IMG/VR virus record: IMGVR_UViG_3300043399_000877 | Coordinates: 186,001-250,000 of that record | Direction: 5' to 3' (one strand) | Source of the DNA: a virus | DNA: 64,000 nucleotides | Part shown: piece after piece, positions 1 to 64,000 of the stretch | How the letters are laid out: each line of letters begins with the position of its first letter | Numbering within the stretch: the first letter of the stretch is position 1 | Program-made: the position numbers and the translations under genes | Notes under the pieces: generated by a model | Database searches by the model: none | What the model saw: only the letters and a program-made list of their open reading frames with translations | What the model was told of the DNA's origin: nothing

Positions 1-1128
1 GTCAGCAATACCGATTTCTCTAACAGTATCTATAGCGTTTTTACTTCGTTTAAAGTATACTTTACCATCGGTATTGTTTACAAAAAGTTCAGCTTTTTCA
101 AGTGTTGACGCAGGTGGTATGTACCCAATTAAATCGGTATTTTTTAATATTATAATACTATCTTGAATTCTGCCTTGTTCAAAGAGAGTATTTTTAATTC
201 TACTACCTGGTAGAACTTCTAAGTCACCAGTCACTGCCAATTCAGTTTTTAAATTTGTTATACCACCAACAGCGCCGATGTTGATTACTTGCCCAGCACC
301 AAATGCGTTTATTGTTGAAGAATTTGTGTTGAAAAGATTTACATTTGGTTTAGTTGTTTCGAGATCAGTTTTAAAGCTAACTTTATCTTCAAAAAATTCA
401 GTTGTCGTAGTTCCATCTATAGATATTTTAGCATAACTTGATGGATATCCTTCTTCTGTAGAAAAAACTTCAACTCGAGTATTGCCTTCTGGTACTGGCG
501 CAACTATTTTGTTTTGCCAGTTATACAAGTTATAAGCAGTTACATAATCGATCATACCTCGCACGTTTACAAGTGCGTCATCATCTTTAGGATCGGCTAA
601 GTTGTTTGGATTTTCGTCGTTAAATTCAATGTATCCAGTTTCTGAATCATAAACGAAAACTTGTTGCTCATAATCGGTTGTATTCTTAACAGTGACAATT
701 CCGGTACCGGATCCGACTAGATAAAGATCCTGATTGTCATCTGTTAAGATAGCTCTAGTATAAAGCGATGCTAGATCCTGATTTTCGTATGTTAAACTAA
801 ATGAACCAGTTCTTGTAGAATCTGAAACTGGATCGTACCAAGTTTTGGATTCATCAAAAAGTATTCTTGCTTTGGGTTCTGAACCACGATCTATTAATAC
901 ACCAGAAACACCAAGGGTTACGCCGGCACCGGTTTCGCCCTTGTTAATTACTATAACATTGTCGGTGATATCTAAATCTTGTGACTCAACACTGGTTGTC
1001 GTACCGTAAACAACCATGTTACCTTTAACGTATACTGTACCAGTATTGTCAGTATCTAGAGTAATATTACCCCCTGGATTAACTATTAACTGGTAGTCAT
1101 CTACGCCGTATAGATCAATTTTAGACAT
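1..1128 (-). CDS. Fibre-like virion structural protein (N-terminal 376 residues, cut by window edge)
   Basis: The frame is open from an ATG at 1128 to the left edge, so this is the N-terminal part of a longer protein. CGGAGAA lies a few bases upstream as ribosome binding site. The start of the protein reads as short beta-rich strands with the pattern G-N-M-V-V-Y-G-T-T-T-S-V followed by L-D-I-T-D-N-V-I-V-I-N-K-G, a module common in phage tail or neck fibre proteins. A related stretch occurs in the fibre gene at 47506-49167 (G-N-L-I-V-G-G-D ... L-E-V-E-N-K-I-I-Y-L). The composition is rich in Thr, Asp, Asn and Gly, with no transmembrane segment or enzymatic motif. It lies downstream of the 129-residue gene in the same orientation. 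A virion fibre role is inferred from composition and the shared module; the exact position in the particle is unknown. Confidence 0.65.
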   Translation of the reverse strand, partial: MSKIDLYGVDDYQLIVNPGGNITLDTDNTGTVYVKGNMVVYGTTTSVESQDLDITDNVIVINKGETGAGVTLGVSGVLIDRGSEPKARILFDESKTWYDPVSDSTRTGSFSLTYENQDLASLYTRAILTDDNQDLYLVGSGTGIVTVKNTTDYEQQVFVYDSETGYIEFNDENPNNLADPKDDDALVNVRGMIDYVTAYNLYNWQNKIVAPVPEGNTRVEVFSTEEGYPSSYAKISIDGTTTTEFFEDKVSFKTDLETTKPNVNLFNTNSSTINAFGAGQVINIGAVGGITNLKTELAVTGDLEVLPGSRIKNTLFEQGRIQDSIIILKNTDLIGYIPPASTLEKAELFVNNTDGKVYFKRSKNAIDTVREIGIAD

Positions 1129-1145
1129 CGAAGTTCTCCGTTAAA

Positions 1146-1535
1146 TTAGATAGCTGTTAGTACTATGTAATCGTTTGAAGAATCGTTTTCTAGATACCAT
1201 GTATAGCGATTACCACTAAAGTCTTTTGCAGTTCTCTTGTTGATTTTTGCTAGGTTTATTTCTGCACCGCTGTTAGATGCAACGTAACCAAACAGTCTCA
1301 TTTCTTTAGCAGCACTCGGTGCACCGTCTTTTAACACGCAAGTTATATATTTGGTGCTATCACCTATATCGCCAACACGGCAAACGCGAAATGTTTTTGC
1401 GCCACGTTGTTTTAAAATTACACCGTCTGTACGTAGTGCAGTTCCATCGTGAAACTCAACACGCACACCAGTATTGCTTGCAAAAGTACCGATTACGTCA
1501 GTACCAAACACATCTTTTCTTAGAGGTCGTCCCAT
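1146..1535 (-). CDS. Conserved small phage protein of unknown function (129 aa), probably virion-associated
   Basis: The protein starts MGRPLRKDVFG and is a compact, beta-rich, basic-to-neutral polypeptide without recognisable catalytic motifs, signal peptide or membrane segment. From memory, proteins with a similar MGRP(L/I)xK start occur near structural genes of environmental T4-like phages, but I cannot assign a function. It has a strong ribosome binding site (AAAAGGAG) 6-7 bases before the ATG, a late-type promoter at 1608-1615, and a folded leader between them (1560-1603). It is followed after 17 bases by the fibre-like gene, so the two are probably co-transcribed late. Confidence 0.6.
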   Translation of the reverse strand: MGRPLRKDVFGTDVIGTFASNTGVRVEFHDGTALRTDGVILKQRGAKTFRVCRVGDIGDSTKYITCVLKDGAPSAAKEMRLFGYVASNSGAEINLAKINKRTAKDFSGNRYTWYLENDSSNDYIVLTAI

Positions 1536-1559
1536 TTATTTCTCCTTTTGACGTTCTAG

Positions 1560-1603
1560 GTCATACGCCGGGAAGCGTAAGTCCGTGAGGACATTTACAT
1601 GAC
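1560..1603 (-). other. Three-way-junction leader structure upstream of the 129-aa gene
   Basis: Outer stem GTCAT (1560-1564) pairs with ATGAC (1599-1603). Inside are two hairpins: ACGC/GCGT with a 6-base loop (1565-1578), and GTCC/GGAC with a 4-base loop (1581-1592), extended by flanking pairs. The element sits between the late octamer at 1608-1615 and the ribosome binding site of the 129-aa gene. If transcription starts about 6 bases after the octamer, the mRNA would begin at the outer stem, so the folded element would form the extreme 5' end of a roughly 65-base leader. Function (mRNA stabilisation or translational control) is inferred only. Confidence 0.5.
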
Positions 1604-1607
1604 ATAG

Positions 1608-1615
1608 TATTTATC
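1608..1615 (-). promoter_or_regulatory. Late-type promoter octamer GATAAATA
   Basis: GATAAATA on the minus strand matches the T4 late consensus TATAAATA at 7 of 8 positions. It lies about 70 bases upstream of the 129-aa gene, and the same octamer recurs before other virion genes here. Confidence 0.6.
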
Positions 1616-1631
1616 AAATGGAGGTAAGAAT

Positions 1632-1656
1632 AAAAAAGCCCGTTTAACACGGGCTT
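1632..1656 (-). terminator. Intrinsic terminator after the 88-aa gene
   Basis: On the minus strand AAGCCCG pairs with CGGGCTT around a 7-base loop and is followed by a run of six T. The upstream arm overlaps the stop codon of the 88-aa gene (1655-1921). It also separates that gene from the late promoter at 1608-1615. Confidence 0.85.
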
Positions 1657-1921
1657 ATTTTCCAGAAAGTGTAGCAATAAATTCGTGTTTAGAAAATGTT
1701 TTAAACTCTGATACAGCTTTGTTTAAAATATCCTCAGCTTCTTTCTTATATCTGGGATTTTTTGTTTGAGATTGTTTAACTAGCAGTGAGAAATATTCTT
1801 TTTTAAGACGTTCAAATCTTTTCTGAAAAATAACAATCTGTGGTGCGTAACCGGGATGGTTTTTACGCCATTGTTTTATCGTGCGTTCGTATTCGTCCCA
1901 GGATGCATCAATGTTTGTCAT
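1655..1921 (-). CDS. Small basic helical protein of unknown function (88 aa)
   Basis: Lysine-rich, predicted mostly alpha-helical from the charge pattern; no recognised domain. The gene forms its own transcription unit: a near-consensus sigma70 promoter directly upstream and an intrinsic terminator at its stop codon. No Shine-Dalgarno sequence precedes the ATG, and the expected transcription start falls at or within a base or two of the ATG, so the mRNA may be leaderless. No in-frame alternative ATG lies near the start. Promoter type suggests early expression. Function not recognised. Confidence 0.6.
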   Translation of the reverse strand: MTNIDASWDEYERTIKQWRKNHPGYAPQIVIFQKRFERLKKEYFSLLVKQSQTKNPRYKKEAEDILNKAVSEFKTFSKHEFIATLSGK

Positions 1922-1926
1922 GCTAT

Positions 1927-1955
1927 AATATAAAAAAAATAGCTGTTGTTGTCAA
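1927..1955 (-). promoter_or_regulatory. Sigma70 promoter (TTGACA, 17 bp, TATATT) for the 88-aa gene
   Basis: The -35 TTGACA is at 1955-1950 and the -10 TATATT at 1932-1927 on the minus strand, spacing 17. The -35 lies in the loop and 3' arm of the terminator hairpin at 1932-1964. The -10 ends 5 bases before the ATG at 1921. Confidence 0.7.
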
Positions 1956-1964
1956 CAGCTATTT
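1932..1964 (-). terminator. Intrinsic terminator closing the upstream minus-strand unit
   Basis: A perfect 12-bp stem (AAATAGCTGTTG against its complement, 4-base loop) is followed on the minus strand by eight T. It would end transcripts from the 186-aa gene or from the structured block at 1965-2264. It overlaps the promoter of the 88-aa gene. Confidence 0.85.
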
Positions 1965-2264
1965 CAGTTATTTTACACAGAGAAGTTTTTATTTAGACGG
2001 CGGGTGGAGTAGATTAACAGCTGAGCAAATTGCAAGGTGAACCAGCACCTGTATACAATCCACAATTCACAACCTACAACGATTTGCATAAATCCGGGTA
2101 GCAAAAGACAGTCAACTAAGTTGATAATATAAACCCAGAACACGCAAATTGAATCTTATTTGAATAAGAGTATGACGGTTTCCCATAAAAGGAAAAATAG
2201 CCTTAATCCCATTCTCCACCCAACCGGGTAGTTTCCCTGGATCTCTCCGGGGTATACTACCAAA
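1965..2264 (-). ncRNA. Gene-free structured block, candidate non-coding RNA or long 3' UTR
   Basis: No open frame with coding character is seen in these 300 bases. Several inverted repeats are visible: a strong bulged hairpin at 2227-2261 (GGTAGT ... ACTACC enclosing CCCTGGA/TCCGGGG); an 8-bp long-range pair GGGTGGAG (2002-2009) with CTCCACCC (2214-2221); a small hairpin AGGTG/CACCT near 2034-2050; TCAAC/GTTGA near 2114-2128; and CTTATT/AATAAG near 2155-2168. The block lies between the stop of the 186-aa gene and a perfect intrinsic terminator on the same strand, so it would form the 3' part of that transcript or a processed RNA. I considered tmRNA, RNase P RNA and a group I intron and could not match their conserved elements. 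Class unknown. Confidence 0.4.
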
Positions 2265-2825
2265 TTAGATTAAGTTAAGATCTCGCAGCGTTTGTTCAGT
2301 CTTGCTGGTAACGCTTATCTCGGTCTTAACGTTAAGTTCAAGAAGTTGATCCTGCATTGCAACTTTGTTCTTCTTGTATGCAGCGAGAGCAACTTTGTAT
2401 TCAGCAATATCAGCTTCATCAAAGATGTTGCTGGCTACTGTTTCGTCACGGCCGTAATAGTCTTCAGTACGGCCCTTGATTTTGCCCAGCTTTCCGACAA
2501 GTACGTCGTTTGCTAAGGCAGGCTCAAGTTTTGCAAGGCGGTTGTAAAGAACAATGTCTTTTTCAAGTCTTGCAAGTCTGGCAAGCACTCCGTCGATTCC
2601 GCTTGCGCTGTTAGCAGCAGCAACTAGATCGCGAATCTCGTACAGAGCATCAAGCAGGTCGGAACGAACCTGCATATTCTGTTTCATTCTGGTCTTTGCA
2701 AAAGCAATCTTTTCAGAAGGCTTTTCAAATTCGTTCATCTTTACTTCCGTAGTCAAATCCAAAGCATTTACTGCTTCGTTAATCACGGCTTGTAGTGCAT
2801 TGGCTTTTCTTAAGGAAATCTTCAT
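2265..2825 (-). CDS. Unknown phage protein, 186 aa, helical
   Basis: A soluble, highly charged protein with long predicted helices (for example L-A-R-L-A-R-L-E-K-D-I-V-L-Y-N-R-L-A-K-L), no cysteine and no recognised catalytic motif. It has its own near-consensus sigma70 promoter and lies between two intrinsic terminators, so it is insulated from the late head genes upstream. Early expression is inferred from the promoter. A host-takeover or nucleic-acid-binding role would be guesswork. Confidence 0.6.
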   Translation of the reverse strand: MKISLRKANALQAVINEAVNALDLTTEVKMNEFEKPSEKIAFAKTRMKQNMQVRSDLLDALYEIRDLVAAANSASGIDGVLARLARLEKDIVLYNRLAKLEPALANDVLVGKLGKIKGRTEDYYGRDETVASNIFDEADIAEYKVALAAYKKNKVAMQDQLLELNVKTEISVTSKTEQTLRDLNLI

Positions 2826-2852
2826 GTGTGCCTCTTCGTTTGTCTTAAGCTT

Positions 2853-2880
2853 AATATAGCATCAGCACAGGAATAGTCAA
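2853..2880 (-). promoter_or_regulatory. Sigma70 promoter (TTGACT, 16 bp, TATATT) for the 186-aa gene
   Basis: -35 TTGACT at 2880-2875 and -10 TATATT at 2858-2853 on the minus strand, directly after the gp23 terminator and about 28 bases before the ATG at 2825. Confidence 0.7.
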
Positions 2881-2881
2881 G

Positions 2882-2910
2882 AAAAAAATAGGGCCTAAAA
2901 GGCCCTATTT
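2882..2910 (-). terminator. Intrinsic terminator of the gp23 operon
   Basis: A perfect 10-bp stem AAATAGGGCC/GGCCCTATTT with a 5-base loop is followed on the minus strand by a run of T. It starts about 20 bases after the gp23 stop codon, as expected for a very highly expressed capsid gene. Confidence 0.9.
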
Positions 2911-2931
2911 CGTTATACTTTTTACAGTATA

Positions 2932-4119
2932 TTAGCTGAAGCTTAGGTTTGCAGTAGTGATAGCAACCTTGCCCAGATAGTCTGCTGCGTTACCAAGTGA
3001 CGAAGCAGTGTTAGTCAATTCGACATAACCATAGCGAGTCATGAAGCTCACGACTGGTTCCATGGTTGACGGATCAAGAACAACACCGCTGCTCATCAAT
3101 GGAATGTATGGGCAGTAGAATGCTGGTGCGTCGCTTTCGCTTGCGCCCTTGTAACCGATTAGTACGTCATCGCTAGTTGCATATGTGTTAACATATACTT
3201 TCATAGCGTTGTTTAGAGTACCAACAAACTTGGTGTTAGTTGGGGCTTCAAAAGTACCTTCAGTAGTGCGAGCAAAAGCTGAAGTAGTTGCGCTCTGTAG
3301 GATAGTTAGAGCAGTTGGCGAAACAACAGCCCAGTTACCAGCGCCACGACGTGTACGCTGAGCGATTAGGTTTGATACCTTGTTGATTTGAACAGCTAGA
3401 GCAGCGTGTTCGTCACCAACGAAAGTAGCAGTACCACTTACTGATGCTTGGTCGTAGGTTTCAGCAGCAGCACCGGCTAGGATGCTTAGGCTACCAAGGA
3501 TTTCCTGGTCGATTTCAGCAGTAATTTCTTGTGCAAGAGCAGCCATGATTTCTGCTTCGACGTCAATACCGTGTTGTGCTTGAGCGTCTTGAGCAGCCTC
3601 GAAGGTCCAGCGAGCGCTGAGCTTACGGCTCTTTGCTTCGACTGTTTGCTTCAAGATTTGGATGCTCATACGCTTACCGATCTGACCTTCAAGAGCAGCA
3701 GTAGTGTTAGGACCACGGCTGTTGTAGGTAGCGGCATTACCAGCGCCTGAGTAGCCTTCAGCAATCTTGAATGGGCTTAGTGCTTCTTCACCAGCAGTGA
3801 TTCCAGTTCCGCTGCTTGCCATGCTGTCAGCATAGCGAACACGTAGAGTATGAATCTGTGCTACTGGGCCAGTCATTGGTTGAACACCAACAAGCTCGTT
3901 AGCGATAACTGTTGGCATCACACGGCGGATCACTGGAAGGATCACGCGGTTTAGGGTTGCGATATTACCGGCAGAAGTTGCACCAGCAGTTGCACTTTCA
4001 GCTAGGTACTTGCGAGTATTTTCTAGCGTGACAGACATAACTGCTTTCTTGTTGCCACCGAGGCCTTCAAGAAGTGCGTTTTTAGTCTCCTGCCAGCGAC
4101 TTTCTAATAGTTCTGACAT
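2932..4119 (-). CDS. gp23: Major capsid protein (T4 gp23-like)
   Basis: 395 residues, shorter than T4 gp23. The conserved T4-type core N-terminus is visible: RRVMPTVIANELVGVQPM at about residues 64-81, followed by the segment leading to T-L-R-V-R-Y-A, typical of the HK97-fold shell protein of T4-like phages. The first 41 residues form a charged propeptide ending Y-L-A-E, which fits the prohead protease recognition pattern (Leu/Ile-X-Glu), so maturation cleavage is predicted after Glu41. A strong ribosome binding site (AAGGAG) precedes the ATG. It is the last gene of the head operon 20 to 23 and is followed by an intrinsic terminator. Product: hexameric shell subunit of the head. Confidence 0.95.
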   Translation of the reverse strand: MSELLESRWQETKNALLEGLGGNKKAVMSVTLENTRKYLAESATAGATSAGNIATLNRVILPVIRRVMPTVIANELVGVQPMTGPVAQIHTLRVRYADSMASSGTGITAGEEALSPFKIAEGYSGAGNAATYNSRGPNTTAALEGQIGKRMSIQILKQTVEAKSRKLSARWTFEAAQDAQAQHGIDVEAEIMAALAQEITAEIDQEILGSLSILAGAAAETYDQASVSGTATFVGDEHAALAVQINKVSNLIAQRTRRGAGNWAVVSPTALTILQSATTSAFARTTEGTFEAPTNTKFVGTLNNAMKVYVNTYATSDDVLIGYKGASESDAPAFYCPYIPLMSSGVVLDPSTMEPVVSFMTRYGYVELTNTASSLGNAADYLGKVAITTANLSFS

Positions 4120-4133
4120 TTTTTATAATCTCC

Positions 4134-5225
4134 TTAGTTTAATCCTGCTAGACGTTTGATGTCTATTACATTGGTGTCAGCTGTTGACTTTGTGTTGTTT
4201 TCTCTATTGCCTGTAATTTCTTTGCCTTCAGTTATAATTGCCTTAGTTTGCTTTGCTGGAGATTTACCGTCTATTACTGCCGGTAGGTACTTCTCAAATG
4301 CAGCCTGTAGTCTGTTGGTCTGTACACTTTCCAGTAAGTCTTTCATTATTTCTTTTTGATCCCGACCCAACGGAGCCAAAAGTTCGTTTAATTTCTTTTC
4401 TCTGCTAACTGATTCGACTAAACGCTTGTTTTCGGCGTCCTTTGATTCAGCCAACTGCTTTGCCTTGACGGCAAAAGCCTTTGCTTCTGAAAGTTGACGA
4501 TCTTTTATTTCGATAACTTTCAATAATTTTGATGCTTCACTTTTCTCATTCAAATGACTGCCCATGTATTCAGCAGCAAATGATTCAAATAGTCTACGTC
4601 CAAAATCATTTTTACGTGCTTGGTCGATATCTTCTTTTAGTTGAGAGATTTCTGACTTCAAGCCTTTTTCTACAGTTTCCGCAACTAGTGCAGCACTGCG
4701 TTTGATGAATTGCTCTTTAACACGAGCAACATGTGACTTAGCTTCACGAACAAGTCTTACCTTTGTTTCAGCCAAATCTTTTTTGTCTTCTTGGAACTCT
4801 GCGATTTCTTTTGCAAGTTGCTCTACAATAAAATCTTCAAGCAAGCCAAATTTAGTAGCCATTGCTTTTTGATCTTCATGTAGTTCTGTGATCTCTTTCT
4901 TGAGTGATTCCATCACGAATGACTTCATAAGATTGGAATTTTCTCTCATTGCAATAGCAAATCTTGCTCTTGCTTCTGCGAGACTCTTACGATCTTCATG
5001 GAGTTCAGCAAGTTCGCTAGCCAGTCTTTCTTCAAGCATGGTTGCTACTGATTCTGCCATAACACTCTTGTCGTGTTCGTACTTTTGTGCGAACTCTTCA
5101 CGAAGTTCAGCAGTTGCGGCAAGGCGATTTTCCTTGACCTTGGCTTGCCAAGCTTCTTCGATTTCACTACGCATTTGCTCTGTAATCACATTGTTTTCAA
5201 ATAGTGATTTTAGTGCGTCCAACAT
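4134..5225 (-). CDS. gp22: Prohead core scaffold protein (T4 gp22-like)
   Basis: 363 residues, almost entirely charged helices, as expected for the internal scaffold that is degraded by the prohead protease. A repeated motif E-L-x-E-D-x-K recurs at about residues 74-80, 114-120 and 143-149, with a weaker copy (Q-L-K-E-D-I-D) at 195-201, suggesting internal coiled-coil repeats. Position directly between the protease and the capsid gene matches the T4 order 21-22-23. Several Leu/Ile-X-Glu sites are present. Identification rests on synteny, length and composition, since scaffolds are poorly conserved. Confidence 0.88.
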   Translation of the reverse strand: MLDALKSLFENNVITEQMRSEIEEAWQAKVKENRLAATAELREEFAQKYEHDKSVMAESVATMLEERLASELAELHEDRKSLAEARARFAIAMRENSNLMKSFVMESLKKEITELHEDQKAMATKFGLLEDFIVEQLAKEIAEFQEDKKDLAETKVRLVREAKSHVARVKEQFIKRSAALVAETVEKGLKSEISQLKEDIDQARKNDFGRRLFESFAAEYMGSHLNEKSEASKLLKVIEIKDRQLSEAKAFAVKAKQLAESKDAENKRLVESVSREKKLNELLAPLGRDQKEIMKDLLESVQTNRLQAAFEKYLPAVIDGKSPAKQTKAIITEGKEITGNRENNTKSTADTNVIDIKRLAGLN

Positions 5226-5238
5226 TTCTTTCTCCTCG

Positions 5239-5865
5239 TTATTGGAGACCGCTGATGATTTTCATCAAGCTCTCTTTTAAGTATTTTTGTGCCTTTACGT
5301 CGCCTTGAACTTCTCTCGCAATATTCATTGCTCGATACCCGCCTCTTGAATTCATTAAATGTTCGTATATTGGAGTCGGATAGGCGCCGGGGGCGCTGGG
5401 TTGCGCCACCACGTCAACAGTAATGATTTCAAAATCACTCACATGTCCGTTGCCATCTTCCGAAACGTTACCACTACCCCGAGAGGAAACACCCAGTTTG
5501 ACTCCGCTTTCTAGCATTGTTTTTACCAAGTTCCCCATCGGGGTAGGAAGTATTTTTAACTTACCATAACCGTTTGCGCCATCCATCCACATTTCTGTAA
5601 TCATATGGCTTACACGATCTAAGTTTATGTTGAGACCATCCGGATGATCCACTTCTCCGAGAACACTATAACCACCGGTTATCTGCTCGTTGAGAGAGTT
5701 GACAGCCCTACTGATTTCGCTTACAGGATAAACTCGCTGATTGGCGTTTCGTACTCCACCTTGAATGCAAATACCTTTCATGTAAAGATTTTTGCCTTCG
5801 TCGACAGACTCAATTACCATTCTAGCTTGGTCATAACTGAGATGCTCTCGTAAATAGTTCATCAT
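5239..5865 (-). CDS. gp21: Prohead maturation protease (T4 gp21-like)
   Basis: 208 residues. The serine protease signature of the T4 gp21/HK97-type prohead proteases is visible: a catalytic His in G-E-V-D-H-P (His74) and the nucleophile region G-V-S-S-R-G-S-G (Ser127/128). The protein would cleave scaffold, core and capsid propeptides at Leu/Ile-X-Glu sites after prohead assembly. It lies between the acidic core gene and gp22 with 13-17 base spacings, within the late head operon. The start MMNYLREHLS has two adjacent ATGs; either could be used. Confidence 0.93.
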   Translation of the reverse strand: MMNYLREHLSYDQARMVIESVDEGKNLYMKGICIQGGVRNANQRVYPVSEISRAVNSLNEQITGGYSVLGEVDHPDGLNINLDRVSHMITEMWMDGANGYGKLKILPTPMGNLVKTMLESGVKLGVSSRGSGNVSEDGNGHVSDFEIITVDVVAQPSAPGAYPTPIYEHLMNSRGGYRAMNIAREVQGDVKAQKYLKESLMKIISGLQ

Positions 5866-5882
5866 CCTGCCTCTTTATCTGC

Positions 5883-6917
5883 TTACTTTGCGCGACTTGA
5901 AAGCTTTGTTAGTGTGCTTACAGCGCCTTTGTCAGCAGTCTCACCTGCGCCTTTTTTCTCAGCGCCGTGGCCCTTTGGTTGTGATTTAAGGTGCTTTACG
6001 CCAGCTTTACCGCCAGGAACGTTTACGTTCTTGGTGTTCATGTCTTTTGCAGTGCCCTTAAACACTCCGTTACCTTGTAGTTGACCTTTGTTGGCTTCAA
6101 CACCCTTTTCAACATCAGTTCTTAGAATGTTTTGAGTAGTTCCGCCCATATCATTCTTTCCTGCAACTGCTGATTTAGTGTTTGCACCGTTGTCGCCCAT
6201 TTTGCCGTACTGATTGTAGTGTGATCCACCAATCTTTTCGACATATTCTCTCATCTCTTCTGCGCTAGACTTTTTTGTCTTTTTGTCGTCCTTCTTAGCG
6301 TCCTTCTTGGCTTCGAAAGCAAATGATTCTTTTTCTTCTTCGCCTTCTTCGTCTTCGCCTTCTTCGTCGCCGAAGTCCATTTCGCCTTCTTCGTCGCCTT
6401 CTTCGTCTTCGCCTTCTTCATCACCACCGAACATGTCGTCGTGCTCTGGTTCGTTTTCTTCACCTGCCATCAAACGATCAAATTCTGCTTTTAGATCTTC
6501 TAGTGCGTCTTCTAGGTCTTGGATTCTTGCATCGGTGTCGCCGCCCATACCGTCGTCATCACCTAGTTCGCCCATGTCGTCGTCGCCCATGCCGTCGTCA
6601 GCAGCAACATCACCCATCATATCATCGGTTGCATCGCCACCCATTGGGGCTTCCATTTCGTACTCATCTTCGAGGCCGAACATTTCTTCGAGTTCGTCGC
6701 CATCGTCTTCTTCAGCTTCATCAACAGCTTCATCATCTTCATCTTCTTCAGCTGCTTCATCAACTTCCTCGTCATCCTCATAATCGCTTTCGAGAATGTC
6801 TTGATAAATCTCACGTGACTTTTCCACGACAATCTCATGGAATAGTTCTTCTGCGCCGGCGCGGTCTTCATTAACCAAGCGCTCTAGCATTTCTTCAAAT
6901 TTACTACGATCAGTCAT
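5883..6917 (-). CDS. Acidic prohead core protein (T4 gp67/gp68-like)
   Basis: 344 residues. The N-terminal 40 residues are a helical head (F-E-E-M-L-E-R-L-V ... A-E-E-L-F-H-E-I-V), resembling the start of T4 gp67. They are followed by a long Asp/Glu/Gly-rich low-complexity tract (about 45-200) with repeats such as D-E-E-G-E, then a Lys-rich region and a Gly/Asn/Lys C-terminus. Such acidic internal peptides belong to the prohead core and are cut by gp21. It occupies the 67/68 position between portal and protease genes. Long frames on the other strand here are artefacts of the GAX-repeat codons. Assignment to 67 versus 68 is not possible by eye. Confidence 0.75.
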   Translation of the reverse strand: MTDRSKFEEMLERLVNEDRAGAEELFHEIVVEKSREIYQDILESDYEDDEEVDEAAEEDEDDEAVDEAEEDDGDELEEMFGLEDEYEMEAPMGGDATDDMMGDVAADDGMGDDDMGELGDDDGMGGDTDARIQDLEDALEDLKAEFDRLMAGEENEPEHDDMFGGDEEGEDEEGDEEGEMDFGDEEGEDEEGEEEKESFAFEAKKDAKKDDKKTKKSSAEEMREYVEKIGGSHYNQYGKMGDNGANTKSAVAGKNDMGGTTQNILRTDVEKGVEANKGQLQGNGVFKGTAKDMNTKNVNVPGGKAGVKHLKSQPKGHGAEKKGAGETADKGAVSTLTKLSSRAK

Positions 6918-6950
6918 TTTATATCTCCTGTATAGCTAAGGCTGTCAGTT

Positions 6951-6958
6951 TATTTACA
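6951..6958 (-). promoter_or_regulatory. Possible late promoter (TGTAAATA) before the prohead core gene
   Basis: TGTAAATA lies on the minus strand about 35 bases upstream of the core gene ATG, which has an AGGAGAT ribosome binding site. It matches the late octamer imperfectly, so this is a weak call. Confidence 0.35.
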
Positions 6959-7010
6959 CATTATTTGAAAAAAGTGTTTAAAATACATTGAAAATGCAGG
7001 TTTTTGGATG

Positions 7011-7610
7011 CTAAATAGTTTCCAAATTAAACTTACTTATAAAGTCTTGTTTATTAATATGTGTTAAGTTGTTTAACCTGGTGAATTCCTCCGGAATAAA
7101 ACTATTTTTATCATCTATAACTCTATAATAATTTATACCAGAATTGTTTTTTATGCATGTTTCGGTCTGTCTTAACCAATTTTTATAATAAGTTGCTGGT
7201 TGATCTGGTTGTTTATAATTTTCAGTACCGGTATATATATTGTTTACAAACTCATGTGAATCACCAATTCCTAGATAATCAAAACCTAAAATAAAAATTT
7301 GATCATATTTTTTTGATGAGGCAAAGTGTAGTGCTGTTGGACCGCTACTCCAACCAAGACTTGGATTAAAAATGTTTAGATTTCTATCGTTTTTTGTATT
7401 TTGTGATGAGTTTGTCCATACTGGATTCTTTAAATGATATTGAGATTGTACGATCTCTAAAATCATTTTAGTATCGACTGCTATGAGGTAATCAGGCTCA
7501 AACTCACGATATACTGCATTGCATGCATATATTTTTCCAATTCGCCTCAGTGATTCAAGAACTATACCGGCCCTACTGGTACCGTTTCCGACCACCACTG
7601 CGGAATCCAA
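7011..7610 (-). CDS. Unknown protein with DUF115/sialyltransferase-like sequence features (199 aa)
   Basis: The N-terminus V-V-V-G-N-G-T-S-R-A-G is a glycine-rich nucleotide-binding-type turn, followed by A-C-N-A-V-Y-R-E and P-D-Y-L-I-A-V-D. Later come S-S-G-P-T-A-L-H-F-A and I-L-G-F-D-Y-L-G. This pattern (NGxS ... N ... D ... GFD) resembles the DUF115/MptE-like and bacterial sialyltransferase-type Rossmann families that use nucleotide-activated substrates. It sits inside the head operon between the gp20-side small gene and the core gene, an unexpected place for a transferase, and ends about 90 bases before the next gene. It could be an inserted moron gene or a modifier of virion proteins. 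Family assignment is tentative. Confidence 0.5.
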   Translation of the reverse strand: MDSAVVVGNGTSRAGIVLESLRRIGKIYACNAVYREFEPDYLIAVDTKMILEIVQSQYHLKNPVWTNSSQNTKNDRNLNIFNPSLGWSSGPTALHFASSKKYDQIFILGFDYLGIGDSHEFVNNIYTGTENYKQPDQPATYYKNWLRQTETCIKNNSGINYYRVIDDKNSFIPEEFTRLNNLTHINKQDFISKFNLETI

Positions 7611-7612
7611 AA

Positions 7613-7879
7613 TTACAATCCTTCTTGTGGTTGTTGTGCTGCCAAGCCATACATAGCTTGTATTCTGGAAAGATCTTTTTGCTTTTCTTTGCGATGCATA
7701 TCATCTGCGCGGCGGGCGCGATTTATGTCACGCAATGTGAGACGAGTTTTTCTAGTGTCGTCAGATTGTACTACAGAGTCGTCATAATCGGGATCGTATC
7801 TACCATCCTCGACCGGCTCCATAGTTTCTTTATCTAAGTAATAAATCTCACGTAACTGCATAACTTTATTTATCATCAA
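7613..7879 (-). CDS. Small conserved protein after the portal gene (88 aa; gp67 position)
   Basis: Highly charged small protein with the segment T-R-K-T-R-L-T-L-R-D-I-N followed by an amphipathic helix. Similar small proteins directly follow gp20 in environmental T4-like phages as far as I recall. It overlaps the portal gene by 4 bases (ATGA type), so translation is coupled to gp20 and a head-assembly role is likely. The start could be either of two adjacent Met codons. Function unknown; position equals T4 gene 67 but the sequence is not obviously gp67. Confidence 0.65.
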   Translation of the reverse strand: MMINKVMQLREIYYLDKETMEPVEDGRYDPDYDDSVVQSDDTRKTRLTLRDINRARRADDMHRKEKQKDLSRIQAMYGLAAQQPQEGL

Positions 7880-9603
7880 ACTGGAGGAGTTGCTGCCGGT
7901 GCCGCTGCGCCACCTGCTGCGGGAGTTGGGCTTCCGACACCAGCGGCCGGAGTCATTCCCTCGGGCTCGGCTTCGGTTTCAATGTTGCCCAAGTCACTGC
8001 TCAAATCACTACCGCTTATACCAGCGTCACGCATCTGTTGTCCACTATCAACAACAGCTTCGCCCATATCGGCATTTTCTTCCTGCCACAGTCTTTCGTT
8101 TTCAGCAATTTCAGCTTCAGTCAAACCAAGGAATCGTTTTAGAGCAAAACGATTACTGATATAAGGCAACGCAGCCATGGATCCAAATGTGCTAACTCTG
8201 TTATTATCAAGTTCAGCTTGACGATAACTAGCAAAGTTTTGCGGCGGATGCATAACTAAATCAAACATGCTAAAGTCGATATTAACTCCGCGCTTGTTTA
8301 AATAGAGTTTAAATTCTTGGCTAAACGATTCCACAAACAGTGTTTGCAGGCGTTCGCAGTACTTGTTAAATCTAAGTTCTTGAATATAAGCTGTACCCAC
8401 ACGTCCATCGTTATATTGTGCAGCACTGTCGTCAGCACCGGTAGGCAAATAACTGCTGGGAATTCTTAAACCACGAACTAATTTGTTTGTAAAATAACGA
8501 AGATCGTCAATTTCACCCAAGTTAGTACCGCCTGGCAGTGTTTCAACTTTACTACCACGACCTTCAGCAGTTTGCGGGAAGAAGTAATCTTCGTTAATAC
8601 TCAATGGGTTATAGCTACTATCAATTACGTTTGTGCCACCACCGGTCTTGCTCGGAATACGACGCTGGTGTATTTCTGTCTTAACACGTTCTACGAACTG
8701 CATAGCCAAGTGACTGGGCATATTACCTACGTCGATATAAAACACACGTCTTTCCGGCGCACGTTGTACACGATATATAATAATAGCATCTTCCAGCAAT
8801 TCCTTTTGCTTGTACACTTTGAAAACAGTCTCAAGCAAGCTGTTACCAAATGGATGATTTGGATCTAGCCCTTCGCTCAAACTCAAATGTATAACATGCT
8901 CGGCATTGATTGCTATTTCATTTTGATCTTGTCCAAAACGGTTTGCGTTTGCTGGACTGGTGGTTCCAGTAGGATATCGGCTGTCAACTACTGCTGCGCC
9001 GGGTAAACCTGCGCCGGGACCGAAGCTGTTGGTTGTGTTGATAGGTGTAGCTGCGAGTTGATCAAAACTTATGTTTATGTTTCTAAAAATGTATTGCTCA
9101 GGGCGTTTACCTTCGCTTTCGTTTACAATAATTTTAGTAACGTTGCTGGGATCAACGTGCATCCATTTTTGTGTTTCAGGATCACGAATAAAGAATTGGT
9201 CGCCATACTTAAAAGCATTGCGAACAATTTTAAACATTCGAGTATCAAATTCTTGAAGTTTGCACCACTGCTTCAGATATTTTTCAATAATAGTAACTTC
9301 GGAATTGGTAGGTTGATTGTGGTACTTTACAATAAACGGACTGTCGTTTTCGTCATTTTTTTCAGTACAAAACTCAGCAAGGATGTCCAGCGCAGCGTTT
9401 ACTTCGCTGTCGGTGTCCATGGTATTGTATTGGTTGTAGCGTTCAATACGATTTGGACTACCAACATAAACATCCGGTAAGTAACTGCTGTAATTGGTTG
9501 CAGCAGGACCAACTCCGCCCAGTCGTGTTAGGCTAAATGGGCTGTAGTTGCCGCCGGCGCCGCCACTTGATGGTGTAGGAGTGAAATAACGTTTCCAACT
9601 CAT
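7876..9603 (-). CDS. gp20: Portal vertex protein (T4 gp20-like)
   Basis: 575 residues, close to T4 gp20 length. Recognisable portal features include M-D-T-D-S-E-V-N-A-A-L-D-I-L-A-E-F-C near residue 60, the N-P-L-S-I-N-E-D-Y-F-F-P segment and L-P-G-G-T-N-L-G-E-I-D-D-L-R-Y-F, typical of T4-like portals, and a Pro/Ala/Gly-rich tail. The dodecameric portal is the DNA entry channel and prohead initiator. It is followed by the 88-aa gene with a 4-base overlap, and starts 3 bases after the tape-measure gene ends. Confidence 0.93.
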   Translation of the reverse strand: MSWKRYFTPTPSSGGAGGNYSPFSLTRLGGVGPAATNYSSYLPDVYVGSPNRIERYNQYNTMDTDSEVNAALDILAEFCTEKNDENDSPFIVKYHNQPTNSEVTIIEKYLKQWCKLQEFDTRMFKIVRNAFKYGDQFFIRDPETQKWMHVDPSNVTKIIVNESEGKRPEQYIFRNINISFDQLAATPINTTNSFGPGAGLPGAAVVDSRYPTGTTSPANANRFGQDQNEIAINAEHVIHLSLSEGLDPNHPFGNSLLETVFKVYKQKELLEDAIIIYRVQRAPERRVFYIDVGNMPSHLAMQFVERVKTEIHQRRIPSKTGGGTNVIDSSYNPLSINEDYFFPQTAEGRGSKVETLPGGTNLGEIDDLRYFTNKLVRGLRIPSSYLPTGADDSAAQYNDGRVGTAYIQELRFNKYCERLQTLFVESFSQEFKLYLNKRGVNIDFSMFDLVMHPPQNFASYRQAELDNNRVSTFGSMAALPYISNRFALKRFLGLTEAEIAENERLWQEENADMGEAVVDSGQQMRDAGISGSDLSSDLGNIETEAEPEGMTPAAGVGSPTPAAGGAAAPAATPPV

Positions 9604-9606
9604 AGT

Positions 9607-12306
9607 TTACACACTCCTAAATAAATCACCACCCATACCGCGCATGCTGTTGAGTGTTTGCTTTTCAATTTCATTAGTTTTTCTTATTTCCGATAATACT
9701 GCTACCATAGTACTATTTAATTGAATTAAGTATTTTATCAGGTTCTCTTGGTCAGTGCTGCTTCGTCCACCAGCAGTCTGTGTTACTGGTTGTGTTTTTG
9801 CTTGCCAGTCATTAGTAAAATATCGATCTAGGAAATCACCAGCTGGGGTATTTCTAGGAACGACTGCTTCGACTCCGTGTAGTGTTGCAACACTTTGATC
9901 TCCGAAATTTTGAAAACCACTAGTACCTTTTGCAAAACCAGACCCCATTGGGTCACCCATGGGAATGTCTGGTGACTCTGGGGTTTCTGTTTGTTCTGCA
10001 CCGGGCATGTATCCGCTTCTAGTCCACCTATTGAACATGCCAGCCAAATCTGCGTCTAAATCATTTTGAATACCCATTAAGTTTGCTGCACCGTATATGG
10101 TGTCACCAAGAAGGTCGGAAGTAAAAAGCAAACTTTCAACAGTGGCATTTGTGGCTTCTAATAATTCTGACGTATCAGCCTCATAACGTTCCTCTGCCAA
10201 AGTTGCTTTTTGTTCCGGTGTTACTGCTAGCCCGGCGTTAATTCTTTTTTCAATAATTGCACCTGCTTCATCACCAAAAAGTGCGCCTGCTGTGTACTTG
10301 TTGATACTTAAAATAAGACTATCAACTAGATTTTCAAAAAATCCAGAAATAGTATTTTTAAGTTCTGTACCATTTGGGCCTTCCCAAAAGTTAATTAATT
10401 GATTTTTTGCGAGATCAAATACGCTCCAAAATCCATCAACAATTGTTTTTAAAAATCCACCGGTTCTCAACTCACTGCCAGCGGCCTTTGCTGCTGCCGC
10501 CAATGCAGGATCCACCGCATTTTCACCATATCCCACATCAGCAACTTCACCATAAAAGAAATCTTTTAAAACTGGACCTATGTAGTTGGTTATTGCATCT
10601 TTAACTAAATTAAAAGTACTTACAAATCCTTCATAAATTACATCAAAGATTGTTTTTTCACCATTAAAAACTTGCTCAAAAGTAGTATAAATGTTTTCAA
10701 AAAGCCCACCAACTCTTTCGGTAGTCCTGCTGTCGGGGTCGCCCCCGGTTGTAACTTTTTTTCCAAAAAAGAAATCAATTAGATTATTTGTAACACGTTT
10801 TACGGTATCGAAAAACGCATCCATATTTTTTTCAAAATCTGGATCGCTTAAAAATTCAGTAAACCAATCTATAGCTTTGGTTACTGTGCCGTCTTTTCCA
10901 AAAAAGTAATTAAACAATCGATCGAGTCCAGATGAAAATCCATCTATACTTCCGTTATCACTTATCAATGTTAGAAGTTTTTCACCGAGTCGTTCGAGAG
11001 AACTAAATGCTTCGCTTTTTATAAATGCCGATATTAATCGTCCGCGAGCACTTTGTACGGTTTGTTCGAAATTACCAAATAGAGTAGTAAGTTTACTTCT
11101 TTGATCGGCTTCGAGTTTGTATTGTTCGGTGTTTATTTCAAGAACTTTGTTAAGTTCAAAAAGACTATCCAACATTGTGGCATACTCGGCAGTTATGCCA
11201 CCAGCTTGTCGCATTGCTGCTATCTGTTCTGTGCTGAATTGTTTCTGTAATCGATCTATCTGAGGTTTAAATTGTTTTAATTGATCTATAAAATCAACTT
11301 CGCTAATTTCACCACGAAACGCACGTTGCATAAGCGGACCTAAACCTTTTATTTGTGTCTGCATCAACACACCTAAGTCAGTTTGTGCAAGTCCGTCCAT
11401 AATATCTTCGAATCCGCTAGCAAGCCCGGGCATGCTGGAACGAACAAATGTCAATACTCCTTCAAGATTCTTTCTGTTTTCACCCTCGAGAGAATTAATC
11501 TGTCGTCGTAGTCCGGCATCTTGCTGCAATTGTGCCATTTCTTGGGCAAGCTGTTCACGTTGTTTTCCTGTGAGTTTTGCCAATTTATCCAATTGCATCA
11601 TGTATTCGCTACTGGATTCCATTAAACTTCGATCACGTAGTTCAATTCGTCTACCGGACATAAGTTGTGCATCCAAGTAAGTTGCAAGACTGCTGTTTAT
11701 TTCGTTAATTGTAAAACCCATGCCCATGAGTTCTTGACCGATCTTACTTGTGCGAAGATTTCTAGAAAAAATACCAAACTGTTTTGCGCCTTCGCTAGTG
11801 GTACCGCCCAGCTTTGCAAATAGTTGAGAATTGTTTCTAACAAGTGATGTAAAATCGTCAAATGCTACTTCACTTTCAGCAGCAGCCAGTCTCATATCAA
11901 AAAGACTGTTGTTAAAACTTGCACCGTACGTACTGAGATCACGGAATGCATCGGTCAACCCTTCGGTATAGCGTATTAGTTCCCCCATAGCCGTACCGGC
12001 ACCCAAAACCATTTCGGCAAAATCGCCCATGCGATCACCGCCGGTAATGAGTTCTTTACCGAAATAACCCAATCCCTTGACGCTGTCGGTTATACCGCTT
12101 ATAAAACCTTTGCGCGCTGCACCTTCATCCCTGATAGTTCGTGTATTGGCTTCTCTAGCTATTCTTTCTAATCGCGAAGCTTGATCTGTACCGTTGCGGC
12201 TGCGGCTAAGGGTGTCAACCAGTGCAGAAAGAGTGGCTTCACTTGCTACGCCAAACTTGCCACCTACATTTTTAATTTCTACTTCGTCAACCATTACCGA
12301 ATCCAA
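9607..12306 (-). CDS. Tail tape-measure protein (functional equivalent of T4 gp29)
   Basis: 899 residues, the longest minus-strand gene. Features of tape measures are a long helical body with hydrophobic stretches, Gly/Ala-rich segments and the C-terminal motif F-A-K-G-T-S-G-F-Q-N-F-G ... L-H-G-V-E-A-V-V-P-R, a signature seen near the end of many phage tape measures. It would set tail length and be exported through the tube. It is longer than T4 gp29 (590), suggesting a longer tail if length scales. Directly divergent from gp26, which here carries a frameshift extension typical of tape-measure chaperones. A late octamer lies 28-35 bases upstream of the start. Confidence 0.82.
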   Translation of the reverse strand: MDSVMVDEVEIKNVGGKFGVASEATLSALVDTLSRSRNGTDQASRLERIAREANTRTIRDEGAARKGFISGITDSVKGLGYFGKELITGGDRMGDFAEMVLGAGTAMGELIRYTEGLTDAFRDLSTYGASFNNSLFDMRLAAAESEVAFDDFTSLVRNNSQLFAKLGGTTSEGAKQFGIFSRNLRTSKIGQELMGMGFTINEINSSLATYLDAQLMSGRRIELRDRSLMESSSEYMMQLDKLAKLTGKQREQLAQEMAQLQQDAGLRRQINSLEGENRKNLEGVLTFVRSSMPGLASGFEDIMDGLAQTDLGVLMQTQIKGLGPLMQRAFRGEISEVDFIDQLKQFKPQIDRLQKQFSTEQIAAMRQAGGITAEYATMLDSLFELNKVLEINTEQYKLEADQRSKLTTLFGNFEQTVQSARGRLISAFIKSEAFSSLERLGEKLLTLISDNGSIDGFSSGLDRLFNYFFGKDGTVTKAIDWFTEFLSDPDFEKNMDAFFDTVKRVTNNLIDFFFGKKVTTGGDPDSRTTERVGGLFENIYTTFEQVFNGEKTIFDVIYEGFVSTFNLVKDAITNYIGPVLKDFFYGEVADVGYGENAVDPALAAAAKAAGSELRTGGFLKTIVDGFWSVFDLAKNQLINFWEGPNGTELKNTISGFFENLVDSLILSINKYTAGALFGDEAGAIIEKRINAGLAVTPEQKATLAEERYEADTSELLEATNATVESLLFTSDLLGDTIYGAANLMGIQNDLDADLAGMFNRWTRSGYMPGAEQTETPESPDIPMGDPMGSGFAKGTSGFQNFGDQSVATLHGVEAVVPRNTPAGDFLDRYFTNDWQAKTQPVTQTAGGRSSTDQENLIKYLIQLNSTMVAVLSEIRKTNEIEKQTLNSMRGMGGDLFRSV

Positions 12307-12333
12307 TCTTTAAAATGATGTATATATACAATA

Positions 12334-12341
12334 TATTTATC
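12334..12341 (-). promoter_or_regulatory. Late-type promoter octamer GATAAATA for the tape-measure gene
   Basis: GATAAATA on the minus strand, 28 bases before the tape-measure ATG, inside the 46-base divergent gap with gp26. Confidence 0.6.
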
Positions 12342-12352
12342 GGAGATTATAT

Positions 12353-13207
12353 ATGCATAATTCTGCCAATCCACTGTCAAGACATTTTAGACAACCCAAG
12401 TTATATATTAAATTACCCAGTAACGGAAATTTTTATCCGGATGGTGCCATTGATCGCACCACCAATAATGAATACCCGGTTTACAGTATGACAGCCAAGG
12501 ATGAATTAAGATTTAAAACTCCGGATGCATTGCTTAACGGACAAGCGACGGTGGATGTCGTTCAAAGTTGTATTCCAAATATTCGTGATGCTTGGTCAAT
12601 ACCCAGTATCGACGTTGACGCCATATTGATTGCTATAAGAATAGCAACTTATGGTGAAAAGATGGATATAACCACCACACTGCCCAACACCGAGATAGAA
12701 AAAACTTTTGAAGTTGATTTACGTCATTTATTGGATAACTTAGCCATTGCTGAATACGATAACGTTATTAAAATCGGAGATTTTACTATCGAAATAGCGC
12801 CGTTAAACTATCGTTCTTTTACAGAAACTGCTATGAAAACATTTGAAGAGCGAAGATTATTTCGAACTATAAACGACAGCGATCTTTCTGAAGAAGAAAA
12901 AATCAGTCGTTTTAACGAAAGTTTCAATCGTATAACCGAAATGAACATACGAATTGTTACTCGCAGCGTAGTATCTGTAAGATACAAATCTGAAGCGCCG
13001 GTGTTTGATCCAGATTACATAAACGAATTCTTTGACAACATTGACAAGGATGTGTTTAAGGCTATCATAAAACATGTTGAGGCCCAACGTGACCGATTCC
13101 GTATACCACCGTTAGAGGCTACCACTACCGAAGAAGAACAAGCTGCTGGTGCTCCGGATAAGTTTTCAATACCGGTTAACTTCGATCAATCAAATTTTTT
13201 CGCCTAA
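12353..13207 (+). CDS. gp26: gp26-like baseplate/tail assembly protein (0-frame product)
   Basis: 284 residues. The N-terminal half has the T4 gp26-type baseplate family pattern: L-Y-I-K-L-P-S-N-G-N-F-Y-P, then Y-P-V-Y-S-M-T-A-K-D-E-L-R-F and L-L-N-G-Q-A-T-V-D-V-V-Q-S-C-I-P-N-I, which I recognise from T4-like gp26 homologues. A CGGAGAT ribosome binding site precedes the ATG. In T4, gp26 is needed for the baseplate hub. Its last four codons are AAT TTT TTC GCC before TAA, which contain a canonical -1 slippery heptamer leading into a 76-codon extension. The normal product would be the short form and the frameshift product a 359-residue long form. Adjacent, divergent tape-measure gene supports a chaperone role. 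Confidence 0.85.
   Translation: MHNSANPLSRHFRQPKLYIKLPSNGNFYPDGAIDRTTNNEYPVYSMTAKDELRFKTPDALLNGQATVDVVQSCIPNIRDAWSIPSIDVDAILIAIRIATYGEKMDITTTLPNTEIEKTFEVDLRHLLDNLAIAEYDNVIKIGDFTIEIAPLNYRSFTETAMKTFEERRLFRTINDSDLSEEEKISRFNESFNRITEMNIRIVTRSVVSVRYKSEAPVFDPDYINEFFDNIDKDVFKAIIKHVEAQRDRFRIPPLEATTTEEEQAAGAPDKFSIPVNFDQSNFFA
13195..13201 (+). promoter_or_regulatory. Programmed -1 ribosomal frameshift site (T TTT TTC)
   Basis: In the gp26 reading frame the bases split as T TTT TTC, a textbook X XXY YYZ heptamer, three codons before the stop codon at 13205. A hairpin with a 5-bp stem (TGGTC/GACCA, 4-base loop) lies at 13219-13232, 18 bases downstream, and could stimulate slippage. The -1 frame is then open for 76 codons to a TAA at 13429-13431. 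Confidence 0.7.
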
Positions 13208-13431
13208 GGATCTCTAATTGGTCAGTTGACCAGATACTGGCCGAAGTAGAGGTCCTGGAGCAGCAAACCAAGCAGATGAAGTACAACCTCAGCAAGTTGT
13301 GCTGGCACATGCGCGGCGGGCTCAGCTTGACCGAAGCCTATGAGCTGAGCCCGGATGATCGGGAAGTAATGGGTAGATTGATCAAAGACAACTTTGAAGT
13401 GGCCAAGAAAACCGGCCAACCCTATTGGTAA
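13198..13431 (+). CDS. -1 frame extension of gp26 (tail assembly chaperone C-terminal domain, 76 codons after the shift)
   Basis: After slippage the frame continues R-L-R-I-S-N-W-S-V-D-Q-I-L-A-E-V-E and contains K-Y-N-L-S-K-L-C-W-H-M-R-G-G, then E-L-S-P-D-D-R-E-V-M and ends K-K-T-G-Q-P-Y-W. The Trp-x-M-R-G-x ... S-x-x-D-R ... K-T-G-x-P pattern is that of a small conserved protein found after gp26/gp51-type genes in T4-like phages as I remember them. No ATG or GTG with a ribosome binding site lies upstream of the conserved part; the first in-frame ATG (13276) would remove its first third. It is therefore most simply read as a frameshift product giving a 359-residue fusion. It ends one base before the convergent stop of the next gene. 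Base composition is visibly richer in G+C than gp26. Confidence 0.7.
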   Translation, partial: FRLRISNWSVDQILAEVEVLEQQTKQMKYNLSKLCWHMRGGLSLTEAYELSPDDREVMGRLIKDNFEVAKKTGQPYW

Positions 13432-14004
13432 TTAGGGATTACCGGTGGGTGGGGCGCCAGTACCACCCAACATGGCCAACAGCGCAGCCTTCTGTTGAGG
13501 GGTCATTCCGGCAACCGCGCTGGCTATATTAGGTGGGACCTGCTGTGTGCGGCGACTTCTAAAATTACCAGCATTTCTAGTTACCGGAGCAGCAAATGCA
13601 CCGCGCTTGACAGTTGTAGCAGCACCAGCAGCACCCTGGGTAGCTTTGAGCACTATCTGATCTATTTCTTTATTGCTCAACGGAGCATTTGCCGGTGTTC
13701 CTGCCGGTCTAACAGTGCGCATTATGTTTCTGACATTGTCACCGTATCCCTTTTGGGTAAGGAATGTGGTCATCTGTTGTGGAGTCAGTGCATTACGTGC
13801 TATACCGGCTCTTCCCATGAACTGACTGAGCTCTGCGCGAACTTTGTTTGCTTCATCACCGGCCTGAAGAGCACCGGTTGCTCTAGCACCTATCTGACCT
13901 GGGACCTTACTAGCAATCTTTTGACCCATTTTTTTGAACATACCCACCGGTGCTTCGGTTATGTCTGTGTCCGTTGATTCACTTAGAACTTCATATACTT
14001 TCAT
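13432..14004 (-). CDS. Unknown phage protein, 190 aa, Ala/Gln/Gly-rich
   Basis: Begins MKVYEVLSESTDTDITEAP, an acidic leader, then an Ala/Arg/Gly-rich body. The local motif T-P-Q-Q occurs twice (T-P-Q-Q-M-T-T-F-L and T-P-Q-Q-K-A-A-L-L-A-M-L-G-G) and the end is Pro/Gly-rich. No catalytic motif is seen. It has a late octamer 23-30 bases upstream and a GAGGG-type ribosome binding site. Its stop abuts that of the gp26 extension tail to tail with no gap. The charged helix-plus-linker composition would fit an internal head or tail-associated protein, but I cannot assign it. Confidence 0.6.
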   Translation of the reverse strand: MKVYEVLSESTDTDITEAPVGMFKKMGQKIASKVPGQIGARATGALQAGDEANKVRAELSQFMGRAGIARNALTPQQMTTFLTQKGYGDNVRNIMRTVRPAGTPANAPLSNKEIDQIVLKATQGAAGAATTVKRGAFAAPVTRNAGNFRSRRTQQVPPNIASAVAGMTPQQKAALLAMLGGTGAPPTGNP

Positions 14005-14026
14005 GTTTAGATTCCCTCATTTGTTT

Positions 14027-14034
14027 TATTTATC
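14027..14034 (-). promoter_or_regulatory. Late-type promoter octamer GATAAATA for the 190-aa gene
   Basis: GATAAATA on the minus strand 23 bases upstream of the ATG at 14004. It lies inside the left arm of the long inverted repeat 14028-14150. Confidence 0.55.
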
Positions 14035-14150
14035 CGGATATTATCAGGATGAGCTTGACGCTCATCCGTTCGTTTGTTCATATATACTCACTGACGTTCG
14101 TATATATTCACAACCTCACTGATGCTTCGCATAGCTAATATCCGATAAAT
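14028..14150. repeat. Long imperfect inverted repeat enclosing three hairpins
   Basis: ATTTAT-C-CGGATATTA (14028-14043) pairs with TAATATCCG-ATAAAT (14136-14150): 15 pairs with one bulged C. Enclosed are GGATGAGC/GCTCATCC (14047-14067, 5-base loop), ATATATAC/GTATATAT (14080-14107, 12-base loop) and ATGC/GCAT (14122-14132). The 8-mer CTCACTGA is repeated at 14087-14094 and 14115-14122. As RNA this would be a four-way junction; as DNA, a cruciform-prone site. Confidence 0.6.
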
Positions 14151-14154
14151 TTAT

Positions 14155-14266
14155 CAAGATGTCGATAAGATACTACGAGACTCAATGTCGAATGTTTCAT
14201 GTAGATCTAATTCAGTCAGACGGAACCGGTTTACGGTTCCGTCATCTTGAGCTTCATGTGAGTCTC
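14155..14266. other. Pseudoknot-like set of inverted repeats
   Basis: GAGACTCA (14177-14184) is the perfect complement of TGAGTCTC (14259-14266). CAAGAT (14155-14160) is the perfect complement of ATCTTG (14244-14249). These two pairings interleave, which is the topology of a pseudoknot. A perfect 10-bp hairpin GACGGAACCG/CGGTTCCGTC (14219-14243) lies within. The order of strands does not fit the P3-P7-P8 core of a group I intron on either strand. Confidence 0.45.
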
Positions 14267-14620
14267 ACCCAGCCAAGACATGGAAGCAGGTATTTCTGTT
14301 TATACACCAACTCCAGGGACTCTAACCTTTTCCCTACCTGCGTCGACCCGGCAAATGCGTCATAAACAATGCACTCGATGCGTTGTTTGTGCTGCACTCA
14401 CCGTCCTTGAGCTCGTTCCTCAATCCTCAAGGTGTTTAGGAGTGTGCGGTGTGTTCGAACGACAGCAAGCATCCTACGCCAATACCTAACTCACTTCCAT
14501 TTTTCAGGATACAACGAATTCCTCGAGGGGGAGGGTATCAGAGTGTCACGTGTGCAGCCACGGTTTAACTGCTTTTTCCACAGCGGTATTATCTATCCGG
14601 CCCGCCAACCTTATGTGCTG

Positions 14621-14821
14621 TTATATTGCGCCTTTGGGTAACCAGGTGACCCATTTGCCACCACAGGTTTTGCATATAATTTTGCCTGCATGTGGGCCTG
14701 GTACATCAAGTACAACGTCCCACTCGTGATTTTCGTGCTTGCCTAAGTTTATTTCAGTGTAATCCGGTAGCCTAGTTTGTGGCCTGTATCTTTTTCTAGC
14801 TGTTAGGTCATAATCATCCAT
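14621..14821 (-). CDS. Small unknown protein with CxxC motif (66 aa)
   Basis: Basic N-terminus (R-K-R-Y-R-P-Q-T-R), then a C-terminal segment H-A-G-K-I-I-C-K-T-C-G-G-K-W-V-T-W-L-P-K-G. The single CxxC with an upstream His might form a half zinc site. Small phage proteins ending in a similar K-W-L-P-K pattern exist, but the function is unknown to me. The gene overlaps the upstream nuclease gene by 8 bases and is probably the last gene of the gp47-gp46 operon. Confidence 0.55.
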   Translation of the reverse strand: MDDYDLTARKRYRPQTRLPDYTEINLGKHENHEWDVVLDVPGPHAGKIICKTCGGKWVTWLPKGAI

Positions 14822-15338
14822 GATGTATTCCCTTGCAGCTATTCATAAAATTGTCTTTGTTTAATTCAAAAAAATCTTCAAAGCCTGTGATGCGCCAAAA
14901 GTTGCCTTGTTCGTCCTGATAGTCAATATAACGATGATTTTCAAAGCCTGCGGTTAATTTATAAGCTATGTATCTGCCTTTGCGATTGAACTTCATAAAA
15001 ATGATTGAAATGTCGCCTGGATCTGCTGCCTCAAGTGTTTGTTTCATCCATGATTCAAGTAAACCTATTTTGCCTTGTGTTAACAACTGGTGGAAAGGAA
15101 ATTCTGCGTAATTTTTACATTCACAATTGAATTTTTTCCATGAATCCGGTGGTATAACGTCGCCTTTGTATGCCCTAATCTGTCCCTCAGTAAGTGTTTC
15201 TTTTCTAACTGAATTTTTTCCGCCTGTAAATGCGCCTGAATGTGGTACTCTAGTAAAGCTATCATTGTAAAGGTCCGAAAGGTATTTCGCGACTTCCCTT
15301 TCAAATCCTTTACCCTTGGTCTTGCTTTTGCTCGCCAT
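14814..15338 (-). CDS. PD-(D/E)XK nuclease, Holliday-junction-resolvase-like
   Basis: 174 residues. Motifs in order: K-G-K-G-F-E-R-E-V-A-K-Y-L near residue 8-20 (helix with conserved Glu), R-V-P-H-S-G-A near 30, K-G-D-V-I-P-P near 58-64 (catalytic Asp) and C-E-C-K-N-Y near 72-77 (Glu-X-Lys). This is the E ... GD ... ExK layout of archaeal Hjc-like and phage PD-(D/E)XK endonucleases. A role in resolving recombination or replication branches fits its place downstream of gp46/gp47, whose nuclease makes recombination ends. Neighbour genes overlap at both ends, consistent with one operon. Confidence 0.7.
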   Translation of the reverse strand: MASKSKTKGKGFEREVAKYLSDLYNDSFTRVPHSGAFTGGKNSVRKETLTEGQIRAYKGDVIPPDSWKKFNCECKNYAEFPFHQLLTQGKIGLLESWMKQTLEAADPGDISIIFMKFNRKGRYIAYKLTAGFENHRYIDYQDEQGNFWRITGFEDFFELNKDNFMNSCKGIHHG

Positions 15339-15645
15339 CGTCGCTATCCTTCTTTATAGTAGATAGCGTTTTTATATTTTTCTCCTTGCGAATCTGATAT
15401 TTTTCAGGGTCGAGCTCTTTGAGTTTTGCGTTATGCTGTTTGATTATTTCAGATCTGCGTCGTTGTGCAAGAATTATTATTTCCTGCAACAGTTGTCGTG
15501 TTGACCAACGTGTTCTCCAGCTACAACGCTTTTCAAAATTTTCGTTTTCTTTAAAGTATTTTAAATAGGTTTGAACCAACAAGTCGTGAGTGTCGGTATC
15601 CTCACCCTTGTCAGCCTCAAACCTATTTCTATGCTTTTTTGTCAT
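15310..15645 (-). CDS. Unknown small protein (111 aa) between gp46 and the PD-(D/E)XK nuclease
   Basis: Strongly charged, predicted helical. The middle reads C-S-W-R-T-R-W-S-T-R-Q-L-L-Q-E-I-I and the C-terminus is Lys/Asp/Gln-rich. No domain recognised. It overlaps gp46 by 4 bases (ATGA) and the nuclease gene by 29 bases, so it is expressed with the recombination genes and may assist them; that is inference from context only. Confidence 0.55.
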   Translation of the reverse strand: MTKKHRNRFEADKGEDTDTHDLLVQTYLKYFKENENFEKRCSWRTRWSTRQLLQEIIILAQRRRSEIIKQHNAKLKELDPEKYQIRKEKNIKTLSTIKKDSDDGEQKQDQG

Positions 15646-17420
15646 TCGATTATATCAATATCCGTTTCATACGACGTAAATCCGTTCTCTTTTATAACTT
15701 TTAATACGTTATTAACACGGCCTATGAGTTCATCTTTGTGAGATATTAAGAAAATGTTCTTATCTCGTTCACGTCCCATCTTTTTAAGTATGGCTATCGA
15801 GTTTTCAACACCGGCAGTATCCATACCACTGTCAATAAGTTCATCAATGAACAGTAAGTTAACACCTTCGTACAAACTTTCCCAAACATCTCGGAATGCC
15901 CAGCTAAGTCCCAGTATGAGACGATTGCGTTCACCACGACTTAGGTTGTCAAAGTCCAAATCTTGTCCCAGTTGTGTAATTTCTACATTGAGGTCGTTTT
16001 GGAATACAACTTGATGTGGTAACCCTATGGTTTCCAAGTAATGACTCAATCTAGCATTTAAATAAGCCAAGTTTTGATCAATAATTTTCTTTCTAATAAA
16101 GCTGTCTTTGCTGGTTAACAACTTCAATAAGAATTCTTGATGCTCTTTTAGGGTGTTTAACTCGTTTATAGTTTTCCAATCTACTTCTTGGATAGCGGTG
16201 TTGTTTAAATCATCTATTTGATCTTGGTAAGGATCGGTTTCTTCTTTACGACCTTCCATGGCCCGTATTAAGCCGTCAACGTTGTTACGGTGTTCATATG
16301 CTTCACGAGCAGTTTCGTAAAAAGTAACCGGTTTAGACTCCGCTTCACCCAACTCTGATAAGTTGTTTACGATAATTTCAATCTTAATACCCACTTCACC
16401 AAGATACTTCTCAACATCAGCAAGCTCTTTTTGCTTTTTTTCTAATATTTCAGTCTTCTTGTGATCATGTAGGGCTTGCCCACATGCATAACAAAGTGCG
16501 CTATCTAGTTCACCGATGTCTTTTTGTATTTTCTTAAGAGTTTTATCAGACTGCATGTATGCACTCTCAAGTGCAGCCAGTTCTTTTGTAAAGCTCGAGC
16601 GTTTGTTGTTTATTTCAGTCCAACTTGCAAGCTTTTCATGTTTAGCAAGCTCGGATTCAATATCTAACTTTTCTAACTCAGCAATAGATTCCATAAACCG
16701 TTCAATATCTTGAGATTTCTTAAGATTCCATGCACGTTGCCGTGACTTGAGTGACTCGATGCTTTGTTTGATCTTTTCGTTGCTTGCCTGAACAGCATTT
16801 ATGCGGCTATTCTCTTCTTGAATAGCGTCTTTTGTGAATTTTATTTGTTCTTTTAGTGCTTCGGCCTTTTCGCTCAGTATAGTAATGCCCAACAGTTGCT
16901 CAATAATCTGTCGTTGATCACCACTGCGCATACTCAAGAATGGTTCAGTATAGGTGTTTAGTGCCACAATGTGTTTAAACATATCATGACTCATTCCTAT
17001 AACATCGTTTATGCTTTCTTGAGTTTTTCTACTATCACCCTGACTTTCATCCATGGTTTCGTCTACTTGCTCAGTACCGTTAACGTAATATTTTAAAATG
17101 TTTGGGCTCCTACCGCGTTCTATGCGATAGGAGACACCATTTCGTTCAAAGTTAAGAGTAACCAACATACCTTTACCGTTGGTTTTGTTTATAAGATTAC
17201 CCTTCTTGATATTAGTTAAAGCTTGGCCGTACAGTGCATATGATAATGCGTTGATTATCGTACTCTTGCCTGTACCGTTACGCGAACCAGAATCGTCACC
17301 TCCTTGATCTAAGTTTTCGCCAAGCACCAGGGTAAGTTGTTCCCTGTTAAAGTCGATAGCCTGTGTAACATTTCCGATTGAAAGAAAGTTTTTGGCTGTT
17401 AAATCTTTTAGTTTAATCAT
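15642..17420 (-). CDS. gp46: Recombination endonuclease ATPase subunit (T4 gp46, Rad50/SbcC-like)
   Basis: 592 residues, near T4 gp46 length (560). Walker A G-S-R-N-G-T-G-K-S-T at residues 45-54; a long coiled coil interrupted by a zinc-hook C-Y-A-C near residue 310; ABC signature L-S-R-G-E-R-N-R-L near 490; Walker B L-L-F-I-D-E-L near 523, followed by a His-containing switch (I-S-H-K). With gp47 it forms the Mre11/Rad50-type complex that resects DNA ends for recombination-dependent replication. It starts 1 base after the gp47 stop, so translation is coupled. Confidence 0.96.
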   Translation of the reverse strand: MIKLKDLTAKNFLSIGNVTQAIDFNREQLTLVLGENLDQGGDDSGSRNGTGKSTIINALSYALYGQALTNIKKGNLINKTNGKGMLVTLNFERNGVSYRIERGRSPNILKYYVNGTEQVDETMDESQGDSRKTQESINDVIGMSHDMFKHIVALNTYTEPFLSMRSGDQRQIIEQLLGITILSEKAEALKEQIKFTKDAIQEENSRINAVQASNEKIKQSIESLKSRQRAWNLKKSQDIERFMESIAELEKLDIESELAKHEKLASWTEINNKRSSFTKELAALESAYMQSDKTLKKIQKDIGELDSALCYACGQALHDHKKTEILEKKQKELADVEKYLGEVGIKIEIIVNNLSELGEAESKPVTFYETAREAYEHRNNVDGLIRAMEGRKEETDPYQDQIDDLNNTAIQEVDWKTINELNTLKEHQEFLLKLLTSKDSFIRKKIIDQNLAYLNARLSHYLETIGLPHQVVFQNDLNVEITQLGQDLDFDNLSRGERNRLILGLSWAFRDVWESLYEGVNLLFIDELIDSGMDTAGVENSIAILKKMGRERDKNIFLISHKDELIGRVNNVLKVIKENGFTSYETDIDIIE

Positions 17421-17421
17421 A

Positions 17422-18432
17422 TTATAGCTCGTTGTAGATACTTAGTAATACTGACTTGTCGAACGAGTCACTATCGATAGCTGCAATCTCTTTACTCACA
17501 ATTTGATCTATACTCTCAAATTGTGATATATCTAAGTCACTATCAACTACATCTGATCCTTTTTGTGGTATTAGTGTTATTTCACGACAGTTGTATTGTT
17601 GAATAAATGTTTCTTTAATAAAAGTAGCTTCTTCAAAACTGATGTCAATATCCAAGTTAACTCTCAGATACATTTTGCTCTTTATTATGTTTTCAGTGTT
17701 ATCAAGTAACTTGCTGAGAGTGGTTGTACGGTACTTGGGGGCATCTGCCCAGTCTATATACTGCGGTTCAAGCCCATTTTCTCGGTCCAATACCATCATA
17801 CCACGATGATCATCCCATGCGTCAGCATAGTTGTGCGGGAAAGCATTACCGATATAGTGTATTTTACCCTGCACTTGTCTTTTGTGAAAATGCCCACTAA
17901 AAACGTAATTTTGATTAACAAAATCTTCAGATTTTAGTTCACCGGTGTCTGGCATTTGTACCATTGCATTCATGTAGAAGTTTGGTAGCTCAAAATGCCC
18001 AAAAACATACTTGCTTTTCAGTTTGGGTATCTTTTTCCACTCATCACCCACCAACCAAGGAATAAGAGTCACGTCTTCTATTGTGGTTAATTCATTAACC
18101 ACAGTTATTCCCGGTATATGCTTTGCAAATTCTGTGCTTTTTATGTCGCGACGGTCTTTATAATAAAGATCGTGATTTCCTGGAAACATAAAAAACTGAT
18201 CAAATGCCTGTCCGAGTCTTTCTAGACAGCGTATACCGCTGTCCATTGTAGTTAAATTTAAACTATTTCTATTGTGGTTCCAGTCTCCACAAAAAATTCC
18301 AGTTTCACAACCTTCTGACTTGGCTTTTTCTATAAACCAGTCTACAAAATCTTCGCAATCTTGATTGTGAACTCTTGAATTTCCTTTCATACCAAAATGA
18401 ATATCCGTAAAAACGGCTGCTTTTTTAAACAC
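17422..18432 (-). CDS. gp47: Recombination endonuclease nuclease subunit (T4 gp47, Mre11/SbcD-like)
   Basis: 336 residues, as in T4. The calcineurin-type metallophosphoesterase motifs appear in order: F-T-D-I-H-F-G (Asp10, His12), C-G-D-W-N-H-N-R near 48-55, P-G-N-H-D near 97-101, and F-S-G-H-F-H-K near 180-186. These supply the two-metal site. Partner of gp46. The operon has a near-consensus sigma70 promoter just upstream, pointing to early expression independent of gp55. Confidence 0.96.
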   Translation of the reverse strand: MFKKAAVFTDIHFGMKGNSRVHNQDCEDFVDWFIEKAKSEGCETGIFCGDWNHNRNSLNLTTMDSGIRCLERLGQAFDQFFMFPGNHDLYYKDRRDIKSTEFAKHIPGITVVNELTTIEDVTLIPWLVGDEWKKIPKLKSKYVFGHFELPNFYMNAMVQMPDTGELKSEDFVNQNYVFSGHFHKRQVQGKIHYIGNAFPHNYADAWDDHRGMMVLDRENGLEPQYIDWADAPKYRTTTLSKLLDNTENIIKSKMYLRVNLDIDISFEEATFIKETFIQQYNCREITLIPQKGSDVVDSDLDISQFESIDQIVSKEIAAIDSDSFDKSVLLSIYNEL

Positions 18433-18456
18433 TTAGCACCTCTTACAACAGTTCAC

Positions 18457-18485
18457 AATATAGCAAAATGTTCATAAGATGTCAA
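18457..18485 (-). promoter_or_regulatory. Sigma70 promoter (TTGACA, 17 bp, TATATT) for gp47-gp46
   Basis: -35 TTGACA at 18485-18480, -10 TATATT at 18462-18457 on the minus strand, 17-bp spacing, about 25 bases before the gp47 ATG. The -35 overlaps the end of the gp55 gene. Confidence 0.8.
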
Positions 18486-19303
18486 CGACTATTATTGTAA
18501 TCTCTCAACATTGCTTCCCATTCACCAGCATGTTGCCGTGTATAACTTGGATCCAAGTCGTTCATCTCAAGTATATCGTCTCGAATATTTTGATTTCTTT
18601 TTTCTAAATTAATGACTTTAATGAAACTGTTGGTAACAACTGCTGTGTAATAAGCAAACGGGTTGTTTGATTTTGATTCATCAAATTTAAGACCGATTTG
18701 GCTCAGTTGTAATATTGCCTGTCCCTTCATCTCATCATTGTAAGTGTATCCACGGACGTTGCCACGGGTTGCGTACCTATCACAAAGCTTCATCCACATA
18801 AGTGCAAGTTTGTTTGTAACCTGTCCATGATCTTTGCTAAAGTGACCGTTTTCCATACCGCCCACCCAGTGGCTCTTGCCAACACACACTAATTCATCAT
18901 TTTCGTTGTATTTCCAATGCTGGAACGGCGGAAAATTAAGTTTTACTTTACGGTCGTCAATACTTTTGGGTGTTTTTTTGCGACCGGGTTCATCTGGGAT
19001 ATGATCAAATGTCATTATTCTAAATATTAAATCAGTTTTTTTAATATCTTTGTAATCAACTTCGCAATCAACCATACGAATCTTTTTATCAGTATATTTT
19101 AACTCTTCGTAAGCTTCTTGTGACAGCTTTTTTGCGCGATTCTTTTTTGCTTCTGCTACAGTTTTTTGATTTATCTTGTCTACATCAGATAAGATAATAT
19201 CGTAATCGCAATACTCTGGTTCAACATAACTACAGTATGTGTTTTTGCTTCGGTGAATTTCCAGTAGCATGTCTTTGTTATTAAGGTAATTTACTTTTTT
19301 CAA
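18482..19303 (-). CDS. gp55: Late-transcription sigma factor (T4 gp55-like)
   Basis: 273 residues, longer than T4 gp55 (185). The conserved sigma region-2-like core lies at about 165-235: L-A-L-M-W-M-K-L-C-D-R-Y-A-T-R-G, N-D-E-M-K-G-Q-A-I-L-Q-L, and N-P-F-A-Y-Y-T-A-V-V-T-N-S-F. It matches gp55 homologues of T4-like phages, which direct host RNA polymerase to the TATAAATA late promoter. Multiple good late octamers in this window are consistent with a functional gp55. It is transcribed from a sigma70 promoter divergent from the first baseplate gene. The N-terminal 150 residues are variable and Lys-rich. Confidence 0.9.
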   Translation of the reverse strand: MKKVNYLNNKDMLLEIHRSKNTYCSYVEPEYCDYDIILSDVDKINQKTVAEAKKNRAKKLSQEAYEELKYTDKKIRMVDCEVDYKDIKKTDLIFRIMTFDHIPDEPGRKKTPKSIDDRKVKLNFPPFQHWKYNENDELVCVGKSHWVGGMENGHFSKDHGQVTNKLALMWMKLCDRYATRGNVRGYTYNDEMKGQAILQLSQIGLKFDESKSNNPFAYYTAVVTNSFIKVINLEKRNQNIRDDILEMNDLDPSYTRQHAGEWEAMLRDYNNSR

Positions 19304-19327
19304 ATTTCAGATCTCCAAACTTACTTA

Positions 19328-19356
19328 AATATAATATATGTATATAATTTTGTCAA
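19328..19356 (-). promoter_or_regulatory. Sigma70 promoter (TTGACA, 17 bp, TATATT) for gp55
   Basis: -35 TTGACA at 19356-19351 and -10 TATATT at 19333-19328 on the minus strand, 17-bp spacing, 25 bases before the gp55 ATG. The -35 abuts the plus-strand late octamer. Confidence 0.8.
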
Positions 19357-19363
19357 CTAAATA
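19356..19363 (+). promoter_or_regulatory. Late promoter octamer (ACTAAATA) for the baseplate operon
   Basis: ACTAAATA on the plus strand, 18 bases before the first baseplate gene. It differs from TATAAATA at two of eight positions. It touches the -35 of the divergent gp55 promoter. Confidence 0.5.
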
Positions 19364-19381
19364 CCACTGGGGATACATTCT

Positions 19382-20245
19382 ATGTCTTTAAGCAATTTTT
19401 TAAACACTATAAGCACAACTGCTAACTCTATTGGACAAATTTTTGAAAATGGTCAAAATTTGGTTAATAATGTTAACAGCATCATAAATGATTTTTCAAA
19501 TCCTTGGCGAATTTTAACAAATCGCCGATCGGGTTCAATTCCAGTTGGTGCTGAGTCAGCAACACAGGTTTTTACCACCGGTACTTGGGTATCGGATCAA
19601 AGCGACGATTGGCGAGTACGCATATCAATACCGCCACTACCGCAATTCGATTCTAGTCCCATATTTGCTCCTTTGCGACTTTCTAATAATGCAATGGTGT
19701 GGCCAGTAACTCCCCAGGTTATGGTAAACCATAGTGCTACTTACAACAATATGACCCCCACACATACTAATTATCCGTTTCAAGTATATCAGCACAGCCA
19801 AGTAGAAGATATAACTATATCTGGAGACTTTCCGGTGGAAAATGAAGATGACGGCCGCTATTGGATTGCAGCAGTTCATTTTATGCGAAGTATGACAAAA
19901 ATGTTTTATGGTGAATCAACTTTGCGCGGGTCTCCACCCGCAGTTACACGTTTAAACGGATACGGCGGGTTTGTATTTAAAGATCTACCAGTGGTTGTAA
20001 AACTTTTTACTATGGACTTGCCTAACGGTGTTGATTACATTAAAGTTCCAGTTTCAGATGCAAGTTCTGTAGATCTTTCAACCGGAGAGACTGCAATTGC
20101 TTCTTCAGGAAACTTTGTATATGTTCCAACTTTGAGTATGATAACTGTGACTCTTGGCATAGCACAAAGCAGAGATGATACCAGAAGATTTAGTTTGGAC
20201 AGGTTTGTTCGTGGAGATTATATTTCGGAAGGTAAGTTTATATGA
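19382..20245 (+). CDS. Baseplate tail-tube initiator or cap (gp48/gp54-like)
   Basis: 287 residues. The middle has F-M-R-S-M-T-K-M-F-Y-G followed by P-P-A-V-T-R-L-N-G-Y-G, then V-V-V-K-L-F-T-M-D-L-P-N-G-V-D-Y, which I recognise from tube-cap/tube-initiator proteins of T4-like and related contractile tails. N-terminal Asn/Ser-rich helix. GGGGAT serves as ribosome binding site. It is the first gene of the plus-strand baseplate operon, overlapping the gp53-like gene by 4 bases. Gp48 and gp54 cannot be distinguished by eye. Confidence 0.65.
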   Translation: MSLSNFLNTISTTANSIGQIFENGQNLVNNVNSIINDFSNPWRILTNRRSGSIPVGAESATQVFTTGTWVSDQSDDWRVRISIPPLPQFDSSPIFAPLRLSNNAMVWPVTPQVMVNHSATYNNMTPTHTNYPFQVYQHSQVEDITISGDFPVENEDDGRYWIAAVHFMRSMTKMFYGESTLRGSPPAVTRLNGYGGFVFKDLPVVVKLFTMDLPNGVDYIKVPVSDASSVDLSTGETAIASSGNFVYVPTLSMITVTLGIAQSRDDTRRFSLDRFVRGDYISEGKFI

Positions 20246-20547
20246 TTGGAAATTACGGACAGTTTAGCCCATATGCGAGTACACCTATTTCACCTGAAGG
20301 GTATCTTGACTTGATGGTAAAGAGACCAGTGTTGGCTGAAGATGATGATTATCTTTATGAGATTGAACCACAGTATACGTTTAGACCCGATTTATTGGCA
20401 TTTGACCTCTATGAAAATGCTAAAATTTGGTGGATATTTGCGTTGAGAAATCCCAATGTTATTCAAGATCCGGTTTTTGATTTTGTATCAGGAACAAAGA
20501 TATTTTTACCCAAGGCTTCAAAGTTGAGAGTTTATATAGGAATATAA
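20242..20547 (+). CDS. gp53: Baseplate wedge protein with gp53-like/LysM-like fold (101 aa)
   Basis: The core R-P-D-L-L-A-F-D-L-Y-E-N-A-K-I-W-W-I-F-A, then N-P-N-V-I-Q-D-P-V-F-D-F and G-T-K-I-F-L-P, is the D-L-x-A-x-x-L-Y-G ... W-W-x-x-x ... G-x-x-I-x-x-P pattern shared by gp53 C-terminal domains and baseplate LysM modules. It is only about half the length of T4 gp53, so it is probably a minimal form. ATGA overlap with the upstream gene and 1-base spacing to the hub gene show tight co-translation. Confidence 0.75.
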   Translation: MIGNYGQFSPYASTPISPEGYLDLMVKRPVLAEDDDYLYEIEPQYTFRPDLLAFDLYENAKIWWIFALRNPNVIQDPVFDFVSGTKIFLPKASKLRVYIGI

Positions 20548-20548
20548 T

Positions 20549-22879
20549 ATGTCAACACTTCTCCCAAATGAGCTTTCTAATTTTGCATCGTTTAACTATA
20601 TTTGGACATTTGCTGTTTTAACAGCTGATGAAATAAACAATGCTGAATATTTGGGGAAAGAACCAACTTACATACTTGCAAGAACCGGTGGTTACACAAA
20701 ACCCAGCACAATAACTACCGCAGCAGAAGATTTACTGGGAGTAAACGTTGAGTATTTTGTTGATAATGTAGAAATAAATTCGATCTATGCCCCAAATCCA
20801 AGATCTGGAATAACATCAGCTGTAAAGATAGATTTTAAAATCATCGAGCCATACAGTGTTGGATTATTTTTCCAAACAATGGCGTTAGCATCTAGCAAAT
20901 TGGGGCACGGTTCAAGTTATGCATCTATGCCTTGTTTGTTGCGTTGTGAATTTATAGGTTATAATAGTGATGGCTCTGTTGTTCAAAAAATAGTAAGAGA
21001 TCTTGCTATAAGTTTAATAAACATGAAATTCACAGTAGACGCCGGCGGTGCAACGTATAGTGTTGAAGCTATTCCGTGGAATCAGCTTGCGCTTGGTGAC
21101 CGCGCACAAAAAATGAGATCTGATATCAAGATATCTGGATTTAGCGTTGAAGAGATATTGGCATCTGGGCCAAACAGCCTAGTTCGTTATTTGAATCAGT
21201 ATGAAGAAAATTTAAGGACAGAGACTGGCGCACAGTTTGCGAATGAATATTTTATAGAATTTCCAGATAGTTTAGGTAGTTATGTTCAAACGGCCTATAC
21301 CCCCGTAGTCGGTTACACCCCGGGCACAGTTGATCCCGGATTGGCAGCCGCTGCAAATGCAGCAGCGGGCACAATTCAAGTAACAACCACACCGGTGTCA
21401 TCAATATCACGCCCGGGACTAAACTCTATAGGTGCAAGTTCTATAAGTGATGACTTTAACCAAATGGGCAACCAACCGCACGGTCTCGATTTAGTAGTTC
21501 TTGATGAAGCAAATAATACGTATAATAATGACTTGTTAACAATATTGCCTGATAGACAGTTTACGTTTAGACAAGGTGTTAGAATAGCTGAAATAATTGA
21601 ACAAGTTATTTTAACAAGCACTTGGGCTCGTAGTATTTTGGATAGGCTTGACGTTGCCAGTACTGGACGAGTTGATTGGTTTCGTATAGAAACTAATGTT
21701 TTTACATATGAAAACGGTGCAAAAACACGATATGTTTACAAAATTATACCATATCAGGTAGACAGAAGTATATTTGAAACTAAAACTGAAACACGCGATT
21801 ATACTCAAACGTTACCAAATGTAAAAAAAGGCTACAACTACATATACACCGGACTTAATTCTGATATTTTAAGTTTTGATATAAACATAAATTTTGCATT
21901 TTTTCAAAATATAATACCAGATGCAGGCGCCGGCGCAAATACTATTTTTACAGAGCTTTCAGCAGCTATCCCACAATTAAATGTGCCGTTTGTGTCAATA
22001 TCAAATGCATTTACAAACATTACAAACACGCTTATTAATACTGTTAATGCTGCCGGTGACTTAATCAGCTCGGCTTCTCAGATTGGATCCGGAACCGGAA
22101 TTGGTGCAAACAAGATAACTTCGACTCCAAATCCCGGAGGTGCTGGGGTTGATGACTCAAAGCTGCGAGTAGCAAATGAATTCCACAATGTATTGTTAAA
22201 CAGTGATGTTGAACTCATTGCAATTGATTTGGAAGTATGGGGAGACCCATACTTTTTGCCGGATAGTGGAATTGGTAACCATACGACTTCTCGTGGAATG
22301 GATTATCAAAATGGTGAAGTGGATATAGCTTTTAACTTTAATACGCCTATTGATATAAAAAGCGGATTGCTACAGATGAATGCAATAGGTTATTTTATAG
22401 GTTTGTATAAAATCGTAAAAATAACACACACGTTTAATAATGGTGAATTTAAACAATTGTTGAACATGATAAGAAGACCGAGTCAAGATCAAAAAACACT
22501 CGATGCTGTTAGAGCAATGATGATCGAATATATAACCGGCGTAGAAGTTCCTAATCTTTTAGAAATGGTTACTGGTTCACCAAGTCAACTTACATCTTTT
22601 GTGTACAGTCAAATTTTACAAACCACAACTGCACTAAACAGCATACTTTCAAAAGTTGTAGCTTTTCAAAACATATCAAATATTTTACCACTCCCAGCCG
22701 ATCTTCTCAATTTATTTGGGACAATAACCAACTTTGGTAACACAATTGCGGGTATAACTAACAGTGTAAATCAAGTTTTTGAAACTTTCAACTCAGCGGC
22801 GTCTCAAGTTACATCAGCCATATCCGGAATACAGTCGTCGTTCACTAATACAATAAATTCATTTAATTCATTATTTTAA
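20549..22879 (+). CDS. Large baseplate hub protein (gp27 position), 776 aa
   Basis: Beta-rich N-terminus with Y-F-V-D-N-V-E-I-N-S-I-Y-A-P and K-I-D-F-K-I-I-E-P-Y-S-V-G-L, a Gly/Pro linker at about 250-300, and a Ser/Thr/Asn-rich C-terminal coil (S-N-A-F-T-N-I-T-N-T, later F-T-N-T-I-N-S-F-N-S-L-F). Its place between gp53 and the gp5-like spike is the expected location of the hub ring that bridges spike and tube (T4 gp27). Sequence homology to gp27 cannot be judged by eye; T4 gp27 is about half this length. Baseplate hub role inferred mainly from synteny. Confidence 0.55.
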   Translation: MSTLLPNELSNFASFNYIWTFAVLTADEINNAEYLGKEPTYILARTGGYTKPSTITTAAEDLLGVNVEYFVDNVEINSIYAPNPRSGITSAVKIDFKIIEPYSVGLFFQTMALASSKLGHGSSYASMPCLLRCEFIGYNSDGSVVQKIVRDLAISLINMKFTVDAGGATYSVEAIPWNQLALGDRAQKMRSDIKISGFSVEEILASGPNSLVRYLNQYEENLRTETGAQFANEYFIEFPDSLGSYVQTAYTPVVGYTPGTVDPGLAAAANAAAGTIQVTTTPVSSISRPGLNSIGASSISDDFNQMGNQPHGLDLVVLDEANNTYNNDLLTILPDRQFTFRQGVRIAEIIEQVILTSTWARSILDRLDVASTGRVDWFRIETNVFTYENGAKTRYVYKIIPYQVDRSIFETKTETRDYTQTLPNVKKGYNYIYTGLNSDILSFDININFAFFQNIIPDAGAGANTIFTELSAAIPQLNVPFVSISNAFTNITNTLINTVNAAGDLISSASQIGSGTGIGANKITSTPNPGGAGVDDSKLRVANEFHNVLLNSDVELIAIDLEVWGDPYFLPDSGIGNHTTSRGMDYQNGEVDIAFNFNTPIDIKSGLLQMNAIGYFIGLYKIVKITHTFNNGEFKQLLNMIRRPSQDQKTLDAVRAMMIEYITGVEVPNLLEMVTGSPSQLTSFVYSQILQTTTALNSILSKVVAFQNISNILPLPADLLNLFGTITNFGNTIAGITNSVNQVFETFNSAASQVTSAISGIQSSFTNTINSFNSLF

Positions 22880-22891
22880 GAAAGGCATTTA

Positions 22892-25800
22892 ATGATAACG
22901 CCACGCCCAAATATAAATGCACGTACACCAAGAAATATGGACCGATCTGGTGGAATTCTTAATGGGCCCGGGCCGTATTTGGCACGGGTAGTTAACCACC
23001 TCGACCGTAAATTTGGTGGTGCTCTTGAGGTTGAACTTATAAAGTTTTCAACAACATCAAACACATATGAAACTGATAATCAACTGCGTGTTGTAAAATA
23101 CGCAAGTCCTTTTTACGGTGTGACACCGTTAAGAAATAACGAAACCAACGATGGATATGCGAGTTCACAACAGAGTTACGGATTCTGGGCAGTTCCACCA
23201 GATGTGGGATCGAAAGTTTTAGTGATTTTTATTGAAGGTCGCGACGATCAAGGATTTTGGATAGCCTGTGTTCAGGATGATTATATGAATTTTATGATTC
23301 CCGATCCTCGTGCAAGTACAACATTGACAACACCGTCAACACCGCCAGGGCTTGCTGGTAAAAAGTTGCCGGTTGGTGAATACAACAAGTTTTTAGCAAA
23401 TCCAAATAACAATTATCCAACAAGTCAACCCAAACCAGTAAATCTAGATTTTGTTGAAAAACTACAAGAACAGGGATTGATTGATGATGACATTCGTGGA
23501 GTGACGTCGACTAGTGCTCGTCGTGAAGCACCTAGCAATGTGTATGGGATGAGTACACCGGGACCTCTAGATAAAAGAAACGGTGCACCAAAAAATCCCA
23601 GAGGACCGCAAGGCTCACAAGCAAACATGTTTAGTAGCAGACTTGGTGGTCATAGTATAGTAATGGACGACGGTGACGAAACAATATTGCGTATTGGTTC
23701 AGCAGAATCCAGTCCAAAAGAATATGTGAGGTTCACTCCAGGATCAGTAACGACTGGGGATCCAGAACTACCTGCAAACGAATTATTTAGAATACGTACA
23801 AGAACCGGGCATCAAATTTTATTACACAATACTGAAGATTTAATTTACATAGGTAATGCTCGCGGTACTACTTGGATAGAACTTACTAGCAACGGTAAAA
23901 TTGATATATTTTCTCAAGATAGCGTAAGTTTGCACACACAACAAGATTTGAACGTAACTGCTGATCGTGATATAAACTTTTTTGCTAATGAAAATATCAA
24001 CATGGTTGCTGGAAAAGAATTAAAAATAAGCTCAGGAGCCAGCACAAGTCTTAAAACTGGTGAATTTTTCGCAGTTGACTCAGGGGACAATGTATCATTT
24101 AAGGCAAATACATTTATAGCAGGATACGCACAGACCAGTGTTACATTAACTGGCTCTACAGGTGCAGTAAATCTTTCGTCTGGAAAGTCGACAATACTTC
24201 AATCAACAGGTGATGTTGGTATTATAACTGAATCATCATATAGAATAAATGCGAGAGGAGATTTGCATTTGGGTTCAGAAGCCAGTGTATATATTTCATC
24301 ATCAGCTGGTGATATGCATATGAGTGCTAAAAATATTCAACAAGAAGCTAGTAGTAATTTTAATTCTAAAGCTGGAGGTAGTATATATCAACAAGCATCT
24401 TCAGGTTCAGTAAACATAAAAGCCGGAGGATCTATAAACACTGCATCATCAGCCTCGTTTAACATACAGTCTTCGTTAATTGCATTTGATGGTGAAAAGA
24501 TATCATTGAATAGTACTGATAGTTCACCAACAACCGGTGCTACTGATAGTGAAGAACTTGTAGCTTTTGGATCAGCAAGCGCAGGAACACCGCCCGCACC
24601 GAACCCACAAGACCCAATCCCAGTTAAACCGGCTCTAATGCCTTCAAGAATTCCACAACACGAACCATGGTTACAGCACGAGAACTTGAATCCAAATGTG
24701 TATACTCCTGAATATACTAGAGCAGGTATGCAAAGTATTGATTCATTCACACAACCACTACCAGATACGTTTGTTCCTACTTCAGGCAGTACGATTGGTA
24801 CTACTGTAACTGGACAAAGTTATCCAGCTGGTGGTGTGCCTTCCGGTTATGTTGATCAAAATCCAGAATTTGAAGATGGTTTGGAAGAACTTAATCGCAC
24901 AGATCTTGGAAATCCAAGAGCAATTAAAGTATTTGAATACTTCAAAGGAGTTGGATTTACTGCTGCACAAGCTTCTGGAATTGTCGGAAACTTAATGGTA
25001 GAAAGTGGTATTACTATAGACCATACAGCTACTGGAGACAGTGGCAATGCATATGGCATTGCACAGTGGAATGACAAAGGTTCACCTGATCGCGTAGCTA
25101 ACTTTGCTAAAATAATCGGAACTCCGTTGCGGAGTTCAACATTTGAACAGCAGCTTGATTTTATATGGTGGGAATTGCAGAATGAAAGTGGTGGAAAGGA
25201 AGCCAACACTAAGATCAGGGCGCTAGTTGATCCCCCGGATAACAATTTGCAGAAACTCATGCAAATAGCTGAGCAATCTGCAGCAATTTTTGATGAACAT
25301 TATGAAAGATCTCACAGAATTCATGGTCATCGTGAGAGACGTGAAAGTCTTGCGTCATCATTCTATGTTCAATCCACTGCCAACTTCGATCTAGCTTCAA
25401 ATCCAGGATTGATACAATCTGCGCAAACAGCTATTGATGGATCAAATGCTCCTGGATACCCAAATGTTCCGTCAGGACCGGTTAACATTATTGATCCGGG
25501 TTCTGGTAACTTGGCGATGCGAGTGGTTGAAAATCAGGGAGGCGCAACACGCAGACTTCCGATTCAAGAAGGGCTAAAAAATATTCTAAATCGCGCCGCC
25601 CATGCTGCAAGCATTGACCAAGTAGTAGTTTACAGTGGTGGACAACCTCCATATCCCAATGGGCCTCGCACTGGATCTCAAAGACACGACAACGGTCGTG
25701 CGGCTGACGTTTATCTTGTTGTGGGTGGACGAAAAATAGACAACGTGACCGGTAGGGGTTACATGGAAGCATTCATAACATCATGTGTAAAATACGGTGC

Positions 25801-25963
25801 AAGGGCAATCGGACATGCGAATGACTACATGGGACCAAGTAACATTCACGTCGATGTAATTGGTGCATGGGGATCAGGACAGTTAATCACATGGGGCGCT
25901 GGCGGGTCTTCAAGCACTAGATTACAATGGGTTGACGCGGCGGCGCGTAGGGGATTATTATAA
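22892..25963 (+). CDS. gp5: gp5-like central spike with two peptidoglycan-degrading domains (1,023 aa)
   Basis: Domain order: an OB-fold-like N-terminal domain (about 25-150) with G-P-G-P-Y-L-A-R-V-V-N-H-L-D and V-P-P-D-V-G-S-K-V-L-V-I-F, as in gp5/VgrG-type spikes; a beta-helix region (about 290-560) with strand repeats such as T-S-N-G-K-I-D-I-F-S and S-S-A-G-D-M-H-M-S; a phage tail-lysozyme-type domain (about 675-825) with G-I-V-G-N-L-M-V-E-S-G and Y-G-I-A-Q-W-N; and a C-terminal D-Ala-D-Ala-peptidase-like domain (about 885-1010) with R-H-D-N-G-R-A-A-D-V and N-I-H-V-D-V supplying the zinc-type His/Asp/His set. It would pierce the outer membrane and open the cell wall. T4 gp5 has a single lysozyme domain placed before the beta-helix, so this is a different layout. 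Confidence 0.87.
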   Translation: MITPRPNINARTPRNMDRSGGILNGPGPYLARVVNHLDRKFGGALEVELIKFSTTSNTYETDNQLRVVKYASPFYGVTPLRNNETNDGYASSQQSYGFWAVPPDVGSKVLVIFIEGRDDQGFWIACVQDDYMNFMIPDPRASTTLTTPSTPPGLAGKKLPVGEYNKFLANPNNNYPTSQPKPVNLDFVEKLQEQGLIDDDIRGVTSTSARREAPSNVYGMSTPGPLDKRNGAPKNPRGPQGSQANMFSSRLGGHSIVMDDGDETILRIGSAESSPKEYVRFTPGSVTTGDPELPANELFRIRTRTGHQILLHNTEDLIYIGNARGTTWIELTSNGKIDIFSQDSVSLHTQQDLNVTADRDINFFANENINMVAGKELKISSGASTSLKTGEFFAVDSGDNVSFKANTFIAGYAQTSVTLTGSTGAVNLSSGKSTILQSTGDVGIITESSYRINARGDLHLGSEASVYISSSAGDMHMSAKNIQQEASSNFNSKAGGSIYQQASSGSVNIKAGGSINTASSASFNIQSSLIAFDGEKISLNSTDSSPTTGATDSEELVAFGSASAGTPPAPNPQDPIPVKPALMPSRIPQHEPWLQHENLNPNVYTPEYTRAGMQSIDSFTQPLPDTFVPTSGSTIGTTVTGQSYPAGGVPSGYVDQNPEFEDGLEELNRTDLGNPRAIKVFEYFKGVGFTAAQASGIVGNLMVESGITIDHTATGDSGNAYGIAQWNDKGSPDRVANFAKIIGTPLRSSTFEQQLDFIWWELQNESGGKEANTKIRALVDPPDNNLQKLMQIAEQSAAIFDEHYERSHRIHGHRERRESLASSFYVQSTANFDLASNPGLIQSAQTAIDGSNAPGYPNVPSGPVNIIDPGSGNLAMRVVENQGGATRRLPIQEGLKNILNRAAHAASIDQVVVYSGGQPPYPNGPRTGSQRHDNGRAADVYLVVGGRKIDNVTGRGYMEAFITSCVKYGARAIGHANDYMGPSNIHVDVIGAWGSGQLITWGAGGSSSTRLQWVDAAARRGLL

Positions 25964-27327
25964 TGAACACACCTGAAAAATTCGATGGTATGACGGATCA
26001 GCAGATAATCGACTATCTGAATACACCTGGAAATTTGAATAACCTAGTTTCATACGATATAGCCTGGCTATTGACTGAAAAACAAACGGTGTTCAATGGA
26101 TTTACATTTGATACTTTAGAAGAATTTAATACTTTGTTGGCAACTGTTGACTTGAGTAATGACTTAACGTCATCTCAAATAATCTCAGTAACAAACGACC
26201 CAGTATTAAATGCAGTTCAAAAAACCAAGACAGTAACTGAGACTACTAGCGACGATCCACCAATTACGATAGTTAAAGAATCTACTACAATAAAACTTGA
26301 TATTCCGGCATTTGCAGCAAAAACAGCATCTGGACCGGGTGCAAGCCTTTCTGACATCATAGCATCAGCCAGTTTCTTAAACCAGTTGATAGGAGTTGTT
26401 TCAATACTTGACATGATTGCAAAAGGTATCCCCTCGATACAAACACTCTCGCAAACATTCTCGCAGACTTTAAATTCGATTTATAAAGATTTTTATTCTT
26501 CATTACAAACGTTGTCATCATCATTGCAAAACTTTCCAGTATCAGATATACGAAACAATACCGACCCTGGTTTTGGATTCGTGAATGGTTTGGGCGGGAC
26601 CGACAACACCGGCAATTCTCTCAGTTACGGTGGGGTACAAGATAACACACCGCAACCGACTCCAAATACTGAAATTTATGCGAAACTCGAAAACGTTATA
26701 AACACAACTTTGAGGCAAGATTGGCGAGCAAAAAACGCTAAACCCGGAAATCCATTGATTCTAGAAGCCTACGCAATAAGTGGCAGAAATTATGATAGAG
26801 ATGGAAACACCGGAGAATATGCTTGGGCCGCACCGTTTGTAAGTTGGGTTTTATATAAAACAGGTTTGCCATATTTAAAAGTCATGAGCCCCATGGCTTA
26901 TGCTGGATACGGAAATCCAGTAGAAATTGGTACTCTTAAAAAAATAAGAAAATATGATATTATAGTTTTTAATAGTGCATCCACTATATCACATGTTGGA
27001 TTTGTAATGTCGATCAACAAAAACGATAATACAATATCTGTATTGGGTGGAAACCAAGCAGGAACAGTAAAAATTACCAAGTTCCCGATAACACAAAATT
27101 CAGCACAGTTGTATATTTCGCATATAAGAAGAAATTGGGCAATTCCGGCTGATCGAGATACACCATTGATTCCAGTCACCCAGCCGACACGACCAGGACA
27201 ACAGACAAGCGGTGTAGTTCCTGCGGCAAGTTCGGGAGGAATAGCAAGATACACTCCTGAAACCCCTGCTGAACGTTCTGACAGACTATCCGGTGGTACC
27301 GCAGCATCCGGTGGTGTAATGCTTTGA
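25963..27327 (+). CDS. Baseplate-associated protein with a CHAP/NlpC-like domain lacking the catalytic Cys (454 aa)
   Basis: N-terminal 220 residues are Ser/Thr-rich and helical with no known domain. From about 238 to 395 the sequence follows the CHAP/NlpC-type layout (TIGR02594-like): W-A-A-P-F-V-S-W-V-L at 288-297, G-N-P-V near the middle, K-Y-D-I-I-V-F-N, S-H-V-G-F-V with His344, and V-L-G-G-N-Q-A-G. The usual P/A-W-C-A-x-F-V has Ala289 (codon GCC) where the nucleophilic Cys should be, while the His remains. Hydrolase activity is therefore doubtful; a wall-binding or structural role is more likely. The start ATG overlaps the gp5 stop (TAATG), so it is co-translated with the spike. Confidence 0.7.
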   Translation: MNTPEKFDGMTDQQIIDYLNTPGNLNNLVSYDIAWLLTEKQTVFNGFTFDTLEEFNTLLATVDLSNDLTSSQIISVTNDPVLNAVQKTKTVTETTSDDPPITIVKESTTIKLDIPAFAAKTASGPGASLSDIIASASFLNQLIGVVSILDMIAKGIPSIQTLSQTFSQTLNSIYKDFYSSLQTLSSSLQNFPVSDIRNNTDPGFGFVNGLGGTDNTGNSLSYGGVQDNTPQPTPNTEIYAKLENVINTTLRQDWRAKNAKPGNPLILEAYAISGRNYDRDGNTGEYAWAAPFVSWVLYKTGLPYLKVMSPMAYAGYGNPVEIGTLKKIRKYDIIVFNSASTISHVGFVMSINKNDNTISVLGGNQAGTVKITKFPITQNSAQLYISHIRRNWAIPADRDTPLIPVTQPTRPGQQTSGVVPAASSGGIARYTPETPAERSDRLSGGTAASGGVML

Positions 27328-27339
27328 GGTAAATACGAT

Positions 27340-27771
27340 ATGACTGATTTGTACAAAACGCCCACAATATCTGCTAAAACGGCAACCAAGAAACCGGTGA
27401 CAGCAAAAACCTATAAAGGTTTAAGCACTGTTGACCCGGATTCAGCATCTTTTAAAATTTACGATATTGAGTTAATAAAGCGTGATATTGTAAATCACTT
27501 TCATATACGTTATGGCGAGAAATTAGAAAATCCCACATTTGGTACAATCATTTGGGATGTATTATACGATCCGTTAACTGACAGCCTTAAAGAAGCAATC
27601 GTAAAAAATGTTTCTGATATCATAAACTATGACCCTCGAGTAAATGTTGATAAAATATCTGTTAATTCATTTGAAAGTGGTATACAAATTGAATGTGTTT
27701 TGACATATATTCCCTATTGTATCTCTGAAACTCTGCAATTTAATTTTGATAGAGAAAATGGTTTGATTTAA
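27340..27771 (+). CDS. gp25: Baseplate wedge protein gp25
   Basis: 143 residues. The GPW/gp25 domain spans most of the protein: I-K-R-D-I-V-N-H-F-H-I-R-Y-G-E, then P-T-F-G-T-I-I-W-D-V-L-Y-D-P and I-I-N-Y-D-P-R-V. It is the sheath-initiating wedge component conserved in all contractile systems. Followed by a 60-base gap holding a perfect late promoter for gp6. Confidence 0.94.
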   Translation: MTDLYKTPTISAKTATKKPVTAKTYKGLSTVDPDSASFKIYDIELIKRDIVNHFHIRYGEKLENPTFGTIIWDVLYDPLTDSLKEAIVKNVSDIINYDPRVNVDKISVNSFESGIQIECVLTYIPYCISETLQFNFDRENGLI

Positions 27772-27790
27772 CTGCGCACTTTATATTTTG

Positions 27791-27798
27791 TATAAATA
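27791..27798 (+). promoter_or_regulatory. Late promoter TATAAATA before gp6
   Basis: Perfect T4-type late octamer, 33 bases before the gp6 ATG, with an AAAGGAAAG ribosome binding site between. Confidence 0.75.
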
Positions 27799-27831
27799 CA
27801 CTACGAAATATTCAAAGGAAAGTTAGCAAAC

Positions 27832-30800
27832 ATGTCATCAACTGATAGACAAAACGGTCTTTTACTAGCTGAAGATTGGAAAAAAATATACCAAAGCTTC
27901 AAAAATGCTGAATTCAAAAGCTATGATTTTGACACCCTACGTCGAACAATGATAGCATATATTCGCGAAAATTATCCTGAAGACTTTAATGATTACATAG
28001 AAAGTAGCGAATATCTAGCATTAATCGATCTTATAGCTTTCCTTGGACAAAACTTAAGTTTTAGAATTGATTTAAATGCTCGCGAAAACTTTATTGAATT
28101 AGCCGAACGTCGCGAAAGCATACTTCGTCTAGCTAGACTTCTAGCCTATAATCCTAAAAGAAATCGCCCAGCAAACGGTCTGCTAAAAATAGAAGCTGTG
28201 AGCACCAGTGAAAATATAGTAGATAGTAACGGTTTCAACGTAAAAGGTAGAACTGTTCTTTGGAATGATACAACTAATGAAAATTGGTACGAGCAATTTA
28301 TAAAAATAATAAATGCGGCATTGCCATCAAGTAATACTTTTGGAAAACCAGTAAACAGCCAGGTTGTTGCAAACATACCAACCGAACAGTACAGATTTAA
28401 CTCGACGTTGCAAACTGTGCCGGTTTTTACTTTTAGCAAAACAATAAACAACTTAAACACTGTTTTTGAAATAGTGAGTACAGCAGTATCAGGTGGAGTT
28501 ATTTATGAAGAATCACCAGTAACCGGGCAGCAAGTCTCGTTCATTTATCGTGATAATGGACAAGGTCCCAGCAGCAGCAATACTGGATTCTTTATGCACT
28601 TTAGACAAGGATCAATGCAGCGTTCTGATTTTTCTATAGACTTTCCAGTTCCAAATCAACGGGTAAACATAGATACTGATAATATAAACCAATCAGACAT
28701 TTGGCTTTATAGACTTGATAATCAAAATTCGGAAACTGAACTCTGGACCCGCGTTGACGCTGTTGAAGGAAACAATGTAATATACAACAGTTTGAATAAA
28801 AAAATTAGAAATGTATACAATGTTCTTACTAGAGAAAACGATAGAGTAAGCCTTATTTTTACTGATGGCGTGTTTGGTAATCTCCCACAAGGCAATTTTA
28901 GGCTTTACTATAGAACCAGTAATAACAGAAATTTTGCTATTTCTCCAAATGAAATACGAAATGTTTCTATAAGAATACCCTACATAAGTCGCAGCGGTAG
29001 AAACGAGATTATAACCCTTTATCTGGACTTAAAAACTTCAGTAAACAACGCAAGTGCCAGTGAAACTGACGCAGAGATAAAATCAAGAGCACCATCAACA
29101 TATTATACACAAAACCGTTTAATAACTGGTGAAGACTATAATATAGGTCCATTAGGTGTAAGTCAGGATATACTAAAAGTAAAGTCAATTAATAGAACAG
29201 CGAGTGGTATAAGCAGATATTACGATATTGTTGACCCTACTGGAAAATACAGTAAAACAAATCATTTTTCGGATGACGGTGTCATATATGAAGAAGATTT
29301 AGAAAATCAGTTGGAATTTACTTTTAATACTTTTACTGACGTAAACTTTGTAGTTGAGAATACGATATCACCGTTGTTGTCAGATATAAAAGTACGAGAT
29401 TTTTATTTAAAAAAATATCCATCAATAGATGTAATGACGTCAGCTGATATAAAATGGAACGCGACATCAAATAATACAAACATAAGCACTGGAGTATTTG
29501 AAAATTCCGCAAAGTTGCCTTATCAAGTGGGATCATTTACCAGCAGTATTCTCAAATTTATTGAGACGGGCGCAATGGTAAAATTTGTTCCACCCGCTGG
29601 ATATTATTTTAATGCAAATTCTCAGCTAGTAGCCGGGACACCATCCAAGATAGAAGATAGAATGTATCTATGGACCAAAGTTGTTTCAGTAAGTGGTGAT
29701 GGTACAACGGTGTCAAACAGTGTTGGACCAGTGGTTCTAAATGATGAAATACCCACCGGAGCCGTTTTATCAAAAATAAAACAAAAGTTTTCAATAAACC
29801 TTTCGTCATCCATAAAGACTAGAATAGCTGATCAAATATTTTCGTATAAAATATTTGGACTAAGATATGATAGAACTACTCGCCAATGGTCTATCATAAC
29901 TGAATCAAATCTGAATGTAAAAGATCAATTTAGCTTGTTAAATGAAGGTGACAAAACAAATCAAAAATTAGACTCAAGTTGGGTTATACTGTTTTCAACA
30001 AACGGTGAAAAGTACACAGTAACATATCGCGGTTATAGATATGTATTCGAAAGTGAAAAACAGGTAAGATTCTACTATGACTCAGTAACTCGCACGTTTA
30101 ATAACCGCACTGGTAGGATAATAAAGGATTCGATAAAGGTTTTGAATATAAATTCAATACCCAATGGTACAACTCCATTTACACAAGATTATGACTGGGA
30201 AGTTGTATCAGAGTTTACAAACGACCTCGGATACATTAACAACAACAAAATACAAATATCTTTTTTTGATAACGATAGTGACGGAATAATAGACGATCCG
30301 GATCTTTTTGAAAATATAGTAGGAACAAATTCTCTAGTTTTCTTTAAAAAGTCAGATTCTGATGGGATTGAAAATTACAAGTATGTAAATCAAACAGATG
30401 AAAACATTTTTGTAGTTAATAGTCAAAGAGAAATTAACGTATCACTATATAATTCCGGTGATATTTTTTATATTAAAAATACAAATGTTTTCAGAAAACT
30501 TACCAAGAATCCCACTCGTCTGACTATGATTTATGATTATAAAGCTAGAAACGGACGTGGTGGACTAAAATTCCAATACATTCATTCAAGTGATGAAAAC
30601 AACAGAATAGATCCTAGCAGCACTAATATTATTGATTTGTATTTGCTTACAAAACAGTATGATACACAATTTAGGCAGTACCTAAACGGTGCAGTAATAG
30701 CCAAACCTGAAGCACCTACTCCGGATTATCTGTTTAGGACTTATGGAAACGAAATAAACAAAATAAAAAGTATAAGCGATGAAGTAATATATCATCCAGT

Positions 30801-31230
30801 AAGATACAAAATACTCTTTGGAAATAAAAGTGATCCAAACTTGCAAGCAACATTTAAAGTTATAAAAAATTCAGACCGAGTAGTAAATGATAACGAAATA
30901 AAGTCAAAAATAGTGCAATACATAAATGAGTTCTTTTCGCTAGACAATTGGGATTTTGGTGATACATTCTACTTTAGTGAGCTGTCAGCTTACATAATGA
31001 AGCAAATGAGTCCAGACATAACCAGCATTGTGATTGTCCCCAAGCAAGCGTCACAATCTTTTGGTAGCATGTTTGAATTAAAATGCTCAAGTGACGAAAT
31101 CTTTATAAGCAGCGCAGGTGTTGATGACATTGAAATAATTTCAGGAATCACAGCTGACCGGTTGAGAACAACCGGAAACATAATTACTACAACAGAACCA
31201 ACAAGTGATCTAGGAGGCACAGTTATATAA
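27832..31230 (+). CDS. gp6: Baseplate wedge protein gp6
   Basis: 1,132 residues against 660 in T4. The N-terminal baseplate-J-like segment is clear: R-E-N-Y-P-E-D-F-N-D-Y-I-E-S-S-E-Y, then D-L-I-A-F-L-G-Q-N-L-S-F-R and R-R-E-S-I-L-R-L-A-R-L-L-A-Y-N-P. These belong to the gp6 family that dimerises to form the inner baseplate ring. The extra length lies in beta-rich inserts after residue 250. The stop overlaps the ATG of the giant protein gene (TAATG), so the two are co-translated. Confidence 0.9.
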   Translation: MSSTDRQNGLLLAEDWKKIYQSFKNAEFKSYDFDTLRRTMIAYIRENYPEDFNDYIESSEYLALIDLIAFLGQNLSFRIDLNARENFIELAERRESILRLARLLAYNPKRNRPANGLLKIEAVSTSENIVDSNGFNVKGRTVLWNDTTNENWYEQFIKIINAALPSSNTFGKPVNSQVVANIPTEQYRFNSTLQTVPVFTFSKTINNLNTVFEIVSTAVSGGVIYEESPVTGQQVSFIYRDNGQGPSSSNTGFFMHFRQGSMQRSDFSIDFPVPNQRVNIDTDNINQSDIWLYRLDNQNSETELWTRVDAVEGNNVIYNSLNKKIRNVYNVLTRENDRVSLIFTDGVFGNLPQGNFRLYYRTSNNRNFAISPNEIRNVSIRIPYISRSGRNEIITLYLDLKTSVNNASASETDAEIKSRAPSTYYTQNRLITGEDYNIGPLGVSQDILKVKSINRTASGISRYYDIVDPTGKYSKTNHFSDDGVIYEEDLENQLEFTFNTFTDVNFVVENTISPLLSDIKVRDFYLKKYPSIDVMTSADIKWNATSNNTNISTGVFENSAKLPYQVGSFTSSILKFIETGAMVKFVPPAGYYFNANSQLVAGTPSKIEDRMYLWTKVVSVSGDGTTVSNSVGPVVLNDEIPTGAVLSKIKQKFSINLSSSIKTRIADQIFSYKIFGLRYDRTTRQWSIITESNLNVKDQFSLLNEGDKTNQKLDSSWVILFSTNGEKYTVTYRGYRYVFESEKQVRFYYDSVTRTFNNRTGRIIKDSIKVLNINSIPNGTTPFTQDYDWEVVSEFTNDLGYINNNKIQISFFDNDSDGIIDDPDLFENIVGTNSLVFFKKSDSDGIENYKYVNQTDENIFVVNSQREINVSLYNSGDIFYIKNTNVFRKLTKNPTRLTMIYDYKARNGRGGLKFQYIHSSDENNRIDPSSTNIIDLYLLTKQYDTQFRQYLNGAVIAKPEAPTPDYLFRTYGNEINKIKSISDEVIYHPVRYKILFGNKSDPNLQATFKVIKNSDRVVNDNEIKSKIVQYINEFFSLDNWDFGDTFYFSELSAYIMKQMSPDITSIVIVPKQASQSFGSMFELKCSSDEIFISSAGVDDIEIISGITADRLRTTGNIITTTEPTSDLGGTVI

Positions 31231-34200
31231 TGTCAACTTTTAAGCAAAATGAATCAGCTCTACCAGTACCGGGTACAAACGAAAAAAAGAGCGAGTATTT
31301 GCTACCAAAGTTCTTTAGAACTGATACTAACAAAAAATTTCTAGGTAGCACAGTTGACCAACTTATATCCTCTGGCTCTGTTGAAAAAATAAATGCGTTT
31401 GTTGGACGAAGAACAGCAAAATCTAAAGATATAACAAAAGTTGAAAACTACTTGCCGGATGTAACTCCTGATAGAGAAAATTATCAGTTTGAACCATCAT
31501 TAATAGAAGTTGATGAGCTTGATAACGTAACATACTATAAGGATTATATAGATTATGTTGGTCAGTTAAAAAACTTTAAATCACAAGCAGCTAACCATAG
31601 TAAGATGAATAGTCAAGAATTTTATGTTTGGAATCCAAATATAGATTTTGACAAGTTTACAAACTTTAGAGAATACTATTGGTTGCCAAACGGACCGTTG
31701 TCAATTCCAGTTTATGGAAAATCACGAGAGATTGAAAGTACTTATACTGTAAAAACTGAGAGAGATGACGATAACGTTGCATACGTGTTTTCACCAAACG
31801 GATTTACGAGAAATCCCACATTAACCCTGTACCGTGGAGAAACATATTACTTTGAAATCAATGCCAAAGGTTACGGCATGGCTTTTGCTATTAACAGAAC
31901 TTTTCTTGATTTAGATCCAGTAAAAGTAAATGATCGTGGTCAAAATGTGAGCGCACTTTATACCAAGGGAGTTGACAGCTCAGAAGACTATGTTGAAAAG
32001 GGGACAATTAAATTTAAAGTTCCTGACGATGCGCCGGATACTTTGTTTTATGTAAGCGAAACTGACATTAACGTAAGTGGTGTTATAAACATAAAAAATA
32101 TTGAAGAAAATACCTTTATTGATGTAGACAACGAGATTGTTGGCAAAAAAACTTATAACTCAACTCAGGGGATTGCATTTTCAAATGGTATGAAGGTGAG
32201 TTTTTTGGGAGATGTTACTCCTGAAAAATACAACACAGGTAACTGGTATGTTGAGGGTGTCGGTGATGCAATACGTTTGGTTTCAGAAATCGATCTAGAC
32301 ATTCCTGCACAATTTACTGAAGTAAAAAATACTCCTTTTGATGGTGTAGAATTTGACACTTTTCCGTTAGAGAATTCTTCCGGATTCCCTTCAGAAAAAG
32401 ATTATATTGTTATAAATCGTGCAAGTGCAGACGGCAATCCGTGGAGTAGATACAATCGTTGGTTCCACCAAGATGTTATTTTGCAAAGTGCAAAAATAAA
32501 CAATCAGTCAATAGCATTAGATCAAGACGCTAGAGCAAAAAGACCTATTATTGAATTTGAAGCAGGGCTTCGCCTTTTCAATCATGGAACTCAAGTAAAA
32601 GGTATTGTTGATTTAGTGGATAATTTTACTCGTGACGTCTTTAGCACTGTAGAAGGCAGTCTTGGCTATTACGTAGATAACACACCGTTGTCTGATGGCA
32701 TGAGAGTTTTGTTTACTGCTGATACGGATCCGCGAGTGCGTGGTAGAATATATCAAGTAAAGTTTATAGTTCACAATGCAAAGACAATAATTACGCTGAT
32801 TCCAACTGACGATAGCGAGCCAGCTGTTGATCAAGTTGTTGTGGTAAGAATGGGTGAAAAATTCGCCGGTTCTACATTTTATTATTCCGGATCAAACTGG
32901 CGCCAATCACAGAAAAAAACAAAAATAAATCAGCATCCGTTGTTTGATTTATATGATTCAAACGGGGTGTCATTTGCTAACAAGTCAGTGTACCCAGCAT
33001 CCAACTTTGTTGGTAATAGAATATTTGGATATAAAATAGGAAGCAGCGTAGTTGATGCTGAATTGGGATTTTCGTTAACATATCAAAATATTGCAAATAT
33101 TGGTGACATTGTTTTTGAATTTGACTTGTTGAAAAAATCGTTTATATATCAAAAAGATAACACAAATTTTGAAATTACCACCGACACTGGATTTGTAAGA
33201 AAATACAATTACCTTGGAAATAGATTTGAATATGTTTCGGGTTGGGTTAAATCTGATGAACCAAGCAAGCAATATGTTATTAGACAATATACTGCTTCTG
33301 GATTAAATGAATCATTTAAAATAGATGTTTATAAGGATTCTGCATCACTTAATGATTTAGACGTTAAAGTATTCGTAAACAACAATTTTAAATTTATAAC
33401 TAAAGATTATACTTTAGTTAAGATTTTTAGTGATTTGTACGTAAAGTTTAATTACAGTTTAGAAGAAAATGATAATGTTGTTATAAAGTGCCATAGTTCT
33501 GCAAATAAAACAGCTAATGGTTATTATGAAATACCTTTAAACTTTGAAAAAAATCCGTTAAATGAAAATATAACAGACTTTACCCTTGGGCAAGTTAATG
33601 ATCACGTTTCTTCTATTATAGAAGATCTTACAGCATTTTCTGGAACCTTCCCGGGATCTGGTAACTTGCGTGATCTTGGAAATTATAAAGTTTTTGGTAA
33701 AAAGTTTTTACAACACAGTGGTCCGGTAAACTTGGCCCTGTTTAACGTAACAAACCAAACAGCAAATGCCGTTAAAGCTATAAGAAAATCTAAAAAAGAT
33801 TACGCACTCTTTAAAAAGCAATTTTTAAAAGCAGCATACGACTCGCCTTTTACTGGTGGTGCAAGAGAACATGTGGATTATATTTTTTCAGTTTTAAATG
33901 CTGATAAAACTGAAAGTATGCCATATTTTTCAAGCGACATGGTTCCTTATACCGGAAACAGATTTGTTGAATACAATGTAATCGATGCTGGAAGTGTATA
34001 TTATGCCCTACCCGAAGTGTTTTCTTTGGATAACTTGTGCACCAGAGCAGTGTTGGTTTATATAAACGAAAACCAGCTAATACATGATATTGACTATATC
34101 TTTGACGCAGACGGTTTTGTAAAAATAAATAAACCGCTAGCAATTGGCGATGTTATACAAATATCTTATTATGAAAATACAAACGGTAGTTTTGTTCCAC

Positions 34201-37200
34201 AAACTCCAACAAAGTTGGGATTATATCCAAAATTCGTTCCTGAGATATATGTAGATGACACTTACTTAGAACCCAAAACACTCATACGTGGGCACGACGG
34301 TAGTGTAACATTGGCTTACGGTGACTATCGTGACGAGTTAATTCTTGAACTTGAAAAAAGAATATACAATAATATAAAAGTCAAGTACGATCCAAACATT
34401 TTAGATGTCCGTGAGTTTGTTGGTGGATCATTTAGAAACACTGGTTTTTCAAGTAAAGAAATAGATGATATACTAATAACTGACTTTTCACAGTGGATAA
34501 GTTCCCTGGGACCGGTTGATTATAACACAAATACGGCATGGGACGTTTCAAATCCGTTTACATATAATTATAAAAATGCACAAACAGTTACTGATGCAAC
34601 AATAAGCGGATCTTGGAGAAAGATCTTTATGGATCTGTACGACACTGACCGCCCGCACACCCATCCTTGGGAAATGTTGGGGTTCTACAATAAACCATCT
34701 TGGTGGGAAACAGTATATGGTCCTGCACCATACACAAGTAACAACCTAATTCTATGGAATGACATTGAACAGGGAGTAATACGTGAACCAAATAAGTCAG
34801 TAATTAAAAATTCAAAGTATACTAGATTTGGTATAAAATCTTATCTTCCAGTTGACGAAAATGGAAACCTGCTGAGTCCGTATGAAAATAATTATATATC
34901 TCAGATTTCTGTTTACGAGACTAACAAGCCGTTTGTGTTTGGTGACTGGTCACCTGCAGAAACAGCTTGGAGAAAAAGTAGCGAATACCCGTTTGCAATT
35001 ATAACAGCTTGGATGGTCTTACAACCACCAAAAGTTTTTGGATTGGGATTTGATCGTGCAAACATAGTGCGAGATATAAGTGGATCGTTAGTTTATAGAC
35101 ATACTCAAAAGAGAATAAAACTTTCCGATATACTTTTCCCTCAAAAAACAGACACCGTATGCAAAATAACTGGTAATTTGTTAAGCAAGTCTTTGACTGC
35201 CGGTTTAGTAAATTATATTTCCGAATATTTGACAGACGAAACTGCGAGATACGACGAATATTGTTCACGATACAAGAAATTACAAAATAATCTTGCATTT
35301 AGACTTGGTGGTTTTGCAGAAAAATCTAAACTTAAATTAGTGCTTGATAGCAGATCGCCGCTTAACAAGGGTAATGTGTTTGTTCCAGATGAAAATTACA
35401 AAATAATACTCAACAAAAGCAGTGCTCTTGAAACAGTAACTTATAGTGGTGTAATAATTGAAAAACTTTCACAAGGTTTTAGAATTTCCGGTTACGACGT
35501 TGATTCTCCATATTTTGAATTTAATCAACCAACTGTAACACAAACGGATGCATCCGTTGTTATCGGTGGGGTGAGCGAATCTTTTGTCGAATGGAATGAA
35601 AATAATACCTATGCATTAGGCACTGTTGTAAGGTATAACGGATCCTATTATAGAGCAAAAATATCCCACACAAGCGGAGCATCATTTGATGCATCAAAAT
35701 TTGCACAATTGCCCGACCTACCGTTAGTGGGTGGCCGTCGAATACTTATAAGAAAGTTGTTTGATCAAAATACATCTATTATGATGTATGGAACTATTTT
35801 AACAGATATACAGCATGTGGTTGACTTTCTTCTAGGATATCAAAACAGATTAAAAAATATTGGATTTAAGTTTGAATATGTAAATCCCAATACACAGGCA
35901 TTGGAAGACTGGTTACTTGCAGCAAAAGAATTTGTATTCTGGACTACACAAAATTGGGATGCTGGAAGCGTTATAACACTAAGTCCGAGCGCAAATAAAC
36001 TTATATTTGAAAAACCGTATTTTGTAGTTGATAACATTTATGATAGATTCTACAATTATAAAATATTAAAATCTGATGGAACTCCACTTTCTCAGGATTT
36101 AATAAACACTGTTAGAAGTAGCAGTAATGAGTTTAGTCTTGTTACAAAAACAACTACTGAAGACGGAATATATTTTGTAAAGTTACCATTGGTACAAAAA
36201 GAACATGTGGTTCTTGTTGATAACCGAACAGTATTTAACGACGTAATATACGATACTGCACCGGGATATAGACAAGAAAGACTATTAGTTGTCGGTTATC
36301 GTACAGATAACTGGAACGGAAGTTTGAATATACCGGGATTTGTTTATGATCAAGCATTTGTTCGCCAATGGACTCCATGGCAAGATTATCAAGTTGGTGA
36401 TTTGGTAAAATACAAGGAGTTTTACTATAGCTGTAATCAGCACCATGCCGGTCTCGAGCTGTTTAATGACGATTTTTGGAACATTCTACCAGAAAAACCA
36501 ACAACTGCGCTGCTGCCAAACTGGGATTACAAGGCCGGTCAAATAACGCAGTTTTACAGTCTTGAGGTCGAAAACTTTGACACAGAGCAACAACGGCTCG
36601 CACAACACTTGATAGGCTATCAGAAGAGACAGTATCTTGAAAATATAATAAATGACGAGGTAAGCCAATATAAATTCTATCAAGGATTTATACAAGACAA
36701 AGGTACAAAGAATGCTCTTGAAAAATTGTTTAATGCACTTGGAAATAGTGAAAAAGACAGCCTTGAGTTTTATGAAGAATGGGCAATAAGAGTTGGACAA
36801 TACGGTGCTGTTGATACTTTTAAAGAAGTAGAGTTTAAACTTGATGAACGAAAGTACAGACTTGAACCACAAACTGTTGAGCTTGTTGGTATTGAAGATC
36901 CCGACCGCACAGATCTGATTTATCAACTTCCAAAAAGTGAAGTTTACCTAGCACCTGTTGATTATAACAACAATCCGTTCCCACCGATGTATGTTAACAA
37001 AACATACACAAAAAATTCTGGTTATGTAAATCCAACAGATGTTCAATTTACCGTTACTACTTATGACAATATACTATCTCTTGATATTAATCAAATAAAA
37101 GTGGATGATTATGTATGGGTACTAAATCAAAATCAAAGTTGGGACATTTTAAAAGTAGTTAACACTGATTATAAAATAATTCAAATAACTTCTGAAAATA

Positions 37201-40200
37201 ATCAATATTTGATAAAATTCGATAATGTTGTATCCATTAATCCTGGAGATATAGTTGGTATATTCAGTAATGATACAATATTGCAAAAACTATACAAAGT
37301 TAATGAAATTTCTTTAGACACAATATATGTAGATAGTGAAAATGATTTAACTTCAATAGATTTTGAAAGCCTAATATCAACAACGTTTGTTTTTGAGTCA
37401 AGAAGATTTGAAACTTTTGAAGACGTTAATAATTCACTTAAAAATAATCTATATTATGATAATTTAGGTAAAATTTGGATAGACTCTGACGTGAATAACA
37501 AGTGGGTAGTTCTTGAAAATATTCCCACCGGTGAGTCAGTATCTAATATAACTCCGGTGACTGGATATGCAAATTCCGGTTATGGAAAATCATTAGCTGT
37601 AAGCGCAGATAATGCTATTATGGTGGTAGGATTGCCATCCAGTAAGACGGTTGGTGCAATTTTTGTATATCGCAGAACTACTGAATCAACACCTTTTAAT
37701 TCTAAAAATAACTTAATTCAAGTAATTTCTCCAATATCGGGTATAGGTTCAACTCCTAGTTATGGTCATGCTGTTGAAATAACAGCTGATGGCAAATTTA
37801 TCTTTGTGTCAGCACCCAATGCTTCAAATGTAAAAACTTTTTATACTGGGGAAATTAATACAGAAATATCACAGGCATACAACAAAGGTGATATTGTAAG
37901 TGATAATGGCAAACTCTGGAAAGCTAAAAAGAATATATCTTATTCTAATGCAGCAGACTTCCTGGATGACTGGGAACCAACTTATGCTATAAGTCATAAT
38001 AGCGATGGTGTGTCTTCTGGACTCGACAATCAAGGCTTGGTTTTTATATATGAAAAAGATATAACTTCAAATGTTTATATATTTAAAGATGCAATAACGA
38101 GCCCCTTCCCAGATCAAAATGAGCAATTCGGTTATACAATAAAATCATCAATAGAGAATAATGTCTACACGTTGTTTGTTGGTGCGCCCGGTAGCGGAAC
38201 TGTTTATGTAATTGACAATGCCAATGGAAGTTTTGGTTATAGGACAGCAAACGCATACGTTGGTAGTTACAAAGACACTTATTACTATTCCGAAGATGAT
38301 ATAGTTTGGCACAGTGGAAACTTTTATAAAGCAATAACAAATGTTGAATTTGAAGCAACTTTTGATGCTGAAAAATGGACACTTCTTTCAAACGCGGTGG
38401 CTTATACGTCTGCAATTCCGGGCATGGTTCCTGACACTGGATTACTGGGTTCTGAAGATGTGGGTAAAGCGTTCGATGTGAGTGATGATGGCTTGGTAAT
38501 TGCTGTTGTTGGAAAAAGAAGTTTAGAAAACGGCCCCAACAATGTTGTTAGCATTTATCGTATGATAGACGGCAATTATACATACGCTCAAACTATACAA
38601 AGTTTGAATAATTACGAATCTTTTGGAACTTCAGTATCTGTATCAGCTGACGGAAACAAGGTAGCAATCGGTGCGCCCAATAACGATTCACAAGGTGTAG
38701 ATAACGGGCAGGTGTATGTTTACAGACTTGTAAACACAAATTACACATTAGAACAAACTATTGTAAGTCCTGCAAACGAATTTAACGAAATGTTTGGGCA
38801 AGTGGTTCAGTTCAACGGATTAAACCTGTTAATTGGGAGTAAAAACGGTGATACAAAAGTTGCAACAACATTTGATGAAAACAGTACTACATTTGATAAT
38901 GGATTTACAGTTTTTAGTTCAACAAATATAAACACCGGAAACATATATGTTTATGAAAATTTAAGTAATTATTTGGTTTATGCTGAAACAAAATATGCAA
39001 CAGCACTAGGCACATATGAACTTACTGGATTTGTTGCCGTAGACAATCACATATATGTAGCTTTGCCAACTTTTGGAAATACTGGAAAAATAGTTGACAT
39101 TAGATCTGATAACCAAAATGCATGGAATGAAATTGCTTCACCAGTTGACGCTGTGGATCTAAACCGTATTAAAAATGTTTATCTTTACAGTACTGAAACA
39201 AACAGCATTTTGTTAAATCTGGATTATGTTGATCCAAGACAGGGAAAAATAGCAGGTCCAGCAGACCAAGAAATAGCTTTTAAAACATATTACGATCCTG
39301 CGGTTTACAATTATACAGACGGTGAGCAAAATGTTATAGTTGATGAGGATATGGCTTGGACTTTCCAAAATGTAGGAAAACTTTGGTGGGATGTGAGTAC
39401 TTCAAAATGGTTTAACCCTTACCAGGGCGACTCACAATATCGAGTTACATACTGGAATCAACTTCTGCCAGATTCAACTGTTGATGTGTACGAGTGGGTG
39501 GAAACAACACTATTACCAAGCCAATGGGATAGTATTGCTGATACAAATGAGGGATTTGCAAGAGGTGTAAGTGGTCAGAGCCTGTATGGTGATGCAGTTT
39601 ACACTTCTCGTAAAATATTTAATGATTCAAATACTGAATATACCGACTTGTATTATTATTGGGTTAAGAACAAAAGAATACTGCCCAATACAACGTTCAG
39701 AAGCTTGACTGCTGAAGCAGTAACCAATCTTATAAGAAATCCGCAATCATTTGGATATAGATTTATTGCTTTTACTGGTACTGATCGGTTTACAATTTAT
39801 AACAGTAAATCATTGATTGATGAAAACAATGTTGTACTACATGTATCATATTACAATGACAACGCACCCATTAATTTAAATATTCATAACGAGTATCAAA
39901 TACTGAGTGAAAACCTAAGTACAAGCAGGCCATCAAACGAAGTAGAGAAAAAATGGATAGACAGTCTTGTCGGTTATGATATAAATCGCAAAACGGTACC
40001 TGATGCATCACTTCCTGTTAAAAACAAATATGGTATTTTGAATTCACCTAGACAGGGAATGTTTGTAAATCGCACATATGCATTGCAACAAACAATTGAA
40101 AGAATCAACTCTGTTTTTACAGAAAATAACATTGCAGACGGGTATGATTTGACACTGCTGTATTCCAAAGATTCTGTACCAAATGCACTATCTGGGTTGT

Positions 40201-43200
40201 ATGATGTAGTTGTTGACACTCATAGCGAATTGCGCTTTGTGAATGTTGCAAGAGTTGAACAGGCAAAGTTAACACCGATTATTGAAGATGGAAGAATAAT
40301 TGAAATACAGATAGATAATCCAGGCCGCGGCTACAAGTTCGCTCCTAATGTTTTTGTAAACGACACATACGGTCGTGGAGCAACATTTAGTGTGACTTTA
40401 GATACTCTTGGAAAAATTGCAAGTGTTGAAGTTATAAAATCTGGAGAAAATTATTCAGAAGAATCAAGTATCTATGTTCGAGAATTCTCAGTATTAGTAA
40501 ACACTGATGAAACATCCGATAACAAGTGGACGATATATGAGTGGAACGTCTTAACTCAAGAATGGAATAGATCAATTGTACAGAGTTACGATACTACACA
40601 ATATTGGTTCTTTACTGACTGGTACAGCCCAGGTTACTCAAGTGCAACAAAAATAGATTATGTTGTAGATTATCCATATCTTTTAAGCTCTATACAAGAC
40701 AAAATAGGCGACATAACCAAAGTAAACAACCTTGGATCCGGTGGTTGGGCAATACTCAAGAAAATAGACAGCAAAAATACAACAGACTACACTGTCAATT
40801 ATCAAACCATTGCTAGACAAAATGGTACTATACAATTGAGTACAAAACTTTACGATTTTGCTGCAAACCTATCCGGATTTGACGCAAACATTTATGGAAC
40901 CGCAAGTTATGACACTGAGCCAGTTGTTGAACTTAGAAAAATATTTGAATGTTTAAAGAACGACATATTTGTGGGTGATCTTGAAATTGAGTGGAATAAA
41001 TTGTTCTTCTCAAGCTTGCGTTATGTATTGAGTGAACAACCAAATGTTGATTGGGTATTCAAAACTTCGTTTGTTAAAGTAAAACACAATTTTGGTAAAT
41101 TAGATCAAAAGGTTACTTTTAAAAATAACAATTTGGATAGTTACCAAGATTATGTAAATGAGGTAAAGCCGTATAGCACTAAGATTAGAGAATTTGTAAG
41201 TTCTTACGAACAAACTGATCCTACTGGAACAGCCACATTTGACTTTGACAATCCAGCTTTTTATAATCCAGAAACTATGAAAATAGAAAATACCTATGAA
41301 GTAGTGCTTGGTGGAAAACTAGCCGGAGTTTCCGATAACACAAATAACATATGGCTTGACAACGTGGGGTATAAAGTTGTTGAGATACGAATAATAAATT
41401 CAGGAAAGGACTTTGCAGTCCCGCCAAAAGTAATGGTTGACGGCGGAACGGTTCCGGTTAAGGTTTACCTACAACGTGGAAAAATAAACTACATTGAAGT
41501 ACTGCCACATAACAAGAGATACCTAACAGCCCCAGAAGTTGTGATAGAAGTATTGGATGAAGATAACGAGTCCAAGCCAAAAGCCATTGCAATATTGGGC
41601 GATGGTTTAACAAAAACGTTCAATATAGGAATGAATTTTGATCGTATATCCAAGACTCCACTGTATCAAAGCGTAAGGGCAACTGAACAATTTTTTGGAA
41701 CAGGGACTAAAACCGAATTTGCGCTTAAATGGCCAATAAACATTGATAATAAAAAAGTAGAAGTTTTTGTTGATGGAACAGAAATTCTATTTGACGAATA
41801 TGATGTTCTAAACGTGTCTGATGACAAAAAAACATACAAACGCATGTTGGGTATGCTTGAATTTAAACAGCCTCCGGTACAAGGTAGTAAAATAATAATA
41901 AATTATGATCGCGATGTATCAATGTTTGATGCAGTTGATCGCATAACATATTTTTACAAGCCTTCAGCCGGCATGCCTGGAGAGTTAGCACAACTTATGT
42001 CAGGAATTGAATATGGCGGAGTAAATGTAACCAGTTACGGATTTGGTAACGAACAAGGGTATGGGGCCGGTGGATTTGGTACAGTGCCGTGGGACACATA
42101 CGACTTGCTTTCCGACGACCGTCAGTACACAATTAATACTAGAAGAAGAAGACTGACTCTTGAAAAACCGTTTGACCGCGGAGAAATATACAACGTATAC
42201 CTTAATAATGTTCGCGTAGATGATCCAAATTACGGAACAGTCAGACCAGTTACCAACCCCAATGCAATGCTAAAAAGTATAATTGGAAACGGAACTTCGT
42301 TGACCTATACAATACCAAATACTCTAGTATATGTGGATGGCGATACTCTTATTTTTAGAAAGAGCACAAGTGACGGAAGTTTTGCTCCGAGAGACTTTAG
42401 TTATGACAGCATAGTACAGGGCGGGACCTTCCTGCCAGGATCAGCATCTGGTCTTGCTGCAAGCGACATAACAGTAGACGGTGAAGGTTTTGTAACTCGC
42501 ACAACAAGCGAGGGACCAGAAGAACTAGTTCCTGGACAGATAACAGACACACTTGACGTTAGTGTATATCATTCACCAACCGACGGATCAGGTCTCATAA
42601 GTTCAATTATACATAAAATTTACAATGGTCAAAAGACTTTTGCAATACCGGGTGATCCGATCACAAATGAAGCTATTTTTGTAAAAATAGAAAATGAGAT
42701 ATTGGGCGACGACGAGTATACAATCAATCATAAAAACGATGCTATAGTACTTAAAAATTCATATCCAGACGGTACATTCCTGTCAATACTAACAGTTGGA
42801 CCGAGCGGTAAAAACATTTATGAATATAACAAATTTGTTATAAGAAATAGAGTTTACAAATATCAACTTCCAGTAGTTTATCCATCAAACGCAGTGGTTG
42901 TATTGTCTCTAAATGGCGAGTTTTTGAGACAAAATGTTGATTACTCGGTAGCAGTGTCATCATCCGGAAAATTAGAAATAATATTCCCAACTGATAAGGT
43001 GATTGCAAACGATGTGGTAAATTATATAATATTTGCAGATACCGTAAACAATTTCAGTAGAGTTTCAATAGACAACACATTTATACCAGATGGTATAAAA
43101 ACTGTACATAAATTTGACGGTATGAAAAACCCTGTACCATTTAATACAAAACCGCTGGCACATAAAGTTTTAGTAAAAGTTGATGATACGATTCTAAATG

Positions 43201-44798
43201 CTGGATATTCGAAAAAGTTTGTAATACAACCAGGAGCAACATATAAAGTTGATACTTGGGCAATTGAATCTTCTGTAACTATAACAGAGTCAACTATAGT
43301 TGTTTTCCTTGATGGTCAAGAATTACCAAAATCTAGATACAATTGGAATCCATCCACAAAGTCTATAGAATTAATAGAACCAGAAAAATTCACAACTGGG
43401 TCAGAATTAGAAGTTACTGCTATAGACAATGCAGATTATTACTTTGTGGATACAGTAGTTGACGTTTTTGACATTTATAATGATCCACTCAATATGGAAC
43501 AAATATTGTCAGGTCGCAATAGTTTTGTTCTTACAGCCTTTGATGGAACAACCTATAACATAAACAAATTTACAGTTTCTAAAAATACAATAACTATGGA
43601 TTCATATTTAAATAATTTACCAGAGATTGTTTTACAAAACCCGCTTATGGGTATTGTTGTGCCTCCGCTAATTTATACTGTAAATATCAGAAATATACGT
43701 TACGTTGCTTCGTCTACTATGACGTTCGATCAGCCACCACCAGTGGGATCAAAGGTTGAAATATATCAGTTTAGTAACCATGATATAAACAACTTTGAAA
43801 GAGTGTCTTATGATCTTCTGGAAAGAAACAGTTTGATTTTAGATCCAAATGACGAAACTCAAAGAAACCTAGTGTCAAGTGGATTTATTAACCTGCGTTC
43901 GCCAGTTTATGGCACAAATTATGCATGGGTTATAAAAAATGGAAAACTGTTAACTCCTAATGCTGATTATGTTATTACACTTGACAAAGCTGCAATCGAA
44001 ATGAAAACACAGTTAATTACTGGTGATCATATTGAAGTTTTGACTTTTAACTCGGTTCCGAGCTTAAAGCGTTACGGATTCCGCATATTTAAGGACATGC
44101 TTGATAGATTCTCATATAAGAGAATCAATCAAAATAAAGTTTTTAGACTTGCAAAGCCTTTGAATTTTTATGACAAAAACATAACGCTTGTGTCTGCGGA
44201 AGGACTTTTTGTACCAAATCGAATAAACAACGTGCCGGGCATATTGTTTATTGGTAGTGAACGTATAGAATACTTTGAAATAAATGGAAATGTTATTTCA
44301 GATATACGCCGAGGCACTCTTGGTACCGGTGTGAGTGAACAATACGCAGTTGGGGCATTGGCATATGATCAAAACACTTACGAAAACGTAAAATATGCTG
44401 ACGAGTTTGTAACACAAACGTTCACATCAGACGGGATACAAACAAGATTTACTCTAGACTTTGCTTTAACTGAATGGATGCAAAGATTTGGATTAAGCGA
44501 AAATGACCTAAAAGACATGTTCGATGTCAAAGTAGCAGGCCGCCGTTTGGAAAAGAATTCAACTAAAAAGTATAACCCAAATATTGAGTTGGATAGCCCA
44601 GAAGCTGATCAGACAGTGCAGTCCGAGTACTACATAGACGTGAACAATAACCAACTTGTGTTGAGAAAAGTACCAGTTAACGGAGTTAAAATTGTAATAA
44701 TGAGAAAACTCGGAAAAATATGGAATGATTATGGTAAGTCTCTTGCTGATAGTTTAACTGATGTGTCGGCTTTCTTGCTAGATACAAGTGGGCAATAA
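31230..44798 (+). CDS. Giant baseplate/tail protein, 4,522 aa (gp7 position), mosaic of binding modules
   Basis: The frame is open for 13.5 kb without interruption. The first 250 residues (F-Y-V-W-N-P-N-I-D-F-D-K-F-T, then F-R-E-Y-Y-W-L-P-N-G-P) suggest a wedge protein at the T4 gp7 position; T4 gp7 has 1,032 residues. Embedded modules are: four chitin-binding-like repeats at about 1450, 1714, 2214 and 2350 (pattern Y-x-x-G-D-x-V-x-x-x-G-x-x-Y/W-x-A/C); an FG-GAP-type beta-propeller at about 2110-2560 with blades such as F-G-T-S-V-S-V-S-A-D-G-N-K-V-A-I-G-A-P; and a C-terminal third (about 3480-4480) of repeated beta-sandwich units with V-x-V-F-V-D-G-x-E-I or similar. It probably forms the outer wedge plus a host-surface-binding apparatus. 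Late expression with gp6 is expected. Confidence 0.75.
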   Translation: MSTFKQNESALPVPGTNEKKSEYLLPKFFRTDTNKKFLGSTVDQLISSGSVEKINAFVGRRTAKSKDITKVENYLPDVTPDRENYQFEPSLIEVDELDNVTYYKDYIDYVGQLKNFKSQAANHSKMNSQEFYVWNPNIDFDKFTNFREYYWLPNGPLSIPVYGKSREIESTYTVKTERDDDNVAYVFSPNGFTRNPTLTLYRGETYYFEINAKGYGMAFAINRTFLDLDPVKVNDRGQNVSALYTKGVDSSEDYVEKGTIKFKVPDDAPDTLFYVSETDINVSGVINIKNIEENTFIDVDNEIVGKKTYNSTQGIAFSNGMKVSFLGDVTPEKYNTGNWYVEGVGDAIRLVSEIDLDIPAQFTEVKNTPFDGVEFDTFPLENSSGFPSEKDYIVINRASADGNPWSRYNRWFHQDVILQSAKINNQSIALDQDARAKRPIIEFEAGLRLFNHGTQVKGIVDLVDNFTRDVFSTVEGSLGYYVDNTPLSDGMRVLFTADTDPRVRGRIYQVKFIVHNAKTIITLIPTDDSEPAVDQVVVVRMGEKFAGSTFYYSGSNWRQSQKKTKINQHPLFDLYDSNGVSFANKSVYPASNFVGNRIFGYKIGSSVVDAELGFSLTYQNIANIGDIVFEFDLLKKSFIYQKDNTNFEITTDTGFVRKYNYLGNRFEYVSGWVKSDEPSKQYVIRQYTASGLNESFKIDVYKDSASLNDLDVKVFVNNNFKFITKDYTLVKIFSDLYVKFNYSLEENDNVVIKCHSSANKTANGYYEIPLNFEKNPLNENITDFTLGQVNDHVSSIIEDLTAFSGTFPGSGNLRDLGNYKVFGKKFLQHSGPVNLALFNVTNQTANAVKAIRKSKKDYALFKKQFLKAAYDSPFTGGAREHVDYIFSVLNADKTESMPYFSSDMVPYTGNRFVEYNVIDAGSVYYALPEVFSLDNLCTRAVLVYINENQLIHDIDYIFDADGFVKINKPLAIGDVIQISYYENTNGSFVPQTPTKLGLYPKFVPEIYVDDTYLEPKTLIRGHDGSVTLAYGDYRDELILELEKRIYNNIKVKYDPNILDVREFVGGSFRNTGFSSKEIDDILITDFSQWISSLGPVDYNTNTAWDVSNPFTYNYKNAQTVTDATISGSWRKIFMDLYDTDRPHTHPWEMLGFYNKPSWWETVYGPAPYTSNNLILWNDIEQGVIREPNKSVIKNSKYTRFGIKSYLPVDENGNLLSPYENNYISQISVYETNKPFVFGDWSPAETAWRKSSEYPFAIITAWMVLQPPKVFGLGFDRANIVRDISGSLVYRHTQKRIKLSDILFPQKTDTVCKITGNLLSKSLTAGLVNYISEYLTDETARYDEYCSRYKKLQNNLAFRLGGFAEKSKLKLVLDSRSPLNKGNVFVPDENYKIILNKSSALETVTYSGVIIEKLSQGFRISGYDVDSPYFEFNQPTVTQTDASVVIGGVSESFVEWNENNTYALGTVVRYNGSYYRAKISHTSGASFDASKFAQLPDLPLVGGRRILIRKLFDQNTSIMMYGTILTDIQHVVDFLLGYQNRLKNIGFKFEYVNPNTQALEDWLLAAKEFVFWTTQNWDAGSVITLSPSANKLIFEKPYFVVDNIYDRFYNYKILKSDGTPLSQDLINTVRSSSNEFSLVTKTTTEDGIYFVKLPLVQKEHVVLVDNRTVFNDVIYDTAPGYRQERLLVVGYRTDNWNGSLNIPGFVYDQAFVRQWTPWQDYQVGDLVKYKEFYYSCNQHHAGLELFNDDFWNILPEKPTTALLPNWDYKAGQITQFYSLEVENFDTEQQRLAQHLIGYQKRQYLENIINDEVSQYKFYQGFIQDKGTKNALEKLFNALGNSEKDSLEFYEEWAIRVGQYGAVDTFKEVEFKLDERKYRLEPQTVELVGIEDPDRTDLIYQLPKSEVYLAPVDYNNNPFPPMYVNKTYTKNSGYVNPTDVQFTVTTYDNILSLDINQIKVDDYVWVLNQNQSWDILKVVNTDYKIIQITSENNQYLIKFDNVVSINPGDIVGIFSNDTILQKLYKVNEISLDTIYVDSENDLTSIDFESLISTTFVFESRRFETFEDVNNSLKNNLYYDNLGKIWIDSDVNNKWVVLENIPTGESVSNITPVTGYANSGYGKSLAVSADNAIMVVGLPSSKTVGAIFVYRRTTESTPFNSKNNLIQVISPISGIGSTPSYGHAVEITADGKFIFVSAPNASNVKTFYTGEINTEISQAYNKGDIVSDNGKLWKAKKNISYSNAADFLDDWEPTYAISHNSDGVSSGLDNQGLVFIYEKDITSNVYIFKDAITSPFPDQNEQFGYTIKSSIENNVYTLFVGAPGSGTVYVIDNANGSFGYRTANAYVGSYKDTYYYSEDDIVWHSGNFYKAITNVEFEATFDAEKWTLLSNAVAYTSAIPGMVPDTGLLGSEDVGKAFDVSDDGLVIAVVGKRSLENGPNNVVSIYRMIDGNYTYAQTIQSLNNYESFGTSVSVSADGNKVAIGAPNNDSQGVDNGQVYVYRLVNTNYTLEQTIVSPANEFNEMFGQVVQFNGLNLLIGSKNGDTKVATTFDENSTTFDNGFTVFSSTNINTGNIYVYENLSNYLVYAETKYATALGTYELTGFVAVDNHIYVALPTFGNTGKIVDIRSDNQNAWNEIASPVDAVDLNRIKNVYLYSTETNSILLNLDYVDPRQGKIAGPADQEIAFKTYYDPAVYNYTDGEQNVIVDEDMAWTFQNVGKLWWDVSTSKWFNPYQGDSQYRVTYWNQLLPDSTVDVYEWVETTLLPSQWDSIADTNEGFARGVSGQSLYGDAVYTSRKIFNDSNTEYTDLYYYWVKNKRILPNTTFRSLTAEAVTNLIRNPQSFGYRFIAFTGTDRFTIYNSKSLIDENNVVLHVSYYNDNAPINLNIHNEYQILSENLSTSRPSNEVEKKWIDSLVGYDINRKTVPDASLPVKNKYGILNSPRQGMFVNRTYALQQTIERINSVFTENNIADGYDLTLLYSKDSVPNALSGLYDVVVDTHSELRFVNVARVEQAKLTPIIEDGRIIEIQIDNPGRGYKFAPNVFVNDTYGRGATFSVTLDTLGKIASVEVIKSGENYSEESSIYVREFSVLVNTDETSDNKWTIYEWNVLTQEWNRSIVQSYDTTQYWFFTDWYSPGYSSATKIDYVVDYPYLLSSIQDKIGDITKVNNLGSGGWAILKKIDSKNTTDYTVNYQTIARQNGTIQLSTKLYDFAANLSGFDANIYGTASYDTEPVVELRKIFECLKNDIFVGDLEIEWNKLFFSSLRYVLSEQPNVDWVFKTSFVKVKHNFGKLDQKVTFKNNNLDSYQDYVNEVKPYSTKIREFVSSYEQTDPTGTATFDFDNPAFYNPETMKIENTYEVVLGGKLAGVSDNTNNIWLDNVGYKVVEIRIINSGKDFAVPPKVMVDGGTVPVKVYLQRGKINYIEVLPHNKRYLTAPEVVIEVLDEDNESKPKAIAILGDGLTKTFNIGMNFDRISKTPLYQSVRATEQFFGTGTKTEFALKWPINIDNKKVEVFVDGTEILFDEYDVLNVSDDKKTYKRMLGMLEFKQPPVQGSKIIINYDRDVSMFDAVDRITYFYKPSAGMPGELAQLMSGIEYGGVNVTSYGFGNEQGYGAGGFGTVPWDTYDLLSDDRQYTINTRRRRLTLEKPFDRGEIYNVYLNNVRVDDPNYGTVRPVTNPNAMLKSIIGNGTSLTYTIPNTLVYVDGDTLIFRKSTSDGSFAPRDFSYDSIVQGGTFLPGSASGLAASDITVDGEGFVTRTTSEGPEELVPGQITDTLDVSVYHSPTDGSGLISSIIHKIYNGQKTFAIPGDPITNEAIFVKIENEILGDDEYTINHKNDAIVLKNSYPDGTFLSILTVGPSGKNIYEYNKFVIRNRVYKYQLPVVYPSNAVVVLSLNGEFLRQNVDYSVAVSSSGKLEIIFPTDKVIANDVVNYIIFADTVNNFSRVSIDNTFIPDGIKTVHKFDGMKNPVPFNTKPLAHKVLVKVDDTILNAGYSKKFVIQPGATYKVDTWAIESSVTITESTIVVFLDGQELPKSRYNWNPSTKSIELIEPEKFTTGSELEVTAIDNADYYFVDTVVDVFDIYNDPLNMEQILSGRNSFVLTAFDGTTYNINKFTVSKNTITMDSYLNNLPEIVLQNPLMGIVVPPLIYTVNIRNIRYVASSTMTFDQPPPVGSKVEIYQFSNHDINNFERVSYDLLERNSLILDPNDETQRNLVSSGFINLRSPVYGTNYAWVIKNGKLLTPNADYVITLDKAAIEMKTQLITGDHIEVLTFNSVPSLKRYGFRIFKDMLDRFSYKRINQNKVFRLAKPLNFYDKNITLVSAEGLFVPNRINNVPGILFIGSERIEYFEINGNVISDIRRGTLGTGVSEQYAVGALAYDQNTYENVKYADEFVTQTFTSDGIQTRFTLDFALTEWMQRFGLSENDLKDMFDVKVAGRRLEKNSTKKYNPNIELDSPEADQTVQSEYYIDVNNNQLVLRKVPVNGVKIVIMRKLGKIWNDYGKSLADSLTDVSAFLLDTSGQ

Positions 44799-44801
44799 AC
44801 T

Positions 44802-44809
44802 AATAAATA
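44802..44809 (+). promoter_or_regulatory. Late promoter octamer AATAAATA before the gp8-position gene
   Basis: AATAAATA ends 16 bases before the chosen ATG at 44826. The expected transcription start (about 44815) would exclude the upstream in-frame ATG at 44814, supporting the 44826 start. Confidence 0.55.
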
Positions 44810-44825
44810 ATGTATGGGGAATAAA

Positions 44826-45440
44826 ATGACATCAGGTATAAACGAAACTAGCGGAATACACGTTGAAGGGCACTTAAAAATATTTTGTCCAGAAACATCT
44901 CAAGTGTTTGTTAACAAAAGAAATGCAATACACTTTGAAAATATGAGTTATGCCTTGGCCCAAAGTTTGGCAAATGTTGGGCAAGGGTACATACAAGAAA
45001 TGGTTTTAGGAAACGGTGGGACTAGTATTGACCCAACCGGAATTATAACTTACTTGACACCCAATGTTTCTGGAACAAATGCAAGTTTGTACAATCAAAC
45101 TTACTCAAAGGTTGTAAATCCTCGGAGTTCGTCAAACTCTGATCCTACAAGAAACAAAACAGAAATACGCCATGTTACTGGTACAACATATACTGATATA
45201 TTGATATCTTGCTTATTAGACTACGGCGAGCCTGATGGTCAAGCAGCATATGATAATGTCAGTGACATGGAGCAATCATTTGTATTTGATGAAATAGGAT
45301 TGAGAAGTTTTAGTTCTTCTGGAACTGGCCGTTTGCTTACACATGTAATATTCCACCCCGTACAAAAGAGTTTAAATCGTTTGATACAAATAGATTACAC
45401 TATACGGGTCCAGAGCCTAAGTGGATTTAACGAGGTATAA
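44826..45440 (+). CDS. Baseplate/tail structural protein at the gp8 position (204 aa)
   Basis: Start chosen at 44826 because GGGGA lies 6 bases upstream and the late promoter would start transcription after the alternative ATG at 44814. Conserved pattern: A-I-H-F-E-N-M-S-Y-A-L-A-Q-S-L-A-N, then L-G-N-G-G-T-S-I-D-P-T-G-I-I-T-Y-L and F-H-P-V-Q-K-S-L-N-R. I recognise this family from the baseplate region of environmental T4-like phages, where it follows the large wedge gene. T4 gp8 is longer (334), so homology to gp8 is uncertain. No enzymatic motif. Confidence 0.6.
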   Translation: MTSGINETSGIHVEGHLKIFCPETSQVFVNKRNAIHFENMSYALAQSLANVGQGYIQEMVLGNGGTSIDPTGIITYLTPNVSGTNASLYNQTYSKVVNPRSSSNSDPTRNKTEIRHVTGTTYTDILISCLLDYGEPDGQAAYDNVSDMEQSFVFDEIGLRSFSSSGTGRLLTHVIFHPVQKSLNRLIQIDYTIRVQSLSGFNEV

Positions 45441-45442
45441 CA

Positions 45443-47506
45443 ATGTCATACACAATAAATTTTACCGACAGTGTTAACAAAGGATCCATTGTTGTTGAAG
45501 ATGGAACAATAAACGTTGAAACCAGCTTGAGACTTCCTGGAAAGGATACAACCAGTTATGGACCATCAATATTAGAAAATTTTCTTCATATTTTAGAAAA
45601 TTTTGCAAACAACCAAAGTCCATCGAATCCAGTCGAAGGACAATTGTGGTATGACACATCTATCGGTGTTGATCAATTAAAAATATATAATGGCACAAAC
45701 TGGATAAGTGCCAGCGGCGTAAAAAAAGGTATAAGCCAGCCAGCAGTTGCGCAAAGTAGCACAGGCGATCTTTGGGTCAACACAACAACACAACAGGTTT
45801 TTGTGTTTTCTGGAGCAGCTTGGGTGTTGGTCGGACCGGAATTTTCTGATGGAACTGTTTCTGGAACGCGATATCAAACAATCATCTCCAGTGATAACAC
45901 AGAAGTTCCGGTAATTGTGTCTTATATACAAGACATTCCGGTTATGATTTTAAGTAAAAATGATTTTATACCTAAGCAAGTCATACCGGGATTTTCTAGA
46001 ATATATCCAGGAACAAACTTAAATCAAAACATATACGCAAAATATCGGGGAGTCGCTGAAAGCGCCGAACGATTAGTATACGGGTCAACATCTTTTTCAG
46101 CAGACACGGTTGTACGTAAAGATATTGAAAACACGTTATCAAAACCTTTAAGAATTAGAAATAATTCCGGATTGGATGTCGGTGAAACACAGACACTCAC
46201 TCTCACTGTTGAAGGAACATCCAGTGTTATAACCCATAGAGCAACTGGGTCGTCATTAGATTTCAGAATAAACGACACTGGCGGAATAACAAACGTAGTA
46301 AGAATTAAATCTGGTGTATCTGCACCGGTAGTTGGAATAAACAACCTTAGCCCAACTGAAGCCTTGGATGTGGTGGGAAATATAAAGTCATCTGGTAGAC
46401 TATTTTTAAGTGGCAATGCCGGCAGTAGTTCTATAAGTTCTGGTACACTCGTAGTAACCGGTGGTGTTGGTATCAGCCAGAATATGTTTGTTGGCGGTGT
46501 TCTAGATGTAAACGGTACAACATCAAAGATAAAAAACATAGAACCGAAAACATCTGGTACATTTAACATTGGGTCAGAAGTTGCAAAGTTTAACAACATT
46601 TATGCAAATAAGTTTGTTGGATCCTTTGAGGGTAACATAACCGGTAACATTGAAGGAACTTCATCTGTTGCTACCAAACTGGCAACAGTTACTACGTTTA
46701 GCCTAACCGGTGATGTTGTATCAGACAGTGTAACTTTTGACGGACAAGCTGGTGGCACTGTAAAAGTATTCAATACTGAAATAAGCACTGGATTTATAGA
46801 AAATAAACCGCTTGAATCGCAAAATATATATCCTGGAGACGAAATTCTTATAAATCGCCCAACTGTTGGGTTGTTTAGGGTACCACAATCAAAGTTAGTA
46901 TCAACTGTTCCAGTAACACCGTACGGTACAATTGTTGCCTTTGCTGGTAGAATAGCACCACCGGGTTGGGAGTTGTGTGACGGTCGAGAAATATTTTTTG
47001 CAGGACAAGCACCGGTGGGAATAGATTACGAACCTTCAGATTATGCTCCGTTTGTTGCAGCAATGGGATATGATTCAACAGATACTGCAAACTGGGGTTG
47101 GGGAATAACAGCCACACCGTCAGCATCTATATTTTTACCAGATTTGCGAGGAAGATTCCTACTAGGACATCTTGCAACAGCACAGACATTACTTAATGAT
47201 CGTGTCACCGACACTACTGCAACAAAAATTGGAAATTACGGCGGTAAACAAAAAACAAAAATAACCACAAATCAGTTACCAAATCACTCACATAGCCTAG
47301 TTAGTAATAACGGAACGCAGTTTTATGCAGTATCAGGTACAACCACCACTGATACTGACGTAGTTGCGTATAACGGCGTGGGGACTGGCACTGGGTCAGC
47401 GTTAACAAGAACACGAGGCGTAAACGGTACTACTGGTGATGATTTTAGCTTAGTAAATCCTTACGCAACAGTCAATTACATAATTTATACTGGAGTTATA
47501 AGATAA
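45443..47506 (+). CDS. Tail fibre protein with C-terminal tail-collar domain (687 aa), fibre paralogue 1
   Basis: N-terminal attachment module shared with the next two genes: L-P-G-K-D-T-T-S-Y-G, L-E-N-F-A-N-N, E-G-Q-L-W-Y-D-T, then a second box G-D-L-W-V-N-T-T-T-Q-Q-V-F. The middle is fibre-like (T-G-G-V-G-I-S-Q-N-M-F-V-G-G). The C-terminus is a phage tail-collar domain: P-Y-G-T-I-V-A-F-A-G, P-P-G-W-E-L-C-D-G-R, L-P-D-L-R-G-R-F, and Q-L-P-N-H-S-H-S, whose His-X-His is the metal-binding type motif of fibre tips. Probably a receptor-binding fibre. Starts 2 bases after the preceding gene and overlaps the next by 1 base. Confidence 0.8.
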   Translation: MSYTINFTDSVNKGSIVVEDGTINVETSLRLPGKDTTSYGPSILENFLHILENFANNQSPSNPVEGQLWYDTSIGVDQLKIYNGTNWISASGVKKGISQPAVAQSSTGDLWVNTTTQQVFVFSGAAWVLVGPEFSDGTVSGTRYQTIISSDNTEVPVIVSYIQDIPVMILSKNDFIPKQVIPGFSRIYPGTNLNQNIYAKYRGVAESAERLVYGSTSFSADTVVRKDIENTLSKPLRIRNNSGLDVGETQTLTLTVEGTSSVITHRATGSSLDFRINDTGGITNVVRIKSGVSAPVVGINNLSPTEALDVVGNIKSSGRLFLSGNAGSSSISSGTLVVTGGVGISQNMFVGGVLDVNGTTSKIKNIEPKTSGTFNIGSEVAKFNNIYANKFVGSFEGNITGNIEGTSSVATKLATVTTFSLTGDVVSDSVTFDGQAGGTVKVFNTEISTGFIENKPLESQNIYPGDEILINRPTVGLFRVPQSKLVSTVPVTPYGTIVAFAGRIAPPGWELCDGREIFFAGQAPVGIDYEPSDYAPFVAAMGYDSTDTANWGWGITATPSASIFLPDLRGRFLLGHLATAQTLLNDRVTDTTATKIGNYGGKQKTKITTNQLPNHSHSLVSNNGTQFYAVSGTTTTDTDVVAYNGVGTGTGSALTRTRGVNGTTGDDFSLVNPYATVNYIIYTGVIR

Positions 47507-49167
47507 TGAGTTATCGTATTAATAAAACAGACGGAAGTTTGTTAGTAAATCTTATAGACGGTAGAATTGACCGAGATACTGCTGATGTTGCATTATTTGG
47601 AAAAAATGTAACAAGTTTTGGTGAGCTGCTAAACGAAAACTTTGTAAAATTAACTGAAAACTTTGCTAACTCTGCGCCTCCAGCAAATCCATTACGTGGA
47701 CAACTTTGGTTTGATACTAGTGAAAACCGTATGAAAGTTTTTGACGGGATACAATTTAAATCTACCGATACTACAGTAATAAGTACCTCCATGCCAATTA
47801 TGACAGCCGGAGACCTATGGATAGACTCTAGAAATAGGCAAATATATTTTTCAGATGGTAATGTAACACAACTTATTGGTCCAGCATACACGGCTTCACA
47901 AGGTGAATCCGGTTTTAAAATAGAAACAGTATTTGATGTTGCTGGAAATCCAAAAGTAATAGCCAAATTACTTATTGGTGGATCACTAATAGCAATTTTT
48001 AGTAAAGAAGAATTTACTCCCAATGCTACACAGATAGGGTTTACAGGTAACATAAAAAAAGGTATAAGTTTAAGTTCACTTTATACAGATTTTAAATTTT
48101 TTGGACAAGCTGAATCTGCTACCTCTTTATCTGACCCTGCGGGAAATTTATTAAATATTGACACCTTTTACAAAACAAACCAGAATACGACTGTGACTGG
48201 CTCGTTGTATATAAAGAATAACTCTGGTTTGCGTGTGGGCGCAAACAGCAATCATACAATACAACTATTAAATAACAATATAGTTGCACAAAATAACATA
48301 TTAAATCAAAATTACTCAATAAGAGTGACTAGGGGCAACGGAACAACTGACGCAGTATTTGTTAACACAGCCAATTCAAGAGTGGGTATATTTAGGAACA
48401 ACCCCCAATACACACTTGATGTGGCTGGTGACATGAGAGTATCCGGAAACCTTATAGTAGGCGGCGACAGTATATCACTCCAAGTTGGAAATTTAGAAGT
48501 TGAAAATAAGATAATTTATCTTTCAGTCGCAAATCCGTTGCTTTCCGACACTGACTTAAATGGATCGGGGATGATTATACGGGGATTAGTATCGGATAAA
48601 TCGTTTACATGGAAAGATTTGTCGGATTCCTGGTATAGTTCAGAAAACATTGAGATTCCATCTGACAAAACATACAAAATTGGTGTAGAAAATGTTCTCA
48701 GCCTAACCGCATTGGGCGAATCAGTAACTGATGCACTGGGTTTGCTGAGAATTGGTAAACTTGAATCTTTAGAAGTAGACGAGATACAATTAAACGGCTC
48801 AACAATAACCACTACTACACCTCTCGTAATAGCTAGTTCTGGTAATATAACAATAACCAATAATCGAAAAATAACAGGTTTGGGAAATCCAACATCAAAT
48901 CAAGATGCCTCAAACAAGTTGTATGTTGACAACAGCCACAAATCACAATCAGTTGCACTTTCATTAGATATAACCGGGCTCGATAATACCCAAATAGCAA
49001 GTATAATTGAAGATTTGGTTCCGGCAGCATCCAAAAATGCGAGCGTTACAGCAAAAATACATACAGTTATTAGATCTGGTGCATCAACACTGCGTGGACT
49101 CAAACAATTTATTGTTGTTTCTGGTTCATGGGTTTTTGACCAAGATTTGGTATCTAGCGTTAACTGA
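47506..49167 (+). CDS. Tail fibre protein (553 aa), fibre paralogue 2
   Basis: Same N-terminal module as its neighbours: L-F-G-K-N-V-T-S-F-G, T-E-N-F-A-N-S, R-G-Q-L-W-F-D-T, G-D-L-W-I-D-S-R-N-R-Q-I-Y. The middle contains G-N-L-I-V-G-G-D-S-I-S-L followed by N-K-I-I-Y-L-S-V, also seen in the fibre-like gene at the left edge. The C-terminal 120 residues (T-G-L-G-N-P-T-S-N-Q-D-A-S-N-K-L-Y-V-D) resemble the N-K-x-Y-V-D trimerisation boxes of tail fibres. No collar domain. Its TAATG overlap with paralogue 1 indicates coupled translation. Confidence 0.75.
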   Translation: MSYRINKTDGSLLVNLIDGRIDRDTADVALFGKNVTSFGELLNENFVKLTENFANSAPPANPLRGQLWFDTSENRMKVFDGIQFKSTDTTVISTSMPIMTAGDLWIDSRNRQIYFSDGNVTQLIGPAYTASQGESGFKIETVFDVAGNPKVIAKLLIGGSLIAIFSKEEFTPNATQIGFTGNIKKGISLSSLYTDFKFFGQAESATSLSDPAGNLLNIDTFYKTNQNTTVTGSLYIKNNSGLRVGANSNHTIQLLNNNIVAQNNILNQNYSIRVTRGNGTTDAVFVNTANSRVGIFRNNPQYTLDVAGDMRVSGNLIVGGDSISLQVGNLEVENKIIYLSVANPLLSDTDLNGSGMIIRGLVSDKSFTWKDLSDSWYSSENIEIPSDKTYKIGVENVLSLTALGESVTDALGLLRIGKLESLEVDEIQLNGSTITTTTPLVIASSGNITITNNRKITGLGNPTSNQDASNKLYVDNSHKSQSVALSLDITGLDNTQIASIIEDLVPAASKNASVTAKIHTVIRSGASTLRGLKQFIVVSGSWVFDQDLVSSVN

Positions 49168-49173
49168 TAAATA
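49166..49173 (+). promoter_or_regulatory. Late promoter octamer GATAAATA before fibre paralogue 3
   Basis: Overlaps the stop codon of paralogue 2 and lies 26 bases before the next ATG, with an AAGGAC ribosome binding site between. Confidence 0.6.
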
Positions 49174-49199
49174 CAGTATCACATAAGGACTAAGAACAC

Positions 49200-50714
49200 A
49201 TGGCTTATATAATAAACAGATTTAACGGCACTGTCCTAACTACTGTTGAAGACGGCACCATTAACCAGACAACTGATTTAAAGTTTATTGGTAAAAATTA
49301 CTCCGGGTACGGAGAAGCCCAAAACGAAAATCTTGTTTTCTTGCTAGAAAACTTTGCAGGAGCAACTCCTCCCCCAAGAGCACTAAGTGGTCAAATATGG
49401 TTTGATGCAGTTGCAAGTAAAATCAAGTTTTATGACGGTGTTAAATGGAGAACTGCCGGAACTGCGGAAGTTTCAAATAATGAACCAGTTGGATTAGTTG
49501 AAGGAGATCTGTGGTATAAGCCAACCACACGTCAGCTGTACGCAAGAACTGGTGATAATAACTTTGTTCTTATTGGTCCACAAGTTGCAGGAACGGATAC
49601 AACCCAGCTAGTAAGTGATACTGTAGTAGACTCGACTAGCGTAGTACGTCCCATAATTAAAGCTACCGTAAATGGTGTAGTTGTGTTTGTGACAAGTAAT
49701 ACTGAATTTACGTTGTCTCAAACTGACCCAATACCGGGATTTGACGTTATAAAACGTGGTATTACTTTGGTGAATACTCTTGCTAATACAAACGGTGTTA
49801 CCACAAATGCTGGGCAATCAGGTCAGCCTATTATATGGGGAACAGCTAGTAATGCTCTATTATTAAATGGTAAGACTGCTGCCGATTTTGCTACAATAGA
49901 AAATAATACATTTACTACAGTTGTAAACTTCCCAGATGATGGTATAGATATTGACGATCGTTATAAAATTTACGTTGGTTCCGAAGGTAATGGACGGCAT
50001 GACCTGTATGGTGCTAAACTTATAAGATTTGCCGTTACAAATATTGATAATAACGAAACTACCCCCACACTTATTGTTAAGGTAGCACCAGACGGATTCC
50101 ATCCAGAAACAACCGATTTGTTTAATCTTGGAAAACCGAGTCTGCGTTGGTCCAAAGTATATGCTGAAGAGTTTATTGGAACAGTTTCTCAATCTGATAA
50201 GCTAAAACTCGGAACTAGTTACATAAACGCATCAACTGTTGCAACACCAAATACAATTGCAGCAAGAACTACGGCAGATGAAACAATAAATGGCCAAACA
50301 ATAACTGCTGGCGCGCTAAAGGCAACTTTCTTTGTTGGAAGAGCAACACAGGCACAATACGCAGACTTGGCAGAAAAGTATACTACTGATCAAAAATATC
50401 CAACTGGAACTGTTATGACAGTATGTGATCATGGTGAACATGAAACAGAAGCATGCAGTGAAACATCAATTGCAGTTGGTGTAATTTCAGAAAAACCAGC
50501 ATATCTTATGAATTCAGAAATTGACGGCCAACCATTGGCACTTAAGGGACGAGTTCCGGTAAGAGTTGTTGGACCAGTAAAAAAAGGTCAAGCAGTTTAC
50601 ACTTTTGAGAACGGAACGGCTTCAACAAAAATTACTGGAAGTTTAGTGGGTGTTGCATTGGAATCAAATTTTGATGCTGCTGAGAAGTTAGTTGAGTGTG
50701 TTTTAAAGCTATAA
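49200..50714 (+). CDS. Tail fibre protein with autoprocessing/chaperone-like C-terminus (504 aa), fibre paralogue 3
   Basis: N-terminal module as in paralogues 1 and 2: F-I-G-K-N-Y-S-G-Y-G, L-E-N-F-A-G, S-G-Q-I-W-F-D-A, G-D-L-W-Y-K-P-T-T-R-Q-L-Y. The C-terminal 140 residues are different: Y-A-D-L-A-E-K-Y, G-T-V-M-T-V-C-D-H-G-E, A-V-G-V-I-S-E-K-P-A-Y-L-M-N, and L-K-G-R-V-P-V-R-V-V-G-P-V. This pattern is found at the end of many environmental phage fibres and resembles Peptidase_G2/intramolecular-chaperone domains; whether it self-cleaves cannot be told. It has its own late promoter. Confidence 0.72.
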   Translation: MAYIINRFNGTVLTTVEDGTINQTTDLKFIGKNYSGYGEAQNENLVFLLENFAGATPPPRALSGQIWFDAVASKIKFYDGVKWRTAGTAEVSNNEPVGLVEGDLWYKPTTRQLYARTGDNNFVLIGPQVAGTDTTQLVSDTVVDSTSVVRPIIKATVNGVVVFVTSNTEFTLSQTDPIPGFDVIKRGITLVNTLANTNGVTTNAGQSGQPIIWGTASNALLLNGKTAADFATIENNTFTTVVNFPDDGIDIDDRYKIYVGSEGNGRHDLYGAKLIRFAVTNIDNNETTPTLIVKVAPDGFHPETTDLFNLGKPSLRWSKVYAEEFIGTVSQSDKLKLGTSYINASTVATPNTIAARTTADETINGQTITAGALKATFFVGRATQAQYADLAEKYTTDQKYPTGTVMTVCDHGEHETEACSETSIAVGVISEKPAYLMNSEIDGQPLALKGRVPVRVVGPVKKGQAVYTFENGTASTKITGSLVGVALESNFDAAEKLVECVLKL

Positions 50715-50717
50715 ATA
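50710..50717 (+). promoter_or_regulatory. Late promoter TATAAATA before the 296-aa structural gene
   Basis: Perfect octamer overlapping the stop codon of fibre paralogue 3, 22 bases before the next ATG, with an AGGAAAG ribosome binding site. Confidence 0.7.
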
Positions 50718-50738
50718 GTTAAAATTTAGGAAAGTTTA

Positions 50739-51629
50739 ATGACTGTCGGATCATTAATTACAGCAGCAAGATATAATGCTATGCAATCAAAAGTTGCAAA
50801 TGTTCTTGGCGTCGGTCAAGAGCAATTTGGCTATGGGCAAATAGTTTCTAGTACACAACTAAGTGTAAGGTCAGTAGTAACTGAGCTAGAAATGCAAAAG
50901 TTAAAAACAGACATTGAAAAAACACATGTGCACCAATTTGGTGCACTACCTTCCGTACCAACCATAACCAACACACAGCTAATAACAAACGCTCAATATA
51001 CTAGTTATGAAACGGCTTCTGAATCTGTTTTAACAAATAAAAACCTAATACATCCCACACAGGCAAGTTTAGAAAACAAAATACAGTCTACTAGATCTTT
51101 ACCGTGGGGAGTTATTACTAGAGACGATACAATAGTTCATCGTGTAAGAGTACAATTTAATTCGACCAACCATGCAAGATATTTTTTTAATGCTGGTGGA
51201 GAAATAAGATTTTCAGCTAATATAGCAAATGGTACAGGATTCAAAACAGCAAACTGGGCAAATACGCTTAACTCTATAGGAACTGTTCGATTTGATTATA
51301 GAAGGACATATGCCGGGAACCTACCTGTCAGAAACATTGGATTTTTTCAATTAACAACAGAATATCAAACAGTGTTTGTTAAAGGTAATACCGATTTATA
51401 TCAAAATCCAACCGATCCTTATGAGAGCAATTACTATATGATAGATGCTCGACTTAGCGACAGCCTAAAAGATATTATTTTTAGAATAACATTTTATGAT
51501 GGTAACTCAAACGAGTACGATGAGTCAGTAAATGGCACACTAACCAGTAGTGTTTCACAGTATCGCCCGACCGGAAATTACGTCGAGGTCGCAACACCCG
51601 GTTATGTAAACGAAGTGCTGTTAGTATAA
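50739..51629 (+). CDS. Virion structural protein (296 aa), tail-region
   Basis: Begins T-V-G-S-L-I-T-A-A-R-Y-N-A-M and contains N-H-A-R-Y-F-F-N-A-G-G-E-I-R, a pattern I associate with conserved structural proteins downstream of fibre genes in environmental T4-like phages. Beta-rich, Asn/Thr-rich, no catalytic motif. Own late promoter and the last gene of the plus-strand virion block before the accessory region. Exact location in the tail unknown. Confidence 0.6.
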   Translation: MTVGSLITAARYNAMQSKVANVLGVGQEQFGYGQIVSSTQLSVRSVVTELEMQKLKTDIEKTHVHQFGALPSVPTITNTQLITNAQYTSYETASESVLTNKNLIHPTQASLENKIQSTRSLPWGVITRDDTIVHRVRVQFNSTNHARYFFNAGGEIRFSANIANGTGFKTANWANTLNSIGTVRFDYRRTYAGNLPVRNIGFFQLTTEYQTVFVKGNTDLYQNPTDPYESNYYMIDARLSDSLKDIIFRITFYDGNSNEYDESVNGTLTSSVSQYRPTGNYVEVATPGYVNEVLLV

Positions 51630-51652
51630 CCATATTTGAGAACTAATACGAG

Positions 51653-51686
51653 TATCCCAGTTATATACTTTGTATAATATGGGATA
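51653..51686 (+). other. Hairpin in the gap after the structural block, overlapping the next ribosome binding site
   Basis: TATCCCA (51653-51659) pairs with TGGGATA (51680-51686), with an inner TATAC/GTATA stem (51664-51676). The GGGATA of the right arm is also the only ribosome-binding-like sequence for the 115-aa gene at 51692. It could be a weak terminator, a translation-control hairpin, or both. A TATAAT at 51673-51678 might also be a -10 element, but no good -35 was found. Confidence 0.4.
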
Positions 51687-51691
51687 TTTCT

Positions 51692-52039
51692 ATGGACGAA
51701 AATTTAAAAAAAGCTCTTGAGTATAGCAAGTATATGATAACTCTAAATAATCAAAAAAGAGTTATATTAGAACAATACAACGAAAATTTAAATTTTTACT
51801 TTAACGGTGGAAAATTTTTTATTAGCCAGCAATTATTAAGTTTTTGTAAGACTCTATTAGATTGCAATCAAAAATCTGTTGTATTAATAGATGATGATGG
51901 AATCCCCATAGAGATAGCCGACCTAGAATCATTTTTGAAATCTATACTATCTCAGTATTCATCGGTTTCTAACAAATATTTGGCAGAATACCAAAAATTG
52001 GCAAAACAACGAAGTGTGCAGGGAATAGTTAGCTTATGA
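51692..52039 (+). CDS. Conserved small phage protein of unknown function (115 aa)
   Basis: Helical, with F-Y-F-N-G-G-K-F-F-I-S-Q-Q-L-L-S-F and L-I-D-D-D-G-I-P-I-E-I-A-D-L. Small proteins of this pattern, I believe, recur after fibre genes of environmental T4-like phages. The gene ends in an ATGA overlap with the glycosyltransferase-like gene at 52036, so it is the first gene of that operon. No domain recognised. Confidence 0.55.
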   Translation: MDENLKKALEYSKYMITLNNQKRVILEQYNENLNFYFNGGKFFISQQLLSFCKTLLDCNQKSVVLIDDDGIPIEIADLESFLKSILSQYSSVSNKYLAEYQKLAKQRSVQGIVSL

Positions 52040-52881
52040 GTCGAGGAGTATTACTTATAGCAAATAATAATTCAAATATCGATTATTTGTTGCAAGCTAT
52101 AAATTCTGCAAAACGCATTAAAAAGTATACTAGTTTGCCAGTGACATTGGTGACTGAAACTCCGGAAATATTAAACACTGAGTATAAAAAAGAAAAAAAC
52201 GTTTTCGATAGAGTCATAGCGTTAAAACCAACTTCTGATTATACTAAAAAAATTTATAGAGATGGGGAAAACCAAACAAAATCGTTGGATTTTAAAAATA
52301 CAACTCGTTCTAAAATATACGATCTTACACCATATGATGAAACATTAGCACTAGATACTGACGTGATTATTTCTAATGACAATTTTTTAAAATGTTTTGA
52401 ACAAAAACACGATTTCTTGATTTATAAAAAGTCTTTTGATGTATGCGCCCACAGACATATAAAAGAATTTGATAACATAGTGGATCAAGGCATAGAGTTC
52501 TATTGGGCTACCTGTGTGTTTTTTAGAAAAACTGCAACTAATGAAATATTTTTTAACTTGATAAAGCACATACACGAAAATTACCTGCATTACAAAAATC
52601 TTTATTATGTTACATCGGGAATTTTTAGAAATGACTTTGTTTTCAGTATAGCTATTCATATTATGAATGGTTACCAAAAAGGAGACTTTGCAAAATCTAT
52701 GCCAGGCACTTTGTACTTTTCTTCTGACAAAGACGAGCTTGTGTATTTGAATGACAATCAATTAATTTTGTTACTTGAAAGCACGTCCAATAAGGAACAG
52801 TCAATAGTATCCCTTACAAACGCAAATGTCCATGTAATGAATAAATTTAGTATTGAAAGAATATTAAAAAATGACAGTTAA
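52036..52881 (+). CDS. Glycosyltransferase-like protein (281 aa)
   Basis: A GT-A-like layout: Y-L-L-Q-A-I-N-S-A-K-R-I-K at the N-terminus, V-T-L-V-T-E, then L-A-L-D-T-D-V-I-I with a D-T-D at residues 107-109, the likely nucleotide-sugar/metal site. The same skeleton is seen in the next gene, so they are diverged paralogues. Expected to transfer a sugar; the acceptor (virion protein, phage DNA base or host surface) cannot be told. Overlaps neighbours by 4 and 11 bases. Confidence 0.6.
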   Translation: MSRGVLLIANNNSNIDYLLQAINSAKRIKKYTSLPVTLVTETPEILNTEYKKEKNVFDRVIALKPTSDYTKKIYRDGENQTKSLDFKNTTRSKIYDLTPYDETLALDTDVIISNDNFLKCFEQKHDFLIYKKSFDVCAHRHIKEFDNIVDQGIEFYWATCVFFRKTATNEIFFNLIKHIHENYLHYKNLYYVTSGIFRNDFVFSIAIHIMNGYQKGDFAKSMPGTLYFSSDKDELVYLNDNQLILLLESTSNKEQSIVSLTNANVHVMNKFSIERILKNDS

Positions 52882-53707
52882 TTTTACTATGATGGCACAA
52901 AACAGTGATGTTGATTATGTTCAACAAGCAGCAGTTTGTGCTATGAGTATAAAAAACTCAATACCTGATAGCAAAGTATGCCTAATAACCAACGATGTAG
53001 TACCATCCAAATATAAATCATTATTTTCTGATATAGTAGAAATTCCCTGGGAAGATTTTTCAAAAAACAAAACATGGAAAATACAGAACAGATGGAAAAG
53101 TTATCATGCATGCCCATATGAGTCTACTATAATTTTAGACACTGACATGCTTGTTCTAGATGATATAACAAATTGGTGGAATGAATTACAAAAATATGAT
53201 TTGTATTTTGTTTCAGAACCAAAAACTTATAGACAAAACACGGTATCAAGTGTATATTATCGACAGGCGTTTGTAAATCATCAGTTGCCTAATGTTTATA
53301 CTGGATTTCATTTTTTTAAAAAAACGGATTCAGCACACACATTTTATAAATGGTTAGAACTTGTAATGAATAACTGGGAATTATTTCATGGGCAATTTGC
53401 TGGTGGTGCTTATTTTCAAAAATTCTTAAGCATGGATGTTAGTGCTGCTATTGTTACAAAAATATTAGATTGGGAAAGATTTGTGACTTCCAAAAACGGA
53501 CCTTACTTTGTTCATATGAAATCACAATGCCAAGATTGGAATAAGTTTCTCGGAGATTCATGGCAAACATACGTGAAATCTTTTGTTACTGACAATTTAC
53601 AACTTTATGTTGGCAACTATCGGCAATCTGGAGTATTTCACTATACCGAAGACAGCTTTTTAACTCCAAACATAATAAAAAAATATGAAAAGGTGTTGGG
53701 AATATGA
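52871..53707 (+). CDS. Glycosyltransferase-like protein (278 aa), paralogue of the previous gene
   Basis: N-terminus D-Y-V-Q-Q-A-A-V-C-A-M-S-I-K, V-C-L-I-T-N-D, and T-I-I-L-D-T-D-M-L-V-L-D-D with D-T-D at residues 90-92, a GT8-like DxD pattern. Later V-Y-T-G-F-H-F-F-K and F-A-G-G-A-Y-F. Follows the previous gene with an 11-base overlap and overlaps the next by 4 (ATGA). Enzyme class inferred from the DxD and the strand pattern; acceptor unknown. Confidence 0.62.
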   Translation: MTVNFTMMAQNSDVDYVQQAAVCAMSIKNSIPDSKVCLITNDVVPSKYKSLFSDIVEIPWEDFSKNKTWKIQNRWKSYHACPYESTIILDTDMLVLDDITNWWNELQKYDLYFVSEPKTYRQNTVSSVYYRQAFVNHQLPNVYTGFHFFKKTDSAHTFYKWLELVMNNWELFHGQFAGGAYFQKFLSMDVSAAIVTKILDWERFVTSKNGPYFVHMKSQCQDWNKFLGDSWQTYVKSFVTDNLQLYVGNYRQSGVFHYTEDSFLTPNIIKKYEKVLGI

Positions 53708-54273
53708 CACAAACCTTTACGGTTCCCATGTATGTGCATTTTGATGAAAGTGGAAATGTATTAAAAATAACAAACTATAAATCTGAAGACAGTAGTTATA
53801 TCACAGTTACCTATCATGACGTAGAAAAAATTCTTGATGGTACCGAAACTATGAGTAATTTTTCTGTTAAAAAAGATAGTAGTAATATTTTTAAATTAGT
53901 AAAAAATTTAGCATATGATACAAACAACTATGATGTTGATCAGCGCATATATGCAATTCCTAAAAATAATCCCGGAGCAACTTTAAAAATATATCAGGAT
54001 GTAAAAAATAAAGAATGGATTTTTGACGTTGATCCTGATTTTAGAAAGTCGTATTTTGAAAATCAGTTTATAATTGATAACAGGATGTTTTTTAGTATAA
54101 CTGCAAGCGGTGATCCTAATGTCCTTTATCGATTTGTACAAATTAACTTTGCAGACGTAGTAAAACACAAAAAAGTTTTAAAGTTCATTACAGATGATGA
54201 ACAAAATAAAAATATTGAAATATACACGCATAAGAAAATAGACTCTTATACTCACGAGGTAATAAATGAATAA
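53704..54273 (+). CDS. Unknown protein (189 aa) in the glycosyltransferase operon
   Basis: Beta-rich protein with evenly spaced charged residues and no recognised motif (V-P-M-Y-V-H-F-D-E-S-G-N-V near the start, D-V-D-P-D-F-R-K-S in the middle). It overlaps both neighbours by 4 and 8 bases. Small beta-rich proteins in this position could be structural or a sugar-binding accessory; no assignment is justified. Confidence 0.5.
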   Translation: MTQTFTVPMYVHFDESGNVLKITNYKSEDSSYITVTYHDVEKILDGTETMSNFSVKKDSSNIFKLVKNLAYDTNNYDVDQRIYAIPKNNPGATLKIYQDVKNKEWIFDVDPDFRKSYFENQFIIDNRMFFSITASGDPNVLYRFVQINFADVVKHKKVLKFITDDEQNKNIEIYTHKKIDSYTHEVINE

Positions 54274-55183
54274 GAAATTTAAAGTTTTAGACTATGATAT
54301 AATATACTTGAGTTACGATGAACCAAATGCTGAAAAGAATTATGCGGATTTACTTAAAAAAGTTCCCTGGGCAAAACGAGTTCACGGTGTTGAGGGGTCT
54401 GATGCTGCACATAAGGCTTGTGCAAATTTAAGCGAAACCGATAGATTTATCACAGTTGACGGTGATAACATAATTCGCAGTGAGTTTTTATCTCAAGAAA
54501 TCGACTTTGATCAACATAAAGATTTGGAAAGTTGTGTTATAAGTTGGACAGCCCGAAATACCATAAACGGATTAATGTATGGAAATGGCGGAATAAAATG
54601 TTGGCCAAAGAAATATGTTTTAAACATGAAAACTCATGAAAATGCTGATCCAAACAATCCACATGCACAAGTTGATTTTTGTTGGGATGTGGAATACATA
54701 CAAATGAACAGTTGTTTTAGTGAAATACACAACAATGCAACGCCACAACAAGCATGGCGCGCTGGTTTTCGTGAAGGCGTTAAAATGGCACTGGATCGTG
54801 GTGTAAAACCTTCTATTGATGTTTTTCATAAAAATCATTGGAAAAATATGCATAGACTTTACATTTGGTTAATGGTTGGGGCAGACGCAGCGAATGGTGA
54901 TTGGGCAATATATGGTGCCCGACAGGGGCTAATTAAAACAATGCTCAGCGATTGGGATTACGTAAATGTTAGGAATTTCAAATGGCTCAACGATTTTTGG
55001 ATTAACGAAGTACAACATGTATCTGATATAAATGCGGATACTATCGAGTTTGGGCATATAATAAAAAACGAGTTGTCGCTGCCCATATCTGAAATGCCAC
55101 TTAACTCAGATCAAAGTAAGTTTTTTAAAACAGTTTACCAAAATCCACCTAGAGTTTCTCAAAAAATAATAGACAAAGAGTAA
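54266..55183 (+). CDS. Glycosyltransferase-like protein (305 aa)
   Basis: Contains F-I-T-V-D-G-D-N-I-I with D-G-D at residues 65-67, in the position of the metal-binding DxD of GT-A enzymes, then I-N-G-L-M-Y-G-N-G-G-I-K-C-W-P and V-D-F-C-W-D-V-E-Y-I. A related D-x-D protein family is frequent in environmental phages. C-terminal half is helical with several Trp. It precedes the radical SAM gene by 4 bases. Function beyond probable nucleotide-sugar use is unknown. Confidence 0.55.
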   Translation: MNKKFKVLDYDIIYLSYDEPNAEKNYADLLKKVPWAKRVHGVEGSDAAHKACANLSETDRFITVDGDNIIRSEFLSQEIDFDQHKDLESCVISWTARNTINGLMYGNGGIKCWPKKYVLNMKTHENADPNNPHAQVDFCWDVEYIQMNSCFSEIHNNATPQQAWRAGFREGVKMALDRGVKPSIDVFHKNHWKNMHRLYIWLMVGADAANGDWAIYGARQGLIKTMLSDWDYVNVRNFKWLNDFWINEVQHVSDINADTIEFGHIIKNELSLPISEMPLNSDQSKFFKTVYQNPPRVSQKIIDKE

Positions 55184-55187
55184 TATA

Positions 55188-56723
55188 ATGACTAACATTG
55201 ATAGCACAAATTGGGATAGAAACTCATCCGGTGAAATTATTAGAAATACTGAAAATGTAGAAAAATTAAAACCAATTTTGAATGCAGTTGGTCCGGGATT
55301 TTGTTTGGCAAAATTTACCCAAGTTAGTCTTCACTTGGGCACAGGATTGGTCCATAGTTGCCATCACCCAACACCACATAAGATTCCATTAGATGAACTA
55401 GAAAAAAATCCTGCTGCTTTGTTTAATACTGCTATTTTAAAATCTGCAAGATCAGAAATGTTAACTGGTGGTAAACCGTCTGAATGTGACTATTGTTGGA
55501 GAATTGAAAAAAATGGCGGTACAAGTGACCGGCATCATAAAAGTCTTGAACCCTGGGCATTGGATAACTTTGAAAATGTTATCTCACTTTCTGGTAAGGA
55601 ATTTATAAAACCAACCTACTTGGAAGTCAGCTTTGGTAACACTTGTAATTTAGCGTGTGCGTATTGCGGACCAGAGTTTAGTAGTAAGTGGGTTGAAGAG
55701 TTAAAACAGCAAGGGCCAATAATTATACGTGATTCCGGAAATAGCGATCAATGGGCGCAAGGCTGGCAGGATCTTGAAAATTTGTCATACCTAAATCGAG
55801 AGCATAATCCGTATGTTGAAGCTTTTTGGTCATGGTTTCCTGAAATATACCCAACTTTAAAACACTTTAGGATTACTGGCGGTGAACCGTTATTAAACAA
55901 AAATACTATGAAAAGTTTGGATTATATAATAGAAAATCCTCGTCCAGATCTCGAGTTGAGTATTAACACAAACTTATCGGTACCAGATGCAGTATGGGAT
56001 AGATTCTTAAATAAGATCATAACTCTTGAAAAGTCTTCAAAATTTAAAAAGATAACAATATTTACAAGCTTTGAGGGCTGGGAAGAACGGGCAACCTACA
56101 GTAGGCACGGTCTTGACTTTCAAAAACTTATATCTCGCTTTGAAGAACTTCTTGAAAAAACCGGTGTTCGATGTGTTGTAATGGCAACATATAACATACT
56201 TGCAATAACAAGTTTTCAAAAAGTTCTTGAATGGATCTTAGATCTAAAAGCTCGATTTAATAAAAATCACTATCGCACAGCACTGTATGAAAAAACAGGA
56301 TATGACTTTACAAATTCAGTTAAAAATATAGAAAATAGTTTTAGAGTGGGAATAGACGTTCCATATTTAAGACATCCTGAATGGTTAGATGTAATGTATT
56401 GTTCAGATGAGTTATTTGAAAAATACATGTTTCCAACATACGAGTTCATGGCAAAAAATACTGGGCATACTGAAGTCATGCAACACTATGGTTTTGAACC
56501 AGTTGAAACCAGTAAATTTGAAAGAATTGTTATGAATCGAGCATATTTTTTAAAAAAAGGGTTAGACGACAGTGTTCGAGATGATATTGTTAAAAATAGA
56601 TCAAAATTTTATGATTTTATAAACCAATTAGATTCTAGAAGAAATACTGATTTTGCTAAAACTTATCCAGAAATGGAAAATTTTTATAAATTGTGTAAAG
56701 AAAATAGGAATTTGTTAAAATGA
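55188..56723 (+). CDS. Twitch-domain radical SAM protein (511 aa)
   Basis: The radical SAM cluster motif C-N-L-A-C-A-Y-C gives Cys153, Cys157 and Cys160. Upstream is a SPASM/twitch-like cysteine region: C-H-H-P at Cys58 and S-E-C-D-Y-C-W-R-I-E at Cys100/103, a pattern typical of twitch-domain radical SAM proteins of phages. R-I-T-G-G-E-P-L-L supplies the S-adenosylmethionine GGE motif. Substrate unknown; relatives act on peptides or sugars. It sits among sugar-related genes and overlaps the next gene by 4 bases (ATGA). Expression probably with the operon beginning at 51692. Confidence 0.85.
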   Translation: MTNIDSTNWDRNSSGEIIRNTENVEKLKPILNAVGPGFCLAKFTQVSLHLGTGLVHSCHHPTPHKIPLDELEKNPAALFNTAILKSARSEMLTGGKPSECDYCWRIEKNGGTSDRHHKSLEPWALDNFENVISLSGKEFIKPTYLEVSFGNTCNLACAYCGPEFSSKWVEELKQQGPIIIRDSGNSDQWAQGWQDLENLSYLNREHNPYVEAFWSWFPEIYPTLKHFRITGGEPLLNKNTMKSLDYIIENPRPDLELSINTNLSVPDAVWDRFLNKIITLEKSSKFKKITIFTSFEGWEERATYSRHGLDFQKLISRFEELLEKTGVRCVVMATYNILAITSFQKVLEWILDLKARFNKNHYRTALYEKTGYDFTNSVKNIENSFRVGIDVPYLRHPEWLDVMYCSDELFEKYMFPTYEFMAKNTGHTEVMQHYGFEPVETSKFERIVMNRAYFLKKGLDDSVRDDIVKNRSKFYDFINQLDSRRNTDFAKTYPEMENFYKLCKENRNLLK

Positions 56724-57916
56724 AAATACCTATGTACTTTGACTTTATTCAAAATGACGGAAATATAGAAAAGTTAAATGCAGTTGATATCACAATAAGT
56801 AAAAAATGTGCTGAGGGAAGCAATGCCTTAACAATGTTAGAAATTCAAGATCCTAAATCTGAAATAGAATTTATAAAAGAAAATTATTCAGGGTTTTTTT
56901 ATTATCCTATTTATTGGGTTTATAATGACATATATTTGAAATCTTTAACAATTCCAAAATTTGTGTTAAATGCAATTTCTAAAAATAAAGCGAAGATATT
57001 AATAGTTAACCTGTATGAGGGTTACGATATTTCAAATGCAGTTCGAGAGAATGTGTTATTAAAATTTAGTTTATCATTTGAAAATATTGTGCTTATGACT
57101 GGAAATAAATTTAAAATAGACGGGATAAACTCGATATACAATAATTATTGGGAACACATAGCGTCTTATGGGAACAAGTCACCGAGTAGTCTGTTTAACA
57201 AAGCACATAATTCAATATTTACTAAGAATAACTACCGGAAACACAAATTTATTTGCCTTCAAAGAAGACCAAAGCCATATCGTGTTGCATTATATTCTGA
57301 ATTATTTCCATATCGAGATATGGGAATTTTAACTTTAGGTCGTGGTGATTATGGAACCCACACATATAACAGATTTTATGATATAAATTTGTTTGGTGAC
57401 TCTTTCAAAGATAGCCATAAAAAATTTAAAAAAAACAAGTTGATATCAACGTTGCCCGCTGTGTATGATGTAGATGTTTCTTTAGAAAATCCTGCTTTTG
57501 ACGACGACGATGAAAAGTTTTATTCAGCATATCTGCATATAGTTTCTGAAACTTTTTTTGAAAAAGATACTAATACAACATTTTTTAGTGAAAAAGTATT
57601 CAAACCAATAGTATGTTTTCAACCATTTATAATGTTTAACCAGCACAATACTTTGGAAGAGTTTCGTTCGTTGGGATATGAAACTTTTCCTGACGTCATT
57701 GATGAAGCATATGACAAAATTCAAGATGATGAAAAAAGATTTTACACAGCGGTATCGTCAACTATTAATTTTATAAACCAAAACAACAAAACACTTTCTA
57801 AAATAATGAAAAAATTATTTCCAGTAATGGCACATAATTTTTACAATTTATTTTACACGGCTAATACAAAACAGGCTAAAATAAAAGCTGAACTGATATC
57901 TTTATTATATAACTAA
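56720..57916 (+). CDS. Unassigned EK-x-x-P family protein (398 aa), copy 1
   Basis: The C-terminal part has F-F-S-E-K-V-F-K-P-I-V-C-F-Q-P-F, then L-G-Y-E-T-F-P-D-V-I-D-E-A-Y-D, also present in the genes at 57905 and 60591. This E-K-x-x-K-P ... Q/R-P-F ... L-G-F/Y-x-T-F motif resembles C-terminal parts of GT10-like (fucosyltransferase) glycosyltransferases, but the rest does not allow assignment. Middle segment L-Q-R-R-P-K-P-Y-R may bind substrate. Its stop overlaps the convergent gene by 12 bases. Confidence 0.55.
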   Translation: MKIPMYFDFIQNDGNIEKLNAVDITISKKCAEGSNALTMLEIQDPKSEIEFIKENYSGFFYYPIYWVYNDIYLKSLTIPKFVLNAISKNKAKILIVNLYEGYDISNAVRENVLLKFSLSFENIVLMTGNKFKIDGINSIYNNYWEHIASYGNKSPSSLFNKAHNSIFTKNNYRKHKFICLQRRPKPYRVALYSELFPYRDMGILTLGRGDYGTHTYNRFYDINLFGDSFKDSHKKFKKNKLISTLPAVYDVDVSLENPAFDDDDEKFYSAYLHIVSETFFEKDTNTTFFSEKVFKPIVCFQPFIMFNQHNTLEEFRSLGYETFPDVIDEAYDKIQDDEKRFYTAVSSTINFINQNNKTLSKIMKKLFPVMAHNFYNLFYTANTKQAKIKAELISLLYN

Positions 57917-59104
57917 TTTTTTAAAAAAATATTTTGGTATGTTTTTTATGTGTCGACGGTTATGCAATAGGATGTCATTCATTTCAAAAAGAATTTTTTC
58001 TAAATCTTCTAGGTCATGCGACAAAATTTTTTGAATTAAACTATAAACCATGGCAAATCTTATGTTATGTTTTTTTTCGTCGTCATATGATTCGTCCCAC
58101 CATTTATCAAAGGTTTTAAATCCCATATGTTTGAGAAGGGCTAAGGTGTGTGGTGGGCCGAGAATTATAAACGGTCTGTTAACCATCATAGGTTTCAATG
58201 TTTTTTCACTTATGTATTGGATTGGCGTGCAAAATCTAGTTTCAGTTACTAAATTTACAAAACTGCGTTCAGTTAAGTTGTATATAGAATTGATATTTTG
58301 TGTTAATCCATTTAGATTTGTTCTAAGATTGTGCTGTTTAACAATGGAGCCATCGTCATCTACAAAAGTTATTGGTTCTGAATCATACTTTTTTATTTGA
58401 TCCAACAAATTAGATTTAAATGGATCTTTATATTTGTTAAAATTAATATAAGGATTTTTAAGAATAGCCGAATACTTATATTTGTTTGAATTAGTCAAAA
58501 ACACTCCGGCTTTATCAAATAACAGTGCAGACATCAGGTGTCGTTGCCAATCTCTTCTATGATTAAAACAAGTTACTTTATAGTCTAATGGAAGTTTTTG
58601 TACATAATTTTCATTTTTTTTAAAATAAACCCAATCATTTAAGTAAACATCGAAATAATTAATTTTATATTTAAATTTTTTAAGAAGTTTTTTTGGTATT
58701 CTCTCGCAGTGAAAAATTTTAAAATCTGATATTTTTGTTTGATTTAAAATGATTTCAATTAATCCTAATTCTAAAAAAATAGTATTCTCAAAATCTTTTT
58801 CTATAGTATGAGTATCCATTAAGTTTACAGACTGATCTGTTTTATGCCGTATTCTAAATACATCATCTATAAAAAAGTAAATTTTAGTTATATTGGATTG
58901 CACGAGCTCGTCTATAACATGCTGATAATATTTGTATTCTTGATTTAAGATTAAAATTGCAGATTGATGATTGCTATTAATTGATAATGATTTTTTTAAA
59001 TCTCTTATTAGTTTGTTGTTGTATACAATTGGTTTTTTATCTTTTTTTCCTGAATGGTATGTGAATCTTTTATTGTGGGTGATTAATACCATGTTTGGAA
59101 ACAT
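57905..59104 (-). CDS. Unassigned EK-x-x-P family protein (399 aa), copy 2
   Basis: C-terminal motif I-S-E-K-T-L-K-P-M-M-V-N-R-P-F, G-P-P-H-T-L-A-L-L-K, and G-F-K-T-F-D-K-W-W-D-E-S-Y-D matches copy 1. N-terminal half is Lys/Asn/Ile-rich. The ATG shares bases with the stop of the 2OG oxygenase gene (TAATG), so it is the third gene of a coupled minus-strand operon amidinotransferase-oxygenase-this gene. Glycosyltransferase-like role suspected from the motif. Confidence 0.55.
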   Translation of the reverse strand: MFPNMVLITHNKRFTYHSGKKDKKPIVYNNKLIRDLKKSLSINSNHQSAILILNQEYKYYQHVIDELVQSNITKIYFFIDDVFRIRHKTDQSVNLMDTHTIEKDFENTIFLELGLIEIILNQTKISDFKIFHCERIPKKLLKKFKYKINYFDVYLNDWVYFKKNENYVQKLPLDYKVTCFNHRRDWQRHLMSALLFDKAGVFLTNSNKYKYSAILKNPYINFNKYKDPFKSNLLDQIKKYDSEPITFVDDDGSIVKQHNLRTNLNGLTQNINSIYNLTERSFVNLVTETRFCTPIQYISEKTLKPMMVNRPFIILGPPHTLALLKHMGFKTFDKWWDESYDDEKKHNIRFAMVYSLIQKILSHDLEDLEKILFEMNDILLHNRRHIKNIPKYFFKKLVI

Positions 59105-59622
59105 TATAGAATTCCTGTTATTTGCAATGTATAACGGTTATGTGGTCCTAGGTTAGCAGCCATATGTGGTACGTCGTAATTCCAGAGTACATAGTCGCCA
59201 GATTTATAGTTATATATTGGCACACCGTCTATTTCAAATATATGCCCCGGCTGCCAATCTTCTAAAAATACCAGAGCTCGATAAATCTTACTTGCATCTT
59301 CTATTTTATTATATTTTATAAATTTTACATATGCATCTTTATGATATGGTAATATTGTTCCCGGCTTCATTCTATAAAAACTACTACCAGATTTTTGCAA
59401 TCCCACTTCTTTAACAATTTGTGCAGTCCATTCTGGTTGAATTCCACGATAATCTACCATTTCGCCAGTGTCGTATATTTTACCATATACGCGATTCCAT
59501 TCTTCAACAGCAGCTGGGTCGTTAAATGGTTCTTTGATATATGACAACTTTTTAAAACTATCATCGATAATATCTGGTTTGATTTTTCCCAGTTTCCAAA
59601 CGGTCTTCTCAATAATTAACAT
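59104..59622 (-). CDS. 2-oxoglutarate/Fe(II)-type oxygenase (172 aa)
   Basis: Start chosen at 59622 because the ATG lies in TAATG coupled to the preceding stop and follows a strong GGAGAGAG site; an upstream in-frame ATG at 59652 would overlap more. Motifs: L-P-Y-H-K-D-A-Y (His94, Asp96), W-N-Y-D-V-P-H-M-A (His153) and H-N-R-Y-T-L-Q (Arg163), the His-X-Asp ... His ... Arg facial triad plus 2OG-binding residue of the aspartyl/asparaginyl or phytanoyl-type family. Likely a hydroxylase. Coupling to the amidinotransferase suggests sequential action on one small molecule or peptide. Confidence 0.72.
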   Translation of the reverse strand: MLIIEKTVWKLGKIKPDIIDDSFKKLSYIKEPFNDPAAVEEWNRVYGKIYDTGEMVDYRGIQPEWTAQIVKEVGLQKSGSSFYRMKPGTILPYHKDAYVKFIKYNKIEDASKIYRALVFLEDWQPGHIFEIDGVPIYNYKSGDYVLWNYDVPHMAANLGPHNRYTLQITGIL

Positions 59623-60536
59623 TATTCTCTCTCCAAGTCCAAAGTTACACAATGATGCCCTCCCCCGAGAGTTCTACTGTGCCTAAGATTTATACCGATA
59701 CTTTCTACATTATATTTTTCCAGTTTTTTTCTTAATATATTTTGATTTGGGTCGCAAATTATTAAATTTGAATTAACAGTCAAAAAATTAAGTGCGATAT
59801 ATTTACTTGCATATGGATATCCAACAAAACCCTGTGGAATTATGTCATCTCCTGACATCCAAATAATATCCCAATTTTCAAAAACCTGTGGTAAATTCTT
59901 TTCCGATATTCGATCTTGATTTATTACTACTAAACCTTCGCGTATGGGAGATATAGTGCTATCGATGTGTACCCCGCTGTATATATTGTCTAATATATGA
60001 ACCTTGTATGAATCCCCAAGCGTTTCTTGAAGCCATTCCCCGCCTGTACGGTTTCCACTGCTACTTACCAAATACAGCAGATCTTTTCCAAGTCTGCATA
60101 CGTTAGCTGCGTCAAAAAAAGCATTTTGGTTATCGCAAGACACTGTTTTGGGTAAAAACTTTTTTAGTGCGTCTATTTCTGGCAATCTTGTGGGATAAAC
60201 CATTGGGGCATCTATAGCAACATCACCCACTATTAGTACACGATCTCTTGGGCAGTAGTTGTACATCCCATCAAAGTTTTTAAAATCTAAAATTTCTGGT
60301 CTTACAACATTTACACCTAGCTTTTCTAGTGTATTTGTTAAATTTTCTAAATCTTCATTTGCTTCTGAAATTATAAATTCTGATACCGGGCCAGCCGGCA
60401 GCGGGGTCTCCTGCCACAAGGAAGTTTTTTCTAAAGACCTAAATTTTTCGCAGTTAACTGGCCAATGTGCGTTTGTTGCACTCCCGACTACTATTTTTTT
60501 TAAAACGCCCCATTCGTTTTGAGAATATATCATCAA
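59622..60536 (-). CDS. Amidinotransferase of the GATM/StrB family (304 aa)
   Basis: Catalytic triad pattern is complete: F-F-D-A-A-N-V-C-R-L-G (Asp142), G-V-H-I-D-S-T (His190) and R-T-L-G-G-G-H-H-C-V-T-L-D (Cys296). Spacings (48 and 106) are close to those of glycine amidinotransferase (Asp254, His303, Cys407 in the human enzyme). Additional family boxes: C-P-R-D-R-V-L-I-V-G and G-G-E-W-L-Q-E-T-L-G-D-S-Y-K-V-H-I. It would move an amidino group from arginine to an amine. Gene arranged divergently from 60591; a weak TTGAAA/TATCAT pair lies upstream. Substrate unknown; aminosugars are plausible given the neighbours. Confidence 0.85.
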   Translation of the reverse strand: MMIYSQNEWGVLKKIVVGSATNAHWPVNCEKFRSLEKTSLWQETPLPAGPVSEFIISEANEDLENLTNTLEKLGVNVVRPEILDFKNFDGMYNYCPRDRVLIVGDVAIDAPMVYPTRLPEIDALKKFLPKTVSCDNQNAFFDAANVCRLGKDLLYLVSSSGNRTGGEWLQETLGDSYKVHILDNIYSGVHIDSTISPIREGLVVINQDRISEKNLPQVFENWDIIWMSGDDIIPQGFVGYPYASKYIALNFLTVNSNLIICDPNQNILRKKLEKYNVESIGINLRHSRTLGGGHHCVTLDLERE

Positions 60537-60577
60537 TTACCTTTTTATAAAATGATACAAAATGTATAATTATTTTC

Positions 60578-60585
60578 AATAAATA
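60578..60585 (+). promoter_or_regulatory. Possible late promoter octamer AATAAATA
   Basis: AATAAATA 6 bases before the ATG of the 60591 gene. This is closer than other late promoters, so the mRNA would be nearly leaderless. Confidence 0.3.
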
Positions 60586-60590
60586 TTGAC

Positions 60591-61565
60591 ATGATTGTAA
60601 ATGGATCACATCTTATAGGTTATTTATCAGACAAATTTACTGTATTTGATCTCTATGGTTATGACTTGTCGGTCTTTGACATTGACTCTATTAAACAAAA
60701 TAGCGTTGTATACGTAGATGATGAAATGATGTGTTTTAATCGTATGTTGCGCGTGTTTTTAAATTTAATAAAAGATAGAGATGACATAGTTTGGGTAGTC
60801 AAAATACCTTTTGTGTATGAAAAAATTATTAGTCTCGGTAAACGTGCAGTATTAGAACCTTATTTTCATATTATAGATGACCTCATGGGAATGAAAATTC
60901 AAAATGAACCTAGGGTAATTCCCATATACGGAGATAAAACATTTTTTTGTTTGAACAGAAATTTCAACGATCAACGACAAACATTATTAAAACAATTAAA
61001 AAAACATGATTTAATAAAATTTGGATATGTAACAGCAAACTCTGAAAGATTTAAAGATAGACATTTATTCGTGTGTGATCCCATGGATAACTATGTTGCG
61101 TCCACGTCTGGCTACGAGCGATGTAATGAAACAGACCTAATCTCATTAAATGTTAAAAATTTTTATAATATAGCAGCTAAACCAGGACAAATAGCAGTGG
61201 TTGTTGAGACCGGTTATTACCCATTGGAATACAAAAGGTTTTTCCCTACAGAAAAAACAATAATTCCGTTTATAACACACCGATTGCCTTTGATACACGG
61301 TGACTCCGGCATCCTTCGTAATTTAGAAAAGGATGGTATCGACATATTTAGAGATTTAATTAACCACTCCTATGATTTAATGGAATACCACGATCCCAAA
61401 AAGTCTAAAAAAATGATCAAAGATAACATTGAAATATTAAAAAACGGAGTTAACATACAAAAATTACAAAAACGATTAAAAAGAAATTATGATTTTTTAA
61501 CAAATCAGTGGTTTGAAGTCAAGTTGCAAAACTTTATAACTAATATTTCACAAAATCTCGATTAA
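60591..61565 (+). CDS. Unassigned EK-x-x-P family protein (324 aa), diverged copy 3
   Basis: C-terminal stretch E-K-T-I-I-P-F-I-T-H-R-L-P-L-I-H, then I-L-R-N-L-E-K-D-G-I-D-I-F-R-D-L-I-N-H-S-Y-D aligns with copies 1 and 2. F-F-C-L-N-R-N-F-N-D-Q-R corresponds to the L-Q-R-R region of copy 1. No clear Shine-Dalgarno. Ends with an 18-base convergent overlap with the DegT-like gene. Start at 60591; no better upstream codon. Confidence 0.5.
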   Translation: MIVNGSHLIGYLSDKFTVFDLYGYDLSVFDIDSIKQNSVVYVDDEMMCFNRMLRVFLNLIKDRDDIVWVVKIPFVYEKIISLGKRAVLEPYFHIIDDLMGMKIQNEPRVIPIYGDKTFFCLNRNFNDQRQTLLKQLKKHDLIKFGYVTANSERFKDRHLFVCDPMDNYVASTSGYERCNETDLISLNVKNFYNIAAKPGQIAVVVETGYYPLEYKRFFPTEKTIIPFITHRLPLIHGDSGILRNLEKDGIDIFRDLINHSYDLMEYHDPKKSKKMIKDNIEILKNGVNIQKLQKRLKRNYDFLTNQWFEVKLQNFITNISQNLD

Positions 61566-62168
61566 TCTGCAATCAGGATATATTACTTTTTTTGATTGAA
61601 ACTTTCCGGTTTTTTTGTATCGTTTTAATGCCCTAGAGCCCCTGACACACTCTTCTGGATTTAGCTTATAATGATAACCCAACGTAAAACTTTTTTGATT
61701 TTGCCAAGGGAGTATGCTTAAATCTCGCCCGTCATATCTTAATTTTGACAAAACACAATAGTCATCGTACGAGTCAGTTAATATAGCACCACCACGGCCA
61801 ATATCAACTGGTTTTCCGTATCCAAAACTCAAGCATTGTAATTGGCCAGCCTTATACATATTTGGTTCAAGTTTTCTTGCACTATCCCAAATTCTGGTAT
61901 TATAAAACTGATACTCGCCAACCCATTCTTCGTCTATCAAATTATATGATATTTTTAGTTTATGCATAAGTTGGGGTATGCTTAAATATGTATATGCTGT
62001 AAAATGACAATCTTTTATGTTATCAAGTATCATACACAATTCTATTGCGTGAGTACAGCAATCGGTTGATACGGCATATTTTGCACCAGAAAACTCAGCA
62101 AGTTCATCTTCAAATTTTTTAATTTTTTCAAACATACCATATTTAATACCATAAAATAACACAGTCAT
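61548..62168 (-). CDS. Miniature DegT/DnrJ/EryC1-type aminotransferase (206 aa)
   Basis: PLP-sugar-aminotransferase pattern: F-E-D-E-L-A-E-F-S-G-A-K-Y-A-V-S-T, then W-D-S-A-R-K-L (Asp95, expected cofactor-nitrogen contact) and Q-C-L-S-F-G-Y-G-K-P-V-D-I-G-R-G-G-A-I (Lys119 at the Schiff-base position). At 206 residues it is little more than half the usual 370-400 and lacks the C-terminal small domain. It has no visible frameshift: the terminal part reads on smoothly (Y-P-D-C-R-L). It may be a functional minimal form or a domain that needs a partner. Weak ribosome binding site. Would make an amino sugar if active. Confidence 0.68.
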   Translation of the reverse strand: MTVLFYGIKYGMFEKIKKFEDELAEFSGAKYAVSTDCCTHAIELCMILDNIKDCHFTAYTYLSIPQLMHKLKISYNLIDEEWVGEYQFYNTRIWDSARKLEPNMYKAGQLQCLSFGYGKPVDIGRGGAILTDSYDDYCVLSKLRYDGRDLSILPWQNQKSFTLGYHYKLNPEECVRGSRALKRYKKTGKFQSKKVIYPDCRLIEIL

Positions 62169-62192
62169 AAATAAATGAAAAGGATTTTACAC

Positions 62193-63419
62193 ATGGATAT
62201 AGGGTTTATAGGTCTTGGAAAATTAGGCAAGGCCTGTGCAGAAGTTATTGCAAAAAAAGGATATAATGTAGCTGGTTATGATATAGCGCCGGTTACTAGC
62301 GAAGTTGTGGCAGTAAAAAACACCATTAAAGACTGTGTGACTGACCGCGATATAGTATTTGTTGCAGTACCTACACCACATAGTCCAGAATACGATGGTA
62401 GATATCCTACAATGCATTTGCCGCCTAAAGATTTTGATTATTCTATTGTAAAGTCGGTGATAACAGAAGCCACCAGTCACATGAATAAAAATCAAATACT
62501 GGTGTTAATATCAACAGTGCTTCCCGGAACAGTTCGTAGAGAATTTCAACAATTAGTAAAAAATGTAAAATTCGTGTACAACCCATATTTAATTGCAATG
62601 GGGTCTGTCGAGTGGGACATGGTAAATCCAGAGATGGTTATTATTGGAACTGACCACGGGTCGATTACTGATGAAGCTGCGGATCTTATTGATTTTTACA
62701 AAAATATTATGGAAAATGACCCGAAGTACCATGTTGGGACCTGGGACGAAGCAGAATGTATAAAGATTTTTTATAATACATGGATTAGCACTAAAATCGG
62801 GCTTTCTAATATGATAATGGATGTATCAGAAAGACTTGGAAATATAAATGTAGATATAGTAACAACTGCACTGTCACAAGCATCAATGCGCATTACTGGC
62901 CCGCAGTACATGAAAGCTGGTATGGGCGACGGCGGCGCATGTCATCCACGTGACAACATTGCATTGCGTTATTTGGCAAAAGAGCTTGATTTAAAGTACG
63001 ATCTTTTTGACGCCATTATGGGCGCCAGAGAACAACAAGCGTTTAATTTAGCAAATGAGTTAGTAACACACTCACAAAAAAATGGCTATCCAATTTATAT
63101 TCATGGTAAAGCATATAAGCCAAAAGTTTCATATGAAGATGGTAGTTACAGTATTTTGATTGGTGAATATTGTAAAAAATTAGGTGTTGAGCCCAGCTAT
63201 ATTGATCCGTTGACTGGTGACAACAACGTTCCTGTTGGTCCCTGTGTTATTCTGTTGGCCCATTCGCCAAGCACTACCTACAAATATACTAGACAAAACA
63301 ATACTGATGTGTTATATTGTGAAATACCCGATGGCAGTATCGTAGTTGATCCATGGAGATCTTATTATAATGATAGCTGCACAGTTATTCATTATGGAAA
63401 CACTCGAAAAGATGTATGA
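62193..63419 (+). CDS. UDP-glucose/GDP-mannose-type nucleotide-sugar dehydrogenase (408 aa)
   Basis: Start chosen at 62193 (M-D-I-G-F-I-G-L-G) because AAAAGGA lies 8 bases upstream and the NAD-binding G-x-G-x-L-G then begins at residue 7; an in-frame ATG at 62175 would add 6 residues. Motifs: G-L-G-K-L-G-K-A (Rossmann), A-V-P-T-P (substrate loop), I-S-T-V-L-P-G-T, E-C-I-K-I-F-Y-N-T-W (Lys191), G-D-G-G-A-C-H-P-R-D (Cys250 nucleophile). All catalytic residues of the family are present, so it should oxidise the 6-hydroxyl of a nucleotide sugar to a uronate. The gap to the DegT gene is divergent. Confidence 0.85.
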   Translation: MDIGFIGLGKLGKACAEVIAKKGYNVAGYDIAPVTSEVVAVKNTIKDCVTDRDIVFVAVPTPHSPEYDGRYPTMHLPPKDFDYSIVKSVITEATSHMNKNQILVLISTVLPGTVRREFQQLVKNVKFVYNPYLIAMGSVEWDMVNPEMVIIGTDHGSITDEAADLIDFYKNIMENDPKYHVGTWDEAECIKIFYNTWISTKIGLSNMIMDVSERLGNINVDIVTTALSQASMRITGPQYMKAGMGDGGACHPRDNIALRYLAKELDLKYDLFDAIMGAREQQAFNLANELVTHSQKNGYPIYIHGKAYKPKVSYEDGSYSILIGEYCKKLGVEPSYIDPLTGDNNVPVGPCVILLAHSPSTTYKYTRQNNTDVLYCEIPDGSIVVDPWRSYYNDSCTVIHYGNTRKDV

Positions 63420-64000
63420 TATTTTTTATGTAAGTGAACACGCTCCTTCAGAAGAATACCGTAAGTTAAAACAACGATTCCCTTTTACAAAACTTGTAGC
63501 ATCGTTTGATGATGCAAGGCAACAGTCACTTACTGACTTTTTTTGGGTAGTATGGGACGACTTGATCCCTCTTGAAACTTTTAACTTTGACTACGCCCCA
63601 GATGAGTGGAGCAAGAATTATATTCACTTATTTTTAAATTCGGAACATTATGATGGTATTTCGTTAATTCCAAAACATGCGCAAATAACCAATAAAGAAA
63701 TACAGCATAGATTTTTTATAAATCATAAAAAGGTTGAAATAATTGCAAGTATGCCCAAACCTTTTGACGTGTTTGTAATTGAAGACTACTCAGAGTACGA
63801 ACTTGCTTTTGAAACAACTACGACAGAAATGTTTTGGATGGTTAGTAATAACTTAACATATGACCATCAATTTGTTGAATCTTTCTATATAAGTCATCAC
63901 AACAGGTATGATAGAAATGAAAACCATGCCTTTGTACACGAAGCAAACGAGCAACGATTATACAATGGTATTTTTTTATTATCAAAGAATAAAAAAATAA
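63412..64000 (+). CDS. Glycosyltransferase-associated phage protein, N-terminal 196 residues (cut by right edge)
   Basis: The frame is open from ATG 63412 (GAAAAG just upstream; an in-frame ATG at 63394 is possible) to the window end. It overlaps the dehydrogenase stop by 8 bases. The pattern F-F-W-V-V-W-D-D-L-I-P then F-D-Y-A-P-D-E-W and Y-I-H-L-F-L-N-S-E-H-Y-D-G belongs to a family of D-D motif proteins often found in environmental phage genomes and linked to sugar-related clusters. Partial, no enzymatic assignment. Confidence 0.6.
   Translation, partial: MYDIFYVSEHAPSEEYRKLKQRFPFTKLVASFDDARQQSLTDFFWVVWDDLIPLETFNFDYAPDEWSKNYIHLFLNSEHYDGISLIPKHAQITNKEIQHRFFINHKKVEIIASMPKPFDVFVIEDYSEYELAFETTTTEMFWMVSNNLTYDHQFVESFYISHHNRYDRNENHAFVHEANEQRLYNGIFLLSKNKKI

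Follow-up and report, generated by a model that had tools for sequence, protein, structure and literature searches.

The window analysed here is a 64,000-nucleotide stretch of viral DNA (positions 186001-250000 of a 381,886-base virus record). It contains a gp26-like gene, a slippery heptamer at the 3′ end of that gene, an open -1 frame that continues beyond the stop codon, a predicted downstream RNA hairpin, and a large divergent gene on the opposite strand. The features of the locus are as follows:

9607..12306, minus strand: divergent neighbour, 899 aa; probable tape-measure or virion structural protein
12342..12345, plus strand: GGAG, Shine-Dalgarno-like, 7 nt upstream of the gp26 ATG; read directly from the sequence
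12353..13207, plus strand: gp26-like 0-frame gene, 284 aa, matching PF12322 and phrog_150; putative short chaperone form (TAC-N equivalent)
13195..13201, plus strand: slippery heptamer T_TTT_TTC, in register; slip codons invariant in 30/30 clade members
13202..13206, plus strand: 5-nt spacer from heptamer to stem, overlapping the 0-frame stop codon
13201..13431, plus strand: -1 frame extension, 76 codons plus stop; putative gp51 C-terminal domain counterpart (TAC-NC equivalent)
13207..13256, plus strand: downstream RNA hairpin, probable stimulator; folding z about -4 to -5, with pairing and compensation in 7 relatives

The gp26 frame ends AAT TTT TTC GCC TAA, with the 0-frame UAA stop at 13205-13207, and the heptamer lies in the register assigned to it by the initial annotation, such that two tRNA-Phe could re-pair on TTT TTT. 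From 13201 the -1 frame stays open as far as a stop codon at 13429-13431 and translates as FFRLRISNWSVDQILAEVEVLEQQTKQMKYNLSKLCWHMRGGLSLTEAYELSPDDREVMGRLIKDNFEVAKKTGQPYW. Its 76 codons and its core, WHMRGG...KKTGQPYW, are as initially described (W-x-M-R-G ... K-T-G-x-P), and the predicted shift product has the length then proposed, 359 residues (283 + 76). The earliest ATG, GTG or TTG in the -1 frame is the ATG at 13276, 27 codons beyond the slip. Of the 70 long open stretches in the window, gp26 alone combines an in-register X_XXY_YYZ among its final 20 codons with a -1 frame that continues for 40 codons or more. An A_AAT_TTT overlapping the heptamer in the window is not kept in relatives, where the pre-slip codon is AAT, ACT, GAT, AGT or CGT, ending in T in every clade member.

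The 0-frame product matches the PF12322 T4_baseplate family (E=9.6e-12, 45.5 bits, cut-off 24.5) and phrog_150, a baseplate hub family (E=7e-14). Its AlphaFold model (pLDDT 88) has the fold of this family: T4-like baseplate hub assembly and baseplate proteins in BFVD are matched with TM 0.82-0.88, and the top viral structure is a "baseplate hub assembly protein, T4-like" (TM 0.88). A search of solved structures by sequence and fold found no match to the product or model, the best PDB match having an E of 0.48. The T4 gp26 (208 aa) and gp51 (249 aa) proteins both match PF12322 and phrog_150; the gp51 match reaches the end of phrog_150, and gp51 also matches phrog_634, the short cyanophage gp51 family. 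Both T4 proteins are listed as hub assembly chaperones (PMC3004832). The genome to which the window belongs has one PF12322 copy, and a search of it for a second gp51-like paralog found none, leaving the frameshift as the only evident source of a long form.

The initial annotation took the neighbouring gene to be a divergent tape measure. The orientation holds, since a large divergent ORF adjoins gp26 in 29/30 loci, nearly all of them similar to that of the window by BLAST, but the tape-measure identity is only partly supported. Where complete, the neighbour proteins are 720 to more than 1200 aa long. The neighbour in the window matches phrog_14121 (virion structural, E=2.7e-4), and T4 gp29 gave no match. 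Among the neighbour proteins scanned, single members match tape-measure families, and single members match endolysin or peptidase families; endolysin and peptidase domains are common in tape measures. Judged from these similarities, the neighbour is probably a tape-measure or virion structural protein. The portal gene (phrog_213, E=2.4e-115) is the next gene on the neighbour's side, as it is in phages RaK2 and 121Q. One relative carries an unusually long version of the neighbour, of 1172 aa (L014:270-3785, minus strand). Elsewhere in the window (31230-44798, plus strand), an ORF of 4522 residues probably encodes a giant tail or adsorption protein; its product contains a carbohydrate-binding module (PF02839) and an FG-GAP repeat (PF14312).

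Conservation and selection at the slip site

Forty-nine relatives were retrieved by a viral-contig search, and 30 sequences, including the window, were non-redundant around the junction (33-62% identity). The alignment of related gp26 loci that the initial annotation had called for gave T_TTT_TTC in register together with an open -1 frame in 30/30 members, counts that come from related sequences and so are not independent events. The -1 ORF extends 70-76 codons beyond the 0-frame stop in all 30, despite that stop lying one or several codons past the heptamer. Conservation of the heptamer and the -1 ORF in 30 non-redundant relatives excludes chance. We then compared codon columns that show at least 90% amino-acid conservation and leave the codon free to vary. 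Among 44 such columns, the only invariant ones are the two slip codons, TTT (30/30) and TTC (30/30), and TTC is the minority Phe codon elsewhere in the gp26 genes of the clade (TTT 277 versus TTC 87). The heptamer is thus conserved beyond the need of the amino acids that it encodes. The -1 ORF is itself under purifying selection, with a median pS of 0.75 and pN of 0.28 in 70 pairs, and 1662, 970 and 2805 changes at the first, second and third codon positions. Beyond the clade, TTTTTTC is found no more than 45 nt from the stop in 75/75 distinct further loci, 68 of them from cyanophages. In the most distant clade members, L046 and L047 (identity 34-35%), both the heptamer and the -1 ORF persist, although this ORF is without the WxMRG core and has a different end.

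It is very improbable that the -1 ORF encodes an independent small protein translated from a start of its own, by stop-start coupling or from an internal site, as has been annotated for cyanophage gp51 and for CDS 595 of phage 121Q. The -1 ORFs of the cyanophages and 121Q do have an in-frame ATG shortly past the slip, and a TAATG stands in place of the lost heptamer in Vibrio phage K447 and Pseudomonas phage Cygsa01, so that reinitiation seems to substitute for slippage in a few lineages. In the window clade, however, no start codon is conserved upstream of the -1 core, in keeping with the absence of a usable start reported by the initial annotation, and in four relatives (L002, L003, L022, L029) the WxMRG core itself holds the first start of the -1 frame, an ATG at codon 38. 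At the junction, the conserved FFR-x-(R/K) residues precede any conserved start, invariant slip codons would be unnecessary for a protein with its own start, and T4 gp51 has the corresponding domain fused in frame. The absence of a conserved start upstream of the core leads us to reject translation from a separate start for this clade.

The RNA downstream of the heptamer was initially described as a hairpin 18 bases after the slip site. A hairpin is indeed predicted, but its best-supported stem starts 5 nt downstream, and the earlier reading had captured its upper part. The lower stem of 10 bp (13207-13216 paired with 13247-13256) begins 5 nt past the heptamer, within the 5-9 nt spacing applied to -1 frameshift structures, and is followed by an upper stem of 9 bp (13218-13226 paired with 13236-13244). 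The lower stem pairs completely (100%) in seven gapless relatives, with 3/10 pairs changed on both sides, compared with 30-61% paired for slid controls. Across the 30 clade members, the 60 nt downstream of the heptamer have a mean z of -1.46, versus -0.14 for upstream control stretches of the same genes. A search for a hairpin common to all 30 members found none; only the near relatives share it, and elsewhere the efficiency of slippage could therefore depend on the heptamer alone.

The covarying stem also bears on transcriptional slippage, whereby RNA polymerase would insert an extra base in the T6 run, and translation of the edited mRNA would yield the long form. A run of six identical bases, extended to seven in phages phiM19 and VmeM32, is compatible with this mechanism. 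Polymerase slippage would favour longer runs, however, and in nearly all relatives the run has exactly six bases before a C, whereas a covarying RNA stem at a 5-nt spacing fits slippage of the ribosome; we consider an origin in transcription quite unlikely. A sequencing error or a decayed gene is refuted by the recurrence of the same split and an intact -1 ORF in 30 non-redundant clade members and in independently sequenced cultured phages, and by the purifying selection on the -1 frame. The invariant slip codons, the selected -1 ORF that has no start of its own in several relatives, and the covarying stem make a programmed -1 ribosomal frameshift the best explanation, and this comparative evidence sustains the original proposal.

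The -1 extension and T4 gp51

The -1 ORF alone had no match in Pfam and weak matches only in PHROGs (E 0.06 or more). Profile comparison was more informative. Aligned with hhalign, the -1 ORFs of the window clade matched the C-terminus of T4 gp51 (58.5%, E=9.6e-5), and those of the cyanophages and their relatives did so at 97.8% (E=8.7e-13), whereas reversed controls gave E values of 0.36 or worse. The window-clade ORFs also matched those of phages Atu_ph07, Phosso, RaK2, 121Q and Hallingskeid (99.6%). The direct match between the window-clade and cyanophage ORFs is weak (24.6%, E 8e-4), and the link between them runs through T4 gp51. Identification of the -1 ORF as the counterpart of the gp51 C-terminal domain is thus supported moderately by sequence and strongly by position. 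The T4 gp26 protein is of the same family as the 0-frame product and lacks the C-terminal part that gp51 carries; it is to this part that the -1 extension corresponds. In T4 and its near relatives (RB49/JSE, Stupor, VP8, KP15) the short and long forms are encoded by two paralogous genes, whereas here they would be produced from one gene by slippage. Homology suggests that this single frameshifting gene most likely does the job of the two T4 paralogs.

Two homologies argue for a chaperone role like that of lambda G/GT, one between the 0-frame product and T4 gp26 and gp51, the other between the -1 ORF and the C-terminus of gp51, and the view that gp26 is the G/GT equivalent of a T4-like phage is upheld to that extent. 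As with lambda gpG and gpGT, a short and a long form would come from one locus through a -1 shift near the 3′ end, next to a probable tape-measure gene. That gene is divergent here, whereas it lies downstream in the lambda type. The lambda slip site, GGGAAAG, differs from T_TTT_TTC, and the likeness to lambda is not one of demonstrated sequence or fold.

We conclude that gp26 is very probably made as short and long forms of a tail assembly chaperone through a programmed -1 ribosomal frameshift, and we infer the following course in vivo. Ribosomes translating gp26 would arrive at U_UUU_UUC (13195-13201), and the majority would read on to the UAA at 13205-13207 and release the short form of 284 residues. 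The hairpin 5 nt downstream may pause a fraction of the ribosomes, which would go back one base as both tRNA-Phe re-pair on UUU UUU. Slipped ribosomes would then produce the 359-residue long form, to which the gp51 C-terminal domain counterpart has been added. The two forms together would constitute the tail assembly chaperone, like T4 gp26 plus gp51 and, by function, lambda gpG plus gpGT, and would most likely hold the tape-measure protein while hub and tail are being assembled.

Proposed short and long forms across T4-like phages

The heptamer and -1 ORF are found in cultured jumbo phages (Atu_ph07, Phosso, RaK2, 121Q, Hallingskeid), and also in cyanophages, Aeromonas phages, Cronobacter phage S13, Vibrio phage ValKK3, Delftia phage PhiW-14 and Rhizobium phage LG08. 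Cyanophages P-SSM5, S-SM1 and S-CAM22 have the same T_TTT_TTC at the end of gp26 and a -1 ORF in the same position, and the heptamer is kept in 68/68 distinct P-SSM5-like loci. The cyanophage -1 ORF is shorter, often contains an ATG in frame, and usually appears in annotations as gene 51 in its own right. Variant slip sites are TTTTTTG in RL38J1 and T7 in phiM19 and VmeM32. In Vibrio phage K447 (L155, 2223) and Pseudomonas phage Cygsa01 (L063, 2809), the TAATG is a stop/start overlap, which suggests that reinitiation replaced slippage in these two phages. A separate long gene 51 is present in T4, RB49-like JSE, VP8, Acinetobacter phage Stupor and KP15. This pattern of distribution, read without a tree, somewhat favours a frameshift as the ancestral arrangement of the gp26/gp51 pair across the T4 superfamily, from cyanophages to jumbo phages of 350-490 kb, with lineages switching later to duplication (T4, RB49, Acinetobacter phages, KP15) or to stop-start reinitiation (K447, Cygsa01). 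Frameshift, duplication and reinitiation would then be three solutions to one assembly problem, which can now be compared directly.

Tail assembly chaperones of T4-like phages were identified by Vladimirov, Gautam and Davidson (Virology 2022, 566:9-15), whose title emphasises a mechanism other than frameshifting. According to the PRFect paper (PMC10274946), which draws on that work, some T4-like phages have one short gene plus one long fusion gene in place of frameshifting, and a further paper (PMC12846349) refers to the 2022 study for poly-T -1 slippery sequences in the chaperone genes of T4-like phages. The latter paper also gives an invariant GTTTTT for the chaperone of the Vandenendeviridae. 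As described in these sources, the T4-like and Vandenendeviridae chaperones have TAC-N and TAC-NC forms and poly-T -1 slip sites, as proposed here. A frameshifting tail chaperone in T4-like phages is therefore already known, and the present locus is a further well-supported case, from a jumbo-phage clade. Our analysis adds the jumbo clade of the window, the evidence from codons and covariation, and a map of the three routes to the long form, although part of these additions may already be contained in the 2022 study. The initial annotation recognised neither that description of T4-like tail chaperones nor the -1 ORF as a gp51 counterpart.

Comparison strongly indicates that the two genes of T4 correspond to a single one in large T4-like phages, and gp51 of T4 can plausibly be regarded as the long form of gp26. 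The small genes labelled "gp51" or "hypothetical" after gp26 in many phage genomes probably encode C-terminal parts of a fusion protein. In the viral structure library, the gp26 model (12353-13204) also matched, with a TM of about 0.45-0.5, uncharacterised proteins some 500 residues long from phages such as Erwinia phiEaH2 and Special G and Ralstonia RSF1. As judged from modelled structure, these may be tail chaperones of other jumbo phages that have escaped recognition. GenBank records of cyanophages and T4-like phages (for example L057, L061, L153 and L154) either miss the gp51 C-terminal piece or list it as a gene of its own that starts after the slip site, and the split gp51 annotations in such records should be joined.
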